The position numbers were made by a program, and so were the translations under genes. A stretch of 64,000 nucleotides of DNA from Caulobacterales bacterium (GTDB lineage Bacteria; Pseudomonadota; Alphaproteobacteria; Caulobacterales; Caulobacteraceae). The notes beneath the pieces were generated by a model. The model searched no databases. It worked only from the letters and a program-made list of their open reading frames with translations, and was not told the DNA's origin. The stretch is taken from assembly GCA_016183935.1 (NCBI GenBank), contig JACPDR010000028.1, positions 1 to 64,000 on the forward strand. The letters are read 5' to 3'. Of the stretch, positions 1 through 64,000 are shown in pieces (position 1 is the first letter of the stretch; the number at the start of each line of letters is the position of its first letter).

Positions 1-854
1 CCCTGCTCGACGAGCGCAATGCCCAGCCGAACGAGGCCGGCCCTTCGGTGCCGGTCGAGATCCTCGGCCTCGACGAGGCGCCCAGCCCGGGCGAACCCTT
101 CGCCGTCGTGGAGTCGGAGGCCCGCGCCCGTGAACTGACCGAGTACCGCGCCCGCGTGAAGCGCGAGAAGGCCACGGGCGGCGTCAACCAGGTCTCGCTG
201 GTCGACATGATGTCCAAGCTGCAGTCCAAGAAGGTTTCGGAACTGCCGGTGGTCATCAAGGCCGACGTGCAGGGTTCGGCCGAGGCCATCGTCGGCTCGC
301 TGGACAAGATGGGCAACGAGGAGGTCCGCGCGCGCACCGTCATGTCGGGCGCCGGCGGCATCACCGAGAGCGACGTGCAGCTGGCCAAGTCGGCTGGCGC
401 GCCGATCCTCGGCTTCAACGTCCGCGCCTCGAAACAGGCCCGCGACCTGGCCGAGCGCGAGGGCGTGGAGATCCGTTACTACTCGATCATCTACGACCTG
501 CTCGACGACATGAAGGGCGTGCTCTCGGGCATGCTGGCGCCGCTGCAGCGGGAAACCTTCCTGGGCAACGCCCAGGTGCTGCAGGTGTTCGACATCTCCA
601 AGACCGGCAAGATCGCCGGTTGCCGGGTCACCGAGGGCGTGGTCCGCAAGGGCGCCAAGGTCCGCATCATCCGCGACGACGTGGTGGTGCTGGAGCTGGG
701 CACGCTCACGACGCTCAAGCGCTTCAAGGACGAGGTCAACGAGGTCCCGTCGGGCCAGGAGTGCGGCATGCATTTCCAGGGCTTCCAGGACATCAAGGCC
801 GGCGACTACATCGAGTGCTTCACGGTCGAGGAAATCCAGCGCACGCTGGAGTAG
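1..854 (+). CDS. infB: Translation initiation factor IF-2, C-terminal part (5' end outside window)
   Basis: The reading frame is open from base 3, so the gene begins before the window and about 283 C-terminal residues are visible. IF-2 is the GTPase that delivers initiator fMet-tRNA to the 30S subunit. The visible part covers the domains after the G domain: the stretch [18 protein letters not shown], then [22 protein letters not shown], then the C-terminal beta-barrel ending in AGDYIECF and RTLE, all typical of the fMet-tRNA-binding end of IF-2. A GTG at base 48 is internal, not a start. A strong terminator follows the stop codon, so the transcript from infB probably ends here rather than running on into rbfA. 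Confidence 0.97.
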
Positions 855-875
855 ACCGGGTCCGAACCCAACCAG

Positions 876-902
876 ACGGCGGTGCGAAAGCGCCGCCGTT
901 TT
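876..902 (+). terminator. Intrinsic terminator after infB
   Basis: Ten-base arms ACGGCGGTGC and GCGCCGCCGT (one G-T pair) enclose a GAAA tetraloop and run into TTTT. It lies 21 bases after the infB stop codon. Confidence 0.85.
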
Positions 903-930
903 GCCTTATGCATCGCGGATGAGTCCCCCA

Positions 931-1443
931 ATGCGCCGTCTCCTGATCCTCGCCCTCGCCGCGACAGCCGCCGCCGGTCCGGCCGCGGCCGAGACCCGCT
1001 ACCTGGCCTATGACGCCTCCGACCGGGTCACCCAGGCCCTGACCCAGGGGGTGACGCTGGAGGCCGACCGCGGCCTGTTCGGGGCCATCAGCGTGCGCCG
1101 GATCATCTCCACCTCGCAGCGCGGTTCGGCCGACATCCGCCGCGGCGGACCGGACGCCGTGCGCCGCGCCCTGCCGGCCGGCGCCCGCGAGACCTCGGTC
1201 TACGCCATCGCCCCCGAGGGCGACGGCCGCGGCCTGTCGCGCGCCCTGTGCCCCGGTTCGGAGGAGGTCTGGCTGGTCATGGGCCGGGTCCGACTCGGCC
1301 GTCCGCTGACCCTGCACGCCGTCGGCCGCTGGTCGGACGGGGCCTACCGCTACTGCGTCCAGCTGTCCTACGACTGGCGCGGCGAATGGGCGATGCCGCC
1401 CGCGCCGACGGTCGGGGACGACGGCGCCCCTGTCGGGCGATAG
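931..1443 (+). CDS. Small secreted protein of unknown function
   Basis: About 170 residues. The N-terminus MRRLLILALAATAAAGPAAAE is a clear signal peptide, so the product should be exported to the periplasm or beyond. The mature part is hydrophilic with two cysteines (in ALCPGSE and RYCVQL) that could form a disulfide. I do not recognise the family. An in-frame ATG at 919 would add MSPP in front; neither start has a good ribosome-binding site, and 931 is chosen because it places the basic residues directly at the start of the signal peptide. It follows the infB terminator closely, and the ATG at 1483 begins the next gene on the same strand. No function is assigned. Confidence 0.7.
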   Translation: MRRLLILALAATAAAGPAAAETRYLAYDASDRVTQALTQGVTLEADRGLFGAISVRRIISTSQRGSADIRRGGPDAVRRALPAGARETSVYAIAPEGDGRGLSRALCPGSEEVWLVMGRVRLGRPLTLHAVGRWSDGAYRYCVQLSYDWRGEWAMPPAPTVGDDGAPVGR

Positions 1444-1482
1444 GCGTTCACCTCTTCATCCGCCCCGGCTAGGGTCGGCGTC

Positions 1483-2157
1483 ATGAACGCCGTTTCGGCC
1501 CCTTCCCAGACCGCAATGAAGCGCCTCGCCGGCGGGCTGTCGTTCGTCTGTCTGGTACTGTTCCTGCTGGCCATCGAGCAGACGCAGACCGTGGCCGCCT
1601 GGGAGGGCCTTCGGGCCGGGGCCGGGCCCGTCGCGCGGGGCGTCGCCGACTGGATGAGGGGTCTGCCGGACGACGCCGCCGACGGTTTCGATGGCCTGAA
1701 GACGGCCGTCGCGGACGAGGCGCGGCCGCTCGCCGCCGAGGCGGGCTCCACCGCCGTGCTGAGGGGCGAGTACAGGCCGGCCGACGAAACGACCCGCGCC
1801 GCCGTCGGCGCGCTGACGGTGGCCGGCGCCGAACTGCGGTTCGAGAACGGCGAGCGCCTGCGCACCCGGCCGCTGCGCATCGCGTCCGGCCGCGACGCCT
1901 TCGCCCCCGGCCAGACCTTCGCGGCGCGGCTCGACGCCCCGGCCGACGCCCAGATCGAACTGCGCGCGGTCATCGCGCCGGCGGGGGCGCGGACGACGGC
2001 GCCCACCCGCCTGTGCGGCGGAGAGCCGGCGGGGACGGTCGCCCTGCTTCACCGCGGCGCCCGGGTCGACCTGGCGCTGTTCCGGGCCGGCGTCGCCGTC
2101 GGCCCCGATACGACGCCCTCAGCCCTGTGCGGCGCCTGGAGTTTCACCGCCCGATGA
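1483..2157 (+). CDS. Membrane-anchored protein of unknown function
   Basis: About 224 residues. One hydrophobic segment at roughly residues 16-36 (LAGGLSFVCLVLFLLA) should anchor the protein in the inner membrane, with the rest outside. The remainder is alanine-rich and contains two cysteines near the C-terminus (LCGGEP and LCGAWSF) that may pair. AGGG sits 8 bases before the ATG at 1483. Its TGA overlaps the ATG of the next gene (ATGA), so the two are probably translationally coupled and may act together. I do not recognise a family; codon use matches the neighbours, so it looks like a real gene. Confidence 0.65.
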   Translation: MNAVSAPSQTAMKRLAGGLSFVCLVLFLLAIEQTQTVAAWEGLRAGAGPVARGVADWMRGLPDDAADGFDGLKTAVADEARPLAAEAGSTAVLRGEYRPADETTRAAVGALTVAGAELRFENGERLRTRPLRIASGRDAFAPGQTFAARLDAPADAQIELRAVIAPAGARTTAPTRLCGGEPAGTVALLHRGARVDLALFRAGVAVGPDTTPSALCGAWSFTAR

Positions 2158-2867
2158 AGCGTAGGAAAGCGTCCCCCACCGGCCTCGGCGTCCTGCTCGC
2201 CGCCGCCGTCGTGGGCCTCATCGCCGCCCTGTGGACCTGGACGGCGCCCGGCGACCTCGCCCGCTGGCGGGCCGCGCCCGACGGCCGGGGCGTCGAGCTG
2301 CATCTGCTCGACAACGGCTTCCACACCGACCTGGCCGTGCCGCGCGCGGCGCTGGAGGCCCGGGGCGGTCCGCTGGCCGAGGCGGTGCGGGCGCTGCCGG
2401 CCGGCGACTGGATCCTGATCGGCTGGGGCGACGCCAAATTCTATGTCGACCAGAGCCCGATGGAGTCCCGACTGCCGGACGGGGCGCGGGCCTTCTTCCG
2501 GCCGGGCAACGCCTCGGTGTTGATGCTCGACCCGGCCCAGCGCGACCCGCGCGCCCTGTTCGCCGAGGACGGCCGCCGCAGCTTCCGCCTCACGCCGGAC
2601 GGGTTCGAGGCCCTGGGCGCGCACATCGAGGCGTCGCTGGACCTGTCGAGCGGCGCGCCGCGCATCGCCGCCGCGCGAGAGGGCGACGACGCCCGCTTCT
2701 TCGCCAGCCGCGAGACCTTCTCGATCGCCCATCTGTGCAACCACTGGACGGCGGGGGTGCTCAACGCGGCGGGCCTGCCGGTGCGTCCGTTCCGCTCGAT
2801 CGTTTCATCCGAGCTGATGGCGGCGATCGACCGGGCCGAACTGGACACCGCCGCCCCGCGGGCCTAG
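2154..2867 (+). CDS. DUF2459 family protein
   Basis: 237 residues. An N-terminal membrane segment (about residues 10-29, LGVLLAAAVVGLIAALWTW) is followed by the conserved DUF2459 core: a segment with LLDNGFHTDLAVP, then WILIGWGDAKFY, then a C-terminal LCNHWTA motif. Family members (also known from a urease-neighbourhood model) have no established reaction; conserved His, Cys and Asn residues suggest an enzyme-like active site, which is inference. The start at 2154 overlaps the stop of the preceding gene by four bases (ATGA). It lies between infB and rbfA, where other bacteria usually have no such genes. Confidence 0.8.
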   Translation: MKRRKASPTGLGVLLAAAVVGLIAALWTWTAPGDLARWRAAPDGRGVELHLLDNGFHTDLAVPRAALEARGGPLAEAVRALPAGDWILIGWGDAKFYVDQSPMESRLPDGARAFFRPGNASVLMLDPAQRDPRALFAEDGRRSFRLTPDGFEALGAHIEASLDLSSGAPRIAAAREGDDARFFASRETFSIAHLCNHWTAGVLNAAGLPVRPFRSIVSSELMAAIDRAELDTAAPRA

Positions 2868-2928
2868 ACCCCGCCCCTTCGCTTTTTCGAGCCGGGTCCG
2901 AGCCCCGGCGGGCGACGAGGATCGAACG

Positions 2929-3366
2929 ATGAGCAGCCGCAAACCCAATCCGAAGGCCGGGACCGTCAGCCAGCGCCAGCTGCGCGCCGCCGAGCTGATC
3001 CGCCACGCCCTGGTCGACGTCCTGCGCGAGGAGGACATCCACGATCCGGCCCTGAAGGACGTCTCGGTCACCGTCACCGAGGTGCGCCTGTCGCCGGATC
3101 TGAAACACGCCACCTGTTTCGTCGAGCCGCTGGGCGCGGGCGTCGACAGCGCGCCGGTCGCCGGCCACGTCGACGAGATCATCAAGGCGCTGAACGCCCA
3201 CGCCAAATTCCTGCGCGGCGTGCTCGGGCGGCGCATCGACATGCGCTTCACGCCGGACCTGCGTTTCCGTCACGATGAGAGTTTCGAGGCGGCCGAGCGG
3301 CTCAACCGCCTGCTCGACGATCCCCGGGTGCAGGCGGACATCGCCAGGCCCGACGAAGACCTCTGA
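2929..3366 (+). CDS. rbfA: 30S ribosome-binding factor RbfA
   Basis: 145 residues, slightly longer than the E. coli protein as is common in alphaproteobacteria. RbfA binds the 30S subunit late in assembly and is needed for 16S rRNA maturation and cold adaptation. The KH-like fold is recognisable from [17 protein letters not shown] at the N-terminus, [21 protein letters not shown] in the middle and [18 protein letters not shown] toward the end. The TGA overlaps the truB ATG by one base (TGATG), so rbfA and truB are coupled. The neighbouring truB, rpsO and pnp are its usual partners. Confidence 0.96.
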
Positions 3367-4298
3367 TGGGCCGCCGCAAGAAGGGCGACGTCGTCAACGG
3401 CTGGGTCTGCCTCGACAAGCCGCTGGAGATGGGTTCGACCGACGCGGTGTCGAAGGTGCGCCGGCTGTTCAACGCCCAGAAGGCCGGGCACGCCGGGACG
3501 CTCGATCCGCTGGCCTCGGGCATTCTGCCCATCGCCCTGGGCGAGGCGACCAAGACCGTGCCGTTCATGATGGACGCGGAGAAGGTCTATCGCTTCACCA
3601 TCAACTGGGGCGTCTCCACCGACAGCCTCGACCGCGAGGGCGAGATCACGGCCCGCTCGGACGTGCGGCCCTCCGTCGAGGCGGTGCGCGCCGCCCTGCC
3701 GGCCTTCACCGGCGAGATCGACCAGGTCCCGCCGCAGTATTCCGCCATCAAGGTCGACGGTCAGCGCGCCTACGACCTGGCCCGCGACGGGGCCGAATTC
3801 GAACTGGCCTCGCGCCGGGTGACCATCCACGAGGCGGCGGTCACCGACAGTCCGGACGCCGACCACGTCGAGCTCACCATCCGCACCGGCAAGGGCGTCT
3901 ATGTGCGCTCGCTGGCCCGCGACCTGGCCGCGGCCCTCGGGGCCGAGGGGCATGTTTCGGCCCTGCGCCGCGAGCGGGTCGGACCGTTCTCGACGGAAAA
4001 CGCCGTATCGCTGGATTTCCTGACCGATCTGGTGCATAGGGACGCCGCCTCGGAAGGCTTGCTTCCCGTCGCGACCGCCCTGGACGACATCCCGGAGCTG
4101 GCCGTGACGGATCAAGACGCCTTCTCGCTTCGGCAGGGACGGCCGATCGTTCTGCTCCCCAGACAGGTCGAAACGCTCAAGAGCCGCCTTCGGGAGGGCT
4201 CCAGAACCGTTTCAGCCTTTCAGGGCCAGACCCTCGTCGCTCTCGGTCAGTTGCGGGCCGGCCGGCTAGAACCCGACCGCGTTTTTAACCTCCAATAG
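3366..4298 (+). CDS. truB: tRNA pseudouridine(55) synthase TruB
   Basis: 310 residues. Converts U55 in the T-loop of tRNAs to pseudouridine. The N-terminal [18 protein letters not shown] and the catalytic motif [11 protein letters not shown], with the nucleophilic Asp at about residue 47, are diagnostic. [19 protein letters not shown] and the [11 protein letters not shown] segment follow in the expected order. The C-terminal region after residue 230 resembles the TruB C-terminal domain of proteobacterial enzymes. It starts on the rbfA stop codon and ends 10 bases before rpsO, so rbfA-truB-rpsO probably form one transcript. Confidence 0.97.
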
Positions 4299-4308
4299 GA
4301 GTTACCCG

Positions 4309-4578
4309 ATGTCGATTACTGCTGACCGCAAGCACGAAGTCATCGCCGACAACGCCCGCACCGAGGGCGACACCGGTTCGGCCGAGGTCCAGGTCGCGAT
4401 CCTCTCGGAACGCATCGCCAACCTCACCGAGCACTTCAAGACCCACAAGAAGGACAACCACTCGCGCCGCGGCCTGCTCAAGATGGTCTCGCAGCGTCGT
4501 CGCCTTCTTGACCACCTGTCGAAGGTCGATCGCGAGCGCTACACGGCGCTGATCACCAAGCTGAACCTGCGCCGCTAA
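4309..4578 (+). CDS. rpsO: 30S ribosomal protein S15
   Basis: 89 residues, exactly the usual S15 length. S15 binds the central domain of 16S rRNA early in assembly and forms an intersubunit bridge. Conserved segments [42 protein letters not shown] and the C-terminal [12 protein letters not shown] are present. A good ribosome-binding site (AGGAG) precedes the ATG. In many bacteria S15 and PNPase are co-transcribed and separated by RNase III cleavage; the hairpin found just downstream fits this arrangement. Confidence 0.98.
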
Positions 4579-4607
4579 GGGCGCCGGGGACGAGCGGAAG
4601 AGTTTTT

Positions 4608-4634
4608 CGAGGCGCGGGCCACGTCCGCGCCTCG
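4608..4634 (+). promoter_or_regulatory. Perfect hairpin in the rpsO-pnp intergenic region
   Basis: CGAGGCGCGG and CCGCGCCTCG form a perfect 10-bp stem with a 7-base loop, 30 bases after the rpsO stop. No T-tract follows, so it is a poor terminator and more likely an RNA processing or stability element. In enterobacteria the rpsO-pnp spacer carries RNase III-cleaved hairpins used in PNPase autoregulation; assigning that role here is inference. The remaining roughly 190 bases before pnp show no gene. Confidence 0.6.
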
Positions 4635-4828
4635 TTCCGCATCCAGAACCAACCCGCGCGCCGCGGGGTTATCCGGCGCATGACGCGAGGGCTGAAACCG
4701 GTCCTCAACCACTCCCGGGCGGTTCGCGATGGCGCGGACGTCCATGGACCGAAGGACTGAACGCCCGACGCTCCACCCACTGATGGGACCCCGCGCGGAA
4801 TCCGCCCGCGGGACACGAAAGACGAAAC

Positions 4829-7057
4829 ATGTTCGATATCAAACGCAAGACGATCGACTGGGCCGGCCGCCCGCTGACGCTGGAAACGGGCCGCATCGCT
4901 CGCCAAGCCGACGGCGCCGTTCTGGCGACCTACGGCGAGACCGTGGTCCTGGCCACCGTCGTCTACGGCCGCGCGCCCAAGCCGGGCCTGGATTTCTTCC
5001 CGCTGACCGTCAACTACCAGGAAAAGACCTTCGCCGCCGGCAAGATCCCGGGCGGCTATTTCAAGCGTGAAGGCCGTCCGACCGAGAAGGAGACCCTGGT
5101 CTCCCGCCTGATCGACCGTCCGATCCGCCCGCTGTTCGTCAAGGGCTTCAAGAACGAGACCCAGGTCATCGTCACCGTCCTCCAGCACGACATGGAGAAC
5201 GACCCGGACGTGCTGGGCATGATCGCCGCCTCGGCCGCCCTGACCATCTCGGGCGTGCCCTTCATGGGCCCGATCGGCTCGGCCCGCGTCGGCTATATCG
5301 ACGGCGAGCTGGTGCTCAACCCGACCCTCGACCAGATGCCCGACAGCCAGCTCGACCTCGTCGTCGCCGGCACCCAGGACGCCCTGATGATGGTCGAATC
5401 CGAAGCCAAGGAGCTGTCGGAAGAGATCATGCTGAACGCCCTGATGTTCGCGCATCGCGGCATGCAGCCGGTGATCGACGCGATCATCGACCTGGCCGAG
5501 CACGCCGCCAAGGAGCCCTTCGACTTCCAGGCCGACGACGTCTCGGACGTGGTCGCCTCGATCCAGAAGCTGGTCGGCGAGGATATCAAGGCCGCCTACA
5601 CCCACGTGGGCAAGTACGACCGCCGCTCGGGCGTCGACGTGGCCAAGAAGAAGGCCGCCGAAGCCCTGGTGAAGACCGAGGAGAAGCCGGACGGCGTCGA
5701 CGCCTCCAAGTTCGCCACGGCCTTCAAGGAATGCGAAGCCCACGTCCTGCGTCGCGACATCATCGACAACGGCCACCGCGTCGACGGCCGGGCCCTCGAC
5801 AAGGTCCGCTCGATCGTCTCGGAAGTCGGCGTCTTCCCGCGCACCCACGGTTCGGCCCTGTTCACCCGCGGTGAGACCCAGGCCATCGTCGTCGCCACCC
5901 TCGGCACCGGAGAGGACGAGCAGTACGTCGACGCCCTGAGCGGCACCTACAAAGAGAAGTTCCTGCTGCACTACAACTTCCCTCCCTATTCGGTCGGCGA
6001 GACCGGACGGATGGGCGGCGCGGGCCGTCGGGAAATCGGTCACGGCAAGCTGGCGTGGCGGGCCATCCGTCCGATGCTGCCGTCGTCGGAAGAATTCCCC
6101 TACACCATCCGTCTGGTGTCGGAGATCACCGAGTCCAACGGCTCGTCCTCGATGGCCACGGTCTGTGGTTCGTCGCTGGCGCTGATGGACGCGGGCGTGC
6201 CGCTGAAGCGTCCCGTCTCGGGCATCGCCATGGGCCTGATCCTCGAGCCGTCGGGCGAGTTCGCCATCCTGTCCGACATCCTGGGTGACGAAGACCACCT
6301 CGGCGACATGGACTTCAAGGTGGCCGGCACGCGCGAAGGCATCACCTCGCTGCAGATGGACATCAAGGTCGCGGGCATCACCGAAGAGATCATGCGCAAG
6401 GCGATCGCCCAGGCTTCGGCCGGCCGTCTGCACATCCTCGACGAGATGGACAAGGCCATCGACGGCGCCCGCACCGAGCTGGGCGAGTTCGCGCCCAAGA
6501 TCGAGCAGATCAAGGTTCCGGTCGACAAGATCCGCGACATCATCGGCACCGGCGGCAAGATCATCCGCGAGATCGTCGAAAAGACCGGCGCCAAGATCAA
6601 CATCGAGGACGACGGCACGGTGAAGATCGCCGCTTCCGAGCAGGAGAAGATCGACGCCGCCAAGAATTGGATCTCGTCGATCGTGTCCGAGCCCGAGCCC
6701 GGCATGATCTACTCCGGCAAGGTCGTGAAGGTCGTCGACTTCGGCGCCTTCGTGAACTTCTTCGGCGCCAAGGATGGCCTCGTCCACGTGTCGCAGATCG
6801 CCATGGAGCGCGTCGCCAACCCCGCCGACGTCCTGACCGAAGGTCAGGAAGTGAAGGTGAAGTTCCTGGGCATGGACGACCGCGGCAAGACCAAGCTGTC
6901 GATGAAGGTCGTCGATCAGGAAACCGGCGAGGACCTGACCGACAAGATCAACGCCGAGCGCGCCGAGCGTGGCGAGCCCCCGATGTCGGAAGACACCGGC
7001 GGCCGTCCGAAGCGTGAAGGCGGCGGCGACCGCGACCGCGGCCGCAGCCGTCGTTAA
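4829..7057 (+). CDS. pnp: Polyribonucleotide nucleotidyltransferase (PNPase)
   Basis: 742 residues. A 3'-to-5' phosphorolytic exoribonuclease and RNA-degradosome component. Two RNase PH-like domains are seen (about residues 1-230 and 310-545), joined by an alpha-helical linker. They are followed by a KH domain ([19 protein letters not shown], about 565-600) and an S1 domain ([20 protein letters not shown], about 628-695). The last 30 residues are a charged Arg/Gly/Asp-rich tail, probably unstructured. The [14 protein letters not shown] motif and the [19 protein letters not shown] stretch belong to the active-site PH domain. A strong terminator follows 28 bases after the stop. Confidence 0.98.
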
Positions 7058-7084
7058 GACGCGGCGTCACAGCTGAAATGAAGG

Positions 7085-7115
7085 AGGCCCCGGTGGAAAC
7101 ACCGGGGCCTTTCTC
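7085..7115 (+). terminator. Intrinsic terminator after pnp
   Basis: Perfect 11-bp arms AGGCCCCGGTG and CACCGGGGCCT around a GAAA tetraloop, followed by TTCTC. It closes the rbfA-truB-rpsO-pnp run and may also serve the convergent gene ending at 7132. Confidence 0.9.
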
Positions 7116-7131
7116 GTTCCGCCAGTCGCCG

Positions 7132-7557
7132 TCAGCGGCGAGGCGTCGGCACGATCTGCGGAAGCGGCGGCCGGACGTCGAGCGGGGCGCCTTGCGGACA
7201 TAGGTCGGAATAGAGCGTCGACGTCATGCCGGGCTCGGCGTACATCGGTTCAGCCCTGCGGCGATCGTCGGGGACGGCGACGAACTGCATTTCCACCCCC
7301 TCTGCGTCCAACGACCGGACGCTCAGGATCGTGATGGTCCGGGCGCGGCACGATAGTTCGTAGACGAGCTCGCCGGTGGTCCAGTCGCGCGGTTGCGACG
7401 GTGTCACCCTCATCACCAGCCGCCGGGTGTCACCAGCTTCGTTTTGGTCGAGCAACCGATAGGCCGCGGTCCCATCTTCGTCTGCCGGAAGCACCTTCCA
7501 GGGCGTAGGCTCAGCAGCCTGGATCAGAAACAGAATGGACAGCAACGACGGGATCAT
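7132..7557 (-). CDS. Small secreted protein of unknown function
   Basis: 141 residues with a short N-terminal signal peptide (MIPSLLSILFLIQAAEPTPW). The mature protein has a WKVL start, a YELSCRARTITILSVRS strand region and two cysteines (ELSCR and DLCPQG), a pattern resembling small secreted beta-proteins sometimes labelled surface-adhesin E-like; this resemblance is weak. It faces pnp convergently across a terminator and is followed, on the same strand upstream, by regA with a 92-base gap, so it may or may not share its transcript. No function is assigned. GC and codon use are slightly lower than in neighbouring genes. Confidence 0.6.
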   Translation of the reverse strand: MIPSLLSILFLIQAAEPTPWKVLPADEDGTAAYRLLDQNEAGDTRRLVMRVTPSQPRDWTTGELVYELSCRARTITILSVRSLDAEGVEMQFVAVPDDRRRAEPMYAEPGMTSTLYSDLCPQGAPLDVRPPLPQIVPTPRR

Positions 7558-7649
7558 GGGCTCCTCCAGAGGGCCCAGCTAAGGCCGTCAGGGCCCACCT
7601 GTCGAGCAAGACGGACCTCTCGTCAGATCGCGTCAGGGCGGGCAGGCGC

Positions 7650-8204
7650 CTACCGCGGCGCCCGCTTCGCGAGTATCCGCTGCAGCGTCCGCCGGTGCAT
7701 GCCCAGCCGGCGTGCCGTCTCCGAGACGTTGTGGTCGCACAACTCATAGACCCGCTGGATATGTTCCCAGCGCACCCGGTCGGCGCTCATCGGATTGTCG
7801 GGCGGCTCGGGGGCCTCGCCGGTGGCAAGCAGGGCCTTGACCACGTCGTCGGCGTCGGCCGGCTTCTGCAGATAGTCGACCGCGCCGGCCTTGACCGCCG
7901 CCACCGCGGTGGCGATGGCGCCGTAGCCGGTCAGCATGACTATGCGGGCGTCCTCGCGCCGGTCGCGAATGGCCTCGACCACCTTCAGCCCGTTGCCGTC
8001 CTCGAGCCGCATGTCGAGCACCGCGAAGGCCGGGACCGAGGTGCGCAGCGCCTCGCGGGCCTCGGCCACCGAGGCGGCGGTGACGACCTCGAAGCCCCGG
8101 CTCTCCAGCGCCCGCCCCAGGCGGGTGCGCAGCGCGTTGTCGTCGTCGAGAAGCAGCAGGGTCTTGTCCGCCAGGGCGGCGATCCGGTCTTCGGTCTCGG
8201 GCAT
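7650..8204 (-). CDS. regA: Redox response regulator RegA/ActR/PrrA family
   Basis: 184 residues, the exact size typical of the family. An N-terminal receiver domain (phospho-acceptor Asp at about residue 64 in AVLDMRLEDG, conserved Thr and Lys in MLTGYG and YLQKPA) is joined to a C-terminal Fis-type helix-turn-helix (WEHIQRVYELCDHNVSETARR, then LGMHRRTLQRIL). The family activates respiratory and redox genes in alphaproteobacteria. The start at 8204 is chosen because AAGGAG lies 9 bases upstream; a longer frame to 8252 lacks a site. It lies directly downstream of the sensor kinase gene regB, with a 70-base gap, and is probably co-transcribed with it. Confidence 0.93.
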   Translation of the reverse strand: MPETEDRIAALADKTLLLLDDDNALRTRLGRALESRGFEVVTAASVAEAREALRTSVPAFAVLDMRLEDGNGLKVVEAIRDRREDARIVMLTGYGAIATAVAAVKAGAVDYLQKPADADDVVKALLATGEAPEPPDNPMSADRVRWEHIQRVYELCDHNVSETARRLGMHRRTLQRILAKRAPR

Positions 8205-8274
8205 CGGCGTTCTCCTTGGAACTGAAGTCGGTAACGACGCGCCTGCGGTCAAGGTTCAGATGGGGGGTGCGACA

Positions 8275-9783
8275 TCACGACGAAACCTCCAGCGCGGGCC
8301 GGGGCCAGCGAATGGACACCCGCGCGCCCTTCGGCTGGCCCTTCTGGGGGTTGGGGCCGCCCTCGCCCGCGCCGATCGAGACCCGGCCGCCGGTCCGCTC
8401 CAGCAGGGTCTGGGCGATGAAGAAGCCCAGGCCCATGCCGCCCTGGCTGGGGGCGATCTTCTCGGCGGCCGGAGCGGCCTTGTCGCCCTTCTTGCCCTTG
8501 CGGCCCGGGGCGGCGGCGGCCACCGAGGCGGCGATCTGGGCCGCCAGGGCGCGCCGCGCCTTGCCCTGGGGGCGGCTCGTCACATAGGGCTCGCCCAGCC
8601 GCGGCAGGATGTCGGGCGGGATGCCGGGACCGTCATCGACCACCTCGATCTCGATGAAGCCGGCGTCGACCAGGGCCTGCACCCGGACCCGGCTGTTGGC
8701 GAAGTCGGCGGCGTTCTCGACCAGGGTCGACAGGCCGTGCACCACCTCGGGCAGGCGGCGCACTCTCGGCTCGGCCTCGCCGGACGCGGTGCGCACGGCC
8801 ACCTCGAAGGCCAGGTCGAAGCCCCGGTGCGGCTCGACCACCTCTTCCAGGAGGGCCTTCAGCCCGACCTCGGCGAAGGCGGCGTCGCCCTCCTCGGGCT
8901 GTTGCGACAGCTGTTTCAGGATGTCCCGGCAGCGTTCGGCCTGCTGCAGGATCAGCGCCGCGTCCTCGGCGGCGGCCGGATTGTCCGAAGCTTCCCGCAA
9001 CAGTTCGCGGGCCACCACCTGGATGGTCGCTAGCGGCGTGCCGAGCTCATGCGCGGCCGCCGCCGCCAGCCCGCCCAGCGCCGCCAGCCGCTGCTCGCGC
9101 TGCAGCACGTCCTGGGTCGTGGCCAGGGCCAGCTCCAGCTTTTCGGCGTCCGCCGCCACCCGCCAGGCGTAGGCGGAGGTGAAGATCACGCCGGTGATCA
9201 GGGCCAGGCCGGTGCCGAAGCGATACAGCGGCGGCAGCTCCAGTTCGGTCCCGGCCTGCCACGGCAGGGGCATGGAGAAGAAGAACAGGCCGACCGTGGC
9301 CGCCAGCACCAGCAGACCCATCAGCGCCGCCTGCCGCCCGGGCAGGGAGGCGGCGGCCACCGTCACCGGCGCCACCAGCAGCAGGCAGAACGGGTTCTGC
9401 AGCCCGCCCGTCAGCGCCAGCAGGGCGCTGAGCTGCAGGATGTCGAAACCGAGATGCGCCGCCGTCAGCGTCCCGTCCGGGGCCGAACCGTCGCTGCGCT
9501 GCAGGCGGGCGGTGGCGTTCAGGTTCATCGCCACGCTGGCCGCGATGCAGGCCAGACAGCCCCACAGCGGCAGCCGGAAATGGAACCAGGCCGTGGCCAC
9601 CGCGACCGTGGCGGTCTGCCCGGCGATGGCCATCCAGCGCAGGATGACCAGCGTCCGCAACGACAGGCCCCGGCTGCGGCGCGACAGGTTGCGCCAGCCG
9701 CCGAAGCGGCCGCCGCCCTCCGCATGGGCGTGAGCGTCCGCGAGGACGGACTGCGACGACAGGGGGTCTTGGGTCGGGCTCAC
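8275..9783 (-). CDS. regB: Redox sensor histidine kinase RegB/PrrB/ActS family
   Basis: 502 residues. Six hydrophobic segments between about residues 45 and 210 form the membrane sensor. It carries GGLQNPF (126-132), the family's quinone-sensing motif. The H-box HELGTP has His at about 245, and the redox cysteine motif AERCRDIL has Cys at about 285, as in RegB. ATP-binding N- and G-boxes ([38 protein letters not shown]) complete the kinase. An unusual Ala/Lys-rich insertion of about 40 residues (roughly 405-446) lies in the ATP-lid between GEPYVTS and GGMGLG. The start is GTG. Divergent from the SCO1/SenC gene, a partner of Reg systems in other alphaproteobacteria. Confidence 0.93.
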   Translation of the reverse strand: MSPTQDPLSSQSVLADAHAHAEGGGRFGGWRNLSRRSRGLSLRTLVILRWMAIAGQTATVAVATAWFHFRLPLWGCLACIAASVAMNLNATARLQRSDGSAPDGTLTAAHLGFDILQLSALLALTGGLQNPFCLLLVAPVTVAAASLPGRQAALMGLLVLAATVGLFFFSMPLPWQAGTELELPPLYRFGTGLALITGVIFTSAYAWRVAADAEKLELALATTQDVLQREQRLAALGGLAAAAAHELGTPLATIQVVARELLREASDNPAAAEDAALILQQAERCRDILKQLSQQPEEGDAAFAEVGLKALLEEVVEPHRGFDLAFEVAVRTASGEAEPRVRRLPEVVHGLSTLVENAADFANSRVRVQALVDAGFIEIEVVDDGPGIPPDILPRLGEPYVTSRPQGKARRALAAQIAASVAAAAPGRKGKKGDKAAPAAEKIAPSQGGMGLGFFIAQTLLERTGGRVSIGAGEGGPNPQKGQPKGARVSIRWPRPALEVSS

Positions 9784-9836
9784 GGCTCTTCTATAGACCA
9801 GCCGCGTCCGTGTGGCGCGTCTTGCCGGGGGTCGTG

Positions 9837-10460
9837 ATGCCGCGCCGTTCCATCCTGTTGTTCTCCGCCGCCTGCCTAATGTTCGCCGTGGCGATCATCG
9901 TGGCGACCTTCGTCGTGATCAGCCGCCCGGCCGGCGGGCCCGCCGCCGGCGAGGTGATCTCGACCGGCCAGGCCGAGGTCGGCGGGCCGTTCCAGCTGGT
10001 CGATCACGACGGCCAGGCGGTCGACGAGTCGATGCTGGAGGGCAAGTGGTCGCTGGTCTTCTTCGGCTTCACCTACTGCCCCGACTATTGCCCGACCACC
10101 CTGCAGGCGCTCGACGCGACGAAGCGGCGGCTGGGCGACAGGGCGAAGGATGTGCAGATCGTCTTCATCAGCGTCGACCCGCAGCGCGACACGCCGAAGG
10201 CGCTGAAGGACTACCTGTCGTCCGACGGCTTCCCCGAGGGCGTCATCGGCCTGACCGGCTCGCCGGAACAGGTCAGGGCGGCCGCCGACGCCTACCGCGC
10301 CTTCTACCAGAAGGTCGGGGAGGGCGAGGACTACACCATGAACCACTCGCTCACCGTCTATCTGATGGGCCCCGACGGCCAGTTCCGCACCGCCGTGGCC
10401 GAGGAACTGGGCCCCGAGACCTCGGCGCGGGTGGTCGAACAGGCGATGGCGCGCGGTTGA
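9837..10460 (+). CDS. senC: SCO1/SenC/PrrC family copper chaperone
   Basis: 207 residues. A single N-terminal membrane anchor (about residues 8-28) precedes a thioredoxin-like periplasmic domain. The copper-binding CxxxC motif is in TYCPDYCP (Cys 81 and Cys 85) and the distal His ligand in MNHSLTVYL (about residue 170). The family inserts copper into the CuA site of cytochrome c oxidase and has thiol-redox activity. The ATG at 9837 has GGGGG just upstream; a GTG at 9810 would add nine residues. It is divergent from regB with about 50 bases between them, so the shared region probably holds both promoters. Confidence 0.93.
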   Translation: MPRRSILLFSAACLMFAVAIIVATFVVISRPAGGPAAGEVISTGQAEVGGPFQLVDHDGQAVDESMLEGKWSLVFFGFTYCPDYCPTTLQALDATKRRLGDRAKDVQIVFISVDPQRDTPKALKDYLSSDGFPEGVIGLTGSPEQVRAAADAYRAFYQKVGEGEDYTMNHSLTVYLMGPDGQFRTAVAEELGPETSARVVEQAMARG

Positions 10461-10588
10461 GCCGGGCCGCGCCGTCGGGAACGGAACCTGAGCCGTTCAC
10501 GACAAACTGATCGAAGGTAATCGTTTTGCAGTGCGGCGCGTTCTATGCTGCCCTGCCATATACCGGCGGGGGCCGTCTCAGGACACGC

Positions 10589-11869
10589 ATGCTGTATTCG
10601 CTTCACGAGCTCGCCTACGCATCGGCGACGCCGTTCCGGTTCGGGGCCCAGATGGCCCGCCAGTTCTGGAGTTCTCCGCTCAATCCGGCCGCCGACACCG
10701 CCATCGGGCGCACCGCCTACGCCTCGGCCGAACTGTTCGAGAGCGTCACCCGCCGCTACGGCAAGCCGGCCTGGGGGCTGGAGACGGTGACCATCGAGAA
10801 CCGTCCGGTGCGCACCACCGAACAGGTTGTGTGGTCTTCGCCGTGGTGCCGTCTGGTCCGGTTCGCGCGGAACGTCGGCGACCTCAAGCGGGCCGGCAAG
10901 CCCGCCGCCGCCCCGGCGGTGCTGATCGTCGCCCCGCTGTCGGGCCACTACGCCACCCTGCTGCGCGGCACGGTCGAGGGCTTCCTGCAGGATCACGACG
11001 TCTATGTCACCGACTGGACCAACGCCCGGCAGGTGCCGATGCTGGAGGGGCGGTTCGATTTCTTCGATTACATCGATCACGTGCGGACCATGCTGGGCGT
11101 GATCGGGCCGCGGGCGCATGTCGTCGGAGTCTGCCAGCCGGGGCCGCCGGTGCTGGCCGCCTGCGCCCTGATGGCCGAGGACGAGGATCCGAACCGCCCG
11201 GCCTCGATGACCTTCATGGGCTCGCCGATCGACGCCCGCCTGTCGCCGACGGTGACCAATGAACTGGCCGAGGAAAAGCCCTTCGCCTGGTTCAGGTCGA
11301 ACATGATCCACACCGTGCCGTGGCCCTATCCGGGCTTCGGCCGGCGGGTCTATCCGGGCTTCGTCCAGCTCTACAGCTTCATGTCGATGAACGAGGACAA
11401 GCACATCGACGCCCACCGCCGCTATTTCCAGGACCTGGTCGAGGGCGACGGCGACGGGGTCGAGAAGCACGAGCAGTTCTACGACGAATACCTGTCGGTG
11501 CTGGACCTGAGCGAGGAGTTCTATCTCCAGACCATCGACATCGTCTTCCAGCAGCACCTGCTGCCGCGCGGCCTGCTGGAGCATCGCGGGCGCAAGGTCG
11601 ACCTGACGACGATCACGGACATCGGCCTGATGACCGTCGAGGGCGCCAGGGATGACATCTCCGGCGTCGGCCAGACCCAGGCGGCGCACGGCCTGTGCTC
11701 CAGCCTGCCGGACGATCGGCGCATGCTGTACGTCCATCCGGAGGTCGGCCACTACGGCGTCTTCAACGGCCGCCGCTTCCGCGACGACATCTATCCGCGC
11801 GTGCGCGACTTCATCGCCCTCAACGAGGCCCTGAGTGCAGTACCGGAACGGCCAGCGGCTGCCGCCTGA
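10589..11869 (+). CDS. phaZ: Intracellular polyhydroxyalkanoate depolymerase
   Basis: 426 residues. Mobilises stored polyhydroxybutyrate granules. The N-terminus (MLYSLHELAYASATPFRFGAQ) is the standard start of this family and sets the start at 10589. The lipase-like box is GVCQPG, with Cys at about residue 182 in place of the usual Ser; established intracellular depolymerases such as PhaZ1 of Cupriavidus use such a cysteine nucleophile. DWTNARQVP and HPEVGHYGVFNG (catalytic His region) match the family. No signal peptide, consistent with a cytoplasmic site. The downstream peptidase gene overlaps its 3' end by 35 bases. A 3-hydroxyacyl-CoA dehydrogenase at 28891-29769 could act in the same C4 metabolism. 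Confidence 0.93.
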   Translation: MLYSLHELAYASATPFRFGAQMARQFWSSPLNPAADTAIGRTAYASAELFESVTRRYGKPAWGLETVTIENRPVRTTEQVVWSSPWCRLVRFARNVGDLKRAGKPAAAPAVLIVAPLSGHYATLLRGTVEGFLQDHDVYVTDWTNARQVPMLEGRFDFFDYIDHVRTMLGVIGPRAHVVGVCQPGPPVLAACALMAEDEDPNRPASMTFMGSPIDARLSPTVTNELAEEKPFAWFRSNMIHTVPWPYPGFGRRVYPGFVQLYSFMSMNEDKHIDAHRRYFQDLVEGDGDGVEKHEQFYDEYLSVLDLSEEFYLQTIDIVFQQHLLPRGLLEHRGRKVDLTTITDIGLMTVEGARDDISGVGQTQAAHGLCSSLPDDRRMLYVHPEVGHYGVFNGRRFRDDIYPRVRDFIALNEALSAVPERPAAAA

Positions 11870-12551
11870 CGCCGTCGGCGTCCCGGCCCGGCTGTCGGTC
11901 AATCCGAGGGCGCGGCGGCTGTCGATCCGCATCGACGGCCGCGCCGGCGAGGCGGTGCTGGTGGCGCCGTCCGAACGCAAGCTGGGCGACGTGGTGGCCT
12001 TCGCCCGCACCAAGGCGTCGTGGATGCGCGAGCGGCTGGCCGAGCGGCCGCAAGGGGCGCCGCTCGAGCCCGGCGCCACGGTGGCCCTGTTCGGCCGCCC
12101 GACGCGGCTGGCCGCGACCGGCGGGGCCGGCGCCGCGCGCCTGACCGAGGACGCCGAGGGCCCGCTGATCGTCTCGGGCGGCGAGGGCGAGGCCTTCGCG
12201 CGGCGCGTCGAGAACCTGTTCAAGAGAGTGGCGAGAGAAACGCTCCAGGCCCGCACCGATTTCCATCTTCGCGCCCTGGGCCTGCGGCCGGTGAAGATGT
12301 CGATCGCCGATCCGAAGTCGCGCTGGGGCTCTTGCAGTCCGCACAACCGGACCATCCGCTACAGCTGGCGGGTGATCATGGCCCCGCCGGCGGTGATCGA
12401 CTACCTGGCCGCCCACGAGGTCGCCCACCTGGTCCACGCCGACCACAGCCCGGCCTACTGGTCGGTGGTCCAGCGCCTCGTCGGCGACCACCGCCCGCAC
12501 CGCAAATGGCTGCGCGACAACGGACCCGCCCTGCACGCGGTGGGGCGCTAG
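11835..12551 (+). CDS. YgjP-type (SprT-like) zinc metalloprotease
   Basis: 238 residues. The zinc motif HEVAHLVHADHS (about 194-205) gives HExxH and the third ligand in the DHSPAYW context typical of the YgjP/DUF45 family. KSRWGSC, a family signature, precedes it (about 161-167). The N-terminal half holds the VNPRARRLSIRI strand of this family. A cytoplasmic location is expected. The GTG start at 11835 lies inside the end of phaZ; no better start exists downstream. It converges with the penicillin-binding protein gene, and the two stop codons overlap by four bases (12548-12551). The physiological substrate of the family is not known to me. Confidence 0.88.
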   Translation: MQYRNGQRLPPDAVGVPARLSVNPRARRLSIRIDGRAGEAVLVAPSERKLGDVVAFARTKASWMRERLAERPQGAPLEPGATVALFGRPTRLAATGGAGAARLTEDAEGPLIVSGGEGEAFARRVENLFKRVARETLQARTDFHLRALGLRPVKMSIADPKSRWGSCSPHNRTIRYSWRVIMAPPAVIDYLAAHEVAHLVHADHSPAYWSVVQRLVGDHRPHRKWLRDNGPALHAVGR

Positions 12552-14662
12552 AAGAACAGCGGATCCGCCTTCTCCGGCGGTGCCGCGGGCTCCGGCTGCG
12601 GGGCCGGCGGGTCGCGCTGCGGCTGCGGCTGGGTCGGGCGCAGTACGGCCGGCCCGTCGCGGCGAGGCGCGGGCTCGCGCTCCGGCGGCAACGGCTCCGG
12701 CAGCGGCTCGTCGAGGGGGACCGCTCCGTCGGCGGGCGGATTGTCGCCGAACAGGTCGCCGATCTGGCCGATCAGGCTTTCGACCGGGCTGGGCGGCCGC
12801 CAGCCCTCGGGCATGGCCGGGCCGTTGGGGATGTCCGGGGCGTTCAGGCGCGGCAGGGCCGCCTCCATGAAGCCCTTCCAGATGGCCGCCGGCGACGAGC
12901 CGCCGGTGACGCCGCGCATCGCGCTGTTGTCGTCCTTGCCGACCCAGACGGCGGTGACGAAGCCGCCGGTGTAGCCGACGAACCAGGCGTCCTTGTAGTC
13001 CGAGGTGGTGCCGGTCTTGCCCGCCGTGTCACGGCCCGCGATGGCCGCCGACCGGCCGGTGCCCGAGGTCATGACCCCGCGCAGCATCTGGTTCTGGTAA
13101 TAGAGGAACGGGTTCGAAATCGCCTGCACGGGGCCGCTCTCGCGACTGGCGCGCTGGTAGATGATCCGGCCCTGCGGGGTGCGGATGCGGCTGATGCCGT
13201 AGGCCTCGACCCGCTTGCCGCCGTTGGCGAAGGCATCATAGGCCTGGGCCATTTCCAGCGGTGAAACCTCGACCGCGCCCAGCGCCATGGCCGGCTCCAG
13301 CCCGATGCGGCTGGTGATCCCGAGGCGGCGCGCCGTGCGGGCGACATTGCCCTGCCCGACCTGCTCGGCGAGACCGGCGGCGACGGTGTTGATCGACTGC
13401 GCCACCGCCTGCGACAGGGGCATCTCGCCCCGGAAATCGCCCGTGTAGTTGCGCGGCGACCAGTTGCCGATGCGGATCGGCGCGTCGTTGACCATGGTCT
13501 GGGGCGTGTAGCCGCTCTCCAGCGCCGTCAGATAGACGAACGGCTTCCACGCCGAGCCGGCCTGACGGCGGGCGTCGACGGCCCGGTTGAACTGGCTGTC
13601 GGCGTAAGAGGCGCCGCCGATCATGGCCCGGACCCGGCCCTCGCCGTCCAGCGCCACCAGCGCCGCCTGCTGCACGCCCCGCGACCGGTCGCGGTCGAGG
13701 ATACGGCGCACGGCCCGCTCGGCCGACGTCTGCAGGGTCAGGTCGAGCGTCGTCTCGACGATCATGTCCTCGGTCGGTTCGCCGACCAGCTCGCGGATCT
13801 GCTTGTCCAGCCAGTCGACGAAATACTGGGCGTGCTGGCTGGCCAGGGTCCGCGACACCCGCACCGGCTCGGTGACCGCCTGGGCGCGCTGTTCCGGCGT
13901 GATCACACCGGCGTCGACCATCTCGTTGAGGACCACGGTGGCCCGGGTCGCGGCGCGCTCGCTCTCGGACACCGGCGAATAGCGCGACGGGGCCTTGAGC
14001 AGGCCGGCCAGCAGGGCCGCCTCGCCGACGGTCAGGTCCTTGGCGCTCTTGTCGAAATAGCGCTGCGAGGCCGCCTCGATGCCATAGGCGCCAGCGCCGA
14101 AATAGACCCGGTTCAGATAGAGGGCGAGAATCTCCTGCTTGGAGAATTTCATCTCCAGCCAGACCGCCAGCATCAGCTCCTGGACCTTGCGCTTGATGTT
14201 CTGGTCCGGGCTCAGGAACAGGTTCTTGGCCAGCTGCTGGGTCAGGGTCGAGCCGCCCTGCACCACCCGTCCGGCGCGCATGTTGGCGGCAATGGCCCGG
14301 GTCATGCCGATCGGGTCGAAGCCGGGGTGGTGGTAGAAGCGCCGGTCCTCGATGGCGATGAAGGCCGCCGGGACGTAGTCGGGCAGGGCGTCGAGATCGG
14401 CCGGCGGGGCCATCTGGCTGCCGCGCACCGCGATCAGCGCGCCGTTGCGGTCCAGATAGGTGATCGAGGGCTGGCGATCGACGTTGTACAGGGTCGAGGT
14501 GTCGGGCAGGTCGCGGGCGAACACCGCGAAGAAGACGACCAGGAAGATGACGCCCCAGATGGCCAGCACCGATCCCCAATAGATCAGGCGCTGCAGGGCC
14601 GTGCGCGAGGGCTTCGGCCGACCGCCGCCGCCCTGCCCCGTGCTGAAGCCGGAATCCGTCAT
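12548..14662 (-). CDS. Penicillin-binding protein 1A (bifunctional transglycosylase/transpeptidase)
   Basis: 704 residues. A cytoplasmic N-terminus and one membrane segment (about 27-48) precede a GT51 transglycosylase domain with IEDRRFYHHPGFDP and GGSTLTQQLAKN. The transpeptidase domain follows, with SAWK (the SxxK nucleophile), SIN and KTGT in order. It polymerises and crosslinks peptidoglycan in the periplasm. The last 60 residues are a Pro/Glu/Gln-rich tail ending in ADPLFF, probably unstructured. The start is the ATG at 14662 with GAGG upstream; the TTG one codon earlier is less likely. It is the only gene between two plus-strand and minus-strand neighbours and appears monocistronic. 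Confidence 0.95.
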   Translation of the reverse strand: MTDSGFSTGQGGGGRPKPSRTALQRLIYWGSVLAIWGVIFLVVFFAVFARDLPDTSTLYNVDRQPSITYLDRNGALIAVRGSQMAPPADLDALPDYVPAAFIAIEDRRFYHHPGFDPIGMTRAIAANMRAGRVVQGGSTLTQQLAKNLFLSPDQNIKRKVQELMLAVWLEMKFSKQEILALYLNRVYFGAGAYGIEAASQRYFDKSAKDLTVGEAALLAGLLKAPSRYSPVSESERAATRATVVLNEMVDAGVITPEQRAQAVTEPVRVSRTLASQHAQYFVDWLDKQIRELVGEPTEDMIVETTLDLTLQTSAERAVRRILDRDRSRGVQQAALVALDGEGRVRAMIGGASYADSQFNRAVDARRQAGSAWKPFVYLTALESGYTPQTMVNDAPIRIGNWSPRNYTGDFRGEMPLSQAVAQSINTVAAGLAEQVGQGNVARTARRLGITSRIGLEPAMALGAVEVSPLEMAQAYDAFANGGKRVEAYGISRIRTPQGRIIYQRASRESGPVQAISNPFLYYQNQMLRGVMTSGTGRSAAIAGRDTAGKTGTTSDYKDAWFVGYTGGFVTAVWVGKDDNSAMRGVTGGSSPAAIWKGFMEAALPRLNAPDIPNGPAMPEGWRPPSPVESLIGQIGDLFGDNPPADGAVPLDEPLPEPLPPEREPAPRRDGPAVLRPTQPQPQRDPPAPQPEPAAPPEKADPLFF

Positions 14663-14779
14663 CAAAACCTCGTCCTGTCCGCCCCGGTCTTAGCCGGTCG
14701 CCGGACGCGCGCAAACGCCCCTCACGTCGTCACGGGACCGTGAACGACGTTTCCGCCGAAACCATGACCCTTGAACGCC

Positions 14780-15718
14780 CTATTCTAAAAACGCGTTCAC
14801 CTCGGCGGCGAAGAGGGCGGGCTGGTCCAGCATGATGAAGTGGGCGCTGTCGTCGATCCGCTTCAGCTCGGCCGACGGCAGGTTGGCGAACGAGGCGCGG
14901 TAGATGCCGTCGGTGATCTCGGGCGTCATCCGCGGATCGTTGAACTTGACGTAGAGCACGGTGGTCGGGGCGGTGATCCGCGTCAGCTCGGGCCGCAGGT
15001 CGGTGACGATCAGTTCGCGCATGGCCGCGGCGGCCACCTTCTGATCCGTCGTGGCCCCGGCTTCGAGCGGCCCGGCGCGTCGGGATTCGGTGTTGATCAT
15101 GCCCGTAATGGCCTGGGCCGACTCGGCCAGCCATTGTTCACGCGGCGAGTTGGCCATGCCCTGGTAGATCATGTCGGCCACCGGGGCGACGCTTTCGGGC
15201 GTCGGGTTCGTGCCCGGCTGTCCGAACATCGCGCCCATGAACGGCACCATGTCGACGACCATCAGCCGGCCGACGCTGTCCGGATGACGCGCGGCCAGCA
15301 TCATGCCGATGGTTCCGCCCATCGAGTGACCGATGACCGCCGGCTTCTCCAGTCCCTGTTCGGCGATGTAGCGGGCGAGGTCTTCGGCCACGGGCGCCGA
15401 GACCGCTCCCGTGGCGTTGTCCTCGGCGGGGGCGCCGGCGAAGCCCTGGACGTGAATGCGGTGGACGCGATAGCGGCCCTTCAGCTCTTCCGTCAGGGCG
15501 TCCCAGACCTCCGGCGAGGATGACAGGCCGGGGATCAGGATGACGTCGCCGACCGGCTCGGCCGGGCCGTCGACGCGGACGTGGAAGCGGCCGGAGTCGA
15601 AATCGGCGTGCGCGTGGCCGTGGGCGGCGGGCTGGGCGTGGCCGCCGTGGCCGTCCTGGGCCCAGACGGGGGTGGTCAGGGCGGCGGCGGCCAGCAGGGC
15701 CGTCAGGGCGGATTTCAT
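14780..15718 (-). CDS. Secreted alpha/beta hydrolase with His-rich N-terminus
   Basis: 312 residues. A signal peptide (MKSALTALLAAAALTTPVWAQ) is followed by a His-rich linker (about residues 22-40, eight histidines) and an alpha/beta-hydrolase fold. The nucleophile elbow is GHSMGG, the oxyanion region LIPGLSSSPEVW, and the catalytic His lies in DSAHFIMLDQP near the C-terminus; an acidic residue follows VKFNDPRMTPE. Substrate unknown; the enzyme should act in the periplasm or outside. It is divergent from a Rieske oxygenase gene, and a perfect 17-bp palindrome sits 45 bases upstream of its start codon, probably overlapping the -35 element, so it is likely controlled by a dedicated regulator. 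Confidence 0.88.
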   Translation of the reverse strand: MKSALTALLAAAALTTPVWAQDGHGGHAQPAAHGHAHADFDSGRFHVRVDGPAEPVGDVILIPGLSSSPEVWDALTEELKGRYRVHRIHVQGFAGAPAEDNATGAVSAPVAEDLARYIAEQGLEKPAVIGHSMGGTIGMMLAARHPDSVGRLMVVDMVPFMGAMFGQPGTNPTPESVAPVADMIYQGMANSPREQWLAESAQAITGMINTESRRAGPLEAGATTDQKVAAAAMRELIVTDLRPELTRITAPTTVLYVKFNDPRMTPEITDGIYRASFANLPSAELKRIDDSAHFIMLDQPALFAAEVNAFLE

Positions 15719-15762
15719 CGGCGTTACCTTTCGAGCGGCGTTCGGTGCTGGGTAGGGCTCTT

Positions 15763-15779
15763 ACTTTACAATGTAAAGT
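15763..15779. promoter_or_regulatory. Palindromic operator candidate (ACTTTACA-A-TGTAAAGT)
   Basis: Perfect 8-base arms around one central base, in an AT-rich island in GC-rich DNA. On the minus strand TTTACA could be a -35 element, with TACCCA 17 bases further. A closely related palindrome lies at 62775-62793, in the same position before a regulator operon. It is also within the promoter region of the divergent Rieske gene. Confidence 0.75.
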
Positions 15780-15843
15780 GCTTTTCCAAGGTGCGTGATC
15801 GGCGACTGGCGGGAAGGCCGGGCCCGCGCCTAGAATAGCAGAC

Positions 15844-16965
15844 ATGACGCCTCCCGATACCGCTTCCGTCGCAGCGCCCGCCGACACCCGGTCCGCCCCA
15901 CCCGCCGCCTTCGGCAAGGGGTTCGTGCTCGACACCTGGTATTTCGTCGCCCTGTCGCGCGACGTGAAGCCCGCCTCGCTGAAGCGGCACGAACTGCTCG
16001 GCGAGCCGGTCCTGATCGGCCGCACCCGCGCGGGTCAGGCCTACGCCATGCGCGACATCTGCCCGCACCGGGCCGCGCCCCTGTCGGCGGGCCGGCTGGT
16101 CGAGAAGCCGGGCGAGGGCGAGACCATCGAGTGCTGCTACCACGGCTGGCGCTTCCGTCCCGACGGCGTCTGCGCCGCCATCCCCTCGCTGGTCGAGGAC
16201 CAGGCCTATGAGCCGGAGCGCATCCGGGTGCGGTCGTATCCGGTGCGTGAGAGCCAGGGCATGGTCTTCATCTGGGTCTCGTCCGACCCGCGCAATCCGG
16301 CCGAACCCGACCACGAGCCGCCGCTCTTCCCCGGCGTCGTCGGGGGCGAGGCGAAACTGGTCGAATGGATGGATTTCGAGGCCCATATCGACCACGCCGT
16401 GGTCGGTCTGATGGACCCCGCCCACGGCCCCTACGTGCATCAGCAGTGGTGGTGGCGCTCGGAGCATTCGATGCACGAGAAGGCCAAGGCCTTCGAACCC
16501 CGCGAACTGGGTTTCGCCATGGTCCGCCACGCGCCGTCCTCGAACAGCCGGGCCTACAAGATCCTCGGCGGGGCCCCCGCGACCGAGATCACCTTCCGCC
16601 TGCCGGGTTATCGCTGGGAGCATATCCAGGTGGGCGAGAAACAGGTGCTGGCCCTGACCTGCCTGACCCCCGTCAGCGAGACGAAGACCCGGATCACCCA
16701 GATCTTCTGGTCCGACCACTGGGTGTTCGGCCTCGCCAAGCCCTTCCTGCGCATGGGCGTGGTCGCCTTCCTCAAGCAGGACGGCGGCATGGTGAACCTG
16801 CAGAACGAGGGCCTGCGCTACGACCCGGCCCTGATCTGGATCGACGACGCCGACAAACAGGCGAAGTGGTACCAGCAGCTGAAGCGCGAATGGGCGAAGA
16901 GCCGGGCCGAGGGTCGGGCGTTCGCCAACCCGGTCAAGGCGGCCGTGCTGAGGTGGAAGAGCTGA
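15844..16965 (+). CDS. Rieske non-heme iron oxygenase, alpha subunit-like
   Basis: 373 residues. The N-terminal Rieske domain has CPHRAAPLS (Cys 73, His 75) and CCYHGWRF (Cys 97, His 100), binding a [2Fe-2S] cluster. The C-terminal catalytic domain has HIDHAVVGLMDPAHGPYVH, which supplies the His/His/Asp mononuclear iron site. Such enzymes hydroxylate or demethylate ring compounds with electrons from a reductase. No reductase or ferredoxin gene lies nearby, so it must borrow one. A TAGAAT sequence 8-13 bases before the ATG could be a -10 box, which would give an almost leaderless transcript; this is speculative. The actual substrate cannot be told from sequence. Confidence 0.9.
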   Translation: MTPPDTASVAAPADTRSAPPAAFGKGFVLDTWYFVALSRDVKPASLKRHELLGEPVLIGRTRAGQAYAMRDICPHRAAPLSAGRLVEKPGEGETIECCYHGWRFRPDGVCAAIPSLVEDQAYEPERIRVRSYPVRESQGMVFIWVSSDPRNPAEPDHEPPLFPGVVGGEAKLVEWMDFEAHIDHAVVGLMDPAHGPYVHQQWWWRSEHSMHEKAKAFEPRELGFAMVRHAPSSNSRAYKILGGAPATEITFRLPGYRWEHIQVGEKQVLALTCLTPVSETKTRITQIFWSDHWVFGLAKPFLRMGVVAFLKQDGGMVNLQNEGLRYDPALIWIDDADKQAKWYQQLKREWAKSRAEGRAFANPVKAAVLRWKS

Positions 16966-17025
16966 GGCCCGGAACCCGGCGCTTTCCGGACAGGGGCGAC
17001 CGCAGCCGTCTCCATCGACTCCGGA

Positions 17026-17565
17026 TCAAAGGTAGGAGGCGTCCAGAGTCGGCAGGCTGATCTCGAACTCGTTGAACAGGATCACTGGCGACAGCCGGTC
17101 GTTCCAGAAATGAGACTGAGAATCCAGCAGTCCCTGATCGAGCGTCCGGTCCACCTCGATGCGCAGCCGCGCCGCGGCTGGGGGCGGGGCGAACAGGGCA
17201 AGCAGCGCCTGGAATTGGTCGGGAGGCAGATAGAGATGAACGACGTATCGGCCAGGACCGCTGAGCCACATCGCTCCTCGCGTCGAGCCCATGTCGACGG
17301 GGTTGCCTTCCCCAAATCTCATAAGGGTGCGTTGGGGTTGGCTGTCGAAAATCTCAAGCACGCCGCTGAGTTCTGGAAGCGTTTGATTGAGGCTTTCAAC
17401 GAGTGTGGGCGCGCGAGCCGCGACGGCGGCAGAGATGTTCCGCATCATCGAACCGGTCACGATGAATTTCGCGCCAAGGCGAATATCGGATAACTCGAAC
17501 TCGGGCTCGATGCCGAAAGCAGGGCCTTCGGTTACGCGCCAGTCCCCATCAGGATGATCGGCCAA
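17026..17565 (-). CDS. Hypothetical protein, atypical composition
   Basis: About 179 residues if started at the TTG at 17565 (GGGGAC 8 bases upstream). A frame open to 17721 is not credible at its start because it reads through the terminator of the tetR gene. The protein has no signal peptide or membrane segment. It contains RLGAKFIVTGSMMRNI, a block of strands around RFGEGNPVDMGSTRGAMWL, and ends FNEFEISLPTLDASYL. I do not recognise a family. Third positions are clearly less GC-rich than in the neighbours, which hints at a more recent arrival. The Rieske gene converges on it. Confidence 0.5.
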   Translation of the reverse strand: MADHPDGDWRVTEGPAFGIEPEFELSDIRLGAKFIVTGSMMRNISAAVAARAPTLVESLNQTLPELSGVLEIFDSQPQRTLMRFGEGNPVDMGSTRGAMWLSGPGRYVVHLYLPPDQFQALLALFAPPPAAARLRIEVDRTLDQGLLDSQSHFWNDRLSPVILFNEFEISLPTLDASYL

Positions 17566-17684
17566 GGTGCTTGTCCCCCAACAGGCGTGCAGTGTTGCTG
17601 ACGAGCTAGCATGTGAGCCGGGGCGGGTCCCCGCAATGGGTCGAAATCCACCAGTGGCCTTTGGCGGAAAGCGCCGCACAACGA

Positions 17685-17716
17685 AAAGGCCGCGACGGGG
17701 ACCCGTCGCGGCCTTT
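17685..17716 (-). terminator. Strong intrinsic terminator after the tetR-type gene
   Basis: Perfect 15-base arms (AAAGGCCGCGACGGG and its complement) around a 2-base centre, flanked by A-tract and T-tract so it can work in both directions. It lies 24 bases past the stop of the TetR-family gene on the minus strand. Confidence 0.88.
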
Positions 17717-17739
17717 CGCAAATCTCGATGACGCCGCGA

Positions 17740-18405
17740 CTACTGCCGCGAGATCGCGCCGGCGAGGATGACGTCGACCTGCTTGCCCATGCGCTCGGTC
17801 AGCTGCTCCATCGTCCAGCCGTCGTAGGCGGCGTGGCGGTAGTTGGCGAGGAAGCCGCCGTAGATCATCTCGCCCAGCAGCCGGACGTCGGCGTCCTGGC
17901 GCAGTTCACCCTCGCGCACCCCGGCCTGAACGGTGTCGGTCACGATCGAGAGGATCGGCTTGATGGCGGCGCGGGTGCGCATCTCGGCGGCGACCGGCTG
18001 GAACCACGAGCGGGCGATCACGGCCTGCACCAGCGGGAGCTGCTCCAGCGAGCCGTGGTAGCCGGCGCCGAGCGCCGCCAGCAGGCGGGTGCGCACCGAG
18101 CCTTCGGCCGCCGCGGCGGCCTTCATCGTCTCGGCCAGCTGGACGAGGTCGCCGGTCAGCACCGCTTCGAACAACTCGGCCTTGTCCTGGAAGTTGGCGA
18201 ACACCGCGCCGGTGGACATGCCCGCGCCCTTGGCGATGTCACGGATGGTGGCGGGCTCGTAGCCGCGCTCGGCGAACAGCTGGCGAGCGGCGTCGAGAAC
18301 CTTCTGCCGGGTGCGGACCTTGGCGGCCTGGCGGCGGTTCAGGCGGGGCGCCTCGGCTTCGGACTGGGAATCGGACGGGGAGGGGGACAGGGCGATATCT
18401 CGCAT
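17740..18405 (-). CDS. TetR/AcrR family transcriptional regulator
   Basis: 221 residues. A 25-residue polar extension precedes the TetR DNA-binding domain: KVLDAARQLFAERGYEPATIRDIAKGAGMSTGAVFANFQDKAELF (about residues 35-80), with the usual turn between recognition helices. The C-terminal ligand domain is all-helical and ends KQVDVILAGAISRQ. Ligand and targets are unknown. It stands alone: a terminator follows it and about 210 bases of non-coding DNA precede it, containing inverted repeats (GTCATC-n7-GATGAC) that could be its own operator. Confidence 0.92.
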   Translation of the reverse strand: MRDIALSPSPSDSQSEAEAPRLNRRQAAKVRTRQKVLDAARQLFAERGYEPATIRDIAKGAGMSTGAVFANFQDKAELFEAVLTGDLVQLAETMKAAAAAEGSVRTRLLAALGAGYHGSLEQLPLVQAVIARSWFQPVAAEMRTRAAIKPILSIVTDTVQAGVREGELRQDADVRLLGEMIYGGFLANYRHAAYDGWTMEQLTERMGKQVDVILAGAISRQ

Positions 18406-18530
18406 AAAACGGGTACTCGACTAAACGGCGGCTGACGCCCGCCATCGAAAACTGACCGCCGAAGCGATGGGGAGGAAGCGGAACGCGATGCCGTGCGTCC
18501 GCCGGGAGTCATCTTCTGACGACAAGGGCA

Positions 18531-18549
18531 GTCATCACGCAACGATGAC
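18531..18549. promoter_or_regulatory. Possible TetR operator (GTCATC-n7-GATGAC)
   Basis: Six-base inverted arms separated by seven bases, with a degenerate second copy (GTCATC...GACGAC) starting at 18508. Lies about 130 bases upstream of the TetR-family start codon. The 210-base gap 18406-18616 otherwise holds only this and two TTAACG motifs. Confidence 0.35.
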
Positions 18550-18616
18550 CAAAATGGGGTGCGGAGATTAACGTGGCAATGACCGCTGGGGTTAACGCCG
18601 CGACATCTTGACCGGC

Positions 18617-20458
18617 TCAGCTTCGCGTCGTGGACCTCAACGCGCGGGCCCGCCGGGGTCGCGCGAGATTGTCCGGCATGGCTTCCTGGAACAGTTTCCG
18701 GAAGCGGTCCCGGCGTTCGTGGATGGTGGCCAGCACCAGTCCCATCGGCACGCCGAGGTCGACCAGGGTGTTCTCGGCCAGCTGCAGGGCCGCCTCGGTG
18801 GTCTCGGGCACGGCGTCGGTGACGCCCAGATGGTACAGCCGCTCGGCGTGGCGCTCGTCGCGGGCCCGGGCGATCAGGATCAGGTCCGGCCGCAGCTGGC
18901 GCGCCGTCCGGACCACCTCGTCCACCTTGGCCGGCGCGTCCATGGTCACGATCACGGCGCGGGCGGTGTCGACGCCGCACAGCTTCAGCATCTCGGGCCG
19001 CCCGGCGTCGCCGTAGAAGACGTTGGCGTGTTCGGCGCGGCCCTTGGCGACCGTGGCGGGATTGGAGTCCACCGCCAGATACGACTGGCCGTGCTCGGCC
19101 AGCATCTCGCCGACCAGACGCCCGACCCGGCCGAAGCCGACGATCAGCACCTGGTTCTCCGCGCCGACGGGCTCCAGCGCCTCCTCCGGCAGGTCGGGCC
19201 GGGTCGTGTCGACCCGTCGCGTCAGGCGGTCGGCGATCAGGGCCATCAGCGGGATGGTGAAGATGCTGATCGTGGCGGCCAGCATGACGGTGCGGGTGAA
19301 GGCCGGCGAGGCGATGCCCTCGACCAGGCCGGCCCCGAGGATGACGAAGGCGAACTCGCCCGCCGGGCCGAGCACCAGCGCCGCCTCGATGGCGGTGCGG
19401 TTCTTGACCCCCCACAGCCGCGCCGCGCCGTAGATCAGCGCCGCCTTCAACAGGGTCAGGACGATGGCCAGACCGAAGACGCCGCCCGGGTCGGCGGCGA
19501 CGGCGTCCAGGTCCAGCCCGATGCCGACGCCGACGAAGAAGACGCCGAGCAGCAGGCCCTTGAACGGCTCGATCGACAGCTCGACCTCGCGCCGGAACTC
19601 GGTCTCGGCGAGCAGCAGGCCGGCGACGAGCGCGCCGAGACTCATCGACAGGCCGGCCGCCTGGGCCGCAAGGCCGGCGCCGACGACCACCAGCAGGCTG
19701 GCGGCGACGAACATCTCCTGTCCCTGACCGCGCGCCTTGGCCCTGGCCACCGAGCGGAACATCGGCCGCAGCACCAGCCGTCCCAGCACCACGATCAGCG
19801 CCAGGCCGACCGCCGCGGGAACCAGGGTCAGAAGCGCGGGTCTCAGGACCGACGGGTCGAACTCGCCCGCCGGCGTGGCGCCGGCCAGGGCCGTGGCGGC
19901 CATGACCGTCACGGTGATCAGGATCGGCGCCACCGCCAGATCCTGCGCCAGTAGGACGGAGAAGGTGGTCCGGCCGGCCGCGCCGCCCAGCTTGCCGCGC
20001 TCGGCCATCACCGGCATCACCACCGCGGTCGAGGACAGGGCGAAGCCCATGCCCAGCACCGCCGCCGAGACCAGGGTCTGGCCCATCAGCATGAACAGGG
20101 CCGCCAGCGCCACGGTGCACAGGGCGACCTGGGTGAGGCCGAGCCCGAACACCAGCCGGCGCATCGACCTGAGCCGCTCCCACGACAGTTCGAGCCCGAT
20201 CATGAACAGCAGGAAGGCGACGCCCAGTTCGGACAGCGAGCGGATCTGGCCGGCGTCGGAAATGGTCAGCCACGCCAGCCACGGCGCGGTGTCGGCGAGG
20301 CGGGCCAGCCCGTCGGGGCCCAGCAGCACGCCCGCCGCGAGGAAGCCGAGAATCGGGCTGATCCTCAGCCGGTTGAACAGCGGGACCATGACGCCAGCCG
20401 CGGCCAGGAAGACCACCAGGTCCTTGTATTCGCCGCCCGCGCCGCCGTGTCCTGTCAT
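18617..20458 (-). CDS. Monovalent cation:proton antiporter, KefB/KefC (CPA2) type
   Basis: 613 residues. About twelve membrane segments occupy residues 10-390, with characteristic CPA2 stretches LGFLAAGVLLGPDGLA, SELGVAFLLFMIGLEL, GFALSSTAVVMPVMAERG and LGPAGEFAFVILGAGL. A RCK-N (TrkA-N) domain follows, starting VLIVGFGRVGRLVGEMLAEHG with the GxGxxG nucleotide-binding loop (about 425-540). Family members exchange K+ or Na+ for protons and are gated by nucleotide or glutathione adducts. No KefF/KefG quinone-reductase subunit is adjacent. A short basic tail ends the protein. It is divergent from the M13 peptidase with about 150 bases between start codons. Confidence 0.93.
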   Translation of the reverse strand: MTGHGGAGGEYKDLVVFLAAAGVMVPLFNRLRISPILGFLAAGVLLGPDGLARLADTAPWLAWLTISDAGQIRSLSELGVAFLLFMIGLELSWERLRSMRRLVFGLGLTQVALCTVALAALFMLMGQTLVSAAVLGMGFALSSTAVVMPVMAERGKLGGAAGRTTFSVLLAQDLAVAPILITVTVMAATALAGATPAGEFDPSVLRPALLTLVPAAVGLALIVVLGRLVLRPMFRSVARAKARGQGQEMFVAASLLVVVGAGLAAQAAGLSMSLGALVAGLLLAETEFRREVELSIEPFKGLLLGVFFVGVGIGLDLDAVAADPGGVFGLAIVLTLLKAALIYGAARLWGVKNRTAIEAALVLGPAGEFAFVILGAGLVEGIASPAFTRTVMLAATISIFTIPLMALIADRLTRRVDTTRPDLPEEALEPVGAENQVLIVGFGRVGRLVGEMLAEHGQSYLAVDSNPATVAKGRAEHANVFYGDAGRPEMLKLCGVDTARAVIVTMDAPAKVDEVVRTARQLRPDLILIARARDERHAERLYHLGVTDAVPETTEAALQLAENTLVDLGVPMGLVLATIHERRDRFRKLFQEAMPDNLARPRRARALRSTTRS

Positions 20459-20611
20459 CCGCCCTCCGCGCCGTTCAGCCTACAGGCTGAAACGCCCTTC
20501 TGTCCGGGATTCCGTCGCTTCATGACAAAAAATTCAGGCGACAGGCCCCGCGCCGCGCGTAGGGTTTCGGCCGACCTTCCGGAAAGCGAAGTCAAGTCGA
20601 GGGAAACCCAC

Positions 20612-22753
20612 ATGAAGAAGCTGCTTATCGGCGCCGCCGTCGGCGCCCTGCTCCTGCCCGCCGCGCCTGTCATGGCCCAGCATTTCGCCGCCGACGGTCA
20701 CGACCATGCCTGCGTCGACGAGGCCTGCACCGTCTTTGAACTGTTCCAGACGCCCGAACAGGGCGCGACGGTCATGGGCTACCAGGGCATCGAGACGCCG
20801 AAGTACGGAACCTGGGGCTTCGACCTGAACGGCCGCGACACCTCGGTGTCCCCGGGCGACAGCTTCTTCCGTTACGCCAACGGCGCGGCCCTGGACGAGC
20901 TGCAGATCCCGTCCGACCGCACCAGCTACGGCTCGTTCAACCTGCTGCGGGAACTGTCGGACAACCGCGTCAAGGTGATGATCGAGGGGCTGACCGCGCG
21001 CACCGACCTGGCGCCCGGCTCCGACGAGCAGAAGATCGCCGACGCCTATCGGGCCTATATGGACGAGGCCCGCATCGAGGCGCTCGACGCCCAGCCGCTG
21101 CAGCCTTTCCTCGCCGCCATCCGGGCCGCCGACACCCACGAGAAGGCCGCCGTCTACATGGGCGAGACCCAGGGCCGCATCGGCGGTTCGATCTTCGGCA
21201 CCGGCATTTCCACCGACCAGAAGGCCCCGACCCGCTACGTCGTCTCGACCGGTCAGTCCGGTCTCGGCCTGCCCAACCGCGACTACTATCTGGAAGAGCG
21301 TTGGGCCGAGAAGAAGGCCCTGTACCGGGCCTATGTCGAGCGCATGCTGGAGATGATCGGCTGGGAGGACCCGGCCGCCAACGCCGACGCGATCCTCGCC
21401 TTCGAGACCCGTATCGCCGAGGCGCACTGGACTCCCGTCCAGAACCGCAACCGCGACGAGACCTACAACGAATACACCATCGCCCAGCTCGCCGCCGAGG
21501 CGCCCGGCTTCGCGTGGCAGGACTACTATTCGGCCATCGGCGTCGGCGACGTCCCGCGCCTGATCGTGCGCCAGGACACGGCCATGCCGAAGATCGCGGC
21601 CATCTACGCCGAGACCCCGATCGAGGTGATCCAGGCCTGGCAGGCCTTCCACACCACCGACGACGGCGCCGGCCTGTTGTCGCGCCGCTTCGCCGACGCC
21701 CAGTGGGAGTTCCGCTCGCGCGACCTGAACGGCCAGCCGATGCAGCGCTCGCGCGACAAGCGCGGCATCAGCTTCGCCGAGGGCATGCTGGGCGAGGCCG
21801 TCGGCCGCCAGTATGTGGCCGAATACTTCCCGGCCGAGTCCAAGGCCAAGATGGAGGACCTGGTCGCCAACCTGCGCACCGCGCTGGGCAACCGCATCAA
21901 CACCTACGACTGGATGAGCGACGAGACCAAGGCCGCGGCCCAGGAGAAGCTGGCCAAGTTCACGGTCAAGATCGGCTATCCGAACAAGTGGCGCGACTAC
22001 TCCGAGCTCGAGGTTCGCCCTGACGACCTGTTCGGCAATGCCGAGCGCGCCGGCCTGTTCCGGTGGAACTATCAGCTGAACCGCCTCAACGAGCCGGTCG
22101 ACAAGGAAGAGTGGGGCATGACCCCGCAGACGGTGAACGCCTACTACAACTCGACCAACAACGAGATCGTCTTCCCGGCCGCCATCCTGCAGCCGCCGTT
22201 CTTCGATCCGGACGCCGACCCGGCCGTCAACTACGGCGGCATCGGCGGCGTCATCGGCCACGAGATCGGCCACGGCTTCGACGACCAGGGCTCCAAGTCG
22301 GACGGCGACGGCGTGCTGCGCAACTGGTGGACGCCCGAGGACAAGGCCCGGTTCGAGGCCCTGACCGCCCGTCTCGGCGAGCAGTACGACCAATACGAGC
22401 CGATCCCGGGCTTCAAGGTCCAGGGCGCCCTGACCATGGGCGAGAACATCGGCGACGCCGCCGGCACGGCGGTGGGGCTCGAGGCCTATCACCTGTCGCT
22501 GAACGGACAGCCCGCGCCGGTGCTGGACGGCACGACCGGCGACCAGCGCTTCTTCTACGGCTGGGCCCAGGTCTGGCAGTCGAAATACCGCGACGACGCC
22601 CTGCGCAACCAGGTCGCCACCGATCCGCACAGCCCGGCCGAGTTCCGGGTCATCGGCCCGGTGCGCAACATCGACGCCTGGTATGAGGCCTTCGATGTCC
22701 AGCCCGGGTCGAAATACTACCTCGCCCCGGAAGACCGCGTCCGCATCTGGTAG
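20612..22753 (+). CDS. Secreted M13 family zinc metalloendopeptidase (neprilysin/PepO-like)
   Basis: 713 residues. Signal peptide MKKLLIGAAVGALLLPAAPVMAQ, then the M13 N-terminal all-helical domain and the C-terminal catalytic domain. Zinc motif HEIGHGFDDQG (about residues 549-559), third ligand Glu in GENIGDAAG (about 610) and the substrate-binding NAYYN motif upstream are all present. The C-terminus ends YLAPEDRVRIW, the family's usual aromatic end. It should cleave peptides in the periplasm or medium. The ATG at 20612 is preceded by GAGGGA. A terminator closes the gene 22 bases after the stop, so it is transcribed alone. Confidence 0.95.
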   Translation: MKKLLIGAAVGALLLPAAPVMAQHFAADGHDHACVDEACTVFELFQTPEQGATVMGYQGIETPKYGTWGFDLNGRDTSVSPGDSFFRYANGAALDELQIPSDRTSYGSFNLLRELSDNRVKVMIEGLTARTDLAPGSDEQKIADAYRAYMDEARIEALDAQPLQPFLAAIRAADTHEKAAVYMGETQGRIGGSIFGTGISTDQKAPTRYVVSTGQSGLGLPNRDYYLEERWAEKKALYRAYVERMLEMIGWEDPAANADAILAFETRIAEAHWTPVQNRNRDETYNEYTIAQLAAEAPGFAWQDYYSAIGVGDVPRLIVRQDTAMPKIAAIYAETPIEVIQAWQAFHTTDDGAGLLSRRFADAQWEFRSRDLNGQPMQRSRDKRGISFAEGMLGEAVGRQYVAEYFPAESKAKMEDLVANLRTALGNRINTYDWMSDETKAAAQEKLAKFTVKIGYPNKWRDYSELEVRPDDLFGNAERAGLFRWNYQLNRLNEPVDKEEWGMTPQTVNAYYNSTNNEIVFPAAILQPPFFDPDADPAVNYGGIGGVIGHEIGHGFDDQGSKSDGDGVLRNWWTPEDKARFEALTARLGEQYDQYEPIPGFKVQGALTMGENIGDAAGTAVGLEAYHLSLNGQPAPVLDGTTGDQRFFYGWAQVWQSKYRDDALRNQVATDPHSPAEFRVIGPVRNIDAWYEAFDVQPGSKYYLAPEDRVRIW

Positions 22754-22774
22754 GGCCAGGGTCAGACCAACGGC

Positions 22775-22808
22775 AAAGGGCCGGAGCGGCGACGTTCCGG
22801 CCCTTTTT
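22775..22808 (+). terminator. Intrinsic terminator after the M13 peptidase gene
   Basis: Arms AAAGGGCCGGA and TCCGGCCCTTT (11 bp) with a 10-base loop, followed by more T residues. Confidence 0.88.
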
Positions 22809-22953
22809 CATGGGCGCCAGGGCCAACGCCGATCGAAGGGCCGGCGACGCCCCGATGAGAGGAATAATCGCTTCAGCCCGCGGGATACTTTTGCGACAAC
22901 TCCGAAGCACGGTGATCGACGGCGCACTTTCGCGCCGTAAAAGGACACAGCGC

Positions 22954-23364
22954 ATGAAAACGCTTCTCAAGGGGACGCTTCTCGTCGGCCTGATCACGGT
23001 CGGGGTCGCCACAGCCGCCTACGCCCTGCAGGCGAACCACGGCTTTAGTCCCGCTTCACTGGACGCCGACGGCGACGGAGTCATCTCGACGACCGAGCTC
23101 GACACGCACGCCGATCTTCTGTTCGCCCGGACGGATCAGGATCATGACGACCAGCTGTCCGCTGACGAGCTCCGCGCCCTGCATGCGATGATGCCGGCCG
23201 GCGCGCCGATGGATCACGCCCGGGACCATGCCCCGGCCCCCGTGAGCCGGCAGGCGTTCCTCGCGGCCCTGCGCAGCCATGCGACGCAGATGGATGCGGA
23301 CCGGGACGGCCGGTTGACCGTCGCCGAGCTGGCCGCCGCGATGCAGGGCGGCCATGGTCACTGA
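22954..23364 (+). CDS. EF-hand calcium-binding exported protein
   Basis: 136 residues. An N-terminal hydrophobic segment (about 7-25) exports or anchors it. Three 12-residue EF-hand loops follow: 37-48 (DADGDGVISTTE, a perfect match), 61-72 (DQDHDDQLSADE, Gly replaced by Asp at position 6) and 114-125 (DADRDGRLTVAE). A His-rich stretch between loops 2 and 3 and a GGHGH C-terminus could bind transition metals. AAGGA precedes the ATG. Its stop codon abuts the start of a response regulator, with no gap, so the three genes form an operon. The product probably buffers or senses calcium in the periplasm; the link to signalling is inferred from the operon. Confidence 0.88.
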   Translation: MKTLLKGTLLVGLITVGVATAAYALQANHGFSPASLDADGDGVISTTELDTHADLLFARTDQDHDDQLSADELRALHAMMPAGAPMDHARDHAPAPVSRQAFLAALRSHATQMDADRDGRLTVAELAAAMQGGHGH

Positions 23365-24132
23365 ATGCGGAAATCCGGCGACATGACCCGGGGCGGGGAC
23401 ACGGCCCTTCCGGGGCGCACCCTGCCCCGGGTCATCGTCGTCGAGGACGAAGGCGACATCCGCGAACCCCTCGCCCGGTATCTGACGCGCAACAGTTTCC
23501 AGGTGACGGCCGTCGGTAGCGCCGAGGCCGCCCGCGGCGCGCTAGCGGCGGGCGGCTGCGACCTGCTGCTCGTGGACATCATGCTGCCGGGCGAGGACGG
23601 CCTGTCGCTGACGCGACAGGTCCTGACGACCACCGACATTCCGGTGATGCTGGTCACCGCGCGCACGGAAATGGCCGACCGTTTGACCGGGCTCGAGCTC
23701 GGCGCCGACGACTATATCTGCAAGCCCTTCGATGCGCGCGAGCTGGTGGCGCGGATGCGGACGGTCCTGCGTCGCGTCCGGCGGACCACCGGGACCATCG
23801 ACGCTCCGGTTTCGCACCGCTTCACTTTCGGCGACTGGACGCTGGCGACGGACACGCGCTGCCTGCGCCGTGGCGAGGAGGCGCCCCGGCCCCTGACGAC
23901 CGGAGAATACCGGCTGCTTCTTTCGCTGGTCAGCCGCCCGGGGCGCGTGCTGAGCCGAGACCAGCTCCTCGAGCTGACCGCCGGCCGCGACGCCGAGCCC
24001 TTCGACCGCAGCATCGACAACCAGATCAGCCGGCTCCGGCGCCGACTGGAAGACGACCCCCGCAACCCGCGCTGGATCAAGACGGTCTGGGGCGCGGGCT
24101 ATATGCTGGACGCGAAGGTCACCCGGACATGA
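23365..24132 (+). CDS. OmpR/PhoB family response regulator
   Basis: 255 residues. Receiver domain with the acidic pair VEDE near residue 28, phospho-acceptor Asp at about 71 (LLLVDIMLPGEDG), conserved Thr (MLVTART) and Lys (YICKPF). The C-terminal winged helix (about 155-250) has the family features LTTGEYRLLLSLVSRPGRVLSRDQLLEL, then IDNQISRLRRRLE and KTVWGAGYML. It starts directly after the stop of the EF-hand gene and overlaps the kinase gene by four bases (ATGA), so the three are translated together. The targets are unknown; autoregulation of this operon is plausible. Confidence 0.93.
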   Translation: MRKSGDMTRGGDTALPGRTLPRVIVVEDEGDIREPLARYLTRNSFQVTAVGSAEAARGALAAGGCDLLLVDIMLPGEDGLSLTRQVLTTTDIPVMLVTARTEMADRLTGLELGADDYICKPFDARELVARMRTVLRRVRRTTGTIDAPVSHRFTFGDWTLATDTRCLRRGEEAPRPLTTGEYRLLLSLVSRPGRVLSRDQLLELTAGRDAEPFDRSIDNQISRLRRRLEDDPRNPRWIKTVWGAGYMLDAKVTRT

Positions 24133-25118
24133 AGCTGCGCCTGCCCGCACCGTCCCTGCGGGCGCAGTTGCTGCTGATCGCGGTCGGCGGCTTCGTCGTC
24201 GGCCATATGCTGAACTGGATGCTGGCGAGCGGCCTGCGGCATCTGCATGGGGGCTATCATCTGTTCATGCCGGTCAGCGTGCTGACCTTTCTCGCCCTGT
24301 TGGCGACGGTGGCCTGGCTTTCGGCGCGCGTGACCCGGCCGCTTCGGCGACTGACGGAATCCGCCGACCGGTTTTCGGGCGTCGAGCCCCTGCAACCGCT
24401 GGAGCCTGAGGGCCCGCCCGACATGCGGCGCGCCATTGAGGCTTTCAACGGGCTCAGCCAACGCATCTCGGACTTGCTGGGCGAAAAGGACCAGATGCTG
24501 GGCGCGCTCGGCCACGACCTGCGCACCCCGCTCGCCTCCATGAAGATTCGGGCGGCCGGCATGCGGCCCGTCGAGGAGCGGACCGCCCTGTTCTCGACCG
24601 TGGACGGCATGGAGCGGATGATCGACGATATCCTGACCCTGGCGCGAACCGGTCGGTCAGCCGAACCCGTGACGCAGACCGACGTCAGGGCGCTCGTTCT
24701 CGGAATCGTCGGCGAGTTTACGGCCCAGGGCGCCACGGTCGAGCTCGAACCGGGTCAGGAAATCGTCTGGCCTCTCAGACCAGACCTTCTGACCCGGGCG
24801 GTCAGAAACCTCGTCGACAACGCCGTCCGGTATGCGGGAGGCGCGCGGTTGAGCCTGGCCGCCGACGGCCAGTATCTGGTTATCCTCGTCGACGATGACG
24901 GTCCGGGGCTGCCCGAGGATCAGCTCGAGCGCGTCCTTCGGCCCTTTTCGCGTCTGGACCAGTCGCGGAACCGCGCAACGGGCGGGGCGGGCCTGGGTCT
25001 GGCGATCGCCCTGTCGATCGCGCGCCTCCATGGCGGAAACGTCGAGCTCAGAAACCGCGCGGACGGGGGTCTGGCGGCGGCCCTGCGGCTGGGCCGCGCC
25101 CCGTCGGAGGAACCCTGA
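24129..25118 (+). CDS. Compact membrane sensor histidine kinase
   Basis: 329 residues, short for a membrane kinase. Two membrane segments (about 12-33 and 47-66) enclose a periplasmic loop of only about 15 residues containing several histidines (RHLHGGYH), so a large extracellular sensor domain is absent. HAMP follows (about 67-118), then the H-box GHDLRTPLAS (His about 129), N-box LVDNAVRYAGG, and G-boxes DDDGPGLPEDQ and GGAGLGLAIALSIA. The tiny loop suggests that it senses via a partner protein, and the co-transcribed EF-hand protein is the obvious candidate; this is inference. Confidence 0.92.
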   Translation: MKLRLPAPSLRAQLLLIAVGGFVVGHMLNWMLASGLRHLHGGYHLFMPVSVLTFLALLATVAWLSARVTRPLRRLTESADRFSGVEPLQPLEPEGPPDMRRAIEAFNGLSQRISDLLGEKDQMLGALGHDLRTPLASMKIRAAGMRPVEERTALFSTVDGMERMIDDILTLARTGRSAEPVTQTDVRALVLGIVGEFTAQGATVELEPGQEIVWPLRPDLLTRAVRNLVDNAVRYAGGARLSLAADGQYLVILVDDDGPGLPEDQLERVLRPFSRLDQSRNRATGGAGLGLAIALSIARLHGGNVELRNRADGGLAAALRLGRAPSEEP

Positions 25119-25191
25119 CCGCTCGACTCGCCGGACCGCCTGGGGTCCGGCCCGTCGGCGTGCATCGGCGCCCTGGACTCCGGGCACGAAA

Positions 25192-25230
25192 AAGCCCGCC
25201 GCGGGGGATACATCGCGGCGGGCTTCTTTC
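25192..25230 (+). terminator. Intrinsic terminator after the EF-hand/two-component operon
   Basis: Twelve-base arms AAGCCCGCCGCG and CGCGGCGGGCTT with a 10-base loop, preceded by an A-tract and followed by CTTTC. It also lies downstream of the convergent hisS, whose stop is at 25392; the rest of 25119-25391 shows no gene. Confidence 0.85.
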
Positions 25231-25391
25231 GCTCTCTACGGAGCGGACGTTTCCTCCCCGAAACGCCTCCGAAAGATCGCTACGCCGAGGCGTTGCGGCT
25301 TTCGAGTGCTCGCAGAATGACGGCATTCCAACGGTCAAGTCAATGAAGTCCCAGCCGAAACGCCCGGTTTTCATCCCTTATCAATGATAAC

Positions 25392-26897
25392 TCACGCATC
25401 CGTGTCCGGACGATCGGTGATCCGCCGCACGACGGCCACGAGGTCCGCGCGGGCGGCCACAACCTGTCCGGGACGCTCCGCCTTCCACGCCTCGTTGTCG
25501 GTGATTTCGGCGGCCCGTGCGCGTCCGGCGTCCAGATCCTTGACGGTCACCTGGCCGGCCGCGATTTCGTCGCCCCCGAGGATCACCACCGCCGGCGCGC
25601 CGCGGCGGTCGGCGTATTTCATCTGCGCCTTCATGCCGGCCCGACCGAGGTAGAGTTCGGCCGCAATCCCGGCGTTGCGCAGCTCGGACACGGCGTCGAG
25701 GTAGTGCTGCGTGTCGGTTTCGGAAAAGACGATCACGACCACCGGCCCGCGGGTCGCGTCCTCGCCGCCTCGGCCCGCGGCGCGCAGAGCCGACGCCAGC
25801 CGGGACACGCCGAACGAGAAGCCGGTCGCCGGCAGCCGTTCGCCGGTGAACCGCGCCACCAGGTCGTCGTAGCGCCCGCCCCCGCCGATCGAGCCGAAGC
25901 GCACCGGCCGGCCCCTGTCGTCGGTGGTCTCCAGCAGCAGCTCGGCCTCGAACACGGCCCCGGTGTAGTATTCCAGCCCGCGCACGATGGTCGGGTCGAA
26001 GCGCACCGAGGCCTGGCCGACCTTCATCGCGCCCAGCGCCCGGTCAATGGCGGCCAGTTCGGCCAGCGCCGCCTCGCCCGCGGCGCCGATGTTTCCCGAC
26101 CGCGCCACCGCGTCCAGGGTTTCGGCCCGCGAGGCCTGCCCGTCTCCGGCCGAGGCCAGGAACCCCTCGATGGCGGAGACGACCGTCGAGGGTAGCCGCG
26201 CGCCCTTGGTGTAGTCGCCGGACTCGTCCAGCCGCCCTTCGCCGAGCAGGGCGGCGACGCCCTCCCAGCCCAGCCGGTCGTATTTGTCGATGGCCCTGAG
26301 CGCGGTCAGCTTCTGGCCCGCGTCCTCGATCCCGCCGGCCTCGAACAGGCCATCGAACAGTTTGCGGTTCGAGACGCGGATCACCGCCTGGTCGGCGGAC
26401 AGGCCCGCCGCCTGCAGGCCCTCGCAGGCCATGGCGATGATCTCGGCGTCGGCCTCGGGCCGGTCCGAGCCGACGGTGTCGGCGTCGCACTGCACGAACT
26501 CGCGGAAGCGGCCGGGGCCGGGCTTCTCGTTCCTCCACACCGGCCCGAAGGCGTAACGGCGGAACGGCTTGGGCAGGGTCTCCCAGTTCTCGGCCGCGAA
26601 CCGGGCCAGCGGCGCGGTCAGGTCGTAACGCAGCGCCATCCACTCGCCGTTCCCCTCGGCGTCGGGATCGTCCTGAAGGGCGAAGACGCCCTCGTTCGGG
26701 CGGTCGGCGTCGGGCAGGAATTTGCCGAGGGCGTCGGCGTATTCGAAGGCGCCGGTGTCCAGCGGCTCGAAGCCCCAGCGCTCGTAGACGGCGGACACCC
26801 GCGTCACCAGCCGGCGCTCGGCGATCAGGTCGCGGCCGCGCCGGTCGGCGAACCCCCGCGGGCTGCGGGCTTCGGGTCGGATGGGAGCGTCGGTCAT
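25392..26897 (-). CDS. hisS: Histidyl-tRNA synthetase, alphaproteobacterial type
   Basis: 501 residues, longer than the E. coli enzyme (about 424). Class II synthetase that charges tRNA-His. Motif 2 reads WRNEKPGPGRFREFVQCDADTVG, and the His-specific stretch is VRGLEYYTGAVFEAEL; motif 3 is around FSFGVSRLASAL. The C-terminal anticodon domain runs from about residue 395, with LRNAGIAAELYLGRAGMKAQMKYADRRGAPAVVILG. The CDAD variant in motif 2 marks the group in which tRNA-His lacks the usual extra G at position -1, described in Caulobacter and relatives. It is the first gene of a minus-strand stretch that continues with the downstream membrane proteins only on the upstream side; its own downstream side holds a terminator. 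Confidence 0.95.
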   Translation of the reverse strand: MTDAPIRPEARSPRGFADRRGRDLIAERRLVTRVSAVYERWGFEPLDTGAFEYADALGKFLPDADRPNEGVFALQDDPDAEGNGEWMALRYDLTAPLARFAAENWETLPKPFRRYAFGPVWRNEKPGPGRFREFVQCDADTVGSDRPEADAEIIAMACEGLQAAGLSADQAVIRVSNRKLFDGLFEAGGIEDAGQKLTALRAIDKYDRLGWEGVAALLGEGRLDESGDYTKGARLPSTVVSAIEGFLASAGDGQASRAETLDAVARSGNIGAAGEAALAELAAIDRALGAMKVGQASVRFDPTIVRGLEYYTGAVFEAELLLETTDDRGRPVRFGSIGGGGRYDDLVARFTGERLPATGFSFGVSRLASALRAAGRGGEDATRGPVVVIVFSETDTQHYLDAVSELRNAGIAAELYLGRAGMKAQMKYADRRGAPAVVILGGDEIAAGQVTVKDLDAGRARAAEITDNEAWKAERPGQVVAARADLVAVVRRITDRPDTDA

Positions 26898-26949
26898 GCC
26901 GCGCTTCCTAGAGGAGCGCGAGGCGAGGGTCGAGGGGCTCGCCCGAAGC

Positions 26950-28221
26950 TCAGACCGAGACCGGATCGGCCAGGCCGACCGCCGCCGTCGTCTTGCGGAT
27001 CGGCACCCACCGCCGATAGGTCAGGCAGCGCCATCCCCACTCCAGCGGTCCCATCTGGAACACCGACAGCCACAGCGGCGACCAGATCAGCTGCGCCGCC
27101 CACACTCCGCCGATGATCATCCACATCTCGGGCCAGCCGATCTGTCCGTACCAGCCCAGACCGCGACCGCCGTAGAAGATCGTCGTCATGATCAGGGTCT
27201 GGGTCAGGTAGTTGGTGAAGGCCATGCGGCCGGCGCAGGCCAGCGGATAGAGGATCGGTTTCAGCCCGAACCGCGCCAGCAGGATCAGGGCGCCGGCGTA
27301 GGCCAGCGACGCGAGCGGCGCGAGGAAGGTGTTGAAGACCCGGGTGTTGGTTTCGGCGAAGGGGAAGCCGGCGGCGATGACCGCGGCGGAATCCCGCCAG
27401 ATCAGCCACAGGGCGGCCGCGCCCGCGGCGACGGACAGGCCATAGACCCACGTGGGCGACCGACCGGCGAGGAAGCCCGCCTTGAACAGGCCCATGCCGA
27501 TCATCATCAGCGCGGCCGTCGCCGGCAGGAAGGCGATCAGCATGAAGGGAGAGACGCCGACCCACTCCTGCATCAGGTGCAGGGTCACCGACACCGCGTC
27601 GCCGCGGAACGGCGCGATCATCGCCTGCACCTTGGCCGGATCGTTGATCCAGCCGGCGCCTTCCATGGCCTGGGCCAGGGTGTCGGGCGGCGCGAGCGCC
27701 AGCATCGACATCATGCCGACGTAGAGGGCCGAGCAGATCACATTGAGGCTGACGCCGACGATCAGGAGCCGGCGCGCGCTCCATGAGCGCACCAGCATCA
27801 CGAACACGCCGGTCCAGGCGTAGAGCAGAAGGATGTCGCCGAACCAGAAGGCGAGCCCGTGGACCAGGCCGAAGATCGCCAGCCAGAACAGCCGGCTGCG
27901 CAGCAGCCTGCCCCGCGCCTTGTCCGGGCGCTCGCCGCCGATCAGGAAGATCGACGCGCCGAACAGCATCGAGAACAGGGTGCGCATCTTGTCCTGGAAG
28001 AAGACGTGCATGATCTGCCAGCCCTGCGCCGCCTCGGCGTCGAACCCGGGCTGAAGCGTCGGGTTGCTGAACACCACATGGGGCCAGGCGAAGGTCATGG
28101 CGTTCGCGGTCAGGATGCCCAGAACGGCCAAGCCGCGGACGACGTCGAGGCTGAACAGGCGGTCGGCGGCGCGGACCGGCGCGAGCGCCGCTTGCGGTTG
28201 GGACGGTTCGACGGCGGCCAT
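26950..28221 (-). CDS. DUF418 family membrane protein
   Basis: 423 residues with about ten membrane segments. The N-terminus SLDVVRGLAVLGILTANAMTFAWP, the MLFGASIFLI segment and the C-terminal DUF418 block (RMAFTNYLTQTLIMTTIFYG, then PLEWGWRCLTYRRWVPI) identify the family. DUF418 proteins are putative transporters or acyltransferase-like membrane proteins; the function is not established. The start at 28221 is the first ATG and lies behind a non-coding stretch of about 90 bases. It is on the same strand as hisS with a 52-base gap, so co-transcription is possible. Confidence 0.9.
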   Translation of the reverse strand: MAAVEPSQPQAALAPVRAADRLFSLDVVRGLAVLGILTANAMTFAWPHVVFSNPTLQPGFDAEAAQGWQIMHVFFQDKMRTLFSMLFGASIFLIGGERPDKARGRLLRSRLFWLAIFGLVHGLAFWFGDILLLYAWTGVFVMLVRSWSARRLLIVGVSLNVICSALYVGMMSMLALAPPDTLAQAMEGAGWINDPAKVQAMIAPFRGDAVSVTLHLMQEWVGVSPFMLIAFLPATAALMMIGMGLFKAGFLAGRSPTWVYGLSVAAGAAALWLIWRDSAAVIAAGFPFAETNTRVFNTFLAPLASLAYAGALILLARFGLKPILYPLACAGRMAFTNYLTQTLIMTTIFYGGRGLGWYGQIGWPEMWMIIGGVWAAQLIWSPLWLSVFQMGPLEWGWRCLTYRRWVPIRKTTAAVGLADPVSV

Positions 28222-28312
28222 GGCGTTTCCCCCACTCAGGCGAGGGGCAGCTTGGCCCTAACGGCGGCGGCGTCAAACTGAATTTGCTGTAACCGTTCGG
28301 CCGGGGCGCGGC

Positions 28313-28894
28313 TCAGTCCGGCTCGCGTTCGCCCATAAGGCCCAGTCGGTCGCGCACCTCCGGCTGCGGCCGGAAGGCGATGAAGGCGGCGCACAGGCCG
28401 GCCCAGAGGGCGTAGCTGACGCCGACCAGCACCGCGATCGAAAGCCCGCCGACGCCATAGATCAGCAACGAGGTCTCGCTGCCGCCGACTGCCTCGCCGA
28501 CGTTGGCCGCGCTGAACCACTGCAGCACCGACTGCACCAGGGCGAACACCGCGCCCAGCGCTGCCGCCAGCAGGCCGCCGTAGAACATGAAGCGCCAGAT
28601 CACCCCCAGCCGGGTCGCCGGCCGTCCGGTGCGTCGCCGCTCCTTGTCCAGCAGCCACAGGCCGCCCGGCACGGCCAGCAGGCCGATGAACAGCACCAGA
28701 AGCCGCCAGTCGAGCTCCAGCCCCGGCACCCAATTGCGCGGCGGCCACAACGGCAGGGTGATGAGCAGCGGCGGCCACAGCCCGCCCAGGATCGCCGCCA
28801 GCACGATGCGGTGCGGCTCGCGCCGCCACGCCACGCGCTGCTGGCCCGGGAAGTCCTCGGGACGCTCCAGCGGGGGCAGTTTCGGGCGGATCAT
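28313..28894 (-). CDS. Membrane protein of unknown function
   Basis: 193 residues. A polar N-terminus (RPKLPPLERPEDFPGQQRVAWRREP) is followed by four predicted membrane segments: about 28-50, 62-82, 98-120 and 143-168. A short charged tail ends EREPD. I recognise no domain. The ATG overlaps the stop of the 3-hydroxyacyl-CoA dehydrogenase gene by four bases (ATGA), which argues for coupled translation and makes the gene call firm, although the functional link is unclear. Confidence 0.75.
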   Translation of the reverse strand: MIRPKLPPLERPEDFPGQQRVAWRREPHRIVLAAILGGLWPPLLITLPLWPPRNWVPGLELDWRLLVLFIGLLAVPGGLWLLDKERRRTGRPATRLGVIWRFMFYGGLLAAALGAVFALVQSVLQWFSAANVGEAVGGSETSLLIYGVGGLSIAVLVGVSYALWAGLCAAFIAFRPQPEVRDRLGLMGEREPD

Positions 28895-29769
28895 CGGGTC
28901 GGCGCCGGCGTGTCGCCGGAATAGTCGTAGAAGCCGCGCCCGGACTTGCGTCCCAGCCAGCCGGCCTCGACGTATTTCACCAGCAGCGGGCAGGGCCGGT
29001 ATTTGCTGTCGGCCAGGCCGTCGTAGAGCACGTTCATGATGGCCAGGACGACATCCAGTCCCATGAAGTCGGCCAGCTCCAGCGGCCCCATCGGATGGTT
29101 GGCCCCCAGCTTCAGCGCCTTGTCGATCGACGCCACGTTCCCGACCCCCTCGTACAGGGTGTAGATCGCCTCGTTGATCATCGGCACCAGGATGCGGTTG
29201 ACGATGAAGGCGGGGAAGTCCTCGGCGTTGGTGGTGGTCTTGCCCAGGCTCTCGGCGAAGGCCACGGCGATGTCGTAGGTCTCGGCCGAGGTGGCGATGC
29301 CGCGGATGATCTCGACCAGCTTCATCACCGGGGCCGGCTTCATGAAGTGCAGGCCGATGAAGCGCTCGGGCCGGTCGGTGGCCGAGGCCAGCCGGGTGAT
29401 CGAGATGGACGAGGTGTTCGACGCCAGCAGCGTCGTCGGCCCCAGATGCGGGACCAGGTCGGCGAGGATGGCCTTCTTGACCGCCTCGTCCTCGACCGCC
29501 GCCTCGATGACCAGGTCGGCCTTGGCCGCCTCGGCCAGGGACTTCGCCGGCCGGATCCGGGCGAGGGCGGCGTCGGCGTCGGCCTGGGAGGTCAGCGCGC
29601 GCGCCACCTGACGGGCCAGGCTGGCGGCGATGGCTCCCTGGGCCTGCGGCACGCGCTCGGGCGCGGCGTCGTGCAGGAGGACGTCATAGCCGCCCGCGGC
29701 GACGGCCTGGGCGATGCCCGCGCCCATCTGGCCCGCGCCGACGATGGCGACTGATCGGATCGTGGTCAT
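28891..29769 (-). CDS. 3-hydroxybutyryl-CoA dehydrogenase
   Basis: 292 residues, typical of the stand-alone family (FadB2/Hbd/PaaH). Oxidises or reduces 3-hydroxyacyl-CoA with NAD(P). The Rossmann fold begins VAIVGAGQMGAGIAQ near residue 8. The catalytic His/Glu dyad region is GLHFMKPAPVMKLVEIIRG, and the conserved FPAFIVNRILVPMINEAI helix begins the C-terminal domain, which ends GRGFYDYS. The start at 29769 is used because the family begins directly before the Rossmann strand; a frame to 29814 adds 15 unconserved residues. It may act with the PHA depolymerase at 10589 in C4 carbon metabolism. Confidence 0.93.
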   Translation of the reverse strand: MTTIRSVAIVGAGQMGAGIAQAVAAGGYDVLLHDAAPERVPQAQGAIAASLARQVARALTSQADADAALARIRPAKSLAEAAKADLVIEAAVEDEAVKKAILADLVPHLGPTTLLASNTSSISITRLASATDRPERFIGLHFMKPAPVMKLVEIIRGIATSAETYDIAVAFAESLGKTTTNAEDFPAFIVNRILVPMINEAIYTLYEGVGNVASIDKALKLGANHPMGPLELADFMGLDVVLAIMNVLYDGLADSKYRPCPLLVKYVEAGWLGRKSGRGFYDYSGDTPAPTR

Positions 29770-29896
29770 GAAGTCCGGTGTACTGGCGGGCGCGAGGCCC
29801 GAACGGAGCGGCACCCTAGACGGCCTGCCGGGCGGCGCAAGCGCCCGCCGGCCTCCGCCGCTTCGCTCCGGTCCGCCTGTCGCCCCCCGGTCACGC

Positions 29897-30202
29897 CTAG
29901 CCCAGCACCTGGATCAGGAAGGGGGCGCTCATCTCGTTGAACAGGATGCGCAGGAAGTGGATGGCCAGCAACGCCACGATCGGCGTGATGTCCAGCCCGC
30001 CCAGCGGCGGAATGAACCTGCGGAACGGGGCGAGGATCGGCCCGGTGAGGGCGTCGAGGGCCGACGCCACCTGGTTCACGAAGCGGTTGCGGTGGTTGAT
30101 CACGTCGAAGGCGAACAGCCAGCTCAGGATGGCCGACAGTATGATCGCCCACGTCATGAGCGACAGGATGGTGTTGACCAGCCAGACGATGGCGATGCCC
30201 AT
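29897..30202 (-). CDS. YggT family membrane protein
   Basis: 101 residues. Two hydrophobic segments (about 3-30 and 72-96) flank the YggT core VINHRNRFVNQVASALDALTGPILAPFRRFIPPLGGLDITPIV, of which the TGPILAPFRRFIPPLGGLD stretch is the family signature. YggT proteins are linked to cell division, cell shape and osmotic tolerance in different bacteria, without an agreed mechanism. The ATG at 30202 fits the family start; the reading frame further upstream overlaps the tRNA gene and is not coding. It appears to stand alone. Confidence 0.92.
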   Translation of the reverse strand: MGIAIVWLVNTILSLMTWAIILSAILSWLFAFDVINHRNRFVNQVASALDALTGPILAPFRRFIPPLGGLDITPIVALLAIHFLRILFNEMSAPFLIQVLG

Positions 30203-30364
30203 GAAACGGCTCTCCCGAAATGCAGCCCCGCTTCTAGCGCGTCGATCCGGCCTGTCCAAGGATTCGCGAGCCGACGCGGCGATTGGCGCCGAACACCGTT
30301 GACACCACCGCCCCCCCGCTCGTATGTCGCGCCCTCGCCTGAACCCGACGTTCCAGTGGGTCGG

Positions 30365-30440
<76 letters not shown>

Positions 30441-30609
30441 TCCCGCTCCGCGCAGACGCGCCGGCGGGATCGGCGGGCGCCGTGGCGCCGGCCACACGAT
30501 CGTCCCACGAAACCTGACAGCCGCATTCAGCCTGCTTGACGTCGAACGGTGTTTGGCGTGGAGTTCGTAACGGGCTGAACCACAGGAAGTCTTTGGGGGA
30601 ATCAATCAC

Positions 30610-31077
30610 ATGAACCGTCTCATCAGCGCGCTGGCGCTCGCCGCCACCCTCGCCATTCCCGGCGCCGCCGCCGCCCAGAACGCCAGTCTGACCGCCAATT
30701 TCGGCGAGGTCCGTCTCAGCGCCGGCTTCACGCCGGATCCGCACCGGGTCAGCCTGACCGCCGGCGGCTCGATCGACGCCTATACCGACACCAACCTGCC
30801 GGCGGCCTGCGTCGGGGACATTTCCGACGCGCCGGACTATGAGGTCACCTACGAGGCCGGCTCTCTGCCGCTGGTGTTCCGCACCCGCTCGTCGACCGAC
30901 ACCACCCTGATCATCAACGGTCCGGACAATCGCTGGTACTGCGACGATGACAGCTGGGGCGACGGCGACGCCGAGGTCCGTTTCAACCGCCCGTCCAGCG
31001 GCACCTACGACATCTGGATCGGCACCTTCAGCGGCGGTACGGCCTCGGCCGCCCTGCTGATCACCGAAACGCCCTGA
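30610..31077 (+). CDS. Small secreted beta-rich protein of unknown function
   Basis: 155 residues. Signal peptide MNRLISALALAATLAIPGAAAAQ. The mature domain contains NFGEVRLSAGFTPDPHRVSLTAGG and a C-terminal block SGTYDIWIGTFSGGTASAALLITE, which resembles the beta-sandwich of pre-peptidase C-terminal (PPC-like) domains; similar stand-alone proteins in alphaproteobacteria are sometimes labelled peptidase S1, but no catalytic triad is visible. Two cysteines (AACVGD and WYCDDD) could form a disulfide. Located in the periplasm or outside. AGGA lies about 20 bases before the ATG, which is far; the start is still the best available. A terminator follows 56 bases after the stop. Confidence 0.75.
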   Translation: MNRLISALALAATLAIPGAAAAQNASLTANFGEVRLSAGFTPDPHRVSLTAGGSIDAYTDTNLPAACVGDISDAPDYEVTYEAGSLPLVFRTRSSTDTTLIINGPDNRWYCDDDSWGDGDAEVRFNRPSSGTYDIWIGTFSGGTASAALLITETP

Positions 31078-31132
31078 CGGGGGCCGGAGCACGCGCAAGC
31101 AGCAAGCGACCGCGTCGCGAGCGATAGCGCCC

Positions 31133-31168
31133 AAAAAGCGCCCCGACGGTCCGCCGTCGGGGCGTTTT
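31133..31168. terminator. Bidirectional terminator between the secreted protein gene and ptsH
   Basis: Arms CGCCCCGACGG and CCGTCGGGGCG (11 bp) with a 4-base loop, an A-tract on the left and TTTT on the right. It serves the plus-strand gene ending at 31077 and the minus-strand ptsH ending at 31171. Confidence 0.88.
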
Positions 31169-31170
31169 CG

Positions 31171-31458
31171 TTATTGTTCCTCGTCGAAGCGCCGGCCGAC
31201 CAGGTCCGCCAGCGCCGCCACCGCCGCCTCGGCCTCGGCCCCCTCGGCGACGATCTCGATGCCGCAGCCGTTGCCCGCCCCCAGCATCAGCAGGCCCATG
31301 ATCGACAGGGCGTTGACGGTCACGCCGTCGCGGGTGACGTGGACCTCGGCGTCGAAGCTGGAGGCCAGCTTGACGAATTTGGCGCTGGCCCGGGCGTGCA
31401 GCCCGCGGGTGTTGCAGATGTTGGCGGTCGCCGCCGCCTTGCCGGAAACGTCGCTCAT
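31171..31458 (-). CDS. ptsH: Phosphocarrier protein HPr
   Basis: 95 residues. The active-site motif NTRGLHARASAKFVKLA has the phospho-accepting His at about residue 21; MGLLMLGAGNGCGIEIVAEG contains the region around Ser46, the site used by HPr kinase. HPr passes phosphate between EI and EIIA proteins. No sugar permease or EI gene is present in the window, so a regulatory role is likely. Its ATG overlaps the EIIA stop by four bases (ATGA); the order hprK, EIIA, ptsH after chvG is typical of alphaproteobacteria. Confidence 0.95.
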   Translation of the reverse strand: MSDVSGKAAATANICNTRGLHARASAKFVKLASSFDAEVHVTRDGVTVNALSIMGLLMLGAGNGCGIEIVAEGAEAEAAVAALADLVGRRFDEEQ

Positions 31459-31859
31459 TTCTCGCCCTGCAGGACCCAGCTGGCCACCGAGATGTATTTG
31501 CGCCCGGCGTCCTGGGCGTGGGCGACGCAGGCCTGCAGCGGCTCGCGCCCGCGCACGCTGGCCAGCTTGATCAGCATCGGCAGGTTCAGCCCGGCGATGA
31601 CCTCGGCGTGGGTCTCCTCCATCACCGAGATGGCCAGGTTCGAGGGCGTGCCGCCGAACATATCGGTCAGCAGGATGACGCCGTCGCCGTCGTCGACGGC
31701 GCGCGCGGCGTCGACGATGTCGCGCCGGCGGCGCTCCATGTCGTCCTCGGGGCCGATGCAGATGGCGGCGACGCCGCGCTGCGGCCCGACGACATGCTCC
31801 ATGGCCGACAGGAATTCCGAGGCCAGACCCCCGTGGGTGACGATCACCAGGCCGATCAT
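31455..31859 (-). CDS. PTS EIIA component, mannose/fructose-sorbose type
   Basis: 134 residues. A stand-alone EIIA domain: IGLVIVTHGGLASEFL with the phospho-accepting His 9, then VILLTDMFGGTPSNLAI and an alpha/beta fold ending in SVASWVL. No EIIB/C/D partners are nearby, so it is probably a regulatory phospho-acceptor, as in the alphaproteobacterial phosphotransfer chain. The gene overlaps ptsH by four bases and lies 89 bases downstream of hprK; no rapZ gene, often found between hprK and EIIA in relatives, occupies that gap. Confidence 0.95.
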   Translation of the reverse strand: MIGLVIVTHGGLASEFLSAMEHVVGPQRGVAAICIGPEDDMERRRRDIVDAARAVDDGDGVILLTDMFGGTPSNLAISVMEETHAEVIAGLNLPMLIKLASVRGREPLQACVAHAQDAGRKYISVASWVLQGEK

Positions 31860-31948
31860 GAAGGCTTCACCAAGACTCGCGCCCCCGCGTCCCGACGGTC
31901 CGCTGGACCGGTCGCAAGCCGGGCGGCATAGCCCAAACGCGCGGCGGG

Positions 31949-32380
31949 TTAAAGCCGGGCGAGCGCCGCCGCGACCTTTTCGGCCGCCGAGGCCTCGAAT
32001 CCGTTTAGGCGGAGCACCGGCAGCGCCACGCCCTCGACCGTCCGCGCGGCGGGCTCCGGCAGGCGCTCGATCGGCCCGTCGGTCAGCTCCACGGCCAGCG
32101 ACAGCCGCGTCAGGCCCCGCGCGCAGGCGGGGACGATGCCGACGCCCCGCACCTCCATCCGGCCGGCGATGGTCTCGGGCGCCACGGCGTACAGCGTCCC
32201 GGCCGAGGCGGTCACATGGACGTAGTCGTCGGCCACCAGCCGCCAGCCCCGCCCGAGCAACCGCAGCGTCAGGTCGCTCTTGCCCGCGCCCGCCGGTCCG
32301 GTGATCAGCACCGCGCGCCAGCCGACGCCCGGCGTCCAGCGCGCCGCCACCGTGCCGTGCAGGGGCTGGCGGCCGCTCAC
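31949..32380 (-). CDS. hprK: HPr kinase/phosphorylase, short alphaproteobacterial form
   Basis: 143 residues, about half the length of the Firmicutes enzyme (around 310), because the N-terminal domain is absent; this short form is common in alphaproteobacteria. Walker A is GPAGAGKS (about 28-35), the VADDYVHV segment follows, and the signature EVRGVGIVP is present. It phosphorylates a serine of HPr. Its ATG overlaps the chvG stop by four bases (ATGA), tying the PTS proteins to the ChvG/ChvI system. Confidence 0.92.
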   Translation of the reverse strand: MSGRQPLHGTVAARWTPGVGWRAVLITGPAGAGKSDLTLRLLGRGWRLVADDYVHVTASAGTLYAVAPETIAGRMEVRGVGIVPACARGLTRLSLAVELTDGPIERLPEPAARTVEGVALPVLRLNGFEASAAEKVAAALARL

Positions 32381-34023
32381 GCCCGACGTCCGGTCGCGGC
32401 GGCGGGCAGGGCGACCTCGAAGCGCGCGCCCAGAATTTCGCCGCCCGGCCCGGCCCGGTTCTCGGCCCAGACCTGTCCGCCGTGCGCCTCGACGATCTGC
32501 TTGACGATGGACAGGCCGAGCCCGGAATTGGTCCCGAACGCCGTGCCGCGTGGCCGCGAGGTGTAGAAGCGCTCGAACACCGTCTCCAGGTTCTCGGGCG
32601 GGATGCCCGGCCCGTCGTCGTCGACCCGCACCCGCACCGGCCGGTCGGGATCGATGTCGCCGCGCGACAGGCTGATCCGCACCACGCCGCCCGGCGGGCT
32701 GAACGAACGGGCGTTGTCGATCAGGTTGCGGAACACCTGCCCCAACGGCCCGTCGCGGCCGCGGATCACGGCGTGCTCGGGGGCCGAGGCGGCGAAGGTC
32801 ACATGCACCCCGCCGTCCGGCTGGACCCCGGCCTCGTACACCCCGACGATTTCGCTCAGCAGCACGGTCAGGTCGATGGTGCGCGGCCGGTCGCGGTTCA
32901 GCTCGGCGTCGAGGCGAGAGGCGTTGGAGATGTCGGTGATCAGCCGGTCCAGCCGCCGCACGTCCTGCTGCAGCAAGGCCGTCAGCTTCCCGCGCTGCGC
33001 CTCGGTCCTGACCAGCGGCAGGGTCTCCAGCGCCGAGCGGATCGAGGTCAGGGGGTTCTTGATCTCGTGGGCCACGTCGGCGGCGAACCGTTCGATGGCG
33101 TCCATCCGGTCCGACAGGGTCTCGGTCATGGTCTCCAGCGACCGCGCCAGGTCGCCGATCTCGTCCTTGCGGTGGTCGAGATCGGGCAGGGAGATGGCCC
33201 GGGCCCGCTGCAGCCGCACCGCGTCCGCCGCCGCCGACAGCCGCATCACCGGGCGCGCCACGAACAGGTGCAGCAGCAGGGACGACAGCAGCGACACGAA
33301 CAGGGCGACGAGGGCGAACGGCATCAGCGCCAGCCGCTGCGCCGCCAGCGTCTCGTCGACGTCGCCGGCCTCAAGGGTCAGCACGCCTAGAACCTGCTCG
33401 ACATGGCGCACCGGGATGGACACCGACACCACCCGGTCGCCGCTTTCGGACATCCGCAGGGTCGCCGTCGAGCGGCCGTCGAGCGCGGCCTCCACCTCCT
33501 CGGCCAGGGCGCGCCGCGCTTGGGCGAGCGTGCGGCTGTTCTTCGCCTTCTCCCGTGCGTCCGGGGCCACGGGCGGACTGCCGGCGGGCAGGGCGGGCGG
33601 CAGCGGTTCGCCCGAGATGGCCTCGGTCACCTCATAGCTGTCGGCGACCTGGATGCCGTCGACATCGAACAGCCGCGCCCGCTGGCCCGCGGGGATGAAG
33701 TTGTCGCGGAGCCAGCGGCTGGCCTCGATATAGTTGAGCTCGGGCGTCGGCTCGCCGCGGGTGACGCCGATCTGCGGCTCCCCCAGCACCTGCACCAGCA
33801 GTTCGGCCTGCGCCTCCAGCGTCTCCTGCCGGGCCTCGATGAGGCTGCGGCTCCACTCGTTCAACGCCAGCGCCCCGACGAACAGGATCAGCAGGCTGAG
33901 CAGGTTGAGGGCGAGGATGAAGCCGCCCAGCCGCGAGCCCCCGAACCGTTTGGGGCGGCGCGGCCGGTCGTCGTCGGCCGCTTCGGCCGGCTCAGCTTTC
34001 GCGATAGCGGTATCCGACGCCAT
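32377..34023 (-). CDS. chvG: Sensor histidine kinase ChvG
   Basis: 548 residues. A cytoplasmic Pro/Arg-rich N-terminus, a membrane segment (about 30-53), a periplasmic sensor domain of about 220 residues, a second membrane segment (about 240-262) and a HAMP region ([19 protein letters not shown]). The H-box is [24 protein letters not shown]-binding boxes are [27 protein letters not shown] and [17 protein letters not shown]. ChvG senses envelope, acid or osmotic stress in alphaproteobacteria and phosphorylates ChvI. It begins within the last 32 bases of chvI and overlaps hprK at the 3' end, so chvI-chvG-hprK is one unit. Confidence 0.94.
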
Positions 34024-34696
34024 ACAGGGTCTCGATGGCGTCGAACTCGGGGTCGACTACCCGGAACTTCTTTCGCATCCGCTTGACGTGGCTGTCGATG
34101 GTGCGGTCGTCGACATAGACCTGGTCGTCGTAGGCGGCGTCCATCAGGTTGTCGCGGCTCTTTACGAAGCCGGGCCGCTGGGCCAGCGCCTGCAGCAGCA
34201 GGAATTCGGTCACGGTCAGCTTCACCGGCTTTCCGTCCCAGGTGCACTCGTGCCGGGCCGGGTCCATCGACAGCTTGCCGCGCTTGATGGCCTTGGTGGA
34301 GCCGTCGCCCGAGGGTTCGGGCTCGCCCCCGTCCGCGCCGGTGCGCCGCAGCAGCGCCTTGACCCGTTCGATCAGCAGCCGCTGGCTGAACGGCTTGTGG
34401 ATGTAGTCGTCGGCGCCGAGGTTGAAGCCGAGGATCTCGTCGATCTCCTCGTCCTTGGAGGTCAGCATGATCACCGGGACCTGCGAGGTCTGGCGCAGTC
34501 GGCGCAGGACCTCCATTCCGTCCATCCGGGGCATCTTCACGTCGAGGATGGCCAGGTCCGGCGGATTCGATTCCAGCGCCTCGAGACCGGAGGCGCCGTC
34601 ATGATAGGCGGTGATCTTGTGGCCATGGCTTTCCAGCGCCAGCGAGACGGAGGCCACGATGTTTTCGTCGTCGTCGACGAGGGTGATGTTGGCCAA
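33992..34696 (-). CDS. chvI: Response regulator ChvI
   Basis: 234 residues if started at the TTG at 34696, which has AAGGAG seven bases upstream and gives the family N-terminus ([21 protein letters not shown]). An alternative frame to 34729 adds unconserved residues. Receiver domain with acceptor Asp in [13 protein letters not shown], Thr/Ser in MLTSKDE and Lys in YIHKPFSQ; OmpR-type winged helix with [24 protein letters not shown] and [12 protein letters not shown]. ChvI regulates envelope-stress and exopolysaccharide genes in this class. It is divergent from a large unknown gene with a 144-base, relatively AT-rich promoter gap. Confidence 0.93.
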
Positions 34697-34840
34697 GGCG
34701 CTCTCCTTGCAGGCTTCCCGTTCCCGCACTCAACGCGCGGCAAGCGTAACCGTTCTAAATCAACTGGGTGAGATTACGGCGATAAAATGGGCCGCCCCGC
34801 CGGAATGCGCAATGAAACCCGCCCTTAAAGCCTTGGCGCC

Positions 34841-36586
34841 ATGATGACGGGTCAACTGTACGAGCGTTTCATGGCCGGCCCCGTTCACTACGAACTCTAT
34901 ATCCGCAAGACGGCTCCCGCGCCCTGGAACCTCCAGCTGGCGACGGAGGACCGCGCCCACGCGATCCAGACGGCCGAGGAACTGCTGGCGGACAACCGGG
35001 CGGCCGCCGTCCGGGTCACCAAGGAGACGCTCGATCCGGACACGATGGAGTTCAACAGCGTCACCGTCCTGACCCGCGGCGCGCCCGAGGTGCAGCGCAA
35101 GCGCGTGGTGCCCGACGACCAGGCCGGCCCCCGTTGCGGCTCGCCCCAGGACCTCTACGCCCCGGTGGCGCGGGAGCTGATCGGCCGCGTGCTCGAGGAT
35201 TGGCTGAACCGTCACGGCGTCACCGCCTTCGAACTGCTGCACCGGCCCGACCTGGCCGAACAGCTCGAGGCGTCGGGCGTGGAACTGCAGCACGCCATCC
35301 AGAAGGTCGCCGTGCCCGAAAGCCAGGCCGTGGGCCAGCCGGTGCACGACCTGGTCCGCCACTACCAGAAGCTTACCGAACGGACGATCGAGCGCCTGCT
35401 GTTCGCCGGGCGCAAGAACCAGTTTCCGGACCTGGGGGACCATTCGCTCGCCGACCTGGCCCATCGCCTGACCGGACAGCCCGACCGCGCCTTCATCATG
35501 GGCGGCATCATCTCGGGCGCGCTGAAGGGCGTGCGCGGCGGCCGGGCGCGGCTGGACCGGCTGATGGATCTGGCTGAACGCGCGCCGATGGATGGTCCGC
35601 CGCACGCCATGGTCATGGTGGCGATCGAACAGGTCATGTGCGAGCTGTTCGCCGCGCGGACCAATCTCGCCGACGTGCTCGGCCCGGCGCTCGACCAGGG
35701 CGCGTCGCTCGCCGCCGTGGTGCGCATGGTCGCGCCGCGCGAGGTCTCGGCCCTGATCAATCAGGATTCCCGCCTGGCGCTTCAGGTGCCGATCGTGGAC
35801 GGCCCCGCCGCCCGGCTTGGGGAACGGGTCGCGGCGGGCCAGTTCCCGCTGCTCTCGGCCTCGCTGGCGCGCATGGTGGTGCGCGAGCTGATGAGTCCCC
35901 GCCGTCTGCGTCCCAACGACGCCGGCGGCGAGATCGACATCCTGCGCACCCTGGCCATGACCCTGACCGCCACCGCCGGGCGTCTGCTGACCCTGGAGGA
36001 GGTGCAGTCGGCCTTCAACGAGCGCTCCAAGGCCCTCGTCACCGCCGATTTCGTCGCCGCCTATGTGAAATCCTGCACCACCGTCCTGTGCGAGGCCGAG
36101 GCCCTGACCCGGCTGTGCGAGAACGTCACCGGCCTCGCCAACAAGCGCGCCGCCGCCCGCTGGCTGTCGGCTTGCGTCGGCTCGCTGCGTTTCGAAGGCG
36201 AGATGCGCGCCGCCTCCGGACAGACCGCCGCCCAGAAGCTGGGCGTGCTCGCCGGCCTCGGCCGGGCCGTGCGCGGCTGCGGCCTGTCGGAACGGGACGA
36301 GGCCGACATCATCACCACCATCGGCCTGGTCGGCGGGACCGTCGAGGCCGAGGCGAAGATCACCGTCATGCTGGCGCGCTCGCCGGCCCCGCTGCAGCAG
36401 AAGCTGGCGGTGCTGCTGCGCATGGCCGCCGGCGACACGGCCCCGCCGGGCCCCGCCGCCGACCGGGCCCGGGTGGAGGCGGTCAAGCTGTTCCGCGCGC
36501 CCAGCAACCGCGCTGCCCTGGCCGCCGCGCCGGAAACGCTGGCCCCGCTCAAGGGCCTCATGAAGGCGGCGGGGCTGGCGGCCTGA
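34841..36586 (+). CDS. Large cytoplasmic protein of unknown function, divergent from chvI
   Basis: 581 residues from the first of two ATGs; an alternative ATG at 34871 starts with MAGPVHYELYI. No signal peptide or membrane segment. The first 80 residues form a beta-alpha domain (HYELYIRKTAPAPWNLQLATED, then RAAAVRVTKETLDPDTMEFNSVTVL), and the remaining 500 residues look all-helical, with repeated two-helix units around LARMVVRELMSPRRL and LTRLCENVTGLANKRAAARWL. I do not recognise a family. Codon use and GC match the chromosome, so this is a settled gene. Its position suggests a shared promoter region with chvI; any link to that system is inference. Confidence 0.75.
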   Translation: MMTGQLYERFMAGPVHYELYIRKTAPAPWNLQLATEDRAHAIQTAEELLADNRAAAVRVTKETLDPDTMEFNSVTVLTRGAPEVQRKRVVPDDQAGPRCGSPQDLYAPVARELIGRVLEDWLNRHGVTAFELLHRPDLAEQLEASGVELQHAIQKVAVPESQAVGQPVHDLVRHYQKLTERTIERLLFAGRKNQFPDLGDHSLADLAHRLTGQPDRAFIMGGIISGALKGVRGGRARLDRLMDLAERAPMDGPPHAMVMVAIEQVMCELFAARTNLADVLGPALDQGASLAAVVRMVAPREVSALINQDSRLALQVPIVDGPAARLGERVAAGQFPLLSASLARMVVRELMSPRRLRPNDAGGEIDILRTLAMTLTATAGRLLTLEEVQSAFNERSKALVTADFVAAYVKSCTTVLCEAEALTRLCENVTGLANKRAAARWLSACVGSLRFEGEMRAASGQTAAQKLGVLAGLGRAVRGCGLSERDEADIITTIGLVGGTVEAEAKITVMLARSPAPLQQKLAVLLRMAAGDTAPPGPAADRARVEAVKLFRAPSNRAALAAAPETLAPLKGLMKAAGLAA

Positions 36587-36595
36587 GAAACAAGA

Positions 36596-36616
36596 CCCTC
36601 TCCCGGCGGGAGAGGG
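36596..36616. repeat. 21-bp perfect palindrome CCCTCTCCCG-G-CGGGAGAGGG
   Basis: Ten-base arms around one base, placed between two convergent genes (stops at 36586 and 36621). A weak T-rich tract (TCTTGTTT) follows on the minus strand, so it may terminate the zinc-ribbon gene. It resembles two other intergenic palindromic elements in this window (42303-42338, 62956-62997) in being built from CTCCC/GGGAG arms. Confidence 0.7.
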
Positions 36617-36620
36617 AGGA

Positions 36621-36953
36621 TCAGTCAAAGATATCGAAGATGCTGTCGCGCTTCTTCTTGCGGTATTTGTAGTCGTCGTCCCGATAGCGTGGCGGCTCGC
36701 GATAGCCCTGCTGGGGCTGCTGGCCCCACGGCTGCTGGGGTGCGGCCTGCGGCGGATAGGGTTGCGGCGCGGGCTGCTGCGGCGCCGGCGCGGCCGAGGC
36801 GCGGCCCTCGTCGGTGGCCACGGCCATCAGCTTCTCGAGCTCGCCGCGGTCCAGCCAGACGCCGCGGCAGGTCGGGCACATGTCGAACTGGACGCCGCCG
36901 CGCTCCAGGGTCTGCATGGCGGCGTTGTCGTTGGGGCACATCAGCAGGGGCAT
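36621..36953 (-). CDS. TFIIB-type zinc-ribbon protein
   Basis: 110 residues. A zf-TFIIB domain at the N-terminus, MCPNDNAAMQTLERGGVQFD followed by CPTCRGVWLDRGELEKLM, gives a CPND...CPTC arrangement; the first site has a single Cys followed by Asn-Asp, as is common in this family. The rest is a Gln/Pro/Tyr-rich low-complexity region ending in KYRKKKRDSIFDIFD, a basic then acidic tail. The ATG at 36953 is chosen because GGAG lies nine bases upstream; a GTG at 36968 lies within that site. Function is unknown. Confidence 0.85.
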   Translation of the reverse strand: MPLLMCPNDNAAMQTLERGGVQFDMCPTCRGVWLDRGELEKLMAVATDEGRASAAPAPQQPAPQPYPPQAAPQQPWGQQPQQGYREPPRYRDDDYKYRKKKRDSIFDIFD

Positions 36954-37164
36954 CGGGGCGTTCTCCACGCGGATTCAGAGGGGTCGGGCGCCCCGGCGCC
37001 GCTCTCGGGCCGGAGTCGAACGCCGGAGCGCCCGATGCGGTCCGACATCACGCGCCTCCGACGGCCAGGGGAGCAACCGCGGCGGCCGCGCCAGAGGGGC
37101 CCGTCCCGCGCCATCAAACTGGGGCCGCCCCCGCCCGGCGGCAAGGGGCCCGAACGTCGCGGCT

Positions 37165-38397
37165 TCAGCAGGCCTGCCCCGCCGCCCAGCCGGACGACCA
37201 GGCCCACTGGAAATTATAGCCGCCCAGCCACCCCGTCACGTCGACCGCCTCGCCGATCACATACAGGCCCGGGACCGCCTTGGCCGCCAGGGTCTGCTGG
37301 TCCAGCTGGTCCGTCGCCACCCCGCCCAGGGTCACCTCGGCGGTGCGGTAGCCCTCGGTCCCGACCGGCTTGACGCTCCAGCCGTTCACCGCCTCGTCCA
37401 GCCGCCGCAGCGCCTTGTCCGGCAGGTCGGCGAGATTGCCCTGCGCCTGTTCCTGTTCGACCAGCCGTTCGGCCAGCCGCCTGGGCACGATCTGCCCCAG
37501 CGCCGTATGCGCCGCCTGCCGGCCGTTCTCGGCCTTCATCGCCTTCAGCGCCGCGAACACATCCACCCCCGGCGCCATGCTGACCGAGACCGCCTCGCCC
37601 TCGCGCCAGTAGGAACTGATCTGCAGCACGCTCGGCCCCGACAGGCCCCGGTGGGTGAACAGCAGCCCCTCCGCGAAACGCGTTTCCCTGTTGGGCCTGC
37701 CGCCCTTCGGGCTGGTTGAGGCCGGGTCGGGTCTGTGGCTCACCACCGCCTCCACCGACACCCCGGCCAGCGGCTTGAGCCGCTCCAGCAGCCCCGGCTC
37801 GAAGGTCAGCGGAACCAGCGCGGGCCGCGTCTCCGTGACTCTCAGCCCGAACCCCTTCGCCGTCTCATAGGCCCAGCCCGTGGCCCCCATCTTCGGGATC
37901 GACTTGCCGCCCGTGGCCAGCACCAGCGAGGCGCAGCGCACCGTCGACCCGTCCGACAGCGCCGCCTCGAACCCTTCCCCGGCGCGCGCCACCCGTTCCA
38001 CCGAAACACCGAGCGACAGCGTCGCCCCGGCCTCGCGCAGGTCGTCCGTCAGCATACGGATGATCTGTTTGGCGCTGTCGTCGCAGAACAGCTGTCCCAA
38101 GGTCTTCTCGTGCCAGGCGATGCCCGCCTTATCCACGCGCTTGACGAAGTCGTGCTGGGTGAACCGCCGCAGCGCCGAGGTCGCGAAGCGCGGGTTCTCG
38201 CCGAGGAAATTGCCCGGCCCGGTCCCCAGGTTGGTGAAGTTGCAGCGCCCCCCGCCCGAGATGCGGATCTTCTCGCCCGGCGCCCGGGCGTGATCCAGCA
38301 GCCGCACGGACCGCCCGCGCCGCCCGGCCTCGATGGCGCACATCATCCCGGCCGCGCCCGCTCCGACGATCAGCACATCCACGTGTTCAGGCTTCAT
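37165..38397 (-). CDS. BaiN/HI0933-family flavoprotein
   Basis: 410 residues. FAD-binding Rossmann motif VLIVGAGAAGMMCAIEAGRRG at the N-terminus, then ISGGGRCNFTNLG, the C-terminal GLLFTHRGLSGPSVLQISSYW and the final GEAVDVTGWLGGYNFQWAWSSGWAAG, all standard in this family (TIGR00275/TIGR03862-like). Function is poorly defined; the family includes a bile-acid reductase. At about residues 221-241 there is an extra segment, RPDPASTSPKGGRPNRETRF, that normal members lack. The DNA of that segment contains palindromes. No operon partner is evident; the gene on the same strand upstream starts at 38947. Confidence 0.92.
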   Translation of the reverse strand: MKPEHVDVLIVGAGAAGMMCAIEAGRRGRSVRLLDHARAPGEKIRISGGGRCNFTNLGTGPGNFLGENPRFATSALRRFTQHDFVKRVDKAGIAWHEKTLGQLFCDDSAKQIIRMLTDDLREAGATLSLGVSVERVARAGEGFEAALSDGSTVRCASLVLATGGKSIPKMGATGWAYETAKGFGLRVTETRPALVPLTFEPGLLERLKPLAGVSVEAVVSHRPDPASTSPKGGRPNRETRFAEGLLFTHRGLSGPSVLQISSYWREGEAVSVSMAPGVDVFAALKAMKAENGRQAAHTALGQIVPRRLAERLVEQEQAQGNLADLPDKALRRLDEAVNGWSVKPVGTEGYRTAEVTLGGVATDQLDQQTLAAKAVPGLYVIGEAVDVTGWLGGYNFQWAWSSGWAAGQAC

Positions 38398-38434
38398 CCG
38401 CCCGCGTTAGCAGGCTCGCGGCGAGGCGGCGAGG

Positions 38435-38947
38435 CTACTCCGGCGCCGCGAAGTAGCCGACGGTGGCGCCGAAGGTGGCGACCAGGTCCAGCCACAGCGC
38501 CGTGTGGTCGGTCAGCTGCTCGACGTCGTCGCCCTGCATGAGCACGTCGTACTGGACCACCCCGGTGTTGTCGCGGCCGTCCGCCGCCGGGAGGAAATAG
38601 GCCTTGAGGAAGCGACGGTCGCGGTTCCAGTCGTTGATCATTGCCTGGGTGATGGTCGGATTGGAGAAGCTGGCGGCGTACTGGATGTCCTCGCAGACGT
38701 CCGCCTGGCAGCCGTAGAAGAAGATCATCCAGCTCAGCGGGTCGTCGTCGATGCTGATCCAGGTTTCGCCGTCCTGGCGGTTGATGGCGCTGACCTCGCC
38801 GCCCTTGGAAGTCAGCCAGGCCCGCACCGCCTCGATCGATACGCCGGGCGTCGCCGCCGTCTGGACCGGCGCGGGGGCGGCCGAAGCCGCGGCGGGCGCG
38901 GCGATGGCCAGAATGGCGGCGGCGGCGAAGGGGACGAAACGGATCAT
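38435..38947 (-). CDS. Secreted YbjN-domain protein
   Basis: 170 residues. Signal peptide MIRFVPFAAAAILAIAAPAAASA. The remainder is a YbjN-type domain: VSIEAVRAWLTSKGGEVSAI, ISIDDDPLSWMIFFYGC with a second Cys in ADVCEDIQ, and NRDRRFLKAYFLP. YbjN proteins resemble secretion-chaperone folds; secreted members are common in alphaproteobacteria and their role is unknown. The ATG at 38947 is preceded by GGAG; a longer frame to 38971 is not supported. The gap to zapE upstream is 55 bases. Confidence 0.88.
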   Translation of the reverse strand: MIRFVPFAAAAILAIAAPAAASAAPAPVQTAATPGVSIEAVRAWLTSKGGEVSAINRQDGETWISIDDDPLSWMIFFYGCQADVCEDIQYAASFSNPTITQAMINDWNRDRRFLKAYFLPAADGRDNTGVVQYDVLMQGDDVEQLTDHTALWLDLVATFGATVGYFAAPE

Positions 38948-39002
38948 CGAGGCTCTCCAGCGAGCCGCCACCTATCGATGGATGAACGGCGAAAGCAAGG
39001 CG

Positions 39003-40115
39003 TCAGTCCCGCTCGCGCGCCAGCCACGCCGCCCCGCCCATCTCGTTCAGGCGCGACACCGTCCGCTCGAACTCGAAGGCCCCGACGCCCTTGCGGTACA
39101 GCGCCTCGGGCCGGGCCTCGGCCAGGGCCACCAGACGGGTCCCGGCCTCGTACAGGGCGTCGATCAGGGTCACGAAGCGTCGCGCCTCGTGGTGGTTGGC
39201 CGGGCCCAGCACCGGCACGCCCTCGATGAACAGGGTGTGGAACCGCCCGGCGATGGCCAGATAGTCCTGCGGCCCCAGCGGCCGGCCGCACAGCTCGTCG
39301 AAGGTCGCCCGCGCCAGCCCGCCGTCGGTGCGCTCGACGACCACGTCGCGGCCCAGCACGCTCAGATGCGTCGGGGCCTCGGCCTGTTCGCCCTTCAGGT
39401 CCTCCCACAGCGCCTCGAACCCGGCCCGCGCGGCCTCGTCCGGCGGGGTGAACCAGACCCGGTCGCCCATCAGCCGGTCCAGCCGCCAGTCCCGCGCCCC
39501 GGCCACCGACACCACCTCGCAGCGCGCCTCGATCAGGTCGATGAAGGGCAGGAAGAGCTCGCGGTTGATCCCGTTCAGATACAGCTGGTCCGGAGCGCGG
39601 TTGGACGTCACCGCCAGCACCACCTTGTTCTCGAACAGGGCTTCGAACAGCCGGCCGAGGATCAGGGCGTCGGCGATGTCGGTGACCTGCAGCTCGTCGA
39701 AGCACAGCAGCCGCGCCTCAGAGGCGATCAGGGCGGCGACGGGCGCGATCGGGTCGTCGCCCTTCCACTGGCCGAACACCGCCTTGCGCGTCTCGGCGTC
39801 GCCGGTGCGCCACTGCCGGATCAGGCCGTGCACCCGGGCCATGAAGGCGTGGAAATGGGCCCGGGTCTTCCGCGGCTCCGGCGCGCAGGCGAAGAACAGG
39901 TCCATCAGGATGGACTTGCCGCGTCCCGGCGGCCCCCACAGATAGACGCCGCGCACCTCCGGCGGGCGTCCGAGCAGACCGCCCAGCGGCCCCTTGCGGC
40001 GCAGGTCGATCTCCAGCCGCGCCAGCGCCTCGACCACCGGAACCTGCGACGGGTCGGGCGTCAGCCGGCCGTCGGCCAGCCGCTTCTCATAAGCAGCGCG
40101 AATGCGTGATCCCAT
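39003..40115 (-). CDS. zapE: Cell division protein ZapE (AFG1-type ATPase)
   Basis: 370 residues. AAA+-like ATPase: Walker A GPPGRGKSILMDLFF (about residues 70-84), AHFHAFMARVH, Walker B LLCFDELQVTDIADA and TSNRAPDQLYLNGINRELFLPFI. ZapE/AFG1 proteins interact with the Z-ring in bacteria and with respiratory complexes in mitochondria. The start at 40115 (ATGGGATCACG) gives the usual N-terminus; the frame continuing to 40709 overlaps asd on the other strand and is not coding. It is divergent from asd with 165 bases between them, where I see no gene. Confidence 0.94.
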   Translation of the reverse strand: MGSRIRAAYEKRLADGRLTPDPSQVPVVEALARLEIDLRRKGPLGGLLGRPPEVRGVYLWGPPGRGKSILMDLFFACAPEPRKTRAHFHAFMARVHGLIRQWRTGDAETRKAVFGQWKGDDPIAPVAALIASEARLLCFDELQVTDIADALILGRLFEALFENKVVLAVTSNRAPDQLYLNGINRELFLPFIDLIEARCEVVSVAGARDWRLDRLMGDRVWFTPPDEAARAGFEALWEDLKGEQAEAPTHLSVLGRDVVVERTDGGLARATFDELCGRPLGPQDYLAIAGRFHTLFIEGVPVLGPANHHEARRFVTLIDALYEAGTRLVALAEARPEALYRKGVGAFEFERTVSRLNEMGGAAWLARERD

Positions 40116-40280
40116 CGATCTCGGGCTTAGCGGCGCCCGCCGCCGCTGAAAAGCGATTGCTTCGCGCCTGCGAAGGCCCACATAGAGCCATCGTCGTCCG
40201 GCACGGTCGGCATCATCCAATTTTGCGCTCAAGCAGCGAGGCTCCACGAGCCGAGCGGAGCGCGTCCGAAGGACCACCTC

Positions 40281-41327
40281 ATGGGATACAAAGTCGCCAT
40301 CGTGGGCGCCACCGGCAATGTCGGCCGGGAGATGCTGAACATCCTCGAGGAACTCGAATTCCCCGTCGACGAAATGCACGCCGTCGCCTCGCGCAAGTCG
40401 AAGGGCATGGATGTCGCCTGGGGCGACCGCACCATCAAATGCCAGGACATCGACGGCTTCGACTTCTCGAAGATGGACATCGTGCTGATGAGCGCCGGCG
40501 GCGACGTCTCGCGCGAATGGTCCGAGAAGATCGGCAAGGCCGGCCCCATCGTGATCGACAACTCCTCGGCCTTCCGCAAGGACCCGGACGTGCCGCTGAT
40601 CGTGCCCGAGGTGAACCCGGACGCCATCAAGCTGGCGAAGAAGAAGAACATCATCGCCAACCCCAACTGCTCGACCGCCCAGCTGGTCGTGGCGCTCAAG
40701 CCTCTGCACGACGCGGCGAAGATCACCCGCGCGGTGGTCTCGACCTACCAGTCAGTGTCGGGGGCCGGGAAGGCGGGCATGGACGAGCTGTGGAACCAGA
40801 CCAAGGCCATCTACGGCCTCGGCGACGCCACGCCCAAGCTGTTCCCCAAGCAGATCGCCTTCAACGTCATCCCCTACATCGGCTCGTTCCGCGACGACGG
40901 CTACACCGACGAGGAAGCCAAGATGTGGGACGAGACCCACAAGATGCTCGACCCGGCGATCAAGCTGACGGTCACCTGCGTGCGCGTGCCGGTCTTCGTC
41001 GGCCATTCGGAATCGGTGACGCTGGAGTTCGACCGCCCGATCTCGCCCGACGAGGCCCGCTCGATCCTGCGCGAGGCGCCCGGCGTCATGGTCATCGATA
41101 AGCAGGAGCACGACGGCTACATCACCCCCGTCGACGCCGCCGGCGAGCACGCCGTCTACGTCTCGCGCATCCGCAAGGACCATACGGTCGAGAACGGCCT
41201 GTCGCTGTGGATCGTCTCGGACAACCTGCGCAAGGGCGCCGCCCTCAACGCCGTCCAGATCGCCCAGCTGCTCGACGAGACCGGGACCATCAAACCCTCC
41301 TCCGGGTATCGCACCCTGACCGTCTGA
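40281..41327 (+). CDS. asd: Aspartate-semialdehyde dehydrogenase
   Basis: 348 residues. Reduces aspartyl phosphate to aspartate semialdehyde, the branch point to lysine/DAP, threonine and methionine. NADP-binding VAIVGATGNVG at the N-terminus, active-site Cys in NPNCSTAQL (about residue 130), and the catalytic His region VRVPVFVGHSESV. It closes with VVSDNLRKGAALNAVQIAQL-type helix near the C-terminus. Followed after 37 bases by rarD on the same strand. Together with dapE at 44156 it represents the lysine/peptidoglycan branch. Confidence 0.97.
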   Translation: MGYKVAIVGATGNVGREMLNILEELEFPVDEMHAVASRKSKGMDVAWGDRTIKCQDIDGFDFSKMDIVLMSAGGDVSREWSEKIGKAGPIVIDNSSAFRKDPDVPLIVPEVNPDAIKLAKKKNIIANPNCSTAQLVVALKPLHDAAKITRAVVSTYQSVSGAGKAGMDELWNQTKAIYGLGDATPKLFPKQIAFNVIPYIGSFRDDGYTDEEAKMWDETHKMLDPAIKLTVTCVRVPVFVGHSESVTLEFDRPISPDEARSILREAPGVMVIDKQEHDGYITPVDAAGEHAVYVSRIRKDHTVENGLSLWIVSDNLRKGAALNAVQIAQLLDETGTIKPSSGYRTLTV

Positions 41328-41364
41328 CCTTCCGCTCGCCGCTCCCCCGGCGAAGGAGATGACC

Positions 41365-42294
41365 ATGACCACCGCCACCGGCTCCGACGCGAGCCGCGCC
41401 GCCCTGCTGTCCGCCTTCGGCTGCTACGTCCTGTGGGGCGTCATGCCGCTGCTGTTCATGGGCCAGGCCGCCGTCGGCTTCGACGCCTTTGAGATTCTCG
41501 CTCACCGCGCCCTCTGGGCCGTGGCCGTGGCCGGCTTGCTGGTCTGGCTGGCGAAACAGGGCGGCCAGGTCCGCGCCGTCCTGACCTCGCCGAAGACGCT
41601 GGCCTGGCTGGCCTTCTCGACCGTGCTGATCGGGCTCAACTGGGGCGTCTACGTCTGGGCCACCACCCACGGGGCCACGCTCGAGGCCAGCCTCGGCTAC
41701 TACATCAACCCGCTGCTCAACATGGTCGTGGGCCTGTGGCTGTTCCGCGAGAAGATCGACCGCTGGGGCTGGATCGCCATCGGCCTCGCCGCCGTCGGCG
41801 TCGCCTTCCAGGCGCTGGCGCTGGGCCGGCCGCCGTGGATTTCGATCGTTCTGGCGATCAGCTTCGCCACCTACGGCGTCATCCGCAAGCGCGTGCCGAT
41901 CGACGCCCAGGCCGGCCTGCTCGTCGAGTGCCTGATGCTGCTGCCGTTCGGCCTCGCCTGGGTGCTGTGGCTGCAGCACACCGGCGCCGGCGTGGCCTTC
42001 GACAGTCCCGGCAATACGATCTGGGCCCTGGCCAACGGCCCGGCCACCGTGCTGCCGCTGGCCCTGTTCGCCTGGTCGGCGCGGCGCCTGCCGCTGTCGA
42101 CCATCGGCTTCATCCAGTTCCTCGCCCCGACCCTGCAGTTCGCCGTCGGCGTCTGGGCGGGCGAGGCGCTGACGCCCCTCCGCATCCTGTCGTTCGTCTT
42201 CATCTGGGGCGGCGCCGCCGTCTTCGCCGCGGCGGCCTTCTTCCGCGTGAGGGCCGCCCGCCAGGCCCTGAAGAGCGCCGCCGAACCGGTCTGA
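41365..42294 (+). CDS. rarD: RarD-type EamA family transporter
   Basis: 309 residues with ten membrane segments in two EamA-like halves. The N-terminus AALLSAFGCYVLWGVMPLLFM and the stretch LNWGVYVWATTHGATLEASLGYYINPL identify the RarD group of small-metabolite permeases; the substrate is not established (chloramphenicol sensitivity in the original description). The ATG at 41365 is chosen because GAAGGAG lies six bases upstream; an ATG at 41359 is too close to that site. A palindromic element follows the stop. Confidence 0.9.
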   Translation: MTTATGSDASRAALLSAFGCYVLWGVMPLLFMGQAAVGFDAFEILAHRALWAVAVAGLLVWLAKQGGQVRAVLTSPKTLAWLAFSTVLIGLNWGVYVWATTHGATLEASLGYYINPLLNMVVGLWLFREKIDRWGWIAIGLAAVGVAFQALALGRPPWISIVLAISFATYGVIRKRVPIDAQAGLLVECLMLLPFGLAWVLWLQHTGAGVAFDSPGNTIWALANGPATVLPLALFAWSARRLPLSTIGFIQFLAPTLQFAVGVWAGEALTPLRILSFVFIWGGAAVFAAAAFFRVRAARQALKSAAEPV

Positions 42295-42302
42295 CGCTCA
42301 GC

Positions 42303-42338
42303 GTCTCCTCCCCATTGGTTCGCCGACGGGGAGGAGAC
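42303..42338. repeat. Palindromic intergenic element GTCTCCTCCCC-n14-GGGGAGGAGAC
   Basis: Perfect 11-base arms with a 14-base loop, between the convergent ends of rarD and an MFS gene. The segment CTCCTCCCCATT is shared with the element at 62956-62997, which suggests a dispersed repeat family. It may also act as a bidirectional terminator, although no T-tract follows. Confidence 0.65.
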
Positions 42339-42349
42339 AGGACAGAACC

Positions 42350-43645
42350 TCAGCCCAACCGGTCGGCCTTCCTCAGCCCCGGGAACAGCCTGGCCCACGC
42401 CCCCGTCGCCGCCAGGGCGCCGGCGCCGCCGAACACAGCCGCCCCGACCGCGCCCAGCAGCCGGACCATGACGCCGGAATAGGCCTCGCCCAGCTCGTTT
42501 GAGGCTCCGATGAACAGCATCGACACCGAGCTGACCCGGCCGCGCATGTGATCGGGCGTCGACAGCTGGATCAGGGTCTGGCGGATGTTGACGCTGATCA
42601 TGTCGGCCGCGCCGCCGATCATCAGGGCGACGGCGCTGATCCAGGCGATCTTCGACAGGCCGAAGACGATGGTGCAGACGCCGAACACCGCGACCGCCGC
42701 AAACATCCATTTGCCGCCATGTCTCACGATCGGGAACCGCGCCAGGTAGAGGGCCATCGAGAAGGCCCCGACCCCGAAGGCCGCCCGCAGCAGGCCGAAG
42801 CCCTCGGGTCCCACATGCAGGATGTCGCGCGCGAAGATCGGCGTCAGCAGGGCCACGCCGGCGAACAGCACCACGATCAGGTCCAGCGAGATCGCCCCCA
42901 GTACAATCCGGGTGGTCCAGACGTATTTCAGCCCCTCCTTCACCGCGTCCCAGCGCCGGGACGCGCCCTCCACCCGCTCCGGCCGGCCGTTGGTGCGGAT
43001 CAGCAGGAAGGCCGAGAAGGCGAACAGGAACATCCCCAGCGCCGCGGCGTAGGCCAGCGGCACATTGATCCCGACGATGACCCCGCCCAGCGCCGGCCCG
43101 GCGATGGCTCCGGTCTGGAAGGCGATCGACTGGGCGGCGATGGCCCTTGGCAGGGCGGCCCGTCCCACCACCATCGGCAGATAGGCCTGGCTGGCCGGGG
43201 CCAGGAAGGCGCGGCAGGCCCCGAACAGGCAGGCCACCGCCAGCAGGCCCCACAGCGGCGGCGACCCGTGCAGGGCCATGGCCAGGAAGGCGATCGCGCA
43301 CAGACCCTCCACCGCGATCGAGGCGGCCACCGTCAGGCGCCGGTCGCGCCGGTCGGCCATCTCGCCGGCCGGCAGGGTCAGGGCCAGCAGCGGGATGAAC
43401 TGGGCCAGTCCGACCAGCCCCAGGTACAGGCTGGCCTCCTCGATCGGATGGTCCCGCCGCGCGATCTCGTAGACCTGCCACAGCAGGGCCGAGGACTGGA
43501 TCTGGATGGCCAGCACCGCCGCGATCCGACCGCCCCACAGCAGGCGGAAGTCGCGCAGCCGCCAGGGATTGGTTCCGTGGGCCTCCCGCGCGGCCTCGGC
43601 GACGGCGGGCGTGATCGGCTCGGGGGCCTCAGGTGCGTCGGTCAT
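42350..43645 (-). CDS. MFS transporter (MFS_3/EntS-like)
   Basis: 431 residues, about eleven to twelve membrane segments. NPWRLRDFRLLWGGRIAAVLAIQIQSSALLWQVYEI is the usual start of this family, followed by LTLPAGEMADRRDRR (the loop 2-3 motif), AFQTGAIAGPALGG and SMLFIGASNELGEAYSG, typical of EntS-like exporters. Likely an effluxer of small molecules; substrate unknown. Its start overlaps the upstream cupin gene by 17 bases, so the two are translationally coupled. Confidence 0.9.
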   Translation of the reverse strand: MTDAPEAPEPITPAVAEAAREAHGTNPWRLRDFRLLWGGRIAAVLAIQIQSSALLWQVYEIARRDHPIEEASLYLGLVGLAQFIPLLALTLPAGEMADRRDRRLTVAASIAVEGLCAIAFLAMALHGSPPLWGLLAVACLFGACRAFLAPASQAYLPMVVGRAALPRAIAAQSIAFQTGAIAGPALGGVIVGINVPLAYAAALGMFLFAFSAFLLIRTNGRPERVEGASRRWDAVKEGLKYVWTTRIVLGAISLDLIVVLFAGVALLTPIFARDILHVGPEGFGLLRAAFGVGAFSMALYLARFPIVRHGGKWMFAAVAVFGVCTIVFGLSKIAWISAVALMIGGAADMISVNIRQTLIQLSTPDHMRGRVSSVSMLFIGASNELGEAYSGVMVRLLGAVGAAVFGGAGALAATGAWARLFPGLRKADRLG

Positions 43646-44105
43646 GCTTGGGGTAGGGGGTTCCGTCGCGGTGGAAATAGCGGTCCGCGCCCCGCGGCAG
43701 GACCATGTCGATGTCGGGGTAGTCGCAGGCGTCGGTCTCCGCCGACCGCGCGCCGACCTCCAGCAGGACCGCCTCGGCGCCGGACCGGTTCTCGATCTTG
43801 TGGCCGTTGGGAACCCCGGCCTTGAAGCCCGCGCAGTCGCCGGCCTTCAGCACCGTCTCGCCCTCGTCGTCGACCAGCACCACCTCGCCCGACAGCACCC
43901 AGACGAACTCGTCCTCGGCTTCGTGCCAGTGCCGCTGGCTCGACCAGGCCCCGTCCGGCAGGCGCAGCAGGTTGACCCCGAATTGGTCCAGCCCGACCGC
44001 GTCGCCCAGCCGCCAGCGCCGTCGTGGCTTGCACGGCCCGGCGAATTCCTCGGGATAGCCAGTGCCGTGCCCGGTCGGCGCATTATCGATGTCGATCTTC
44101 GGCAT
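43629..44105 (-). CDS. Cupin-domain protein
   Basis: 158 residues. A single cupin domain: motif 1 HWHEAEDEFVWVLSGEVVLVDDEGE (His, His and Glu ligands) and motif 2 PNGHKIENRS. The N-terminus MPKIDIDNAPTGHGTGYPEEF and the C-terminal DYPDIDMVLP and DRYFHRDGTPYPKHD fit a family of small cytoplasmic cupins seen in alphaproteobacteria. Metal-dependent enzyme or sensor; reaction unknown. The ATG at 44105 is chosen because it gives a family-like start. It is divergent from dapE across 50 bases and upstream of the MFS gene it overlaps. Confidence 0.9.
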   Translation of the reverse strand: MPKIDIDNAPTGHGTGYPEEFAGPCKPRRRWRLGDAVGLDQFGVNLLRLPDGAWSSQRHWHEAEDEFVWVLSGEVVLVDDEGETVLKAGDCAGFKAGVPNGHKIENRSGAEAVLLEVGARSAETDACDYPDIDMVLPRGADRYFHRDGTPYPKHDRRT

Positions 44106-44155
44106 GGCGGGAGAAGCCTTCTCGCAATCGTCCGAACCCCCTAAAGCACAGGTCC

Positions 44156-45316
44156 ATGAGCGCCGCATCACATCCTGTCATCGATCCTGTCGAACTGACC
44201 CGCGACCTGATCCGCCGACCGTCGGTCACCCCCGCCGACGAGGGAGCGATGGACATGCTCGAGCGCCTGCTCACCGGTCTCGGCTTCCACTGCCGGCGGA
44301 TGAAATTCGAGAATATCGAGAACCTCTACGCCCGGCGCGGGACGGCCTCGCCGAACCTCTGCTTCGCCGGCCATACCGACGTGGTCCCCACCGGCAGTCC
44401 GACGGCCTGGTCCGCCGCCCCCTTCGAGGCCGAAGTCCGCGACGGCGTCCTCTACGGCCGCGGCGCCGTCGACATGAAGGGCGGCATCGCGGCCTGGATC
44501 GCCGCCGTCTCCCGGGTGCTGGCCGAGGGCGACACGCCCGGCTCCCTGTCGTTCCTGATCACCGGCGACGAGGAAGGCCCGGCCCTGCACGGCACCAAGC
44601 GGGTGGTCGAGACGCTGATGGCCGAGGGCGAGGTGATCGACGCCTGCGTGGTCGGCGAGCCGTCCTCGCAGCACGCGCTCGGCGACACGATCAAGATCGG
44701 CCGCCGCGGTTCGCTGAACAGCTGGATCACCGTCCACGGCAAGCAGGGGCACGTGGCCTATCCGGACCGGGCGGCCAATCCGGCCCCGGTCATGGCGCGG
44801 CTGATGGCGCGGCTGGCCGACCACCGGCTCGACGACGGCTACCAGGGTTTCCAGCCGTCGAACCTCGAGATCACCACCATCGACATCGGCAACCCGGCCA
44901 CCAACGTCATCCCCGCCGAGGCGAAGGCGCGGCTCAACATCCGCTTCAACCCGAACCACACCGGCGACGAGCTGATCGCCTGGCTCAACGCCACGGCCGG
45001 CGAGGCCCAGGCCGAGAGCGGCCTGCGCATCGAGCTGGAGCACCTGTGCTCGGGCAACGCCTTCCTGACCGAGCCCGGGCCGTTCGTCACCGGCGTGCAG
45101 GACGCGGTCGAGGCCGCTGTCGGCCGCCGCCCCGAGGCCTCGACCACCGGCGGCACCTCGGACGCCCGCTTCATCCGCTCGATGTGCCCGGTGCTGGAAT
45201 TGGGGCTCGTCGGCCAGACCATGCACCAGGTCGACGAGCGCGCGCCCGTGGCCGAGATCGAGGCGCTGGCGGAGGTCTACCGCCGCGTCATCGCGACCTT
45301 TTTCGACCGGGCCTAG
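44156..45316 (+). CDS. dapE: Succinyl-diaminopimelate desuccinylase
   Basis: 386 residues. M20 metallopeptidase of the lysine/DAP pathway. Zinc-ligand and catalytic motifs appear in order: FAGHTDVVPTGS, GRGAVDMKGG, ITGDEEG with the general-base Glu, and VVGEPSS. The dimerisation domain has VHGKQGHVAYPDRAANP, and the final STTGGTSDARF gives the DapE signature. The ATG at 44156 follows a short spacer from the divergent cupin gene. Its last codons overlap a 45-codon gene on the opposite strand. Confidence 0.95.
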   Translation: MSAASHPVIDPVELTRDLIRRPSVTPADEGAMDMLERLLTGLGFHCRRMKFENIENLYARRGTASPNLCFAGHTDVVPTGSPTAWSAAPFEAEVRDGVLYGRGAVDMKGGIAAWIAAVSRVLAEGDTPGSLSFLITGDEEGPALHGTKRVVETLMAEGEVIDACVVGEPSSQHALGDTIKIGRRGSLNSWITVHGKQGHVAYPDRAANPAPVMARLMARLADHRLDDGYQGFQPSNLEITTIDIGNPATNVIPAEAKARLNIRFNPNHTGDELIAWLNATAGEAQAESGLRIELEHLCSGNAFLTEPGPFVTGVQDAVEAAVGRRPEASTTGGTSDARFIRSMCPVLELGLVGQTMHQVDERAPVAEIEALAEVYRRVIATFFDRA

Positions 45317-45450
45317 AGCAGCAGGTCGATGGCCAGCAAGGCTCCGCCGAACATGGCGGCGAAGGCGACGAGGAAATAGAAGATCTCGCGTCGAGCGCTG
45401 CCCCGGCGCTCCAGGGTCATCGGCGGCAATTGGACTGGCAGGCTTCTCAT
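45313..45450 (-). CDS. 45-residue single-span membrane protein
   Basis: A small open frame: MRSLPVQLPPMTLERRGSAR, then REIFYFLVAFAAMFGGALLA and IDLLL. The second part is a plausible membrane helix, preceded by basic residues that would stay inside. A ribosome-binding site GGGAG lies seven bases before the ATG. Its stop overlaps the dapE stop by four bases (45313-45316), and it fills the gap between dapE and the peptidase gene. No homology claim is made; conservation in relatives is the test. Confidence 0.6.
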   Translation of the reverse strand: MRSLPVQLPPMTLERRGSARREIFYFLVAFAAMFGGALLAIDLLL

Positions 45451-45521
45451 GGCGCACTCCCGCAAAACCCGTCGAGGATGCGCCTCGATGGTTGCCCGGG
45501 CGTTGAGAAACGTGGTTGCCG

Positions 45522-46832
45522 CTACGGCCGTTCGAGGAACCTGAGCGCCGTCAGCACATGCGCCCGCACCCCGACCGGCAGCACGGCCTCGTTGACGTCG
45601 AACGCCGGCGAATGGTTCGGCGGCGATGTCGCCGGGTCCACCCCGTCGGCGCTGGCCCCGAGGTGATAGAACACGCCCGGGACCTCTTGCGACAGATAGC
45701 TGAAGTCCTCGGCGACCGTCGTCGGGGGCGCGCCGGCATTGACGTTCCCCTCGCCCGCCGCCTCCTCCAGCACCGGCGCCAGCCAGGCCGAGAGCGCCTC
45801 GTCATTGAACACCAGCGCCGCGTTCTGACGCACGGCGAACTCGGCGGTGGCGCCGTAGGTCTCGGCCACATTGCCGACGGCGATCTCCGCCCGCCGCACC
45901 AGGTCGTCGCGCTGGGCGATGTCGAAGGTGCGCAGCGTGCCCGACAGCACCGCCTGGTCCGGAATGATGTTGTACCGCACCCCCGCGTCCATCGTCGCGA
46001 TGGTGAACACCGTCGGCGTCGAGGTCGGGTCGACGGTGCGGGCGGTCAGGCTGTTGATCGTCTGGATCACGTCGGCCGAGGCGGAGATGACGTCGACCCC
46101 CTTCCACGGCCACGCCCCGTGCGTCTGCCGCCCGTTCAGGACGATGTCGACGCGGTCGGACGCCGCCATGAAGCCGCGCGGGCGGTACCACACGGTCCCG
46201 GGCCGGCCGGGCACCACATGCAGGCCGAAGATCGCGTCCGGACGCGGATCGGCCAGCGCGCCCTCCTCGATCATCAGCGCCGCCCCGCCCTTGGGCTCGC
46301 CCGGAGGCGCGCCCTCCTCGGCCGGCTGGAAGACGAACACCACCGTCCCGGCGATCTGGTCCTTCATCCCGGCCAGCACCTCGGCGGCGCCCATCAGCAT
46401 GGCGACGTGGGCGTCGTGGCCGCAGGCGTGCGCCACCGGCACAGTGGCTCCCATGTAGGTCCCTGTCGCGGTCGAGGCGAACGGCAGGCCGGTCGCCTCC
46501 AGCACCGGCAGGGCGTCCATGTCGGCCCTCAGCGCCACGGTGCGGCCGGGTCGTCCGCCGCGCAGCACGCCGACCACGCCGGTCTTGCCGACGCCCGTCC
46601 TCACCTCCAGGCCCAGCCCGCGCAGGTGTTCGGCGACCACGGCGGCCGTGCGCGTCTCGGCGAAACCCAGTTCGGGGTTGGCGTGCAGGTCACGCCGCCA
46701 GGCGACCACCCGCGGCGTCACCGCCTCGACGGCGGCCGTGACGGCTTCGGCCGACTGGGCGTGCGCGGCCCCGGCCGGCAGGGCGAGCGCCAATGCGGCG
46801 GCGGTGGCGGCGAGCAGGCTGCGGATGGTCAT
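45522..46832 (-). CDS. Secreted M20 family amidohydrolase/carboxypeptidase
   Basis: 436 residues. Signal peptide MTIRSLLAATAAALALALPAGAAHAQ, then the M20D fold: ELGFAETRTAAVVAEHL, LRADMDALPV, and the metal motif HACGHDAHVAML, followed by FQPAEEG and the dimerisation domain with GAWPWKGVDVISASADVIQ. Family members remove acyl or aminoacyl groups from N-acyl amino acids. Periplasmic or secreted. The ATG at 46832 has GGGGAAG upstream; the longer frame to 46859 is not supported. It is divergent from an MFS gene. Confidence 0.93.
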   Translation of the reverse strand: MTIRSLLAATAAALALALPAGAAHAQSAEAVTAAVEAVTPRVVAWRRDLHANPELGFAETRTAAVVAEHLRGLGLEVRTGVGKTGVVGVLRGGRPGRTVALRADMDALPVLEATGLPFASTATGTYMGATVPVAHACGHDAHVAMLMGAAEVLAGMKDQIAGTVVFVFQPAEEGAPPGEPKGGAALMIEEGALADPRPDAIFGLHVVPGRPGTVWYRPRGFMAASDRVDIVLNGRQTHGAWPWKGVDVISASADVIQTINSLTARTVDPTSTPTVFTIATMDAGVRYNIIPDQAVLSGTLRTFDIAQRDDLVRRAEIAVGNVAETYGATAEFAVRQNAALVFNDEALSAWLAPVLEEAAGEGNVNAGAPPTTVAEDFSYLSQEVPGVFYHLGASADGVDPATSPPNHSPAFDVNEAVLPVGVRAHVLTALRFLERP

Positions 46833-46974
46833 GACGGCTTCCCCCGATGATGACGCCACCGTGCGCGGAGGCGCCGCCCTTGCGCAAGGACCCGCTTCGG
46901 ATCAATGCGCCGGGGCCTCCGTCCGCGGCGAAAGCCGTGATGACGCCACATCGAAGCCGGGCTAGGCTCCAGGC

Positions 46975-48276
46975 GTGAACCTCCGCTCGCCCGCCTTCGC
47001 CATCCTTTTCGCGGTCAGCCTGATCGCCGCGGCGGGCAATATGGCCCTGCAGTCGGTGCTGCCGGCCATCGGGCGCGAGTTCCGCCTGTCGGACACCCTG
47101 GTCGCCAGCGCCTTCGCCATTTCCGCCCTGATGTGGACCTTCGCCTCGCCGTTCTGGGCGCGGCTCTCGGACCGGATCGGACGCAAGAAGGTGATCCTGA
47201 TCGGCCTGTCCGGCTTCGTGGTTTCCATGGGCGGCTTCGGCCTGGCCGCGACCTCCGGACTGGAGCGCTGGCTCGGCGTCGGCGTGGCCTTCGTGCTGAT
47301 GGCCATGGCGCGAACCGTCTACGGCGTGTTCGGCTCGGCCGCTCCGATCGCGTCGCAGGCCTATGTGGCGGATCGCACCTCGACGGAGCAACGCACCCAG
47401 GCCATGTCGCTGCTGGCCTCGGCCCAGGGACTCGGCACCGTGATCGGTCCGGCGCTGGCCCCTTTCTTCGTCCTGCCGCTCGTCGGCCTGGCCGGGCCGA
47501 TGTACGCCTTCGCCCTGCTCGGCCTCGTGGTGCTGTTCGTGGTCTGGCGGCGGCTGCCCAGCGGCGAGGTGCTGCGCAAGCCGTCCGCAAGCGGTCACCG
47601 CGACGACGCCGGGAAGGGCCTGTGGAAGGACCCGCGGGTGCGGGACTATCTCCTCTACGGCCTGCTGACGACCGGCGCCCAGGCGATCAACATCTCGGTG
47701 CTGGGCTTCCACGTCATCGACGAACTGGCGGGGACGGGCATCGCGGTCCGGGAGGCCCAGCCCTTCATCGGCATCGCCATGCTGGCCGGGGCCGCCGCCA
47801 CCCTGATGGCCCAATGGGGGCTGATCCCGTTGCTGAAGCTGCAGCCGCGCGAGTTGATGCGCTGGGGCGCGGCCCTCGCCCTGCTCGGCAACCTGATGAG
47901 CGTCGTCGCGCCGGGCTATTACGGCGCGGTCATCGGCTACGCCGTGGTGTCGATGGGCATCGGCTTCGCCCGCCCGGGGTTCACGGCCGGCTCGTCGCTG
48001 TCGGTCGGGCCGCTCGAGCAGGGGGCGGTGGCCGGGCTGATGATGTCCCTCGCCGGCCTCAGCTTCCTCGCTCCGCCGGTGATCGGGGTGGCGCTGTACG
48101 AGCTGTTCGAACCCGCGCCCTTCATCGCCAACGTCGTGCTGCTGACCGCCGCCACGGCCCTGTGCTTCGGCAGCGCGCGCCTGCGGGCCGGACCGCCGGA
48201 CCTGCCGGGCCGCGACGAGACGCCCTCGCCGGAGACGCCGCCCGCGTCGCAACCCGGCCCCGAGGGCAATCGCTGA
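46975..48276 (+). CDS. MFS transporter
   Basis: 433 residues, twelve membrane segments. The conserved loop 2-3 motif is WARLSDRIGRKKVILIGLSG, and LGTVIGPALAPFFVLP corresponds to the TM5 region. The C-terminus is a Pro/Glu-rich tail from about residue 405. Start is GTG. The substrate is unknown. It is divergent from the secreted M20 hydrolase with 142 bases between start codons, where a shared promoter is likely. The SRPBCC gene follows on the same strand after 43 bases. Confidence 0.88.
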   Translation: MNLRSPAFAILFAVSLIAAAGNMALQSVLPAIGREFRLSDTLVASAFAISALMWTFASPFWARLSDRIGRKKVILIGLSGFVVSMGGFGLAATSGLERWLGVGVAFVLMAMARTVYGVFGSAAPIASQAYVADRTSTEQRTQAMSLLASAQGLGTVIGPALAPFFVLPLVGLAGPMYAFALLGLVVLFVVWRRLPSGEVLRKPSASGHRDDAGKGLWKDPRVRDYLLYGLLTTGAQAINISVLGFHVIDELAGTGIAVREAQPFIGIAMLAGAAATLMAQWGLIPLLKLQPRELMRWGAALALLGNLMSVVAPGYYGAVIGYAVVSMGIGFARPGFTAGSSLSVGPLEQGAVAGLMMSLAGLSFLAPPVIGVALYELFEPAPFIANVVLLTAATALCFGSARLRAGPPDLPGRDETPSPETPPASQPGPEGNR

Positions 48277-48319
48277 CGCCGGCCTTTTCAGCGTCGAAAA
48301 GCCGTGTCAGATCGACGTC

Positions 48320-48754
48320 ATGGAAACCGCCCGCATCGAGAAACGCATCGGCGTCCGCGCCCCGGCAGACCGGATCTGGGAAAGCCTCGCCGACCTGCCG
48401 GGCTGGAACCGCTGGAATCCGATCGAGACCGCAGTCGAGGGGACCATCGCCTACGGCGGCTCCATCGCCCTGACCGAGGCGATCGCCGGTCTGCCGGAGC
48501 GCAGGGCGAGCGTCCGGGTCGGCGAGTGGCAACCCAATGCCCAGCTGGTCTGGGTCGAGAAGCGCGGCCTTTGGTTCAGCTCGCTGCGCTATTTCGAGAT
48601 CGACGAGCTCGAACCGGGCAGTTGCATCTTCGCCAACGGTTTCATCTTCAACGGCCTGCGCGGCGAGATGCATTTCGATCGCCACCGCAAGGCTTTGCGC
48701 GAGGCGGTCGACTCGGTCGCGGAAGCGATGAAGACGACGGCTGAACGGGCCTAG
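48320..48754 (+). CDS. SRPBCC-domain (polyketide cyclase-like) protein
   Basis: 144 residues. The N-terminus IEKRIGVRAPADRIWESLADLPGWNRWNPIET is the usual first strand and helix of the START/SRPBCC fold, and the C-terminal helix is LREAVDSVAEAMKTTAERA. Such proteins bind hydrophobic ligands in a helix-grip cavity; ligand unknown. Cytoplasmic. The stop overlaps the stop of tadC by four bases on the opposite strand. Confidence 0.85.
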   Translation: METARIEKRIGVRAPADRIWESLADLPGWNRWNPIETAVEGTIAYGGSIALTEAIAGLPERRASVRVGEWQPNAQLVWVEKRGLWFSSLRYFEIDELEPGSCIFANGFIFNGLRGEMHFDRHRKALREAVDSVAEAMKTTAERA

Positions 48755-49737
48755 CCGCCTTTCGCCATCGTGTCCTGGATGTTGATGATGGCCGGGGTCA
48801 GGATGACGATGAACAGCACCGGCAGGAAGAACAGGATCATCGGCACGGTCAGCTTGGCGGGCAGGGCGGCCGCCTTCTTCTCGGCGGCCGACAGGCGCAT
48901 CTCGCGGTTTTCCTTGGCCATGGTCCGGAGCGCCGAGCCCAGCGGGGTGCCATAGGTCTCGGCCTGCGTCATGGCGGTGGCGACCGATTTGACGCCCGGA
49001 TGGTTGGTCCGCTTGGCCAGCCCGTCATAGGCCAGGCGCCGGTCCGGCAGGTAGCTCAACTCGGCCGACAGCAGGGTTAGTTCCTCGGCCAGGTCGATCG
49101 AGGAGCCGCCGATCTCCTGGCTGACCTTCTGGATCGCCGCCTCGATCGACATGCCGGCCTCGACGCAGATCAGCAGCAGGTCCAACGCATCGGGGAAGGC
49201 CTGCATGATCGAGGTGCGGCGCTTGGAGATGCGGTTGGCGAGGAAGATGTTCGGCGCATAGAAGCCGATCACCGCCGCCGCCATGCAGATGGTGATCCGC
49301 ACCATCACGGGCAGGCCGAAGTCGTTCAGGACAAAGACGTAAAAGACCGCGAGCGCCAGCATGACGAACGGCATGGAGAAGCGGAAGAAATAGAAGGTGG
49401 TCAGCGGCTTGGGGCCCCGGTAGCCGGCCTGCGCCATCTTGTCCGCGACCTTCGGGTCTTCCAGCAGCTTGGTCAGGTTCAACCGTTCGACGACGCGCTT
49501 TTTGAAGCCTTCGTCGCTATGCCGGATGTTCTGCGAGCCGCCCTGGGCCGCCATCGCCTGGCGCGAACGGCGCTTCAGTTCCTCGCGGCGCTCGGCCACG
49601 GCCTTCATCCGGTTTTCCAGCTTGGCCTCGCCGGTGAACGAGCCGAGCAGGGTCACCAGGGTCGCGAACACCAGCACGCCGACGCCCATGCTGAGCAGGT
49701 TCTGCAGATTGGTGACGAAGCCGATGATGTCTCCCAC
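48751..49737 (-). CDS. tadC: Tad pilus platform protein TadC (CpaH)
   Basis: 328 residues. Inner-membrane platform protein of the type IVc (Tad) pilus. Membrane segments near the N-terminus and the block KRRTSIMQAFPDALDLLLICVEAGMSIEAAI, the T2SF/GspF domain signature, are clear. The C-terminal LTVPMILFFLPVLFIVILTPAII helix ends the fold. It is the last gene of the minus-strand cpa operon, nine bases after tadB. It should anchor the motor ATPase CpaF to the membrane. Confidence 0.95.
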   Translation of the reverse strand: MGDIIGFVTNLQNLLSMGVGVLVFATLVTLLGSFTGEAKLENRMKAVAERREELKRRSRQAMAAQGGSQNIRHSDEGFKKRVVERLNLTKLLEDPKVADKMAQAGYRGPKPLTTFYFFRFSMPFVMLALAVFYVFVLNDFGLPVMVRITICMAAAVIGFYAPNIFLANRISKRRTSIMQAFPDALDLLLICVEAGMSIEAAIQKVSQEIGGSSIDLAEELTLLSAELSYLPDRRLAYDGLAKRTNHPGVKSVATAMTQAETYGTPLGSALRTMAKENREMRLSAAEKKAAALPAKLTVPMILFFLPVLFIVILTPAIINIQDTMAKGG

Positions 49738-49746
49738 GCCGCTCCC

Positions 49747-50724
49747 CTAGAACTTGAACGAGATCATGCGCTTCATGACGAAGACGCCGAGCGACATCAT
49801 CATCACCGCGATCAGCAGCATGAACTGGCCGCGGGGATCGGTGAACAGCTTGCCCATGTAGGCCGGGGTGGTGACGCTGACGAGCGCCATCACGGCGGGC
49901 GGCAGCGAGCCGATGATGCCGGCGGAGGCGGTCGCCTCGGACGACAGCGCCTTGATCTTCTCGCCCATCATCTTGCGGGCGCGCAGCACGGTCGACAGGT
50001 TGCCCAGCGCTTCCGCCAGGTTGCCGCCGGTCTTCTGCTGGATGCCGATGACGATGGCGAAGAATTTCAGCTCCGGCGTCGGCATGCGCTCGTACATCTT
50101 CTCGAGCGCCTGCTGCAGGGTCAGGCCGACGCCCAGTCCCTCGACCAAGGTCTGGAATTCGCCGCCCAGCGGAGCCGGGCTCTCGCGGGCGATGATCTTG
50201 AAGCAGTCGTGGACCGGCAGTCCGGACTTGATGCCGCGGACGATGACGTCGACGGCGTCGGCGAAATGGCTGCTGAACTTCTTGCGCCGGCTTTTGCCGA
50301 AGAAGCCGACCACCCAGCGCGGAAGGCCGAGGCCGAAGACCACGGCGGCGCCGATGGCGATCAGCAGGTTCAGACCGAACACCAGCGGGCCGAGGAAGGC
50401 GATCACGCCGAGTACGGCGCTGATGATCCAGAACGTCCGGACGCTGGTCGCCAGGCCGGCCTGCTTCAGCTTGGCGGCGAGGCTGACCCGGGCCTTGCGC
50501 TGGGCGCGTTCCGACTCCTGCAGCTGCTGCATGATCTGCTTGCGGCGCGCCTCGGGCGTGTTCGCCGCGGCCGCCTTGCGCGCGGCGGCCATGTTTTGTT
50601 TCGGGCTGCCGAAATTCTGGGCCCGCTTGACCGCGGCCTCCGATGAATCGCCGCCGCCGACGAAGGCCCAGCCCAGGCCGCCGATGGTGATGAAGGCCAG
50701 AACCGCCGCGAGGATGGGAAGCAT
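49747..50724 (-). CDS. tadB: Tad pilus platform protein TadB (CpaG)
   Basis: 325 residues. A first membrane segment at the N-terminus, then two central helices and the T2SF/GspF domain with FADAVDVIVRGIKSGLPVHDCFKII and FFAIVIGIQQKTGGNLAEALGNLS. Membrane segments at about 92-130 and 270-315. Partner of TadC in the pilus platform. Spacings of six and nine bases to cpaF and tadC show the operon. Confidence 0.95.
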   Translation of the reverse strand: MLPILAAVLAFITIGGLGWAFVGGGDSSEAAVKRAQNFGSPKQNMAAARKAAAANTPEARRKQIMQQLQESERAQRKARVSLAAKLKQAGLATSVRTFWIISAVLGVIAFLGPLVFGLNLLIAIGAAVVFGLGLPRWVVGFFGKSRRKKFSSHFADAVDVIVRGIKSGLPVHDCFKIIARESPAPLGGEFQTLVEGLGVGLTLQQALEKMYERMPTPELKFFAIVIGIQQKTGGNLAEALGNLSTVLRARKMMGEKIKALSSEATASAGIIGSLPPAVMALVSVTTPAYMGKLFTDPRGQFMLLIAVMMMSLGVFVMKRMISFKF

Positions 50725-50730
50725 CGCCGC

Positions 50731-52347
<1,617 letters not shown>

Positions 52348-52350
52348 GCC

Positions 52351-53922
52351 TCAGGACTTCTTTTTGAACAGGCCGGAGAACATCGACCTGCCGTCGCCCT
52401 TGCCCGCCTTGCCCTTCGGCCCGGTCAGCATCGGCAGTTCACGGCGCGAGACGATCTGGGCCAGCATCTGGAAGGCGTCGGCGGCCTTGGACTTGGCGCC
52501 GGCGTCGAGGATCATCTGGCCGTTGTTGGCGGCCGCGCCGAACACCTTTGGATCGAAGGGAATGACCAGGCTGGGGTGCACGCCGAGGGCGGCGCCGAAT
52601 TCCTTGGCCGGGATTTCCGGACGCCCCGGGACGCCGACCTGGTTCAACACCAGCCGCGGCGGGGCGTCGTTCGGCCGGCCCTGGCGGATCAGGTCGATCA
52701 TGTTCTTGGCGTTGCGCAGACTGGCCAGATCGGGGGTCGCCACCACCACCACCTCGTCGGCGGCGATCAGGGTGCGGCGCATCCAGCCCGACCACAGGTG
52801 CGGCAGGTCCAGAACCACGAAGGGCGCGGTCGAGCGGATCTGGTTGGTGACCTCCTCGAAGGCCTCCGGCGAAATGTCCCAGTCGACGTCGAGGGTGGCG
52901 GGGGCGGCGAACAGGCTCAGCTTGTCGGTGCAGCGGACCATCATCCGGTCCAGCAGCACGGGGTCGAGGCGATCCGGCTGGCTCAGGGCGTCGGCGACGC
53001 CGTTCAGCGGATCCTGGTTGAAGTCGAGCCCGGCCGTGCCGAACGGAAGGTCGTAGTCGACGATCACCGTATTGGCGCCGATCCGCTCGCTCATCGCATA
53101 GGCGGTGTTGTGCGCGACGGAGCTGGAGCCGGTGCCGCCGCGGGCCCCGACGAAGGCGATCGAGCGGCCGACGAACGGCTGGGCCGGGTCGGAGAACAGG
53201 CCGCCGATGGCGGCGATCAGCTGCAGCGGCTGCAACGGCGCGACCAGATATTCGCTGACCCCCCGCCGCATCAGTTCCCGGAACAGCAGGATGTCGTTGG
53301 TCGCCCCGATCACCACCACCTTGGTGCCCGCGTCGCAGACCTCGGCCAGCTGGTCGACCTCCCACAGCAGGGTCTGCGGATCCTTCAGGCATTCGACGAT
53401 GATCAGCGGCGGGGTCGGTTCGTGCTGGTAGGCCTCGACCGCCGCCGCCACGCCGCCGACGCGGATCTGGGTGGTGGCGCGCGACAGGCGACGGTCCTGG
53501 CCGGCGCGTTCGGCGGCCGCCAGGGTGTCCTGGCGCTCGGCGAAGACGTGAATGGCGATGCGCGGCACCGAAACCTCGGGACCGCCCCCGCCGAGCGCGG
53601 GCGGCGAAAAGGCCGCCGACGCCCCGGCGACAAGATCGCCTACCGGATTGAAGCCGGCCACGACCGGGACCTGGCCGTCGAACGGCTCGGCCGAATGGGC
53701 CGGAGCCGCGGGCGCGGCGGCTACGGCCGGCGTGGTGAACTGCAGCGGCGGGCGAGCCGCCTCGTCGTCGATGCCCCTCGCGTCCCCGCCCGCGGCGTAC
53801 GGCGCGTCGAGATCATTGCCCAGGCGCACGCCCGCGGCGGGACCCGAGGCGACATAACCCATGTCGAGATCGAACTCGTCCTCGAAGTCCTCAACCGGGC
53901 GTGGGGCGAAGGCGTTGGTCAT
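52351..53922 (-). CDS. cpaE: Pilus localisation ATPase CpaE (TadZ-like)
   Basis: 523 residues. An N-terminal region of about 150 residues with low-complexity Ala/Pro stretches precedes a receiver-like domain (about 160-260) and a MinD-like ATPase domain. The P-loop is GARGGTGSSSVAHN, lacking both lysines of the classical deviant Walker A, as is usual in CpaE proteins. CpaE places the pilus apparatus at the cell pole in Caulobacter. Five bases separate it from cpaD. Confidence 0.93.
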   Translation of the reverse strand: MTNAFAPRPVEDFEDEFDLDMGYVASGPAAGVRLGNDLDAPYAAGGDARGIDDEAARPPLQFTTPAVAAAPAAPAHSAEPFDGQVPVVAGFNPVGDLVAGASAAFSPPALGGGGPEVSVPRIAIHVFAERQDTLAAAERAGQDRRLSRATTQIRVGGVAAAVEAYQHEPTPPLIIVECLKDPQTLLWEVDQLAEVCDAGTKVVVIGATNDILLFRELMRRGVSEYLVAPLQPLQLIAAIGGLFSDPAQPFVGRSIAFVGARGGTGSSSVAHNTAYAMSERIGANTVIVDYDLPFGTAGLDFNQDPLNGVADALSQPDRLDPVLLDRMMVRCTDKLSLFAAPATLDVDWDISPEAFEEVTNQIRSTAPFVVLDLPHLWSGWMRRTLIAADEVVVVATPDLASLRNAKNMIDLIRQGRPNDAPPRLVLNQVGVPGRPEIPAKEFGAALGVHPSLVIPFDPKVFGAAANNGQMILDAGAKSKAADAFQMLAQIVSRRELPMLTGPKGKAGKGDGRSMFSGLFKKKS

Positions 53923-53927
53923 TCAGG

Positions 53928-54611
53928 TTATTCCACGGCCCGTGAGATCTGGCCGTTCACGAGGGATTCCTGCGGGGTCGAACTGGCCTGGCCCCTGCGG
54001 TAGTTATCGAACACCACCGCTGCGCGGCCGGAATCGGCGGGCGTCATGGCGCGCGCGGCGACGATGTCGCGGGGATCGGCGATCTGCGCGGCCATATTGG
54101 CCATGATGGCGCAGCCGAAGCCCCCCGAACTCTGATTGGAAAAGCGACCGACCATGTTGCGCGGCTCGGCGGAACAGTTGGGCACGTGGGCGCGCAGGGA
54201 CTCAAAGCCGACCAGCACCGGCGCCCTCGGGTCGGGCGCGGCGTAGGCGGCCATCTGGATGCGATCGACAGGGACCCCCGCGGCCTGCAGGGCGGTGCGA
54301 GCGGAATAGGCCTGCTCGACCGCCGCCGGGTCGTTGCCCGCCGGGGATTCGATGCGGACCAAGCCCTGGCCCGAGGCGCCATAGCGGGCGGCGAGATCGC
54401 GCAGCGCGGCCTGCTGATTGTCCGAAAGGCCCTGGTCGTGAACCGCGAGGGCGATCCGGTCCAGACCGGGTTCGACCTGTAGCGAGTAACGCGACACCGG
54501 GGTCAGGGGCGTGGTGGGCTCGCTCCCCGACACCGAGGCGCAGCCCGTGACGGAGAACCCGAGCGCGAGGACGGCGATGGCTGCAGAGGCGGATTTCACG
54601 GGGAACCTCAT
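53928..54611 (-). CDS. cpaD: Tad pilus lipoprotein CpaD
   Basis: 227 residues. A lipoprotein signal peptide ends in VTGC (Cys 24). CpaD domain features are a periplasmic beta-rich region with ARYGASGQGLVRIESP and the C-terminal NFSNQSSGGFGCAIMANMAAQIADPRDI-like segment, in which FSNQSSGGFGCAIMANMAAQ is highly conserved. It is an outer-membrane pilotin-like protein that assists the secretin CpaC. The start overlaps cpaC by four bases. Confidence 0.93.
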   Translation of the reverse strand: MRFPVKSASAAIAVLALGFSVTGCASVSGSEPTTPLTPVSRYSLQVEPGLDRIALAVHDQGLSDNQQAALRDLAARYGASGQGLVRIESPAGNDPAAVEQAYSARTALQAAGVPVDRIQMAAYAAPDPRAPVLVGFESLRAHVPNCSAEPRNMVGRFSNQSSGGFGCAIMANMAAQIADPRDIVAARAMTPADSGRAAVVFDNYRRGQASSTPQESLVNGQISRAVE

Positions 54612-56038
54612 TCGATCACGTAGCCGACGGGGCCGGTCCAGCCGGCGTCGTCCGTCGCCGGGCCGGCGGAGCCGCGGTATTGCTGGTTCAACTGGCCGAA
54701 CAGCAGGGTCTGGGCGTCATTGGCGATGATCAGGCCGTCGGCGGGCGTCTGAAGCCGTCCGGGCGAGGTCGGCGAGACGATGTAGGCCTCGATGATGATG
54801 ACCAGCTCGGTCTCGCCCGACAGATAGTCACGCGAGCGGAACAGGGCGCCCAGCACCGGCAGGCTGCCGATCCCCGGCAGCTGGTCGATGTTCTGGCGGG
54901 TGTCCTCGCGCAAGAGGCCGGCGATCATCATCGATCCGCCGGATGGCAGTTCGACGGTGCTCGAGGCGCGGCGCACGTTCAGCGCGGGAATGACCAGGGG
55001 GTCGTCGTTGGTGCCGCCCAGGGTGAAGGAGCCCGCCGTGGTGAGCTCGGAAACCTCGGTCGACAGCTGTAGCGAGATGCGGCCGCCCGACAGCACGATC
55101 GGACGGAAGGCCAGACGCACCCCGAACGGCTTGAACTCGACGCCGACCGTCATCTGGCCGGTGCTGGCGTCCACGCTGCGCCCGACCGGGACCGGGAATT
55201 CCCCGCCGGCCAGGAACTCGGCGTTCTCGCCGTTGACCGAGGTCAGGTTGGGCTCGGCCAGGATACGCACCAGGCCGGCGCGCTCGAAGGCCCGCAGGCT
55301 GGTGTCCAGGCTGTTGCCGTCGCCGCTGTTGTCCAGGTAGTTGAGGACGCCGCCGCCCAGCTGGCTGCCGGACACGCCGAAGGTGGCGGCCTGGGCGAAG
55401 GACAGGCCGTCGCCGACGCTGTTCAGCACGGCGGTGACGTCCAGGCCCAACTGCTTGATCGCGGTGCGCTGCACCTCGATGACGCGAGCCTTGACCATTA
55501 CCTGATCGGAGCCGGCGATGGTCATCATGTTGATGACCTTGTCGGAGGACGAGACGAAAGCGCGCGCGACCTGGGTGGCGCGGTCGGCCTCGCCGGGGCT
55601 GCTGACCTGGCCGGTCAGGATGACACTGTCGTTGACCGCCTCGGCGTGGACCTGAGAGCCCGGCATCATCCGGCTGAGCGTGTCCTGAAGCGCCGACACG
55701 CCGGCGTCGACGCGAATCCGCAACGACAGGATCGCGCGGCCGGCGTTATCCAGCACGACGGCGTCGGTCTCGCCGGGCGCCAGCCCGATGATGGTGATCC
55801 GGCGCGGCGAATGCAGCATGGCCTCGGCCACGAGCGGGTTGGGCACGATCACGTCCCGCGCGTCAGCCGGCAGATCGACAGCCATCGAAGAGCCGCGGGG
55901 CAGGCTGATCAGCTGCGACTGCGCGCCCATCGAGACGTTGGCGCGGGTCTGGGCCTGCGCGGGTGAAGCGGACGGCAGGGCGACGGCGAGCAGGCCGGCG
56001 ACGGCGACCGCCGTGAGCCGCATCAGAGGGTGCTTCAT
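54608..56038 (-). CDS. cpaC: Tad pilus secretin CpaC
   Basis: 476 residues. Signal peptide to about residue 30; the N-terminal pilus-assembly domain (ISLPRGSSMAVDLPADARDVIV and ITIIGLAPGETDAVVLDNAG) and a BON-like region (AEAVNDSVILTGQVSSPGEADR) lead into the secretin domain, with FLAGGEFPVPVG and the conserved VELPSGGSMMIAGLLRED. It forms the outer-membrane channel for the pilus. It overlaps cpaB and cpaD by four bases each (ATGA). Its N-terminal domain is similar to the small secreted protein encoded at 58215. Confidence 0.96.
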   Translation of the reverse strand: MKHPLMRLTAVAVAGLLAVALPSASPAQAQTRANVSMGAQSQLISLPRGSSMAVDLPADARDVIVPNPLVAEAMLHSPRRITIIGLAPGETDAVVLDNAGRAILSLRIRVDAGVSALQDTLSRMMPGSQVHAEAVNDSVILTGQVSSPGEADRATQVARAFVSSSDKVINMMTIAGSDQVMVKARVIEVQRTAIKQLGLDVTAVLNSVGDGLSFAQAATFGVSGSQLGGGVLNYLDNSGDGNSLDTSLRAFERAGLVRILAEPNLTSVNGENAEFLAGGEFPVPVGRSVDASTGQMTVGVEFKPFGVRLAFRPIVLSGGRISLQLSTEVSELTTAGSFTLGGTNDDPLVIPALNVRRASSTVELPSGGSMMIAGLLREDTRQNIDQLPGIGSLPVLGALFRSRDYLSGETELVIIIEAYIVSPTSPGRLQTPADGLIIANDAQTLLFGQLNQQYRGSAGPATDDAGWTGPVGYVIE

Positions 56039-56952
56039 TGGACGACCACCACTTCGGGCGCGCCGCCGCGATAGACGCGAACGGCCGAGGACTGGCGTTG
56101 GGCGTTCACCCGGCCGGATGGGCCGCCGGTGTCGGCATAGGAGCGCAGGATGAGGCTCAACTCGCCTTCCGACTTGGCGAGGGCGAGGGCCTCGGCGTCG
56201 CGCGGGCCGACCTCGAGGGTCGCCGTCGCGCCGATCACCGTCTGCGCGTCGTCGCCGGCGCGCGTCGACTGGTCGATGGCCAGAACCTTGATGTTCTGCA
56301 TGACCGTGCTCGAACTGAATTTGGACCCGGCACCCTCGGCCCCGGCCATGTTGCCGAGCGTGCTCTGGCGGGTCAGCACGACGTCGACCCGGTCGCCTGG
56401 AAGGATGAAGCCGCCGGCGGCGGTCTCGACCGTGACGCGGATGGCCATCGCGCGCATGCCCGGCTCCAGATAGGCCGCCATATAGCCGCTGTCGCCGGCC
56501 CGGACGATCTTGCGCATCACGATGGGTTCGCCGGCCAGAATGGGTTCGCGCACCACCGAGCCGACATAGTCGGCCTTGGCCCCGCTCGTCGCGAGATTGG
56601 CGGCGGCCCGGGTTACGGCGGCGACCGCACCCGTGGGCTTGGCGTCAGCCTTTTCGGCGGCCGGGGCCTCGCCGGCGACGGGGATCGGCACCGAGCCGTC
56701 GGTGATGAACGCCGGATTGACGTCGTCGACGGGCCAGTCCTTCCATTCCAGGTCGGACTCGTCGAGCCGCTTGCCCGCCTGCAGGTCCTTGGCGGCGACC
56801 AGCACCTTGGCCATCGGCCGGGTCTCGACGGGCGCGGCCGTGGCCACGGCGGTCGGTTCCCCTGAAGGCGATCCCATGGCGCGAACGACGAGGGCCAGCC
56901 CGATGGCGGCCACGGCGGCGACGCAGATCACGATGATACGGGCGGGCTTCAT
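56035..56952 (-). CDS. cpaB: Pilus assembly protein CpaB
   Basis: 305 residues. An N-terminal membrane segment (about 4-26) anchors a periplasmic protein with a SAF domain (KVLVAAKDLQAGKRLDESDLEW) and the RcpC/CpaB domain, with AYLEPGMRAMAIRVTVETAAGGFILPGDRVDVVL. CpaB works with the secretin channel. A 136-base gap to cpaA carries paired GTTAAC motifs that could control the transcript beginning here. Overlap of four bases with cpaC. Confidence 0.95.
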   Translation of the reverse strand: MKPARIIVICVAAVAAIGLALVVRAMGSPSGEPTAVATAAPVETRPMAKVLVAAKDLQAGKRLDESDLEWKDWPVDDVNPAFITDGSVPIPVAGEAPAAEKADAKPTGAVAAVTRAAANLATSGAKADYVGSVVREPILAGEPIVMRKIVRAGDSGYMAAYLEPGMRAMAIRVTVETAAGGFILPGDRVDVVLTRQSTLGNMAGAEGAGSKFSSSTVMQNIKVLAIDQSTRAGDDAQTVIGATATLEVGPRDAEALALAKSEGELSLILRSYADTGGPSGRVNAQRQSSAVRVYRGGAPEVVVVQ

Positions 56953-57010
56953 CGACTGTCTCCGGCAAAGCCGGGCAAGACCTGTGAAATCGGTCCTTCG
57001 GCCCCCTGCC

Positions 57011-57039
57011 GTTAACGAACATGCCGGGCGCGGGTTAAC
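57011..57039. promoter_or_regulatory. Paired GTTAAC motifs upstream of cpaB
   Basis: GTTAAC at 57011-57016 and again at 57034-57039, 23 bases apart, in the 136-base gap between cpaA and cpaB. TTAAC is the core of the CtrA half-site in Caulobacterales; the spacing is not the classical TTAA-n7-TTAA, so assignment to CtrA is tentative. The gap otherwise contains no gene. Confidence 0.35.
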
Positions 57040-57088
57040 GTGGGCCTAAGTGCGCAACCCCGGGTCGCCGGGGGCGAGGAGGCGACGG

Positions 57089-57601
57089 CTAGCCCGCGAG
57101 GAAGGCGGTCATCAGCGGAGACGTCGGCCAGGCGACCAGAACGCCGGCGGCGATCGCCACGCCGTACGGAATATCGCCTTTCGGCTCCATCAGCCGGGCG
57201 ACCCAGCCCGGCCGGCCGGTCAGATAGGGCCGCAGCCACGTCCGGGCGAGGATCAGGGCGAGGCACAGCAAGCCGCCGATCACCGCCGTCATCAGCACGA
57301 ACACGCCGGCCCCCGCCGCCCCCAGCCACAGACAGGCCGCGGCGATCAGCTTGACGTCGCCGCCGCCGAGGAGGTGAAGGGCGAACAGCCCCATGCCGAT
57401 CAGCAGGGCTGCGACCGCGACCGCCACATGGATCGCGACGCCCATCGGCTGAAGCCCGATCAACAGGGCGGCTGGAAAGAAGGCGACGATCAGACAGCCC
57501 GACACCCAGTTCGGGATCTTCATCGTCGTAAGGTCGTGAAGCCCGCCGACGATTACGAGCGCCGGCAGAATGCCGAGGCAGACAAGTGCAAGTGCGTCCA
57601 T
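57089..57601 (-). CDS. cpaA: Prepilin peptidase CpaA
   Basis: 170 residues. A24A membrane aspartyl protease, five to six membrane segments. The catalytic aspartates are in GGLHDLTTMKIPNW (about residue 23) and LLGGGDVKLIAA (about 82, the GxGD motif). It removes the leader of the PilA prepilin and perhaps the TadE-like pseudopilins. Located between pilA, with 123 bases and a terminator between, and cpaB. Confidence 0.94.
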   Translation of the reverse strand: MDALALVCLGILPALVIVGGLHDLTTMKIPNWVSGCLIVAFFPAALLIGLQPMGVAIHVAVAVAALLIGMGLFALHLLGGGDVKLIAAACLWLGAAGAGVFVLMTAVIGGLLCLALILARTWLRPYLTGRPGWVARLMEPKGDIPYGVAIAAGVLVAWPTSPLMTAFLAG

Positions 57602-57662
57602 TCAGCGACTCTGCACGGCCGGCGTTAAGGCGGGGTTTCAGCAGGCATTGGCGCACGAAGAA

Positions 57663-57690
57663 GGGGCCGGAGCGACTTCGCTCCGACCCC
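57663..57690 (-). terminator. Hairpin terminator after pilA
   Basis: Thirteen-base arms, GGGGCCGGAGCGA and TCGCTCCGACCCC (one G-T pair), around CT, with TTCTTC on the minus strand downstream. It lies about 35 bases past the pilA stop and before cpaA, which would make pilA transcript levels higher than those of the cpa genes. Confidence 0.75.
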
Positions 57691-57724
57691 CCCTTTGGTG
57701 CACTGAACGTACGCCTGGAGCGAC

Positions 57725-57913
57725 TTACGCCGCCGGGGCGACGCCGTTCTTCTGCATCTCGGTCGTGACCTTCTCGAAGTTGGCATTGATCGTGCCGCCC
57801 AAGGCGGTCACGGCCGCGATGATCACGACGGCGATGAGGGCGGCGATCAGACCATATTCGATGGCCGTGGCGCCCGACTCGTCGGACATGAACTTGGAAA
57901 TGAACGTCTTCAT
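57725..57913 (-). CDS. pilA: Flp-type pilin PilA
   Basis: 62 residues. Leader MKTFISKFMSDESG is cut before ATAIEYGLIAALIAVVIIAAV; the cleavage Gly 14 and the Glu-Tyr pair at mature positions 5-6 are hallmarks of Flp pilins. The rest is a helix then TALGGTINANFEKVTTEMQ. The start at the second ATG (57913) has AGGGA nine bases upstream; the first ATG (57919) is too close to it. It is the major subunit of the Tad pilus. About 300 bases separate it from the divergent secreted protein gene, with a CGGTTAA motif at 58015-58021. Confidence 0.95.
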   Translation of the reverse strand: MKTFISKFMSDESGATAIEYGLIAALIAVVIIAAVTALGGTINANFEKVTTEMQKNGVAPAA

Positions 57914-58014
57914 GGTCATGGTTCCCTTTGTAGAAGAGGAAGCGAGCTACTGAACGACGGGGGGAGCCGGTAGCCCGCTTGACCCCCAAAACGCATCGTC
58001 GTTATCGGCCATAT

Positions 58015-58063
58015 CGGTTAAGGGGCGGTCGCCGGGCGTGGTTACCGGAAGATTTACTGTAAA
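58015..58063. promoter_or_regulatory. Candidate control region of pilA
   Basis: A TTAACCG half-site on the minus strand (58015-58021), similar to the Caulobacter CtrA half-site TTAACCAT, and a short palindrome TTTAC-T-GTAAA (58053-58063) in an AT-rich patch of the pilA upstream gap (57914-58214). No gene was found in this gap. Confidence 0.3.
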
Positions 58064-58214
58064 AACTCCCCAGCTTGACGATTGACGCGCCGCTTCACCC
58101 CGCCGCGACTGGTCTGGCCCTGTATTCCCAAGGGGGTTTCAAACTTTATTGAGGTTTCGCCGGCATGTTCCCGGTCACGCTTTCGCGCGTGTGCGCTCTA
58201 TGGACACCGTCGCC

Positions 58215-58628
58215 ATGACCCTCAACCAACGCCTGCTCCTCGCTCTCGGCGCAACCGTCCTGCTGGCCGGCCCCGGCCTGGCCGTTGCGCAATCGGGCCG
58301 CATCAGCGTCGAGGTCGATCAGGCCCAGCGGGTGCAGCTGAGCGGCCCGGCCAGTTCCGTCATCGTCGGCAACCCGGCGATCGCCGACGTCACGGTGGTC
58401 GACGCCAACACCCTGTACATCACGGGCAAGGGCTATGGCGTGACCGAGGTGGTCGCCGTCGATCCGATCGGGCGCACCGTGTTCCAGAGTCAGGTCGTCG
58501 TGACGGCCGGCGACGGCGCGGGCCGGGTCCGGGTGTGGCGCGGCGCCCAGTCCACCGAAATGGCCTGCGCCACCTCCTGCTCGCCGTCCATGCGGGGCAC
58601 CAGCGGTCCCGCAGCCGCAGGCCAATAG
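58215..58628 (+). CDS. Secreted CpaC-N-terminal-domain protein (pilus-associated)
   Basis: 137 residues. Signal peptide MTLNQRLLLALGATVLLAGPGLAVAQ. The mature part is a domain like the N-terminus of CpaC: QAQRVQLSGPASSVIVGNPAIADVTVVDANTLYITGKGYGVTEVVAVDPIGRTVF. The tail contains a cysteine pair, MACATSCSPSMRG, that CpaC lacks. The ATG at 58215 is preferred by the signal peptide; 58200 would add MDTVA. Part of the plus-strand Tad arm, with the next gene starting only 5 bases later. It may assist the secretin, but this is inference. Confidence 0.82.
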   Translation: MTLNQRLLLALGATVLLAGPGLAVAQSGRISVEVDQAQRVQLSGPASSVIVGNPAIADVTVVDANTLYITGKGYGVTEVVAVDPIGRTVFQSQVVVTAGDGAGRVRVWRGAQSTEMACATSCSPSMRGTSGPAAAGQ

Positions 58629-58633
58629 ACGCC

Positions 58634-59182
58634 GTGATCACCCGCCGCTCCCGGCTGGCCGGAGCCCGCCCTCTGCGGCGCGGCCTGCTGGGCAACCGCG
58701 ACGGTTCAACGGCGGTCGAGTTCGCCTTTGTGGCTCTGCCGTTCTGCTTCATGATCTTCGCCATTCTCGAAGTGGCGCTGATCTTCACGCTCGATTCCGT
58801 GCTCGAGAACGCCGCCATCGACACGGGCCGCCTGGTCCGGACGGGCCAGGCCAGCGCCCAGGGCATGACCGCGGCGCAGTTCAAGGACAACCTGTGCAGC
58901 CGCATGAGCATCTTCTCTGACACGTGCGACGAGCGGGTCACGATCGATGTCCGGGTCATTCCGCAGTTCAACGTCACGCCGCCTGATCCGCTGGCGGAAG
59001 AGGGTTTCGATCCCAGCGGCCTGACCTACGCCAACGGCAACCCCGGCGACCTCGTCCTGGTGCGGGCCTGGTACCGGCACCCGTTGCTGACCGCCTTCCT
59101 GTCCCAGGGCCTGTCGCAGATAGGCAGCGGCACGGCTGTGCTGACCGCCACCACCGCCTTCCGGAACGAGCCGGCGGGATGA
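58634..59182 (+). CDS. TadE-like pseudopilin
   Basis: 182 residues. The N-terminal NRDGSTAVEFAFVALPFCFMIFAILEVALIF is a TadE-type membrane segment with the prepilin-like Glu. The remainder is periplasmic, with a Cys pair (LCSRMSIFSDTC) and GQASAQGMTAAQF. GTG at 58634 is the likely start. TadE/TadF pseudopilins are processed by the prepilin peptidase and needed for pilus assembly in Aggregatibacter. The stop overlaps the next gene by four bases. Confidence 0.88.
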   Translation: MITRRSRLAGARPLRRGLLGNRDGSTAVEFAFVALPFCFMIFAILEVALIFTLDSVLENAAIDTGRLVRTGQASAQGMTAAQFKDNLCSRMSIFSDTCDERVTIDVRVIPQFNVTPPDPLAEEGFDPSGLTYANGNPGDLVLVRAWYRHPLLTAFLSQGLSQIGSGTAVLTATTAFRNEPAG

Positions 59183-59730
59183 AGAGGCGGAGTCTCATCC
59201 GACGGCTGACGGGCGACGAACGCGGAGTCTCGGCAATCGAGTTCGCGATGATCGCCCCGATCCTGATCGCCTTCTACATGAGCATGACGGAGATCTGCCA
59301 AGGCTTCATGGCGCAGAAGCGCATGGGCCACGTCTCGGCCATGGTCGCCGACCTGGTGGCGCAGGAAGAGTCGGTCTCGGCCGCCACGATCGACGACATT
59401 TTCGATATCGGCGGGTTGGTCATGAAGCCGTTCCCGACGACGACGCTGCAGCAGCGGGTGTCCAGCGTCAGCATGATCGGCGGCGTGGCCACGGTGGGCT
59501 GGAGCCGGGCGGAGGGCATGGTGCCCCGCGCCGTCGATTCGACGATGACCCTGCCGGCCGACCTGATCACCGAGGGCGAGAGCGTGATCGTGGCCGAGGC
59601 GACCTATGACTACGACTCGGCCGCCGACTATGTGATGCCGGGGCTGACGCGGTTCTCGCACACCTACTATATGCGGCCGCGGACGGCGGACGAGACGCTC
59701 TGCACCGACTGCCTACCCCCGGCCGCCTAG
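59179..59730 (+). CDS. TadE/TadG-like pilus protein
   Basis: 183 residues. DERGVSAIEFAMIAPILIAFYMSMTEICQGFM at the N-terminus matches TadE-type pseudopilins, with the Glu in the conserved position. The C-terminus is beta-rich (RFSHTYYMRPR) and ends in a Cys pair (LCTDCLP). ATGA overlap with the preceding TadE-like gene shows co-translation. Its last 18 bases overlap the 3' end of pabB on the other strand. Confidence 0.87.
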   Translation: MKRRSLIRRLTGDERGVSAIEFAMIAPILIAFYMSMTEICQGFMAQKRMGHVSAMVADLVAQEESVSAATIDDIFDIGGLVMKPFPTTTLQQRVSSVSMIGGVATVGWSRAEGMVPRAVDSTMTLPADLITEGESVIVAEATYDYDSAADYVMPGLTRFSHTYYMRPRTADETLCTDCLPPAA

Positions 59731-60958
59731 CGCCTCGCGCAGGGCGAGGATCTTGACCTCGGTCTCGGCCAGTTCGGAGCGGGGGTCGCTGTCGGCGACG
59801 ATGCCGGCGCCGGCCAGGGCCCGGAAGCGCCAACCTTCCTCCGATCGCTCGAACGAGGCCGTGCGGATCAGCACCGAGGCGGTCAGGGCGCCGTCGCCGC
59901 CGATATGGAACAGGCTGCCGCACCAGGGACCGCGCGGCGGTTCGTGGGCGGCGATCACCTTCATGGCCTGATGCTTGGGCGCGCCGGTGATCGAGCCGGG
60001 CGGGAAGGAGGCGGCCAGCAGGTCGGCGACGCCGGTCTCCGCCCGGGCGACGCCGGTCACGGTCGAGACGAGGTGGTGCACGGTCGGGTGGGTCTCGATC
60101 TCGAACAGGCGTTCCGCGGTCACCGTGCCGGGCTCGGCCACGCGCGACAGGTCGTTGCGCATCAGGTCGACGATCATCAGGTTCTCGGCGCGGTCCTTGG
60201 CGCTGGCTTGGAGCTCGGCGGCGAGGGCGGCGTCACGGGCGGGATCGGCGTCGCGGGGGCGGGTGCCCTTGATCGGCCGGGTCTCGATGCGGCGGCTGGC
60301 GGGATCGAAGGTCAGGAACAGCTCGGGCGAGTTGGAGACGAGGGCCCGCTCGCCCAGACGCCAGAAGGCGCCGTAGGCCGCCGCGCGCCCGGCCAGCCGC
60401 AGCATGACGTCGACGGGCTCGGCGTCGCTCGCCGGCGGCGATGCGGGCGACGACGTCGGCGACGGCGGCGAGGTAGGTTTCGGGCGGGGTTTCGGCGTCC
60501 ATGACAGACGCGGGCGGGCGCGGCGTGGGGACGTCAACCGCGCCGGCCAGCCAGCCTTCGGCCCGATCCGCCGCCCGCCCGGCGGCGGCGGGGTCGAGGC
60601 CGCGTCCAGCGGCGGTGACGGTCCGGTTTTCATGGTCGAAGGCGAGCATGGCCGGGTAGCGGGCCAGCATCAGGTCGGGCCAGACCTGGGGGCGGCGGCC
60701 GGTGGCCGGACGGGCCCCGGCGTCGTAGGCGACCAGGCCGACCACGTTGTGCGACAGGGCCGGGTCGCGCAACAGGTCGAGTCCGCCCTCGCCGCCGCTC
60801 CAGTCGGGATCGGCCGCGACGAACGACCAGCGGCCGAGCGGCCCGCCGTCCGAGAGCAGGGCCAGGGCGCCGTCGCGATCCCGCAGACCTGTCGCCACGG
60901 CGAGAGGGTCGCGCCACGCATGGACGCGGGTCTCGCCGGCGGGCAGGGGCTGGATCAC
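59713..60958 (-). pseudogene. pabB: Aminodeoxychorismate synthase component I (PabB), frameshifted
   Basis: PabB makes aminodeoxychorismate from chorismate for folate synthesis. The N-terminal part (MIQPLPAGETRVHAWRD ... TYLAAVADVVARIAAGE) reads in one frame from 60958 to about 60430. The C-terminal catalytic part reads in another frame to 59713: DVMLRLAGRAAAYGAFWRL, RPIKGTRPRD, LMRNDLSRVAEPGTV, PPGSITGAPK. Between the frames, near 60425-60435, the stretch that normally follows the AAG(D/E) element (the conserved IFQAN-type segment) is missing, so a deletion of not-a-multiple-of-three bases is the best explanation. It overlaps the phosphatase gene upstream by four bases. The alternative is an assembly error; the rest of the gene is well conserved. 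Confidence 0.82.
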
Positions 60959-61734
60959 GCCGCCAGCCGCTCGCCGATGCGGTCGCGCAGGGCCGCGTCG
61001 ACGCCCAGCGCCTGTTCCAGATAGGCGTCGACCGAGCCGTGGCGGGCGGCGATTTCCGCCAGGGCGGTGTCCAGATAGACCGGTTCGACGCCGAGGAAGG
61101 CGACCACGGCGTCGTGGGCGGCCGGGCGGCCGGTCATGGCCTCGAGCTGGCGGGCGATGGCCGGGGCGCGGCCGGGCAGGTCGACGGCGGCGTTGGTCAG
61201 CAGATAGTCCTCGACCATGTCGTCGCGGTGGACGCCGAGCAGGCAGTGGGTCAGGGCGGCGAGCAGGCCGGTGCGGTCCTTGCCGGCCGCGCAGTGGATC
61301 AGCACCGGCCCGTCGGCCTCGGCGAGGGCGCGGAAATAGCGACCAAACAGGTCGAGGTGGGCGGGCTCGAACGCCAGGTCGCGGTAGACGCCGGTCATGA
61401 AGCGGCGGCCGGCGTCGATGGTCAGGTCGGCGGTCTTCAGGAAGGTGATGTGCGGGGCCTCGCCGCCGTCGTCACGGGCGCTCTCGATGACCTGGCCCGC
61501 GAAGCCGGGCGGACGGCGCGAGGGCTGGTCGCGGCGCTCCCCGGGGCGGCGCAGGTCGACCACGGCGGCCAGGCCGAATTCGGCCAGCCGTTCGAGATCG
61601 GCGTCGGTGGCGCGGGCGTGATGGGCCGAACGGAACAGCCGCCCGGCGGCGACCCGCCGTCCGGCCGCCGAGGCGTAGTCGCCGTAGTCGCGGAAATTAT
61701 CGAGGGCGTCGAAGCGATGGATGCGGCCGGTCAT
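60955..61734 (-). CDS. Tyrosine-protein phosphatase (Y_phosphatase3 family)
   Basis: 259 residues. The signature HCAAGKDRTG (His 147, Cys 148, Arg 154) is the P-loop of cysteine phosphatases, and the N-terminus RIHRFDALDNFRDYGDYASAAGRRVAAGRLFRSAHHA is the family's start. Acts on phosphotyrosine or phosphoinositides; substrate unknown. No signal peptide is seen. Its stop overlaps the pabB start by four bases (ATGA), which suggests that pabB was co-translated with it. Confidence 0.92.
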   Translation of the reverse strand: MTGRIHRFDALDNFRDYGDYASAAGRRVAAGRLFRSAHHARATDADLERLAEFGLAAVVDLRRPGERRDQPSRRPPGFAGQVIESARDDGGEAPHITFLKTADLTIDAGRRFMTGVYRDLAFEPAHLDLFGRYFRALAEADGPVLIHCAAGKDRTGLLAALTHCLLGVHRDDMVEDYLLTNAAVDLPGRAPAIARQLEAMTGRPAAHDAVVAFLGVEPVYLDTALAEIAARHGSVDAYLEQALGVDAALRDRIGERLAA

Positions 61735-61775
61735 GCCGCCTCTCTAGCCCAGCCCCGCGACGCTTCCCACCGTCG

Positions 61776-62093
61776 TCATCCGGGCTTCAATCCTCCCTGG
61801 CCGACGAGACCCTGCATGGCGTCGAGATAGGCGACGAAGGCGCGCCGGCCCTTGGCCGTCATCGTCGCCTCGGTCAGCGGCTTGCGGCCCTCGAACCGCT
61901 TGGTGACGGCGACGAAGCCGGCGTCCTCGAGCTTTCTCAGGTGGACCGACAGGTTGCCGTCGGTGGTCTGGAGCTTGGCCTTGAGGGTGTTGAAGTCGGC
62001 GCTCTCCACCCCCGCGAGGACGGCCATGATGCCGAGGCGGACGCGACCGTGGATGACCTCGTCGAGGCGGTTGATGTCGAAATCGTCCGCCAC
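61776..62093 (-). CDS. Winged-helix transcriptional regulator (HTH_34 family)
   Basis: 105 residues. The winged helix runs from RLDEVIHGRVRLGIMAVLAG through FNTLKAKLQTTDGNLSVHLRKLEDAGFVAVTKRFEGRKPLTEATMT to the dimerising C-terminal helix. The GTG start at 62093 has GAGGGG eight bases upstream and overlaps nothing, starting three bases after the stop of the membrane-protein gene; the two are an operon. Its likely target is the palindrome at 62775-62793 upstream of that operon, and by similarity also the palindrome at 15763; both are inferences. Confidence 0.88.
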   Translation of the reverse strand: MADDFDINRLDEVIHGRVRLGIMAVLAGVESADFNTLKAKLQTTDGNLSVHLRKLEDAGFVAVTKRFEGRKPLTEATMTAKGRRAFVAYLDAMQGLVGQGGLKPG

Positions 62094-62095
62094 GC

Positions 62096-62722
62096 TCAGC
62101 CCCTCGCCGCCCGCATCAGCAGGAAGCCCGGCAGGGCCATGAGCAGGAACAGGGCGGCGGCGTAGGCCAGATACTGTTCGGCCGATCCTGTCAGGGCGGC
62201 GAGCAGGGGCGCGGCGGCGAAGGAGGCGATGGCCAGCGCCCACAGGGGTCGCGACCGCATCATGGCGGCGCTGACCGCCCAGCCGCTGCCGTAGAAGACC
62301 ATGATCATCTACGGCATCAGGGCGAAGCCGACCATGACCGCCTCCTCTCCGAGGCGCCAGCCGAGCACGGCCATCGACAGCGACAGGGCGAAGACGCCCC
62401 AGCCGACCGAGGCCCAGGCGGTGCTGGAGGCGCGGTTGGCCGAGGTGGTGACGCCGCCGGCGCGCTTCAGCCGGTTGATGACCACGACCAGCAGGGCGAA
62501 GAACGCCAGGGTGACCCCGCCCCAGATGTAGTTGACCACAGCCATGTCGAGCCCGGCGAGGCCGCTGGCGACGGCCCAGTGGCCGAGGCTGGCGAGGCCA
62601 TAGAGCACGCCGGCGGCGAACAGGATGGAGGCGCCCTGCATGGGCGCCTCGCTGCCTTCCTCGGCGAGCCGGCGCATCCAGGCGATGTCGGCGGCGGGGT
62701 CTTCGATCTTCTCGGTCATCAT
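62096..62722 (-). pseudogene. Membrane protein interrupted by an in-frame TAG
   Basis: The frame starts at ATG ATG (62722) and encodes six predicted membrane segments if read through. A TAG at 62309-62311 cuts it after GFALMP; translation resumes in the same frame with ATG ATC ATG (MIMVFYGSGWAVSAAMMR...) immediately after. Both parts fit one protein of about 207 residues with a long polar N-terminus (MMTEKIEDPAADIAWMRRLA). A single C-to-A change, TCG to TAG, would explain it. The TAG-ATG junction could allow reinitiation, giving two polypeptides. The regulator gene follows immediately. Function of the family is unknown. Confidence 0.78.
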
Positions 62723-62774
62723 CGTTCCGGTCCCGCGAAAGAGTGTTGAGGTGTCGGATGGATGCTGCATCAAG

Positions 62775-62793
62775 CACTTTGTATTGTAAAGTG
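62775..62793. promoter_or_regulatory. Palindromic operator candidate CACTTTGTATTGTAAAGTG
   Basis: Nineteen bases with arms matching at 7 of 9 positions, in an AT-rich patch 53 bases upstream of the membrane-protein start at 62722. On the minus strand TTTACA forms a possible -35 element, just as in the related palindrome at 15763-15779. Confidence 0.75.
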
Positions 62794-62955
62794 AAGAACT
62801 GGGAAGGGACGGAGGGAAAGGTCGGGGAGGTCGGCGGAGCGGGGGCGTTCGGCCCGGAACCATGGTGCGGCCCGCAGGGCTTGTGGTGTTTCCCGCCCGA
62901 CCTTATCGCGGCGTTCAGCCCTGATTATCCGCTGAACCCGACTATGGATCCGCGA

Positions 62956-62997
62956 ACCGGCTCCTCCCCATTCGCTGCGCGAACAGGCGGAGCCGGT
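62956..62997. repeat. Palindromic intergenic element ACCGGCTCC...GGAGCCGGT
   Basis: Nine-base arms with an inner stem TTCGC-TGC-GCGAA, together a cruciform-like element just after the nrdA stop (63008). It shares CTCCTCCCCATT with the element at 42303-42338. The rest of 62794-62955 shows no gene. Confidence 0.6.
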
Positions 62998-63007
62998 GGC
63001 GCGCGCC

Positions 63008-64000
63008 TCACTGGCAGGCGAGGCACTCGTCGTAGTCGGTGCGGGCGGCGGTGAAGAGGTCGGGCTGGTTGGGGTCGATCTCGGCCTCGGCCTTGTCCTC
63101 GGCGCCGGCGAAGGCGGCGCGCTGAACCGATTTGGAGCGCAGGTAGTAGAGCGACTTCACGCCGGTCTCCCACGCGCGCCAGTGCAGCATGTGCAGGTCC
63201 CATTTGTCGACGTCGCCCGGGATGAACAGGTTGATCGACTGCGCCTGGCAGATCTCGCCCGCGCGGTCGGCGGCCAGTTCGACGATCCAGCGCTGGTCCA
63301 GCTCGAAGGCGGTCTTGAAGATGGCCTTCTCGTCGTCGGTCAGGCCTTCCAGATGCTGGACCGAACCCTCATGCTCGAGGATCGAGTTCCACACCTCCGA
63401 GGTGTCGATGCCCTTTTCGCCCAACACCTTCTCCAGGTAGGGGTTCTTGACCGCGAAGGAGCCGGACAGGGTCTTGTGGGTGTAGATGTTGGCCGGGATC
63501 GGCTCGATGCCCGCCGAGGTGCCGCCGCAGATGATCGAGATCGAGGCGGTCGGGGCGATGGCCAGCTTGTGGCTGAAGCGCTCCATGACGCCGCGCTCGG
63601 CCGCGTCCTCGCAGGCGCCCTTCTCCTCGGCCAGCAGGCGGCTGGCCTTGTCGGCCTCGCGGCGCAGGTGTTTGAACAGCCGCATGTTCCACGACTTGGC
63701 CATGGCGGATTCGAAGGCCACGCCCTGGGCCTGCAGGAAGGAGTGGAAGCCCATCAGGCCGAGGCCGACCGAACGCTCGCGCTTGGCCGAATAGACGGCG
63801 GCGGCCATGGCCGGCGGGGCGCGGCGGATGAAGTCCTCCAGCACATTGTCGAGGAAACGCATCACGTCCTCGATGAACTGCGGCTCCTCGCGCCATTCCA
63901 GGAAGGTCTCGGCGTTGACCGAGGACAGGCAGCAGACCGCGGTGCGATCGACGCCGAGGTGGTCGCGGCCGGTGTGCAGGGTGATTTCCGAGCACAGGTT
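63008..64000 (-). CDS. nrdA: Ribonucleoside-diphosphate reductase subunit alpha, C-terminal part (5' end outside window)
   Basis: The frame is open to base 64000, so the gene continues beyond the window; the last 330 residues are visible. They contain SVGLGLMGFHSFLQAQG, APTASISIICGGTSAGIEPIPANIYTHKTLSGSF (loop region of the active-site barrel) and ETGVKSLYYLRSKS, with the paired tyrosines of the radical transfer route. The C-terminus ends DYDECLACQ, a Cys-x-x-Cys pair, the swinging-arm cysteines that take electrons from thioredoxin or glutaredoxin. Class Ia enzyme for dNTP synthesis. A palindromic element follows its stop. Confidence 0.96.
   Translation of the reverse strand, partial: NLCSEITLHTGRDHLGVDRTAVCCLSSVNAETFLEWREEPQFIEDVMRFLDNVLEDFIRRAPPAMAAAVYSAKRERSVGLGLMGFHSFLQAQGVAFESAMAKSWNMRLFKHLRREADKASRLLAEEKGACEDAAERGVMERFSHKLAIAPTASISIICGGTSAGIEPIPANIYTHKTLSGSFAVKNPYLEKVLGEKGIDTSEVWNSILEHEGSVQHLEGLTDDEKAIFKTAFELDQRWIVELAADRAGEICQAQSINLFIPGDVDKWDLHMLHWRAWETGVKSLYYLRSKSVQRAAFAGAEDKAEAEIDPNQPDLFTAARTDYDECLACQ

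Follow-up and report, generated by a model that had tools for sequence, protein, structure and literature searches.

An EF-hand protein gene encoded with an OmpR-type two-component system and a reduced sensor kinase in a Caulobacterales bacterium

We analyzed a 64,000-nucleotide stretch of DNA from a Caulobacterales bacterium (GenBank assembly GCA_016183935.1, contig JACPDR010000028.1, positions 1 to 64,000), referred to here as the window, in which a gene for an EF-hand protein is followed by genes for a response regulator (RR) and a sensor histidine kinase (HK). Sequence comparisons support the assignment of the EF-hand gene to this two-component system (TCS): the genes form a conserved cassette whose flanks differ between genomes, EF-hand genes recur beside related regulators, and an operator-like motif is found upstream of them. 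The EF-hand protein and the TCS are probably partners in the detection of extracellular calcium or of another metal.

To our knowledge, little is understood of how bacteria sense calcium outside the cell, and we know of few periplasmic EF-hand proteins with a known partner. In the open-access literature, as judged from titles and the openings of abstracts, we recognized no description of an alphaproteobacterial EF-hand protein whose gene accompanies a two-component pair. The recurrent linkage and the candidate operator together offer a directly testable system of one promoter, one accessory and one kinase. With its reduced form, the kinase provides a natural experiment in which accessory and sensor domain are separated, and the exchangeable slot beside the regulator hints at roles for small exported proteins without annotation that adjoin such regulators.

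Results

The EF-hand, RR and HK genes lie under one conserved upstream block and constitute a self-contained unit (Table 1). A previous sequence-only reading of the window had described three genes that abut or overlap, and the coordinates bear this out: there are no bases between the EF-hand stop codon and the RR start, and the RR and HK genes overlap by 4 bases. An M13 peptidase gene lies upstream of the EF-hand gene, with the RR-HK pair downstream. The same reading had called the pair an OmpR-type regulator and a histidine kinase; both identities hold, with Pfam Response_reg and Trans_reg_C domains in RR and HAMP, HisKA and HATPase_c domains in HK, all above their cut-offs, as expected of an OmpR-type TCS. 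The nearest NCBIfam model for RR is OmpR, which it matches with 232 bits against a cut-off of 331.

Table 1. Features of the three-gene unit and its surroundings (window positions)
Feature	Position	Strand	Remarks
Candidate promoter/operator region	22863..22953	+	conserved block ACTTTTGCGACAACTCCGAAGCA at 22887-22909; homology with genome G021 begins at ~22863; TGCGACA common to other linked loci
EF-hand protein gene	22954..23364	+	136 aa; Pfam EF-hand_1/5/6/7 above cut-offs
Probable signal peptide of EF-hand protein	22954-23025	+	by inspection
EF loop 1, DADGDGVISTTE	23062..23097	+	residues 37-48
EF loop 2, DQDHDDQLSADE	23134..23169	+	residues 61-72; Asp replaces Gly at loop position 6
Degenerate EF loop, RDHAPAPVSRQA	23221..23256	+	residues ~90-101; ligand residues lost; linked relatives intact here, e.g. 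DADGDGTVSPVE
EF loop 4 (third intact loop), DADRDGRLTVAE	23293..23328	+	residues 114-125
OmpR-type response regulator (RR)	23365..24132	+	255 aa; Pfam PF00072 and PF00486 above cut-offs; in-frame Met at 23383 is a possible start
Sensor histidine kinase (HK)	24129..25118	+	329 aa; Pfam HAMP, HisKA, HATPase_c; 16-residue periplasmic loop by hydropathy
HxHGGxH in HK periplasmic loop	24240..24260	+	HK residues 38-44
GC-rich hairpin 3' of HK	25190..25229	.	probable terminator common to the convergent gene; by RNA folding; missed by a simple scan

Three stretches of the EF-hand protein are matched by both Pfam EF-hand_1 and EF-hand_6 above their cut-offs. Alignment with nine TCS-linked relatives shows a protein with four EF-hands in two pairs, the loops 24 residues apart within each pair and the third loop degenerate. 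Export is likely, because a hydrophobic segment spans residues 9-25 by hydropathy and a signal peptide is recognized by inspection. The earlier description of an exported protein with three EF-hand loops therefore agrees with the three intact loops and predicted export, and only part of its mention of His-rich stretches survives, since the His residues are present but modest in number and scattered around the degenerate loop and the C-terminus. In the likely export of a small protein encoded with an RR-HK pair, the unit resembles three-component systems of the CiaX or CpxP type. A single-sequence structure prediction for the mature protein (mean pLDDT 57) was too weak for a fold search; the same weak model places a strand pair at the degenerate loop, as at the other EF loops.

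Known EF-hand families were considered and rejected. The match to lanmodulin (NF053806) reached 36.4 bits (E 4.6e-9) against an equivalog cut-off of 135, and that to XopAW-type effectors (NF041410) reached 42.8 bits against a subfamily cut-off of 120, with only the EF-hands in common. In LanM, EF loops are 24 residues apart in pairs and have Pro at loop position 2. The window protein has the same pair spacing, but it lacks Pro at loop position 2 and one of its loops is dead. Caulobacter CaBP (CCNA_02838) is described in the available text as a periplasmic protein of 133 aa with a Sec signal and three EF loops that is induced by calcium limitation and acid (PMC13171946). It is like the window protein, by description, in having three loops of which the second is atypical at position 6 (PMC13171946). 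It differs in adjoining the ECF sigma gene sigV, and the available text describes no linked TCS (PMC13171946); that gene context was rejected for the window, where the neighbours are the M13 peptidase gene and the RR-HK pair. A crude pattern search found no sigma-factor gene around the EF-hand loci, a result that carries no evidential weight.

We then compared the unit with its closest relative. Kinase matches were listed for 61 genomes, counting that of the window; among them one other is full-length, from a genome of the same genus, G021, and it is 81% identical. DNA homology between the two genomes runs from 22863 to 25123 at 84% identity and ends on both sides, and the G021 unit is flanked by different genes, which by inspection are peptide deformylase-like and AraC-like. 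Because the homology is confined to this interval amid different flanks, the promoter and three genes behave as one cassette, which was possibly acquired. The dN/dS values against G021 are 0.30 for EF, 0.36 for RR and 0.25 for HK. The cassette is rare: in 149 family genomes (a sample without G021), a single protein other than the window EF-hand protein itself matched the latter with an E value of 1e-9 or below. At that match (G653, 41%), the EF-hand gene again accompanies an RR-HK pair, from which it is divergent.

The reduced periplasmic part of the kinase was also apparent in comparisons. Hydropathy analysis of the window HK predicts transmembrane (TM) helices at residues 10-28 and 45-63 with a loop of 16 residues between them, and the G021 kinase has a 12-residue loop. 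In contrast, the loop comprises 118-229 residues in every one of the 62 further relatives for which two helices were called; four of the 67 loci gave no second TM helix and L049 gave no output. Almost no periplasmic domain, as the sequence-only reading put it, is thus an apt description. Intramembrane-sensing kinases have two TM helices and a loop of under about 25 residues, and by hydropathy the window and G021 kinases are of this kind. They represent the two genomes known to carry the reduced form, and a search of the genome contigs with HK as the query returned two distant kinases only (L036, L037). Because HK has lost a sensor domain that the measured relatives keep, outsourced sensing is plausible. 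All other linked kinases that were measured keep a large periplasmic domain, however, so the EF-hand protein is not generally its replacement. Three His and two Gly residues of the loop are the same in the window and G021 (RHLHGGYH and RHMHGGQH), and the neighbouring residues vary.

The survey of genomes for EF-hand genes beside such pairs, which had been proposed with the sequence-only reading, revealed linkage beyond chance and three gene orders. With RR as the query, matches beyond E 1e-60 came from 38 of the 241 genomes of the class, and matches beyond E 1e-66 from 26 of the 299 genomes of the phylum, a sample that overlaps the class set. The class search yielded 47 places, 39 of which were taken with long flanks; a uniform scan covered 29 loci of that search (the window's own genome left out) and 23 new loci from the phylum search, together with 30 of 54 control places, all for one control OmpR-type regulator. 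An EF-hand ORF lay no more than 1.5 kb away at 25 of the 52 target loci (13/29 and 12/23 by batch) versus 0 of 30 control loci (Fisher p = 7e-7, a nominal value because the loci are related to one another). None was found within 1.5 kb at four loci outside the class (L153, L159, L161 and L162). Among 30 loci first taken around kinase matches, 18 have an EF-hand gene with at least two loops beside the pair, as does L058 by a looser loop pattern.

The linked loci carry 18 family codes (f1, f2, f4, f5, f8, f15, f18, f28, f62, f64, f67, f68, f109, f110, f116, f131, f142 and f146), and the EF-hand gene may precede the pair, diverge from it or follow it. In the window's genus, 15 of 20 loci are linked, 14 with the EF-hand gene divergent from RR (including L038, in the window's own genome) and one, in G021, with the window's order. 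Family f15 has EF-RR-HK on one strand at 12 of 13 loci, HK being seen where flanks were long; L158 is the exception. Sphingomonas parapaucimobilis, where the annotation of the first gene says no more than hypothetical, has this order too, from which we infer that f15 is probably Sphingomonadaceae. At L054, the EF-hand gene is behind the kinase. L038 (contig C39) is a second EF-hand/TCS pair of the window's genome, with divergent EF (5797-6438) and RR (4935-5669) genes and a Gly/His-rich protein of four EF-hands.

A tree of 68 RR+HK pairs showed that EF-hand linkage is clustered, with 11 changes versus 22.9 for shuffled labels, none of the 500 shuffles giving so low a number; L060 and L132, for which no HK was found, the 1.5-kb loci L068-L097, and L137 stand outside this tree. 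The window falls into a 10-row clade (SH-aLRT 97) that includes the tree's full set of six EF-first loci, together with L054 and three loci that have no EF-hand gene (L040, L041 and L124). The reciprocal search used a profile of linked EF-hand proteins against 114 class genomes. Of the 30 loci examined, eight have a related RR within 1.5 kb, all among the top nine; the other one of these nine (L232) is interrupted by a contig end, and 0 of the 21 remaining loci have a related RR. Five of the eight RR-linked genomes, the window's own included, had supplied rows of the profile, leaving G171, G165 and G122 as independent. The rank boundary is not sharp, because at least one linked gene, that of G063, ranks lower (E 2.6e-21, outside the 30 loci) and that of G070 was missed. 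Pfam PF13499 gave 13 matches in 10 genomes, 0-3 per genome, and 7 of the 13, in 6 genes, are linked genes; it missed those of G021, G123, G171 and G187 and therefore undercounts.

We next consider the DNA upstream of the EF-hand genes. The motif TGCGACA occurs in 18 of 21 upstream regions, in 27 copies, versus 0.70 expected from shuffles (maximum 4 in 500) and 1 in 60 control flanks. TGCGACA was first noticed in the very sequences counted, so that only the comparison with control flanks tests it independently. The 21 regions of 200 bases (260 for control flanks) are those with a marked start, from the window and 20 linked loci; the linked loci beyond them include the divergent ones at genus level, which have another motif, and L099, L102, L106, L120, L146-L148, L057, L058 and L054. 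Based on this distribution, the EF-hand gene is probably a direct target of its regulator.

Several f15 loci carry TGCGACA-N3-TGCGACA, a repeat with a 10-base period. In eight f15 genomes searched throughout, there were 26 sites at up to one mismatch versus 8 for the reversed pattern. Such a site is found at the EF-hand operon in seven of the eight genomes, which accounts for three of four exact matches. The fourth (L202, G476, ~1501) lies directly upstream of a NodT-type efflux channel gene (TIGR01845, 328 bits), as does a one-mismatch site (L223, G464, ~1501; TIGR01845, 324 bits), and a TGCGACA site in G468 (L208) is upstream of an RcnB gene. The repeats ahead of NodT-type outer-membrane genes hint at an efflux regulon.

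The window itself has one clean copy of TGCGACA and a poor second half-site, and neither its genome (G000) nor G021 contains the f15 repeat pattern. With three mismatches allowed, the window block ACTTTTGCGACAACTCCGAAGCA occurs at one place in each of these two genomes; block ACTTTTGCGACAANTCCGAAGCA is likewise unique in each, as a pattern so long that looser sites could be missed. The divergent system at genus level has a different but similar operator, CATTTCA-N4-TGAAACA-N14-TGAAACA, which is conserved with few changes in the 12 loci aligned. The operator of this type from the L038 system has one exact place in its own genome, and its first half has one further place at two mismatches (control, 1).

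The EF-hand protein is the commonest of several accessories found beside relatives of this regulator in Alphaproteobacteria. LTXXQ proteins (Spy/CpxP type) take the EF slot at L113, L119, L123, L129, L136 and L126, cytochrome c' does so at L111, and Microvirga has Spy/CpxP there by record annotation. PepSY-like proteins were recognized by eye at L112, L122, L130 and L134, with no Pfam match at E 0.01. Two Sphingobium plasmids (L164 and L165), typed as conjugative and of which one was scanned, carry RcnB-RR-HK at ~4569-7066; an EF-hand gene lies ~3 kb downstream of HK on these plasmids. Other contents were noted in passing. In family f8, the EF-hand gene is in the slot at L099, and a glutamine cyclotransferase-like exported protein, identified by eye, is nearby at L100 and L101. 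L150, L166 and L055 have no EF-hand gene; by inspection, membrane-fusion efflux genes are divergent from the related regulator.

TGCGACA lies within 1.3 kb upstream of RR at 24 of 30 EF-hand loci, 3 of 8 LTXXQ loci, 1 of 5 PepSY-like loci, the single cytochrome c' locus (1/1), both RcnB loci (2/2), 1 of 3 further genus loci and 0 of 6 out-clade loci. Where LTXXQ or PepSY-like proteins fill the slot its occurrence is patchy, which argues against accessories simply being swapped under one fixed operator. The sequence-only reading had taken the EF-hand protein for the sensor module, and had named relatives with the pair and the same regulon but no EF-hand gene as the case against it. Relatives with the pair but no EF-hand gene do exist, including the three in the window's clade, and TGCGACA is kept within 1.3 kb upstream of RR at 9 of 17 plain loci, where the pair has no evident accessory. 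The pair and motif without an EF-hand gene tell against an obligatory sensor. What stands of that claim is that the EF-hand gene appears to be part of the system and that the window kinase is without a sensor domain. The protein would suit the role of a conserved target or of a feedback accessory equally well.

Discussion

CpxP-CpxRA, BaeSR-Spy and ZraP-ZraSR are systems in which a periplasmic accessory adjoins, or is controlled by, a TCS. The accessory differs here in being an EF-hand protein, and LTXXQ proteins occupy its slot in relatives. By analogy with CpxP-CpxRA or CiaXRH, the EF-hand protein is best read as an autoregulated, exchangeable periplasmic accessory. Our preferred reading, held with about even confidence, is an autoregulated three-component system whose exported EF-hand protein reports a cation to the kinase. 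The EF-hand protein would be exported to the periplasm and bind Ca2+ or another hard cation. RR would bind TGCGACA-type sites and drive the operon, thereby placing the EF-hand protein under the control of its own system. In its metal-bound or metal-free form, the protein would then act on the membrane part of the sensor-less kinase, whose activity would be set in a feedback loop, as by CiaX for CiaRH and CpxP for CpxA. More tentatively, the sensor-less kinase may hand sensing to a diffusible, self-controlled EF-hand protein within a pan-alphaproteobacterial family that swaps its accessory like a cartridge (EF-hand, RcnB, Spy/CpxP or cytochrome c'), the regulator persisting and the operator motif being present at part of the loci; we consider this broader scheme rather doubtful.

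The main rival, a real possibility though not the reading we would choose, makes the EF-hand protein an output only: an autoregulated protein that buffers cations in the periplasm or protects the envelope and takes no part in signalling, with the kinase itself detecting membrane or envelope stress. Spy/CpxP-type and RcnB proteins, which share the slot, are known mainly as targets. TGCGACA upstream of NodT-type efflux genes (L202 and L223) and of the RcnB gene (L208) also fits an output role, as does the existence of the pair without an EF-hand gene. However, an output role accounts poorly for a window kinase with almost no periplasmic sensor, and for the retention of the EF-hand gene in so minimal a cassette.

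It is unlikely that the kinase senses Cu, Zn or Ni directly through HxHGGxH, with the His-bearing EF-hand protein delivering or buffering the metal and calcium having a structural role. The constancy of the three His and two Gly residues while their neighbours vary would suit such a kinase, but it comes from two sequences that are 81% identical and is weak evidence. The His residues in the degenerate EF loop and the presence in the same slot of RcnB, a nickel/cobalt-linked family, in Sphingobium point the same way. Against this, three EF loops retain calcium-type ligands, and the most similar described protein, a likeness judged by description in the available text, binds Ca2+ (PMC13171946). 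That the EF-hand gene is a chance neighbour, tied to the pair by no more than a common transcript, is very improbable. Full-length kinase matches in two genomes only, among the matches listed, speak for it, as does an EF-hand match at E 1e-9 in just one genome other than that of the window among 149 of the family (without G021). The survey disfavours it through linkage of 25/52 versus 0/30 and through PF13499, which has no more than three matches in any of 10 genomes and of whose 13 matches 7 are in linked genes.

For the three-component system that we favour, the closest described parallel is CiaXRH of Streptococcus mutans, in which a small calcium-binding component is encoded with RR and HK; in the available text it is termed a three-component system, and calcium represses expression of the operon via CiaX (PMC8317062, PMC10574481). 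The logic is the same as proposed for the window, but CiaXRH is Gram-positive, its calcium-binding domain is SD-type rather than EF-hand, and, unlike the window, the available descriptions mention no kinase without a sensor domain.

Metal-responsive systems are also described in Caulobacter. According to the available text, UzcRS and UrpRS are uranium-responsive TCSs, UzcRS responding to Zn and Cu as well, with exported and efflux targets, and UipA of Microbacterium is a uranium-binding PepSY protein (PMC8963506). The UzcR motif, CATTAC-N6-TTAA, differs from TGCGACA (PMC8963506). 'Uzc' is absent from the main text on cabp, as available; the locus tags of cabp (CCNA_02838) and UzcRS (CCNA_02842, 02845) are nevertheless close, which raises a possible link between them (PMC13171946, PMC8963506).
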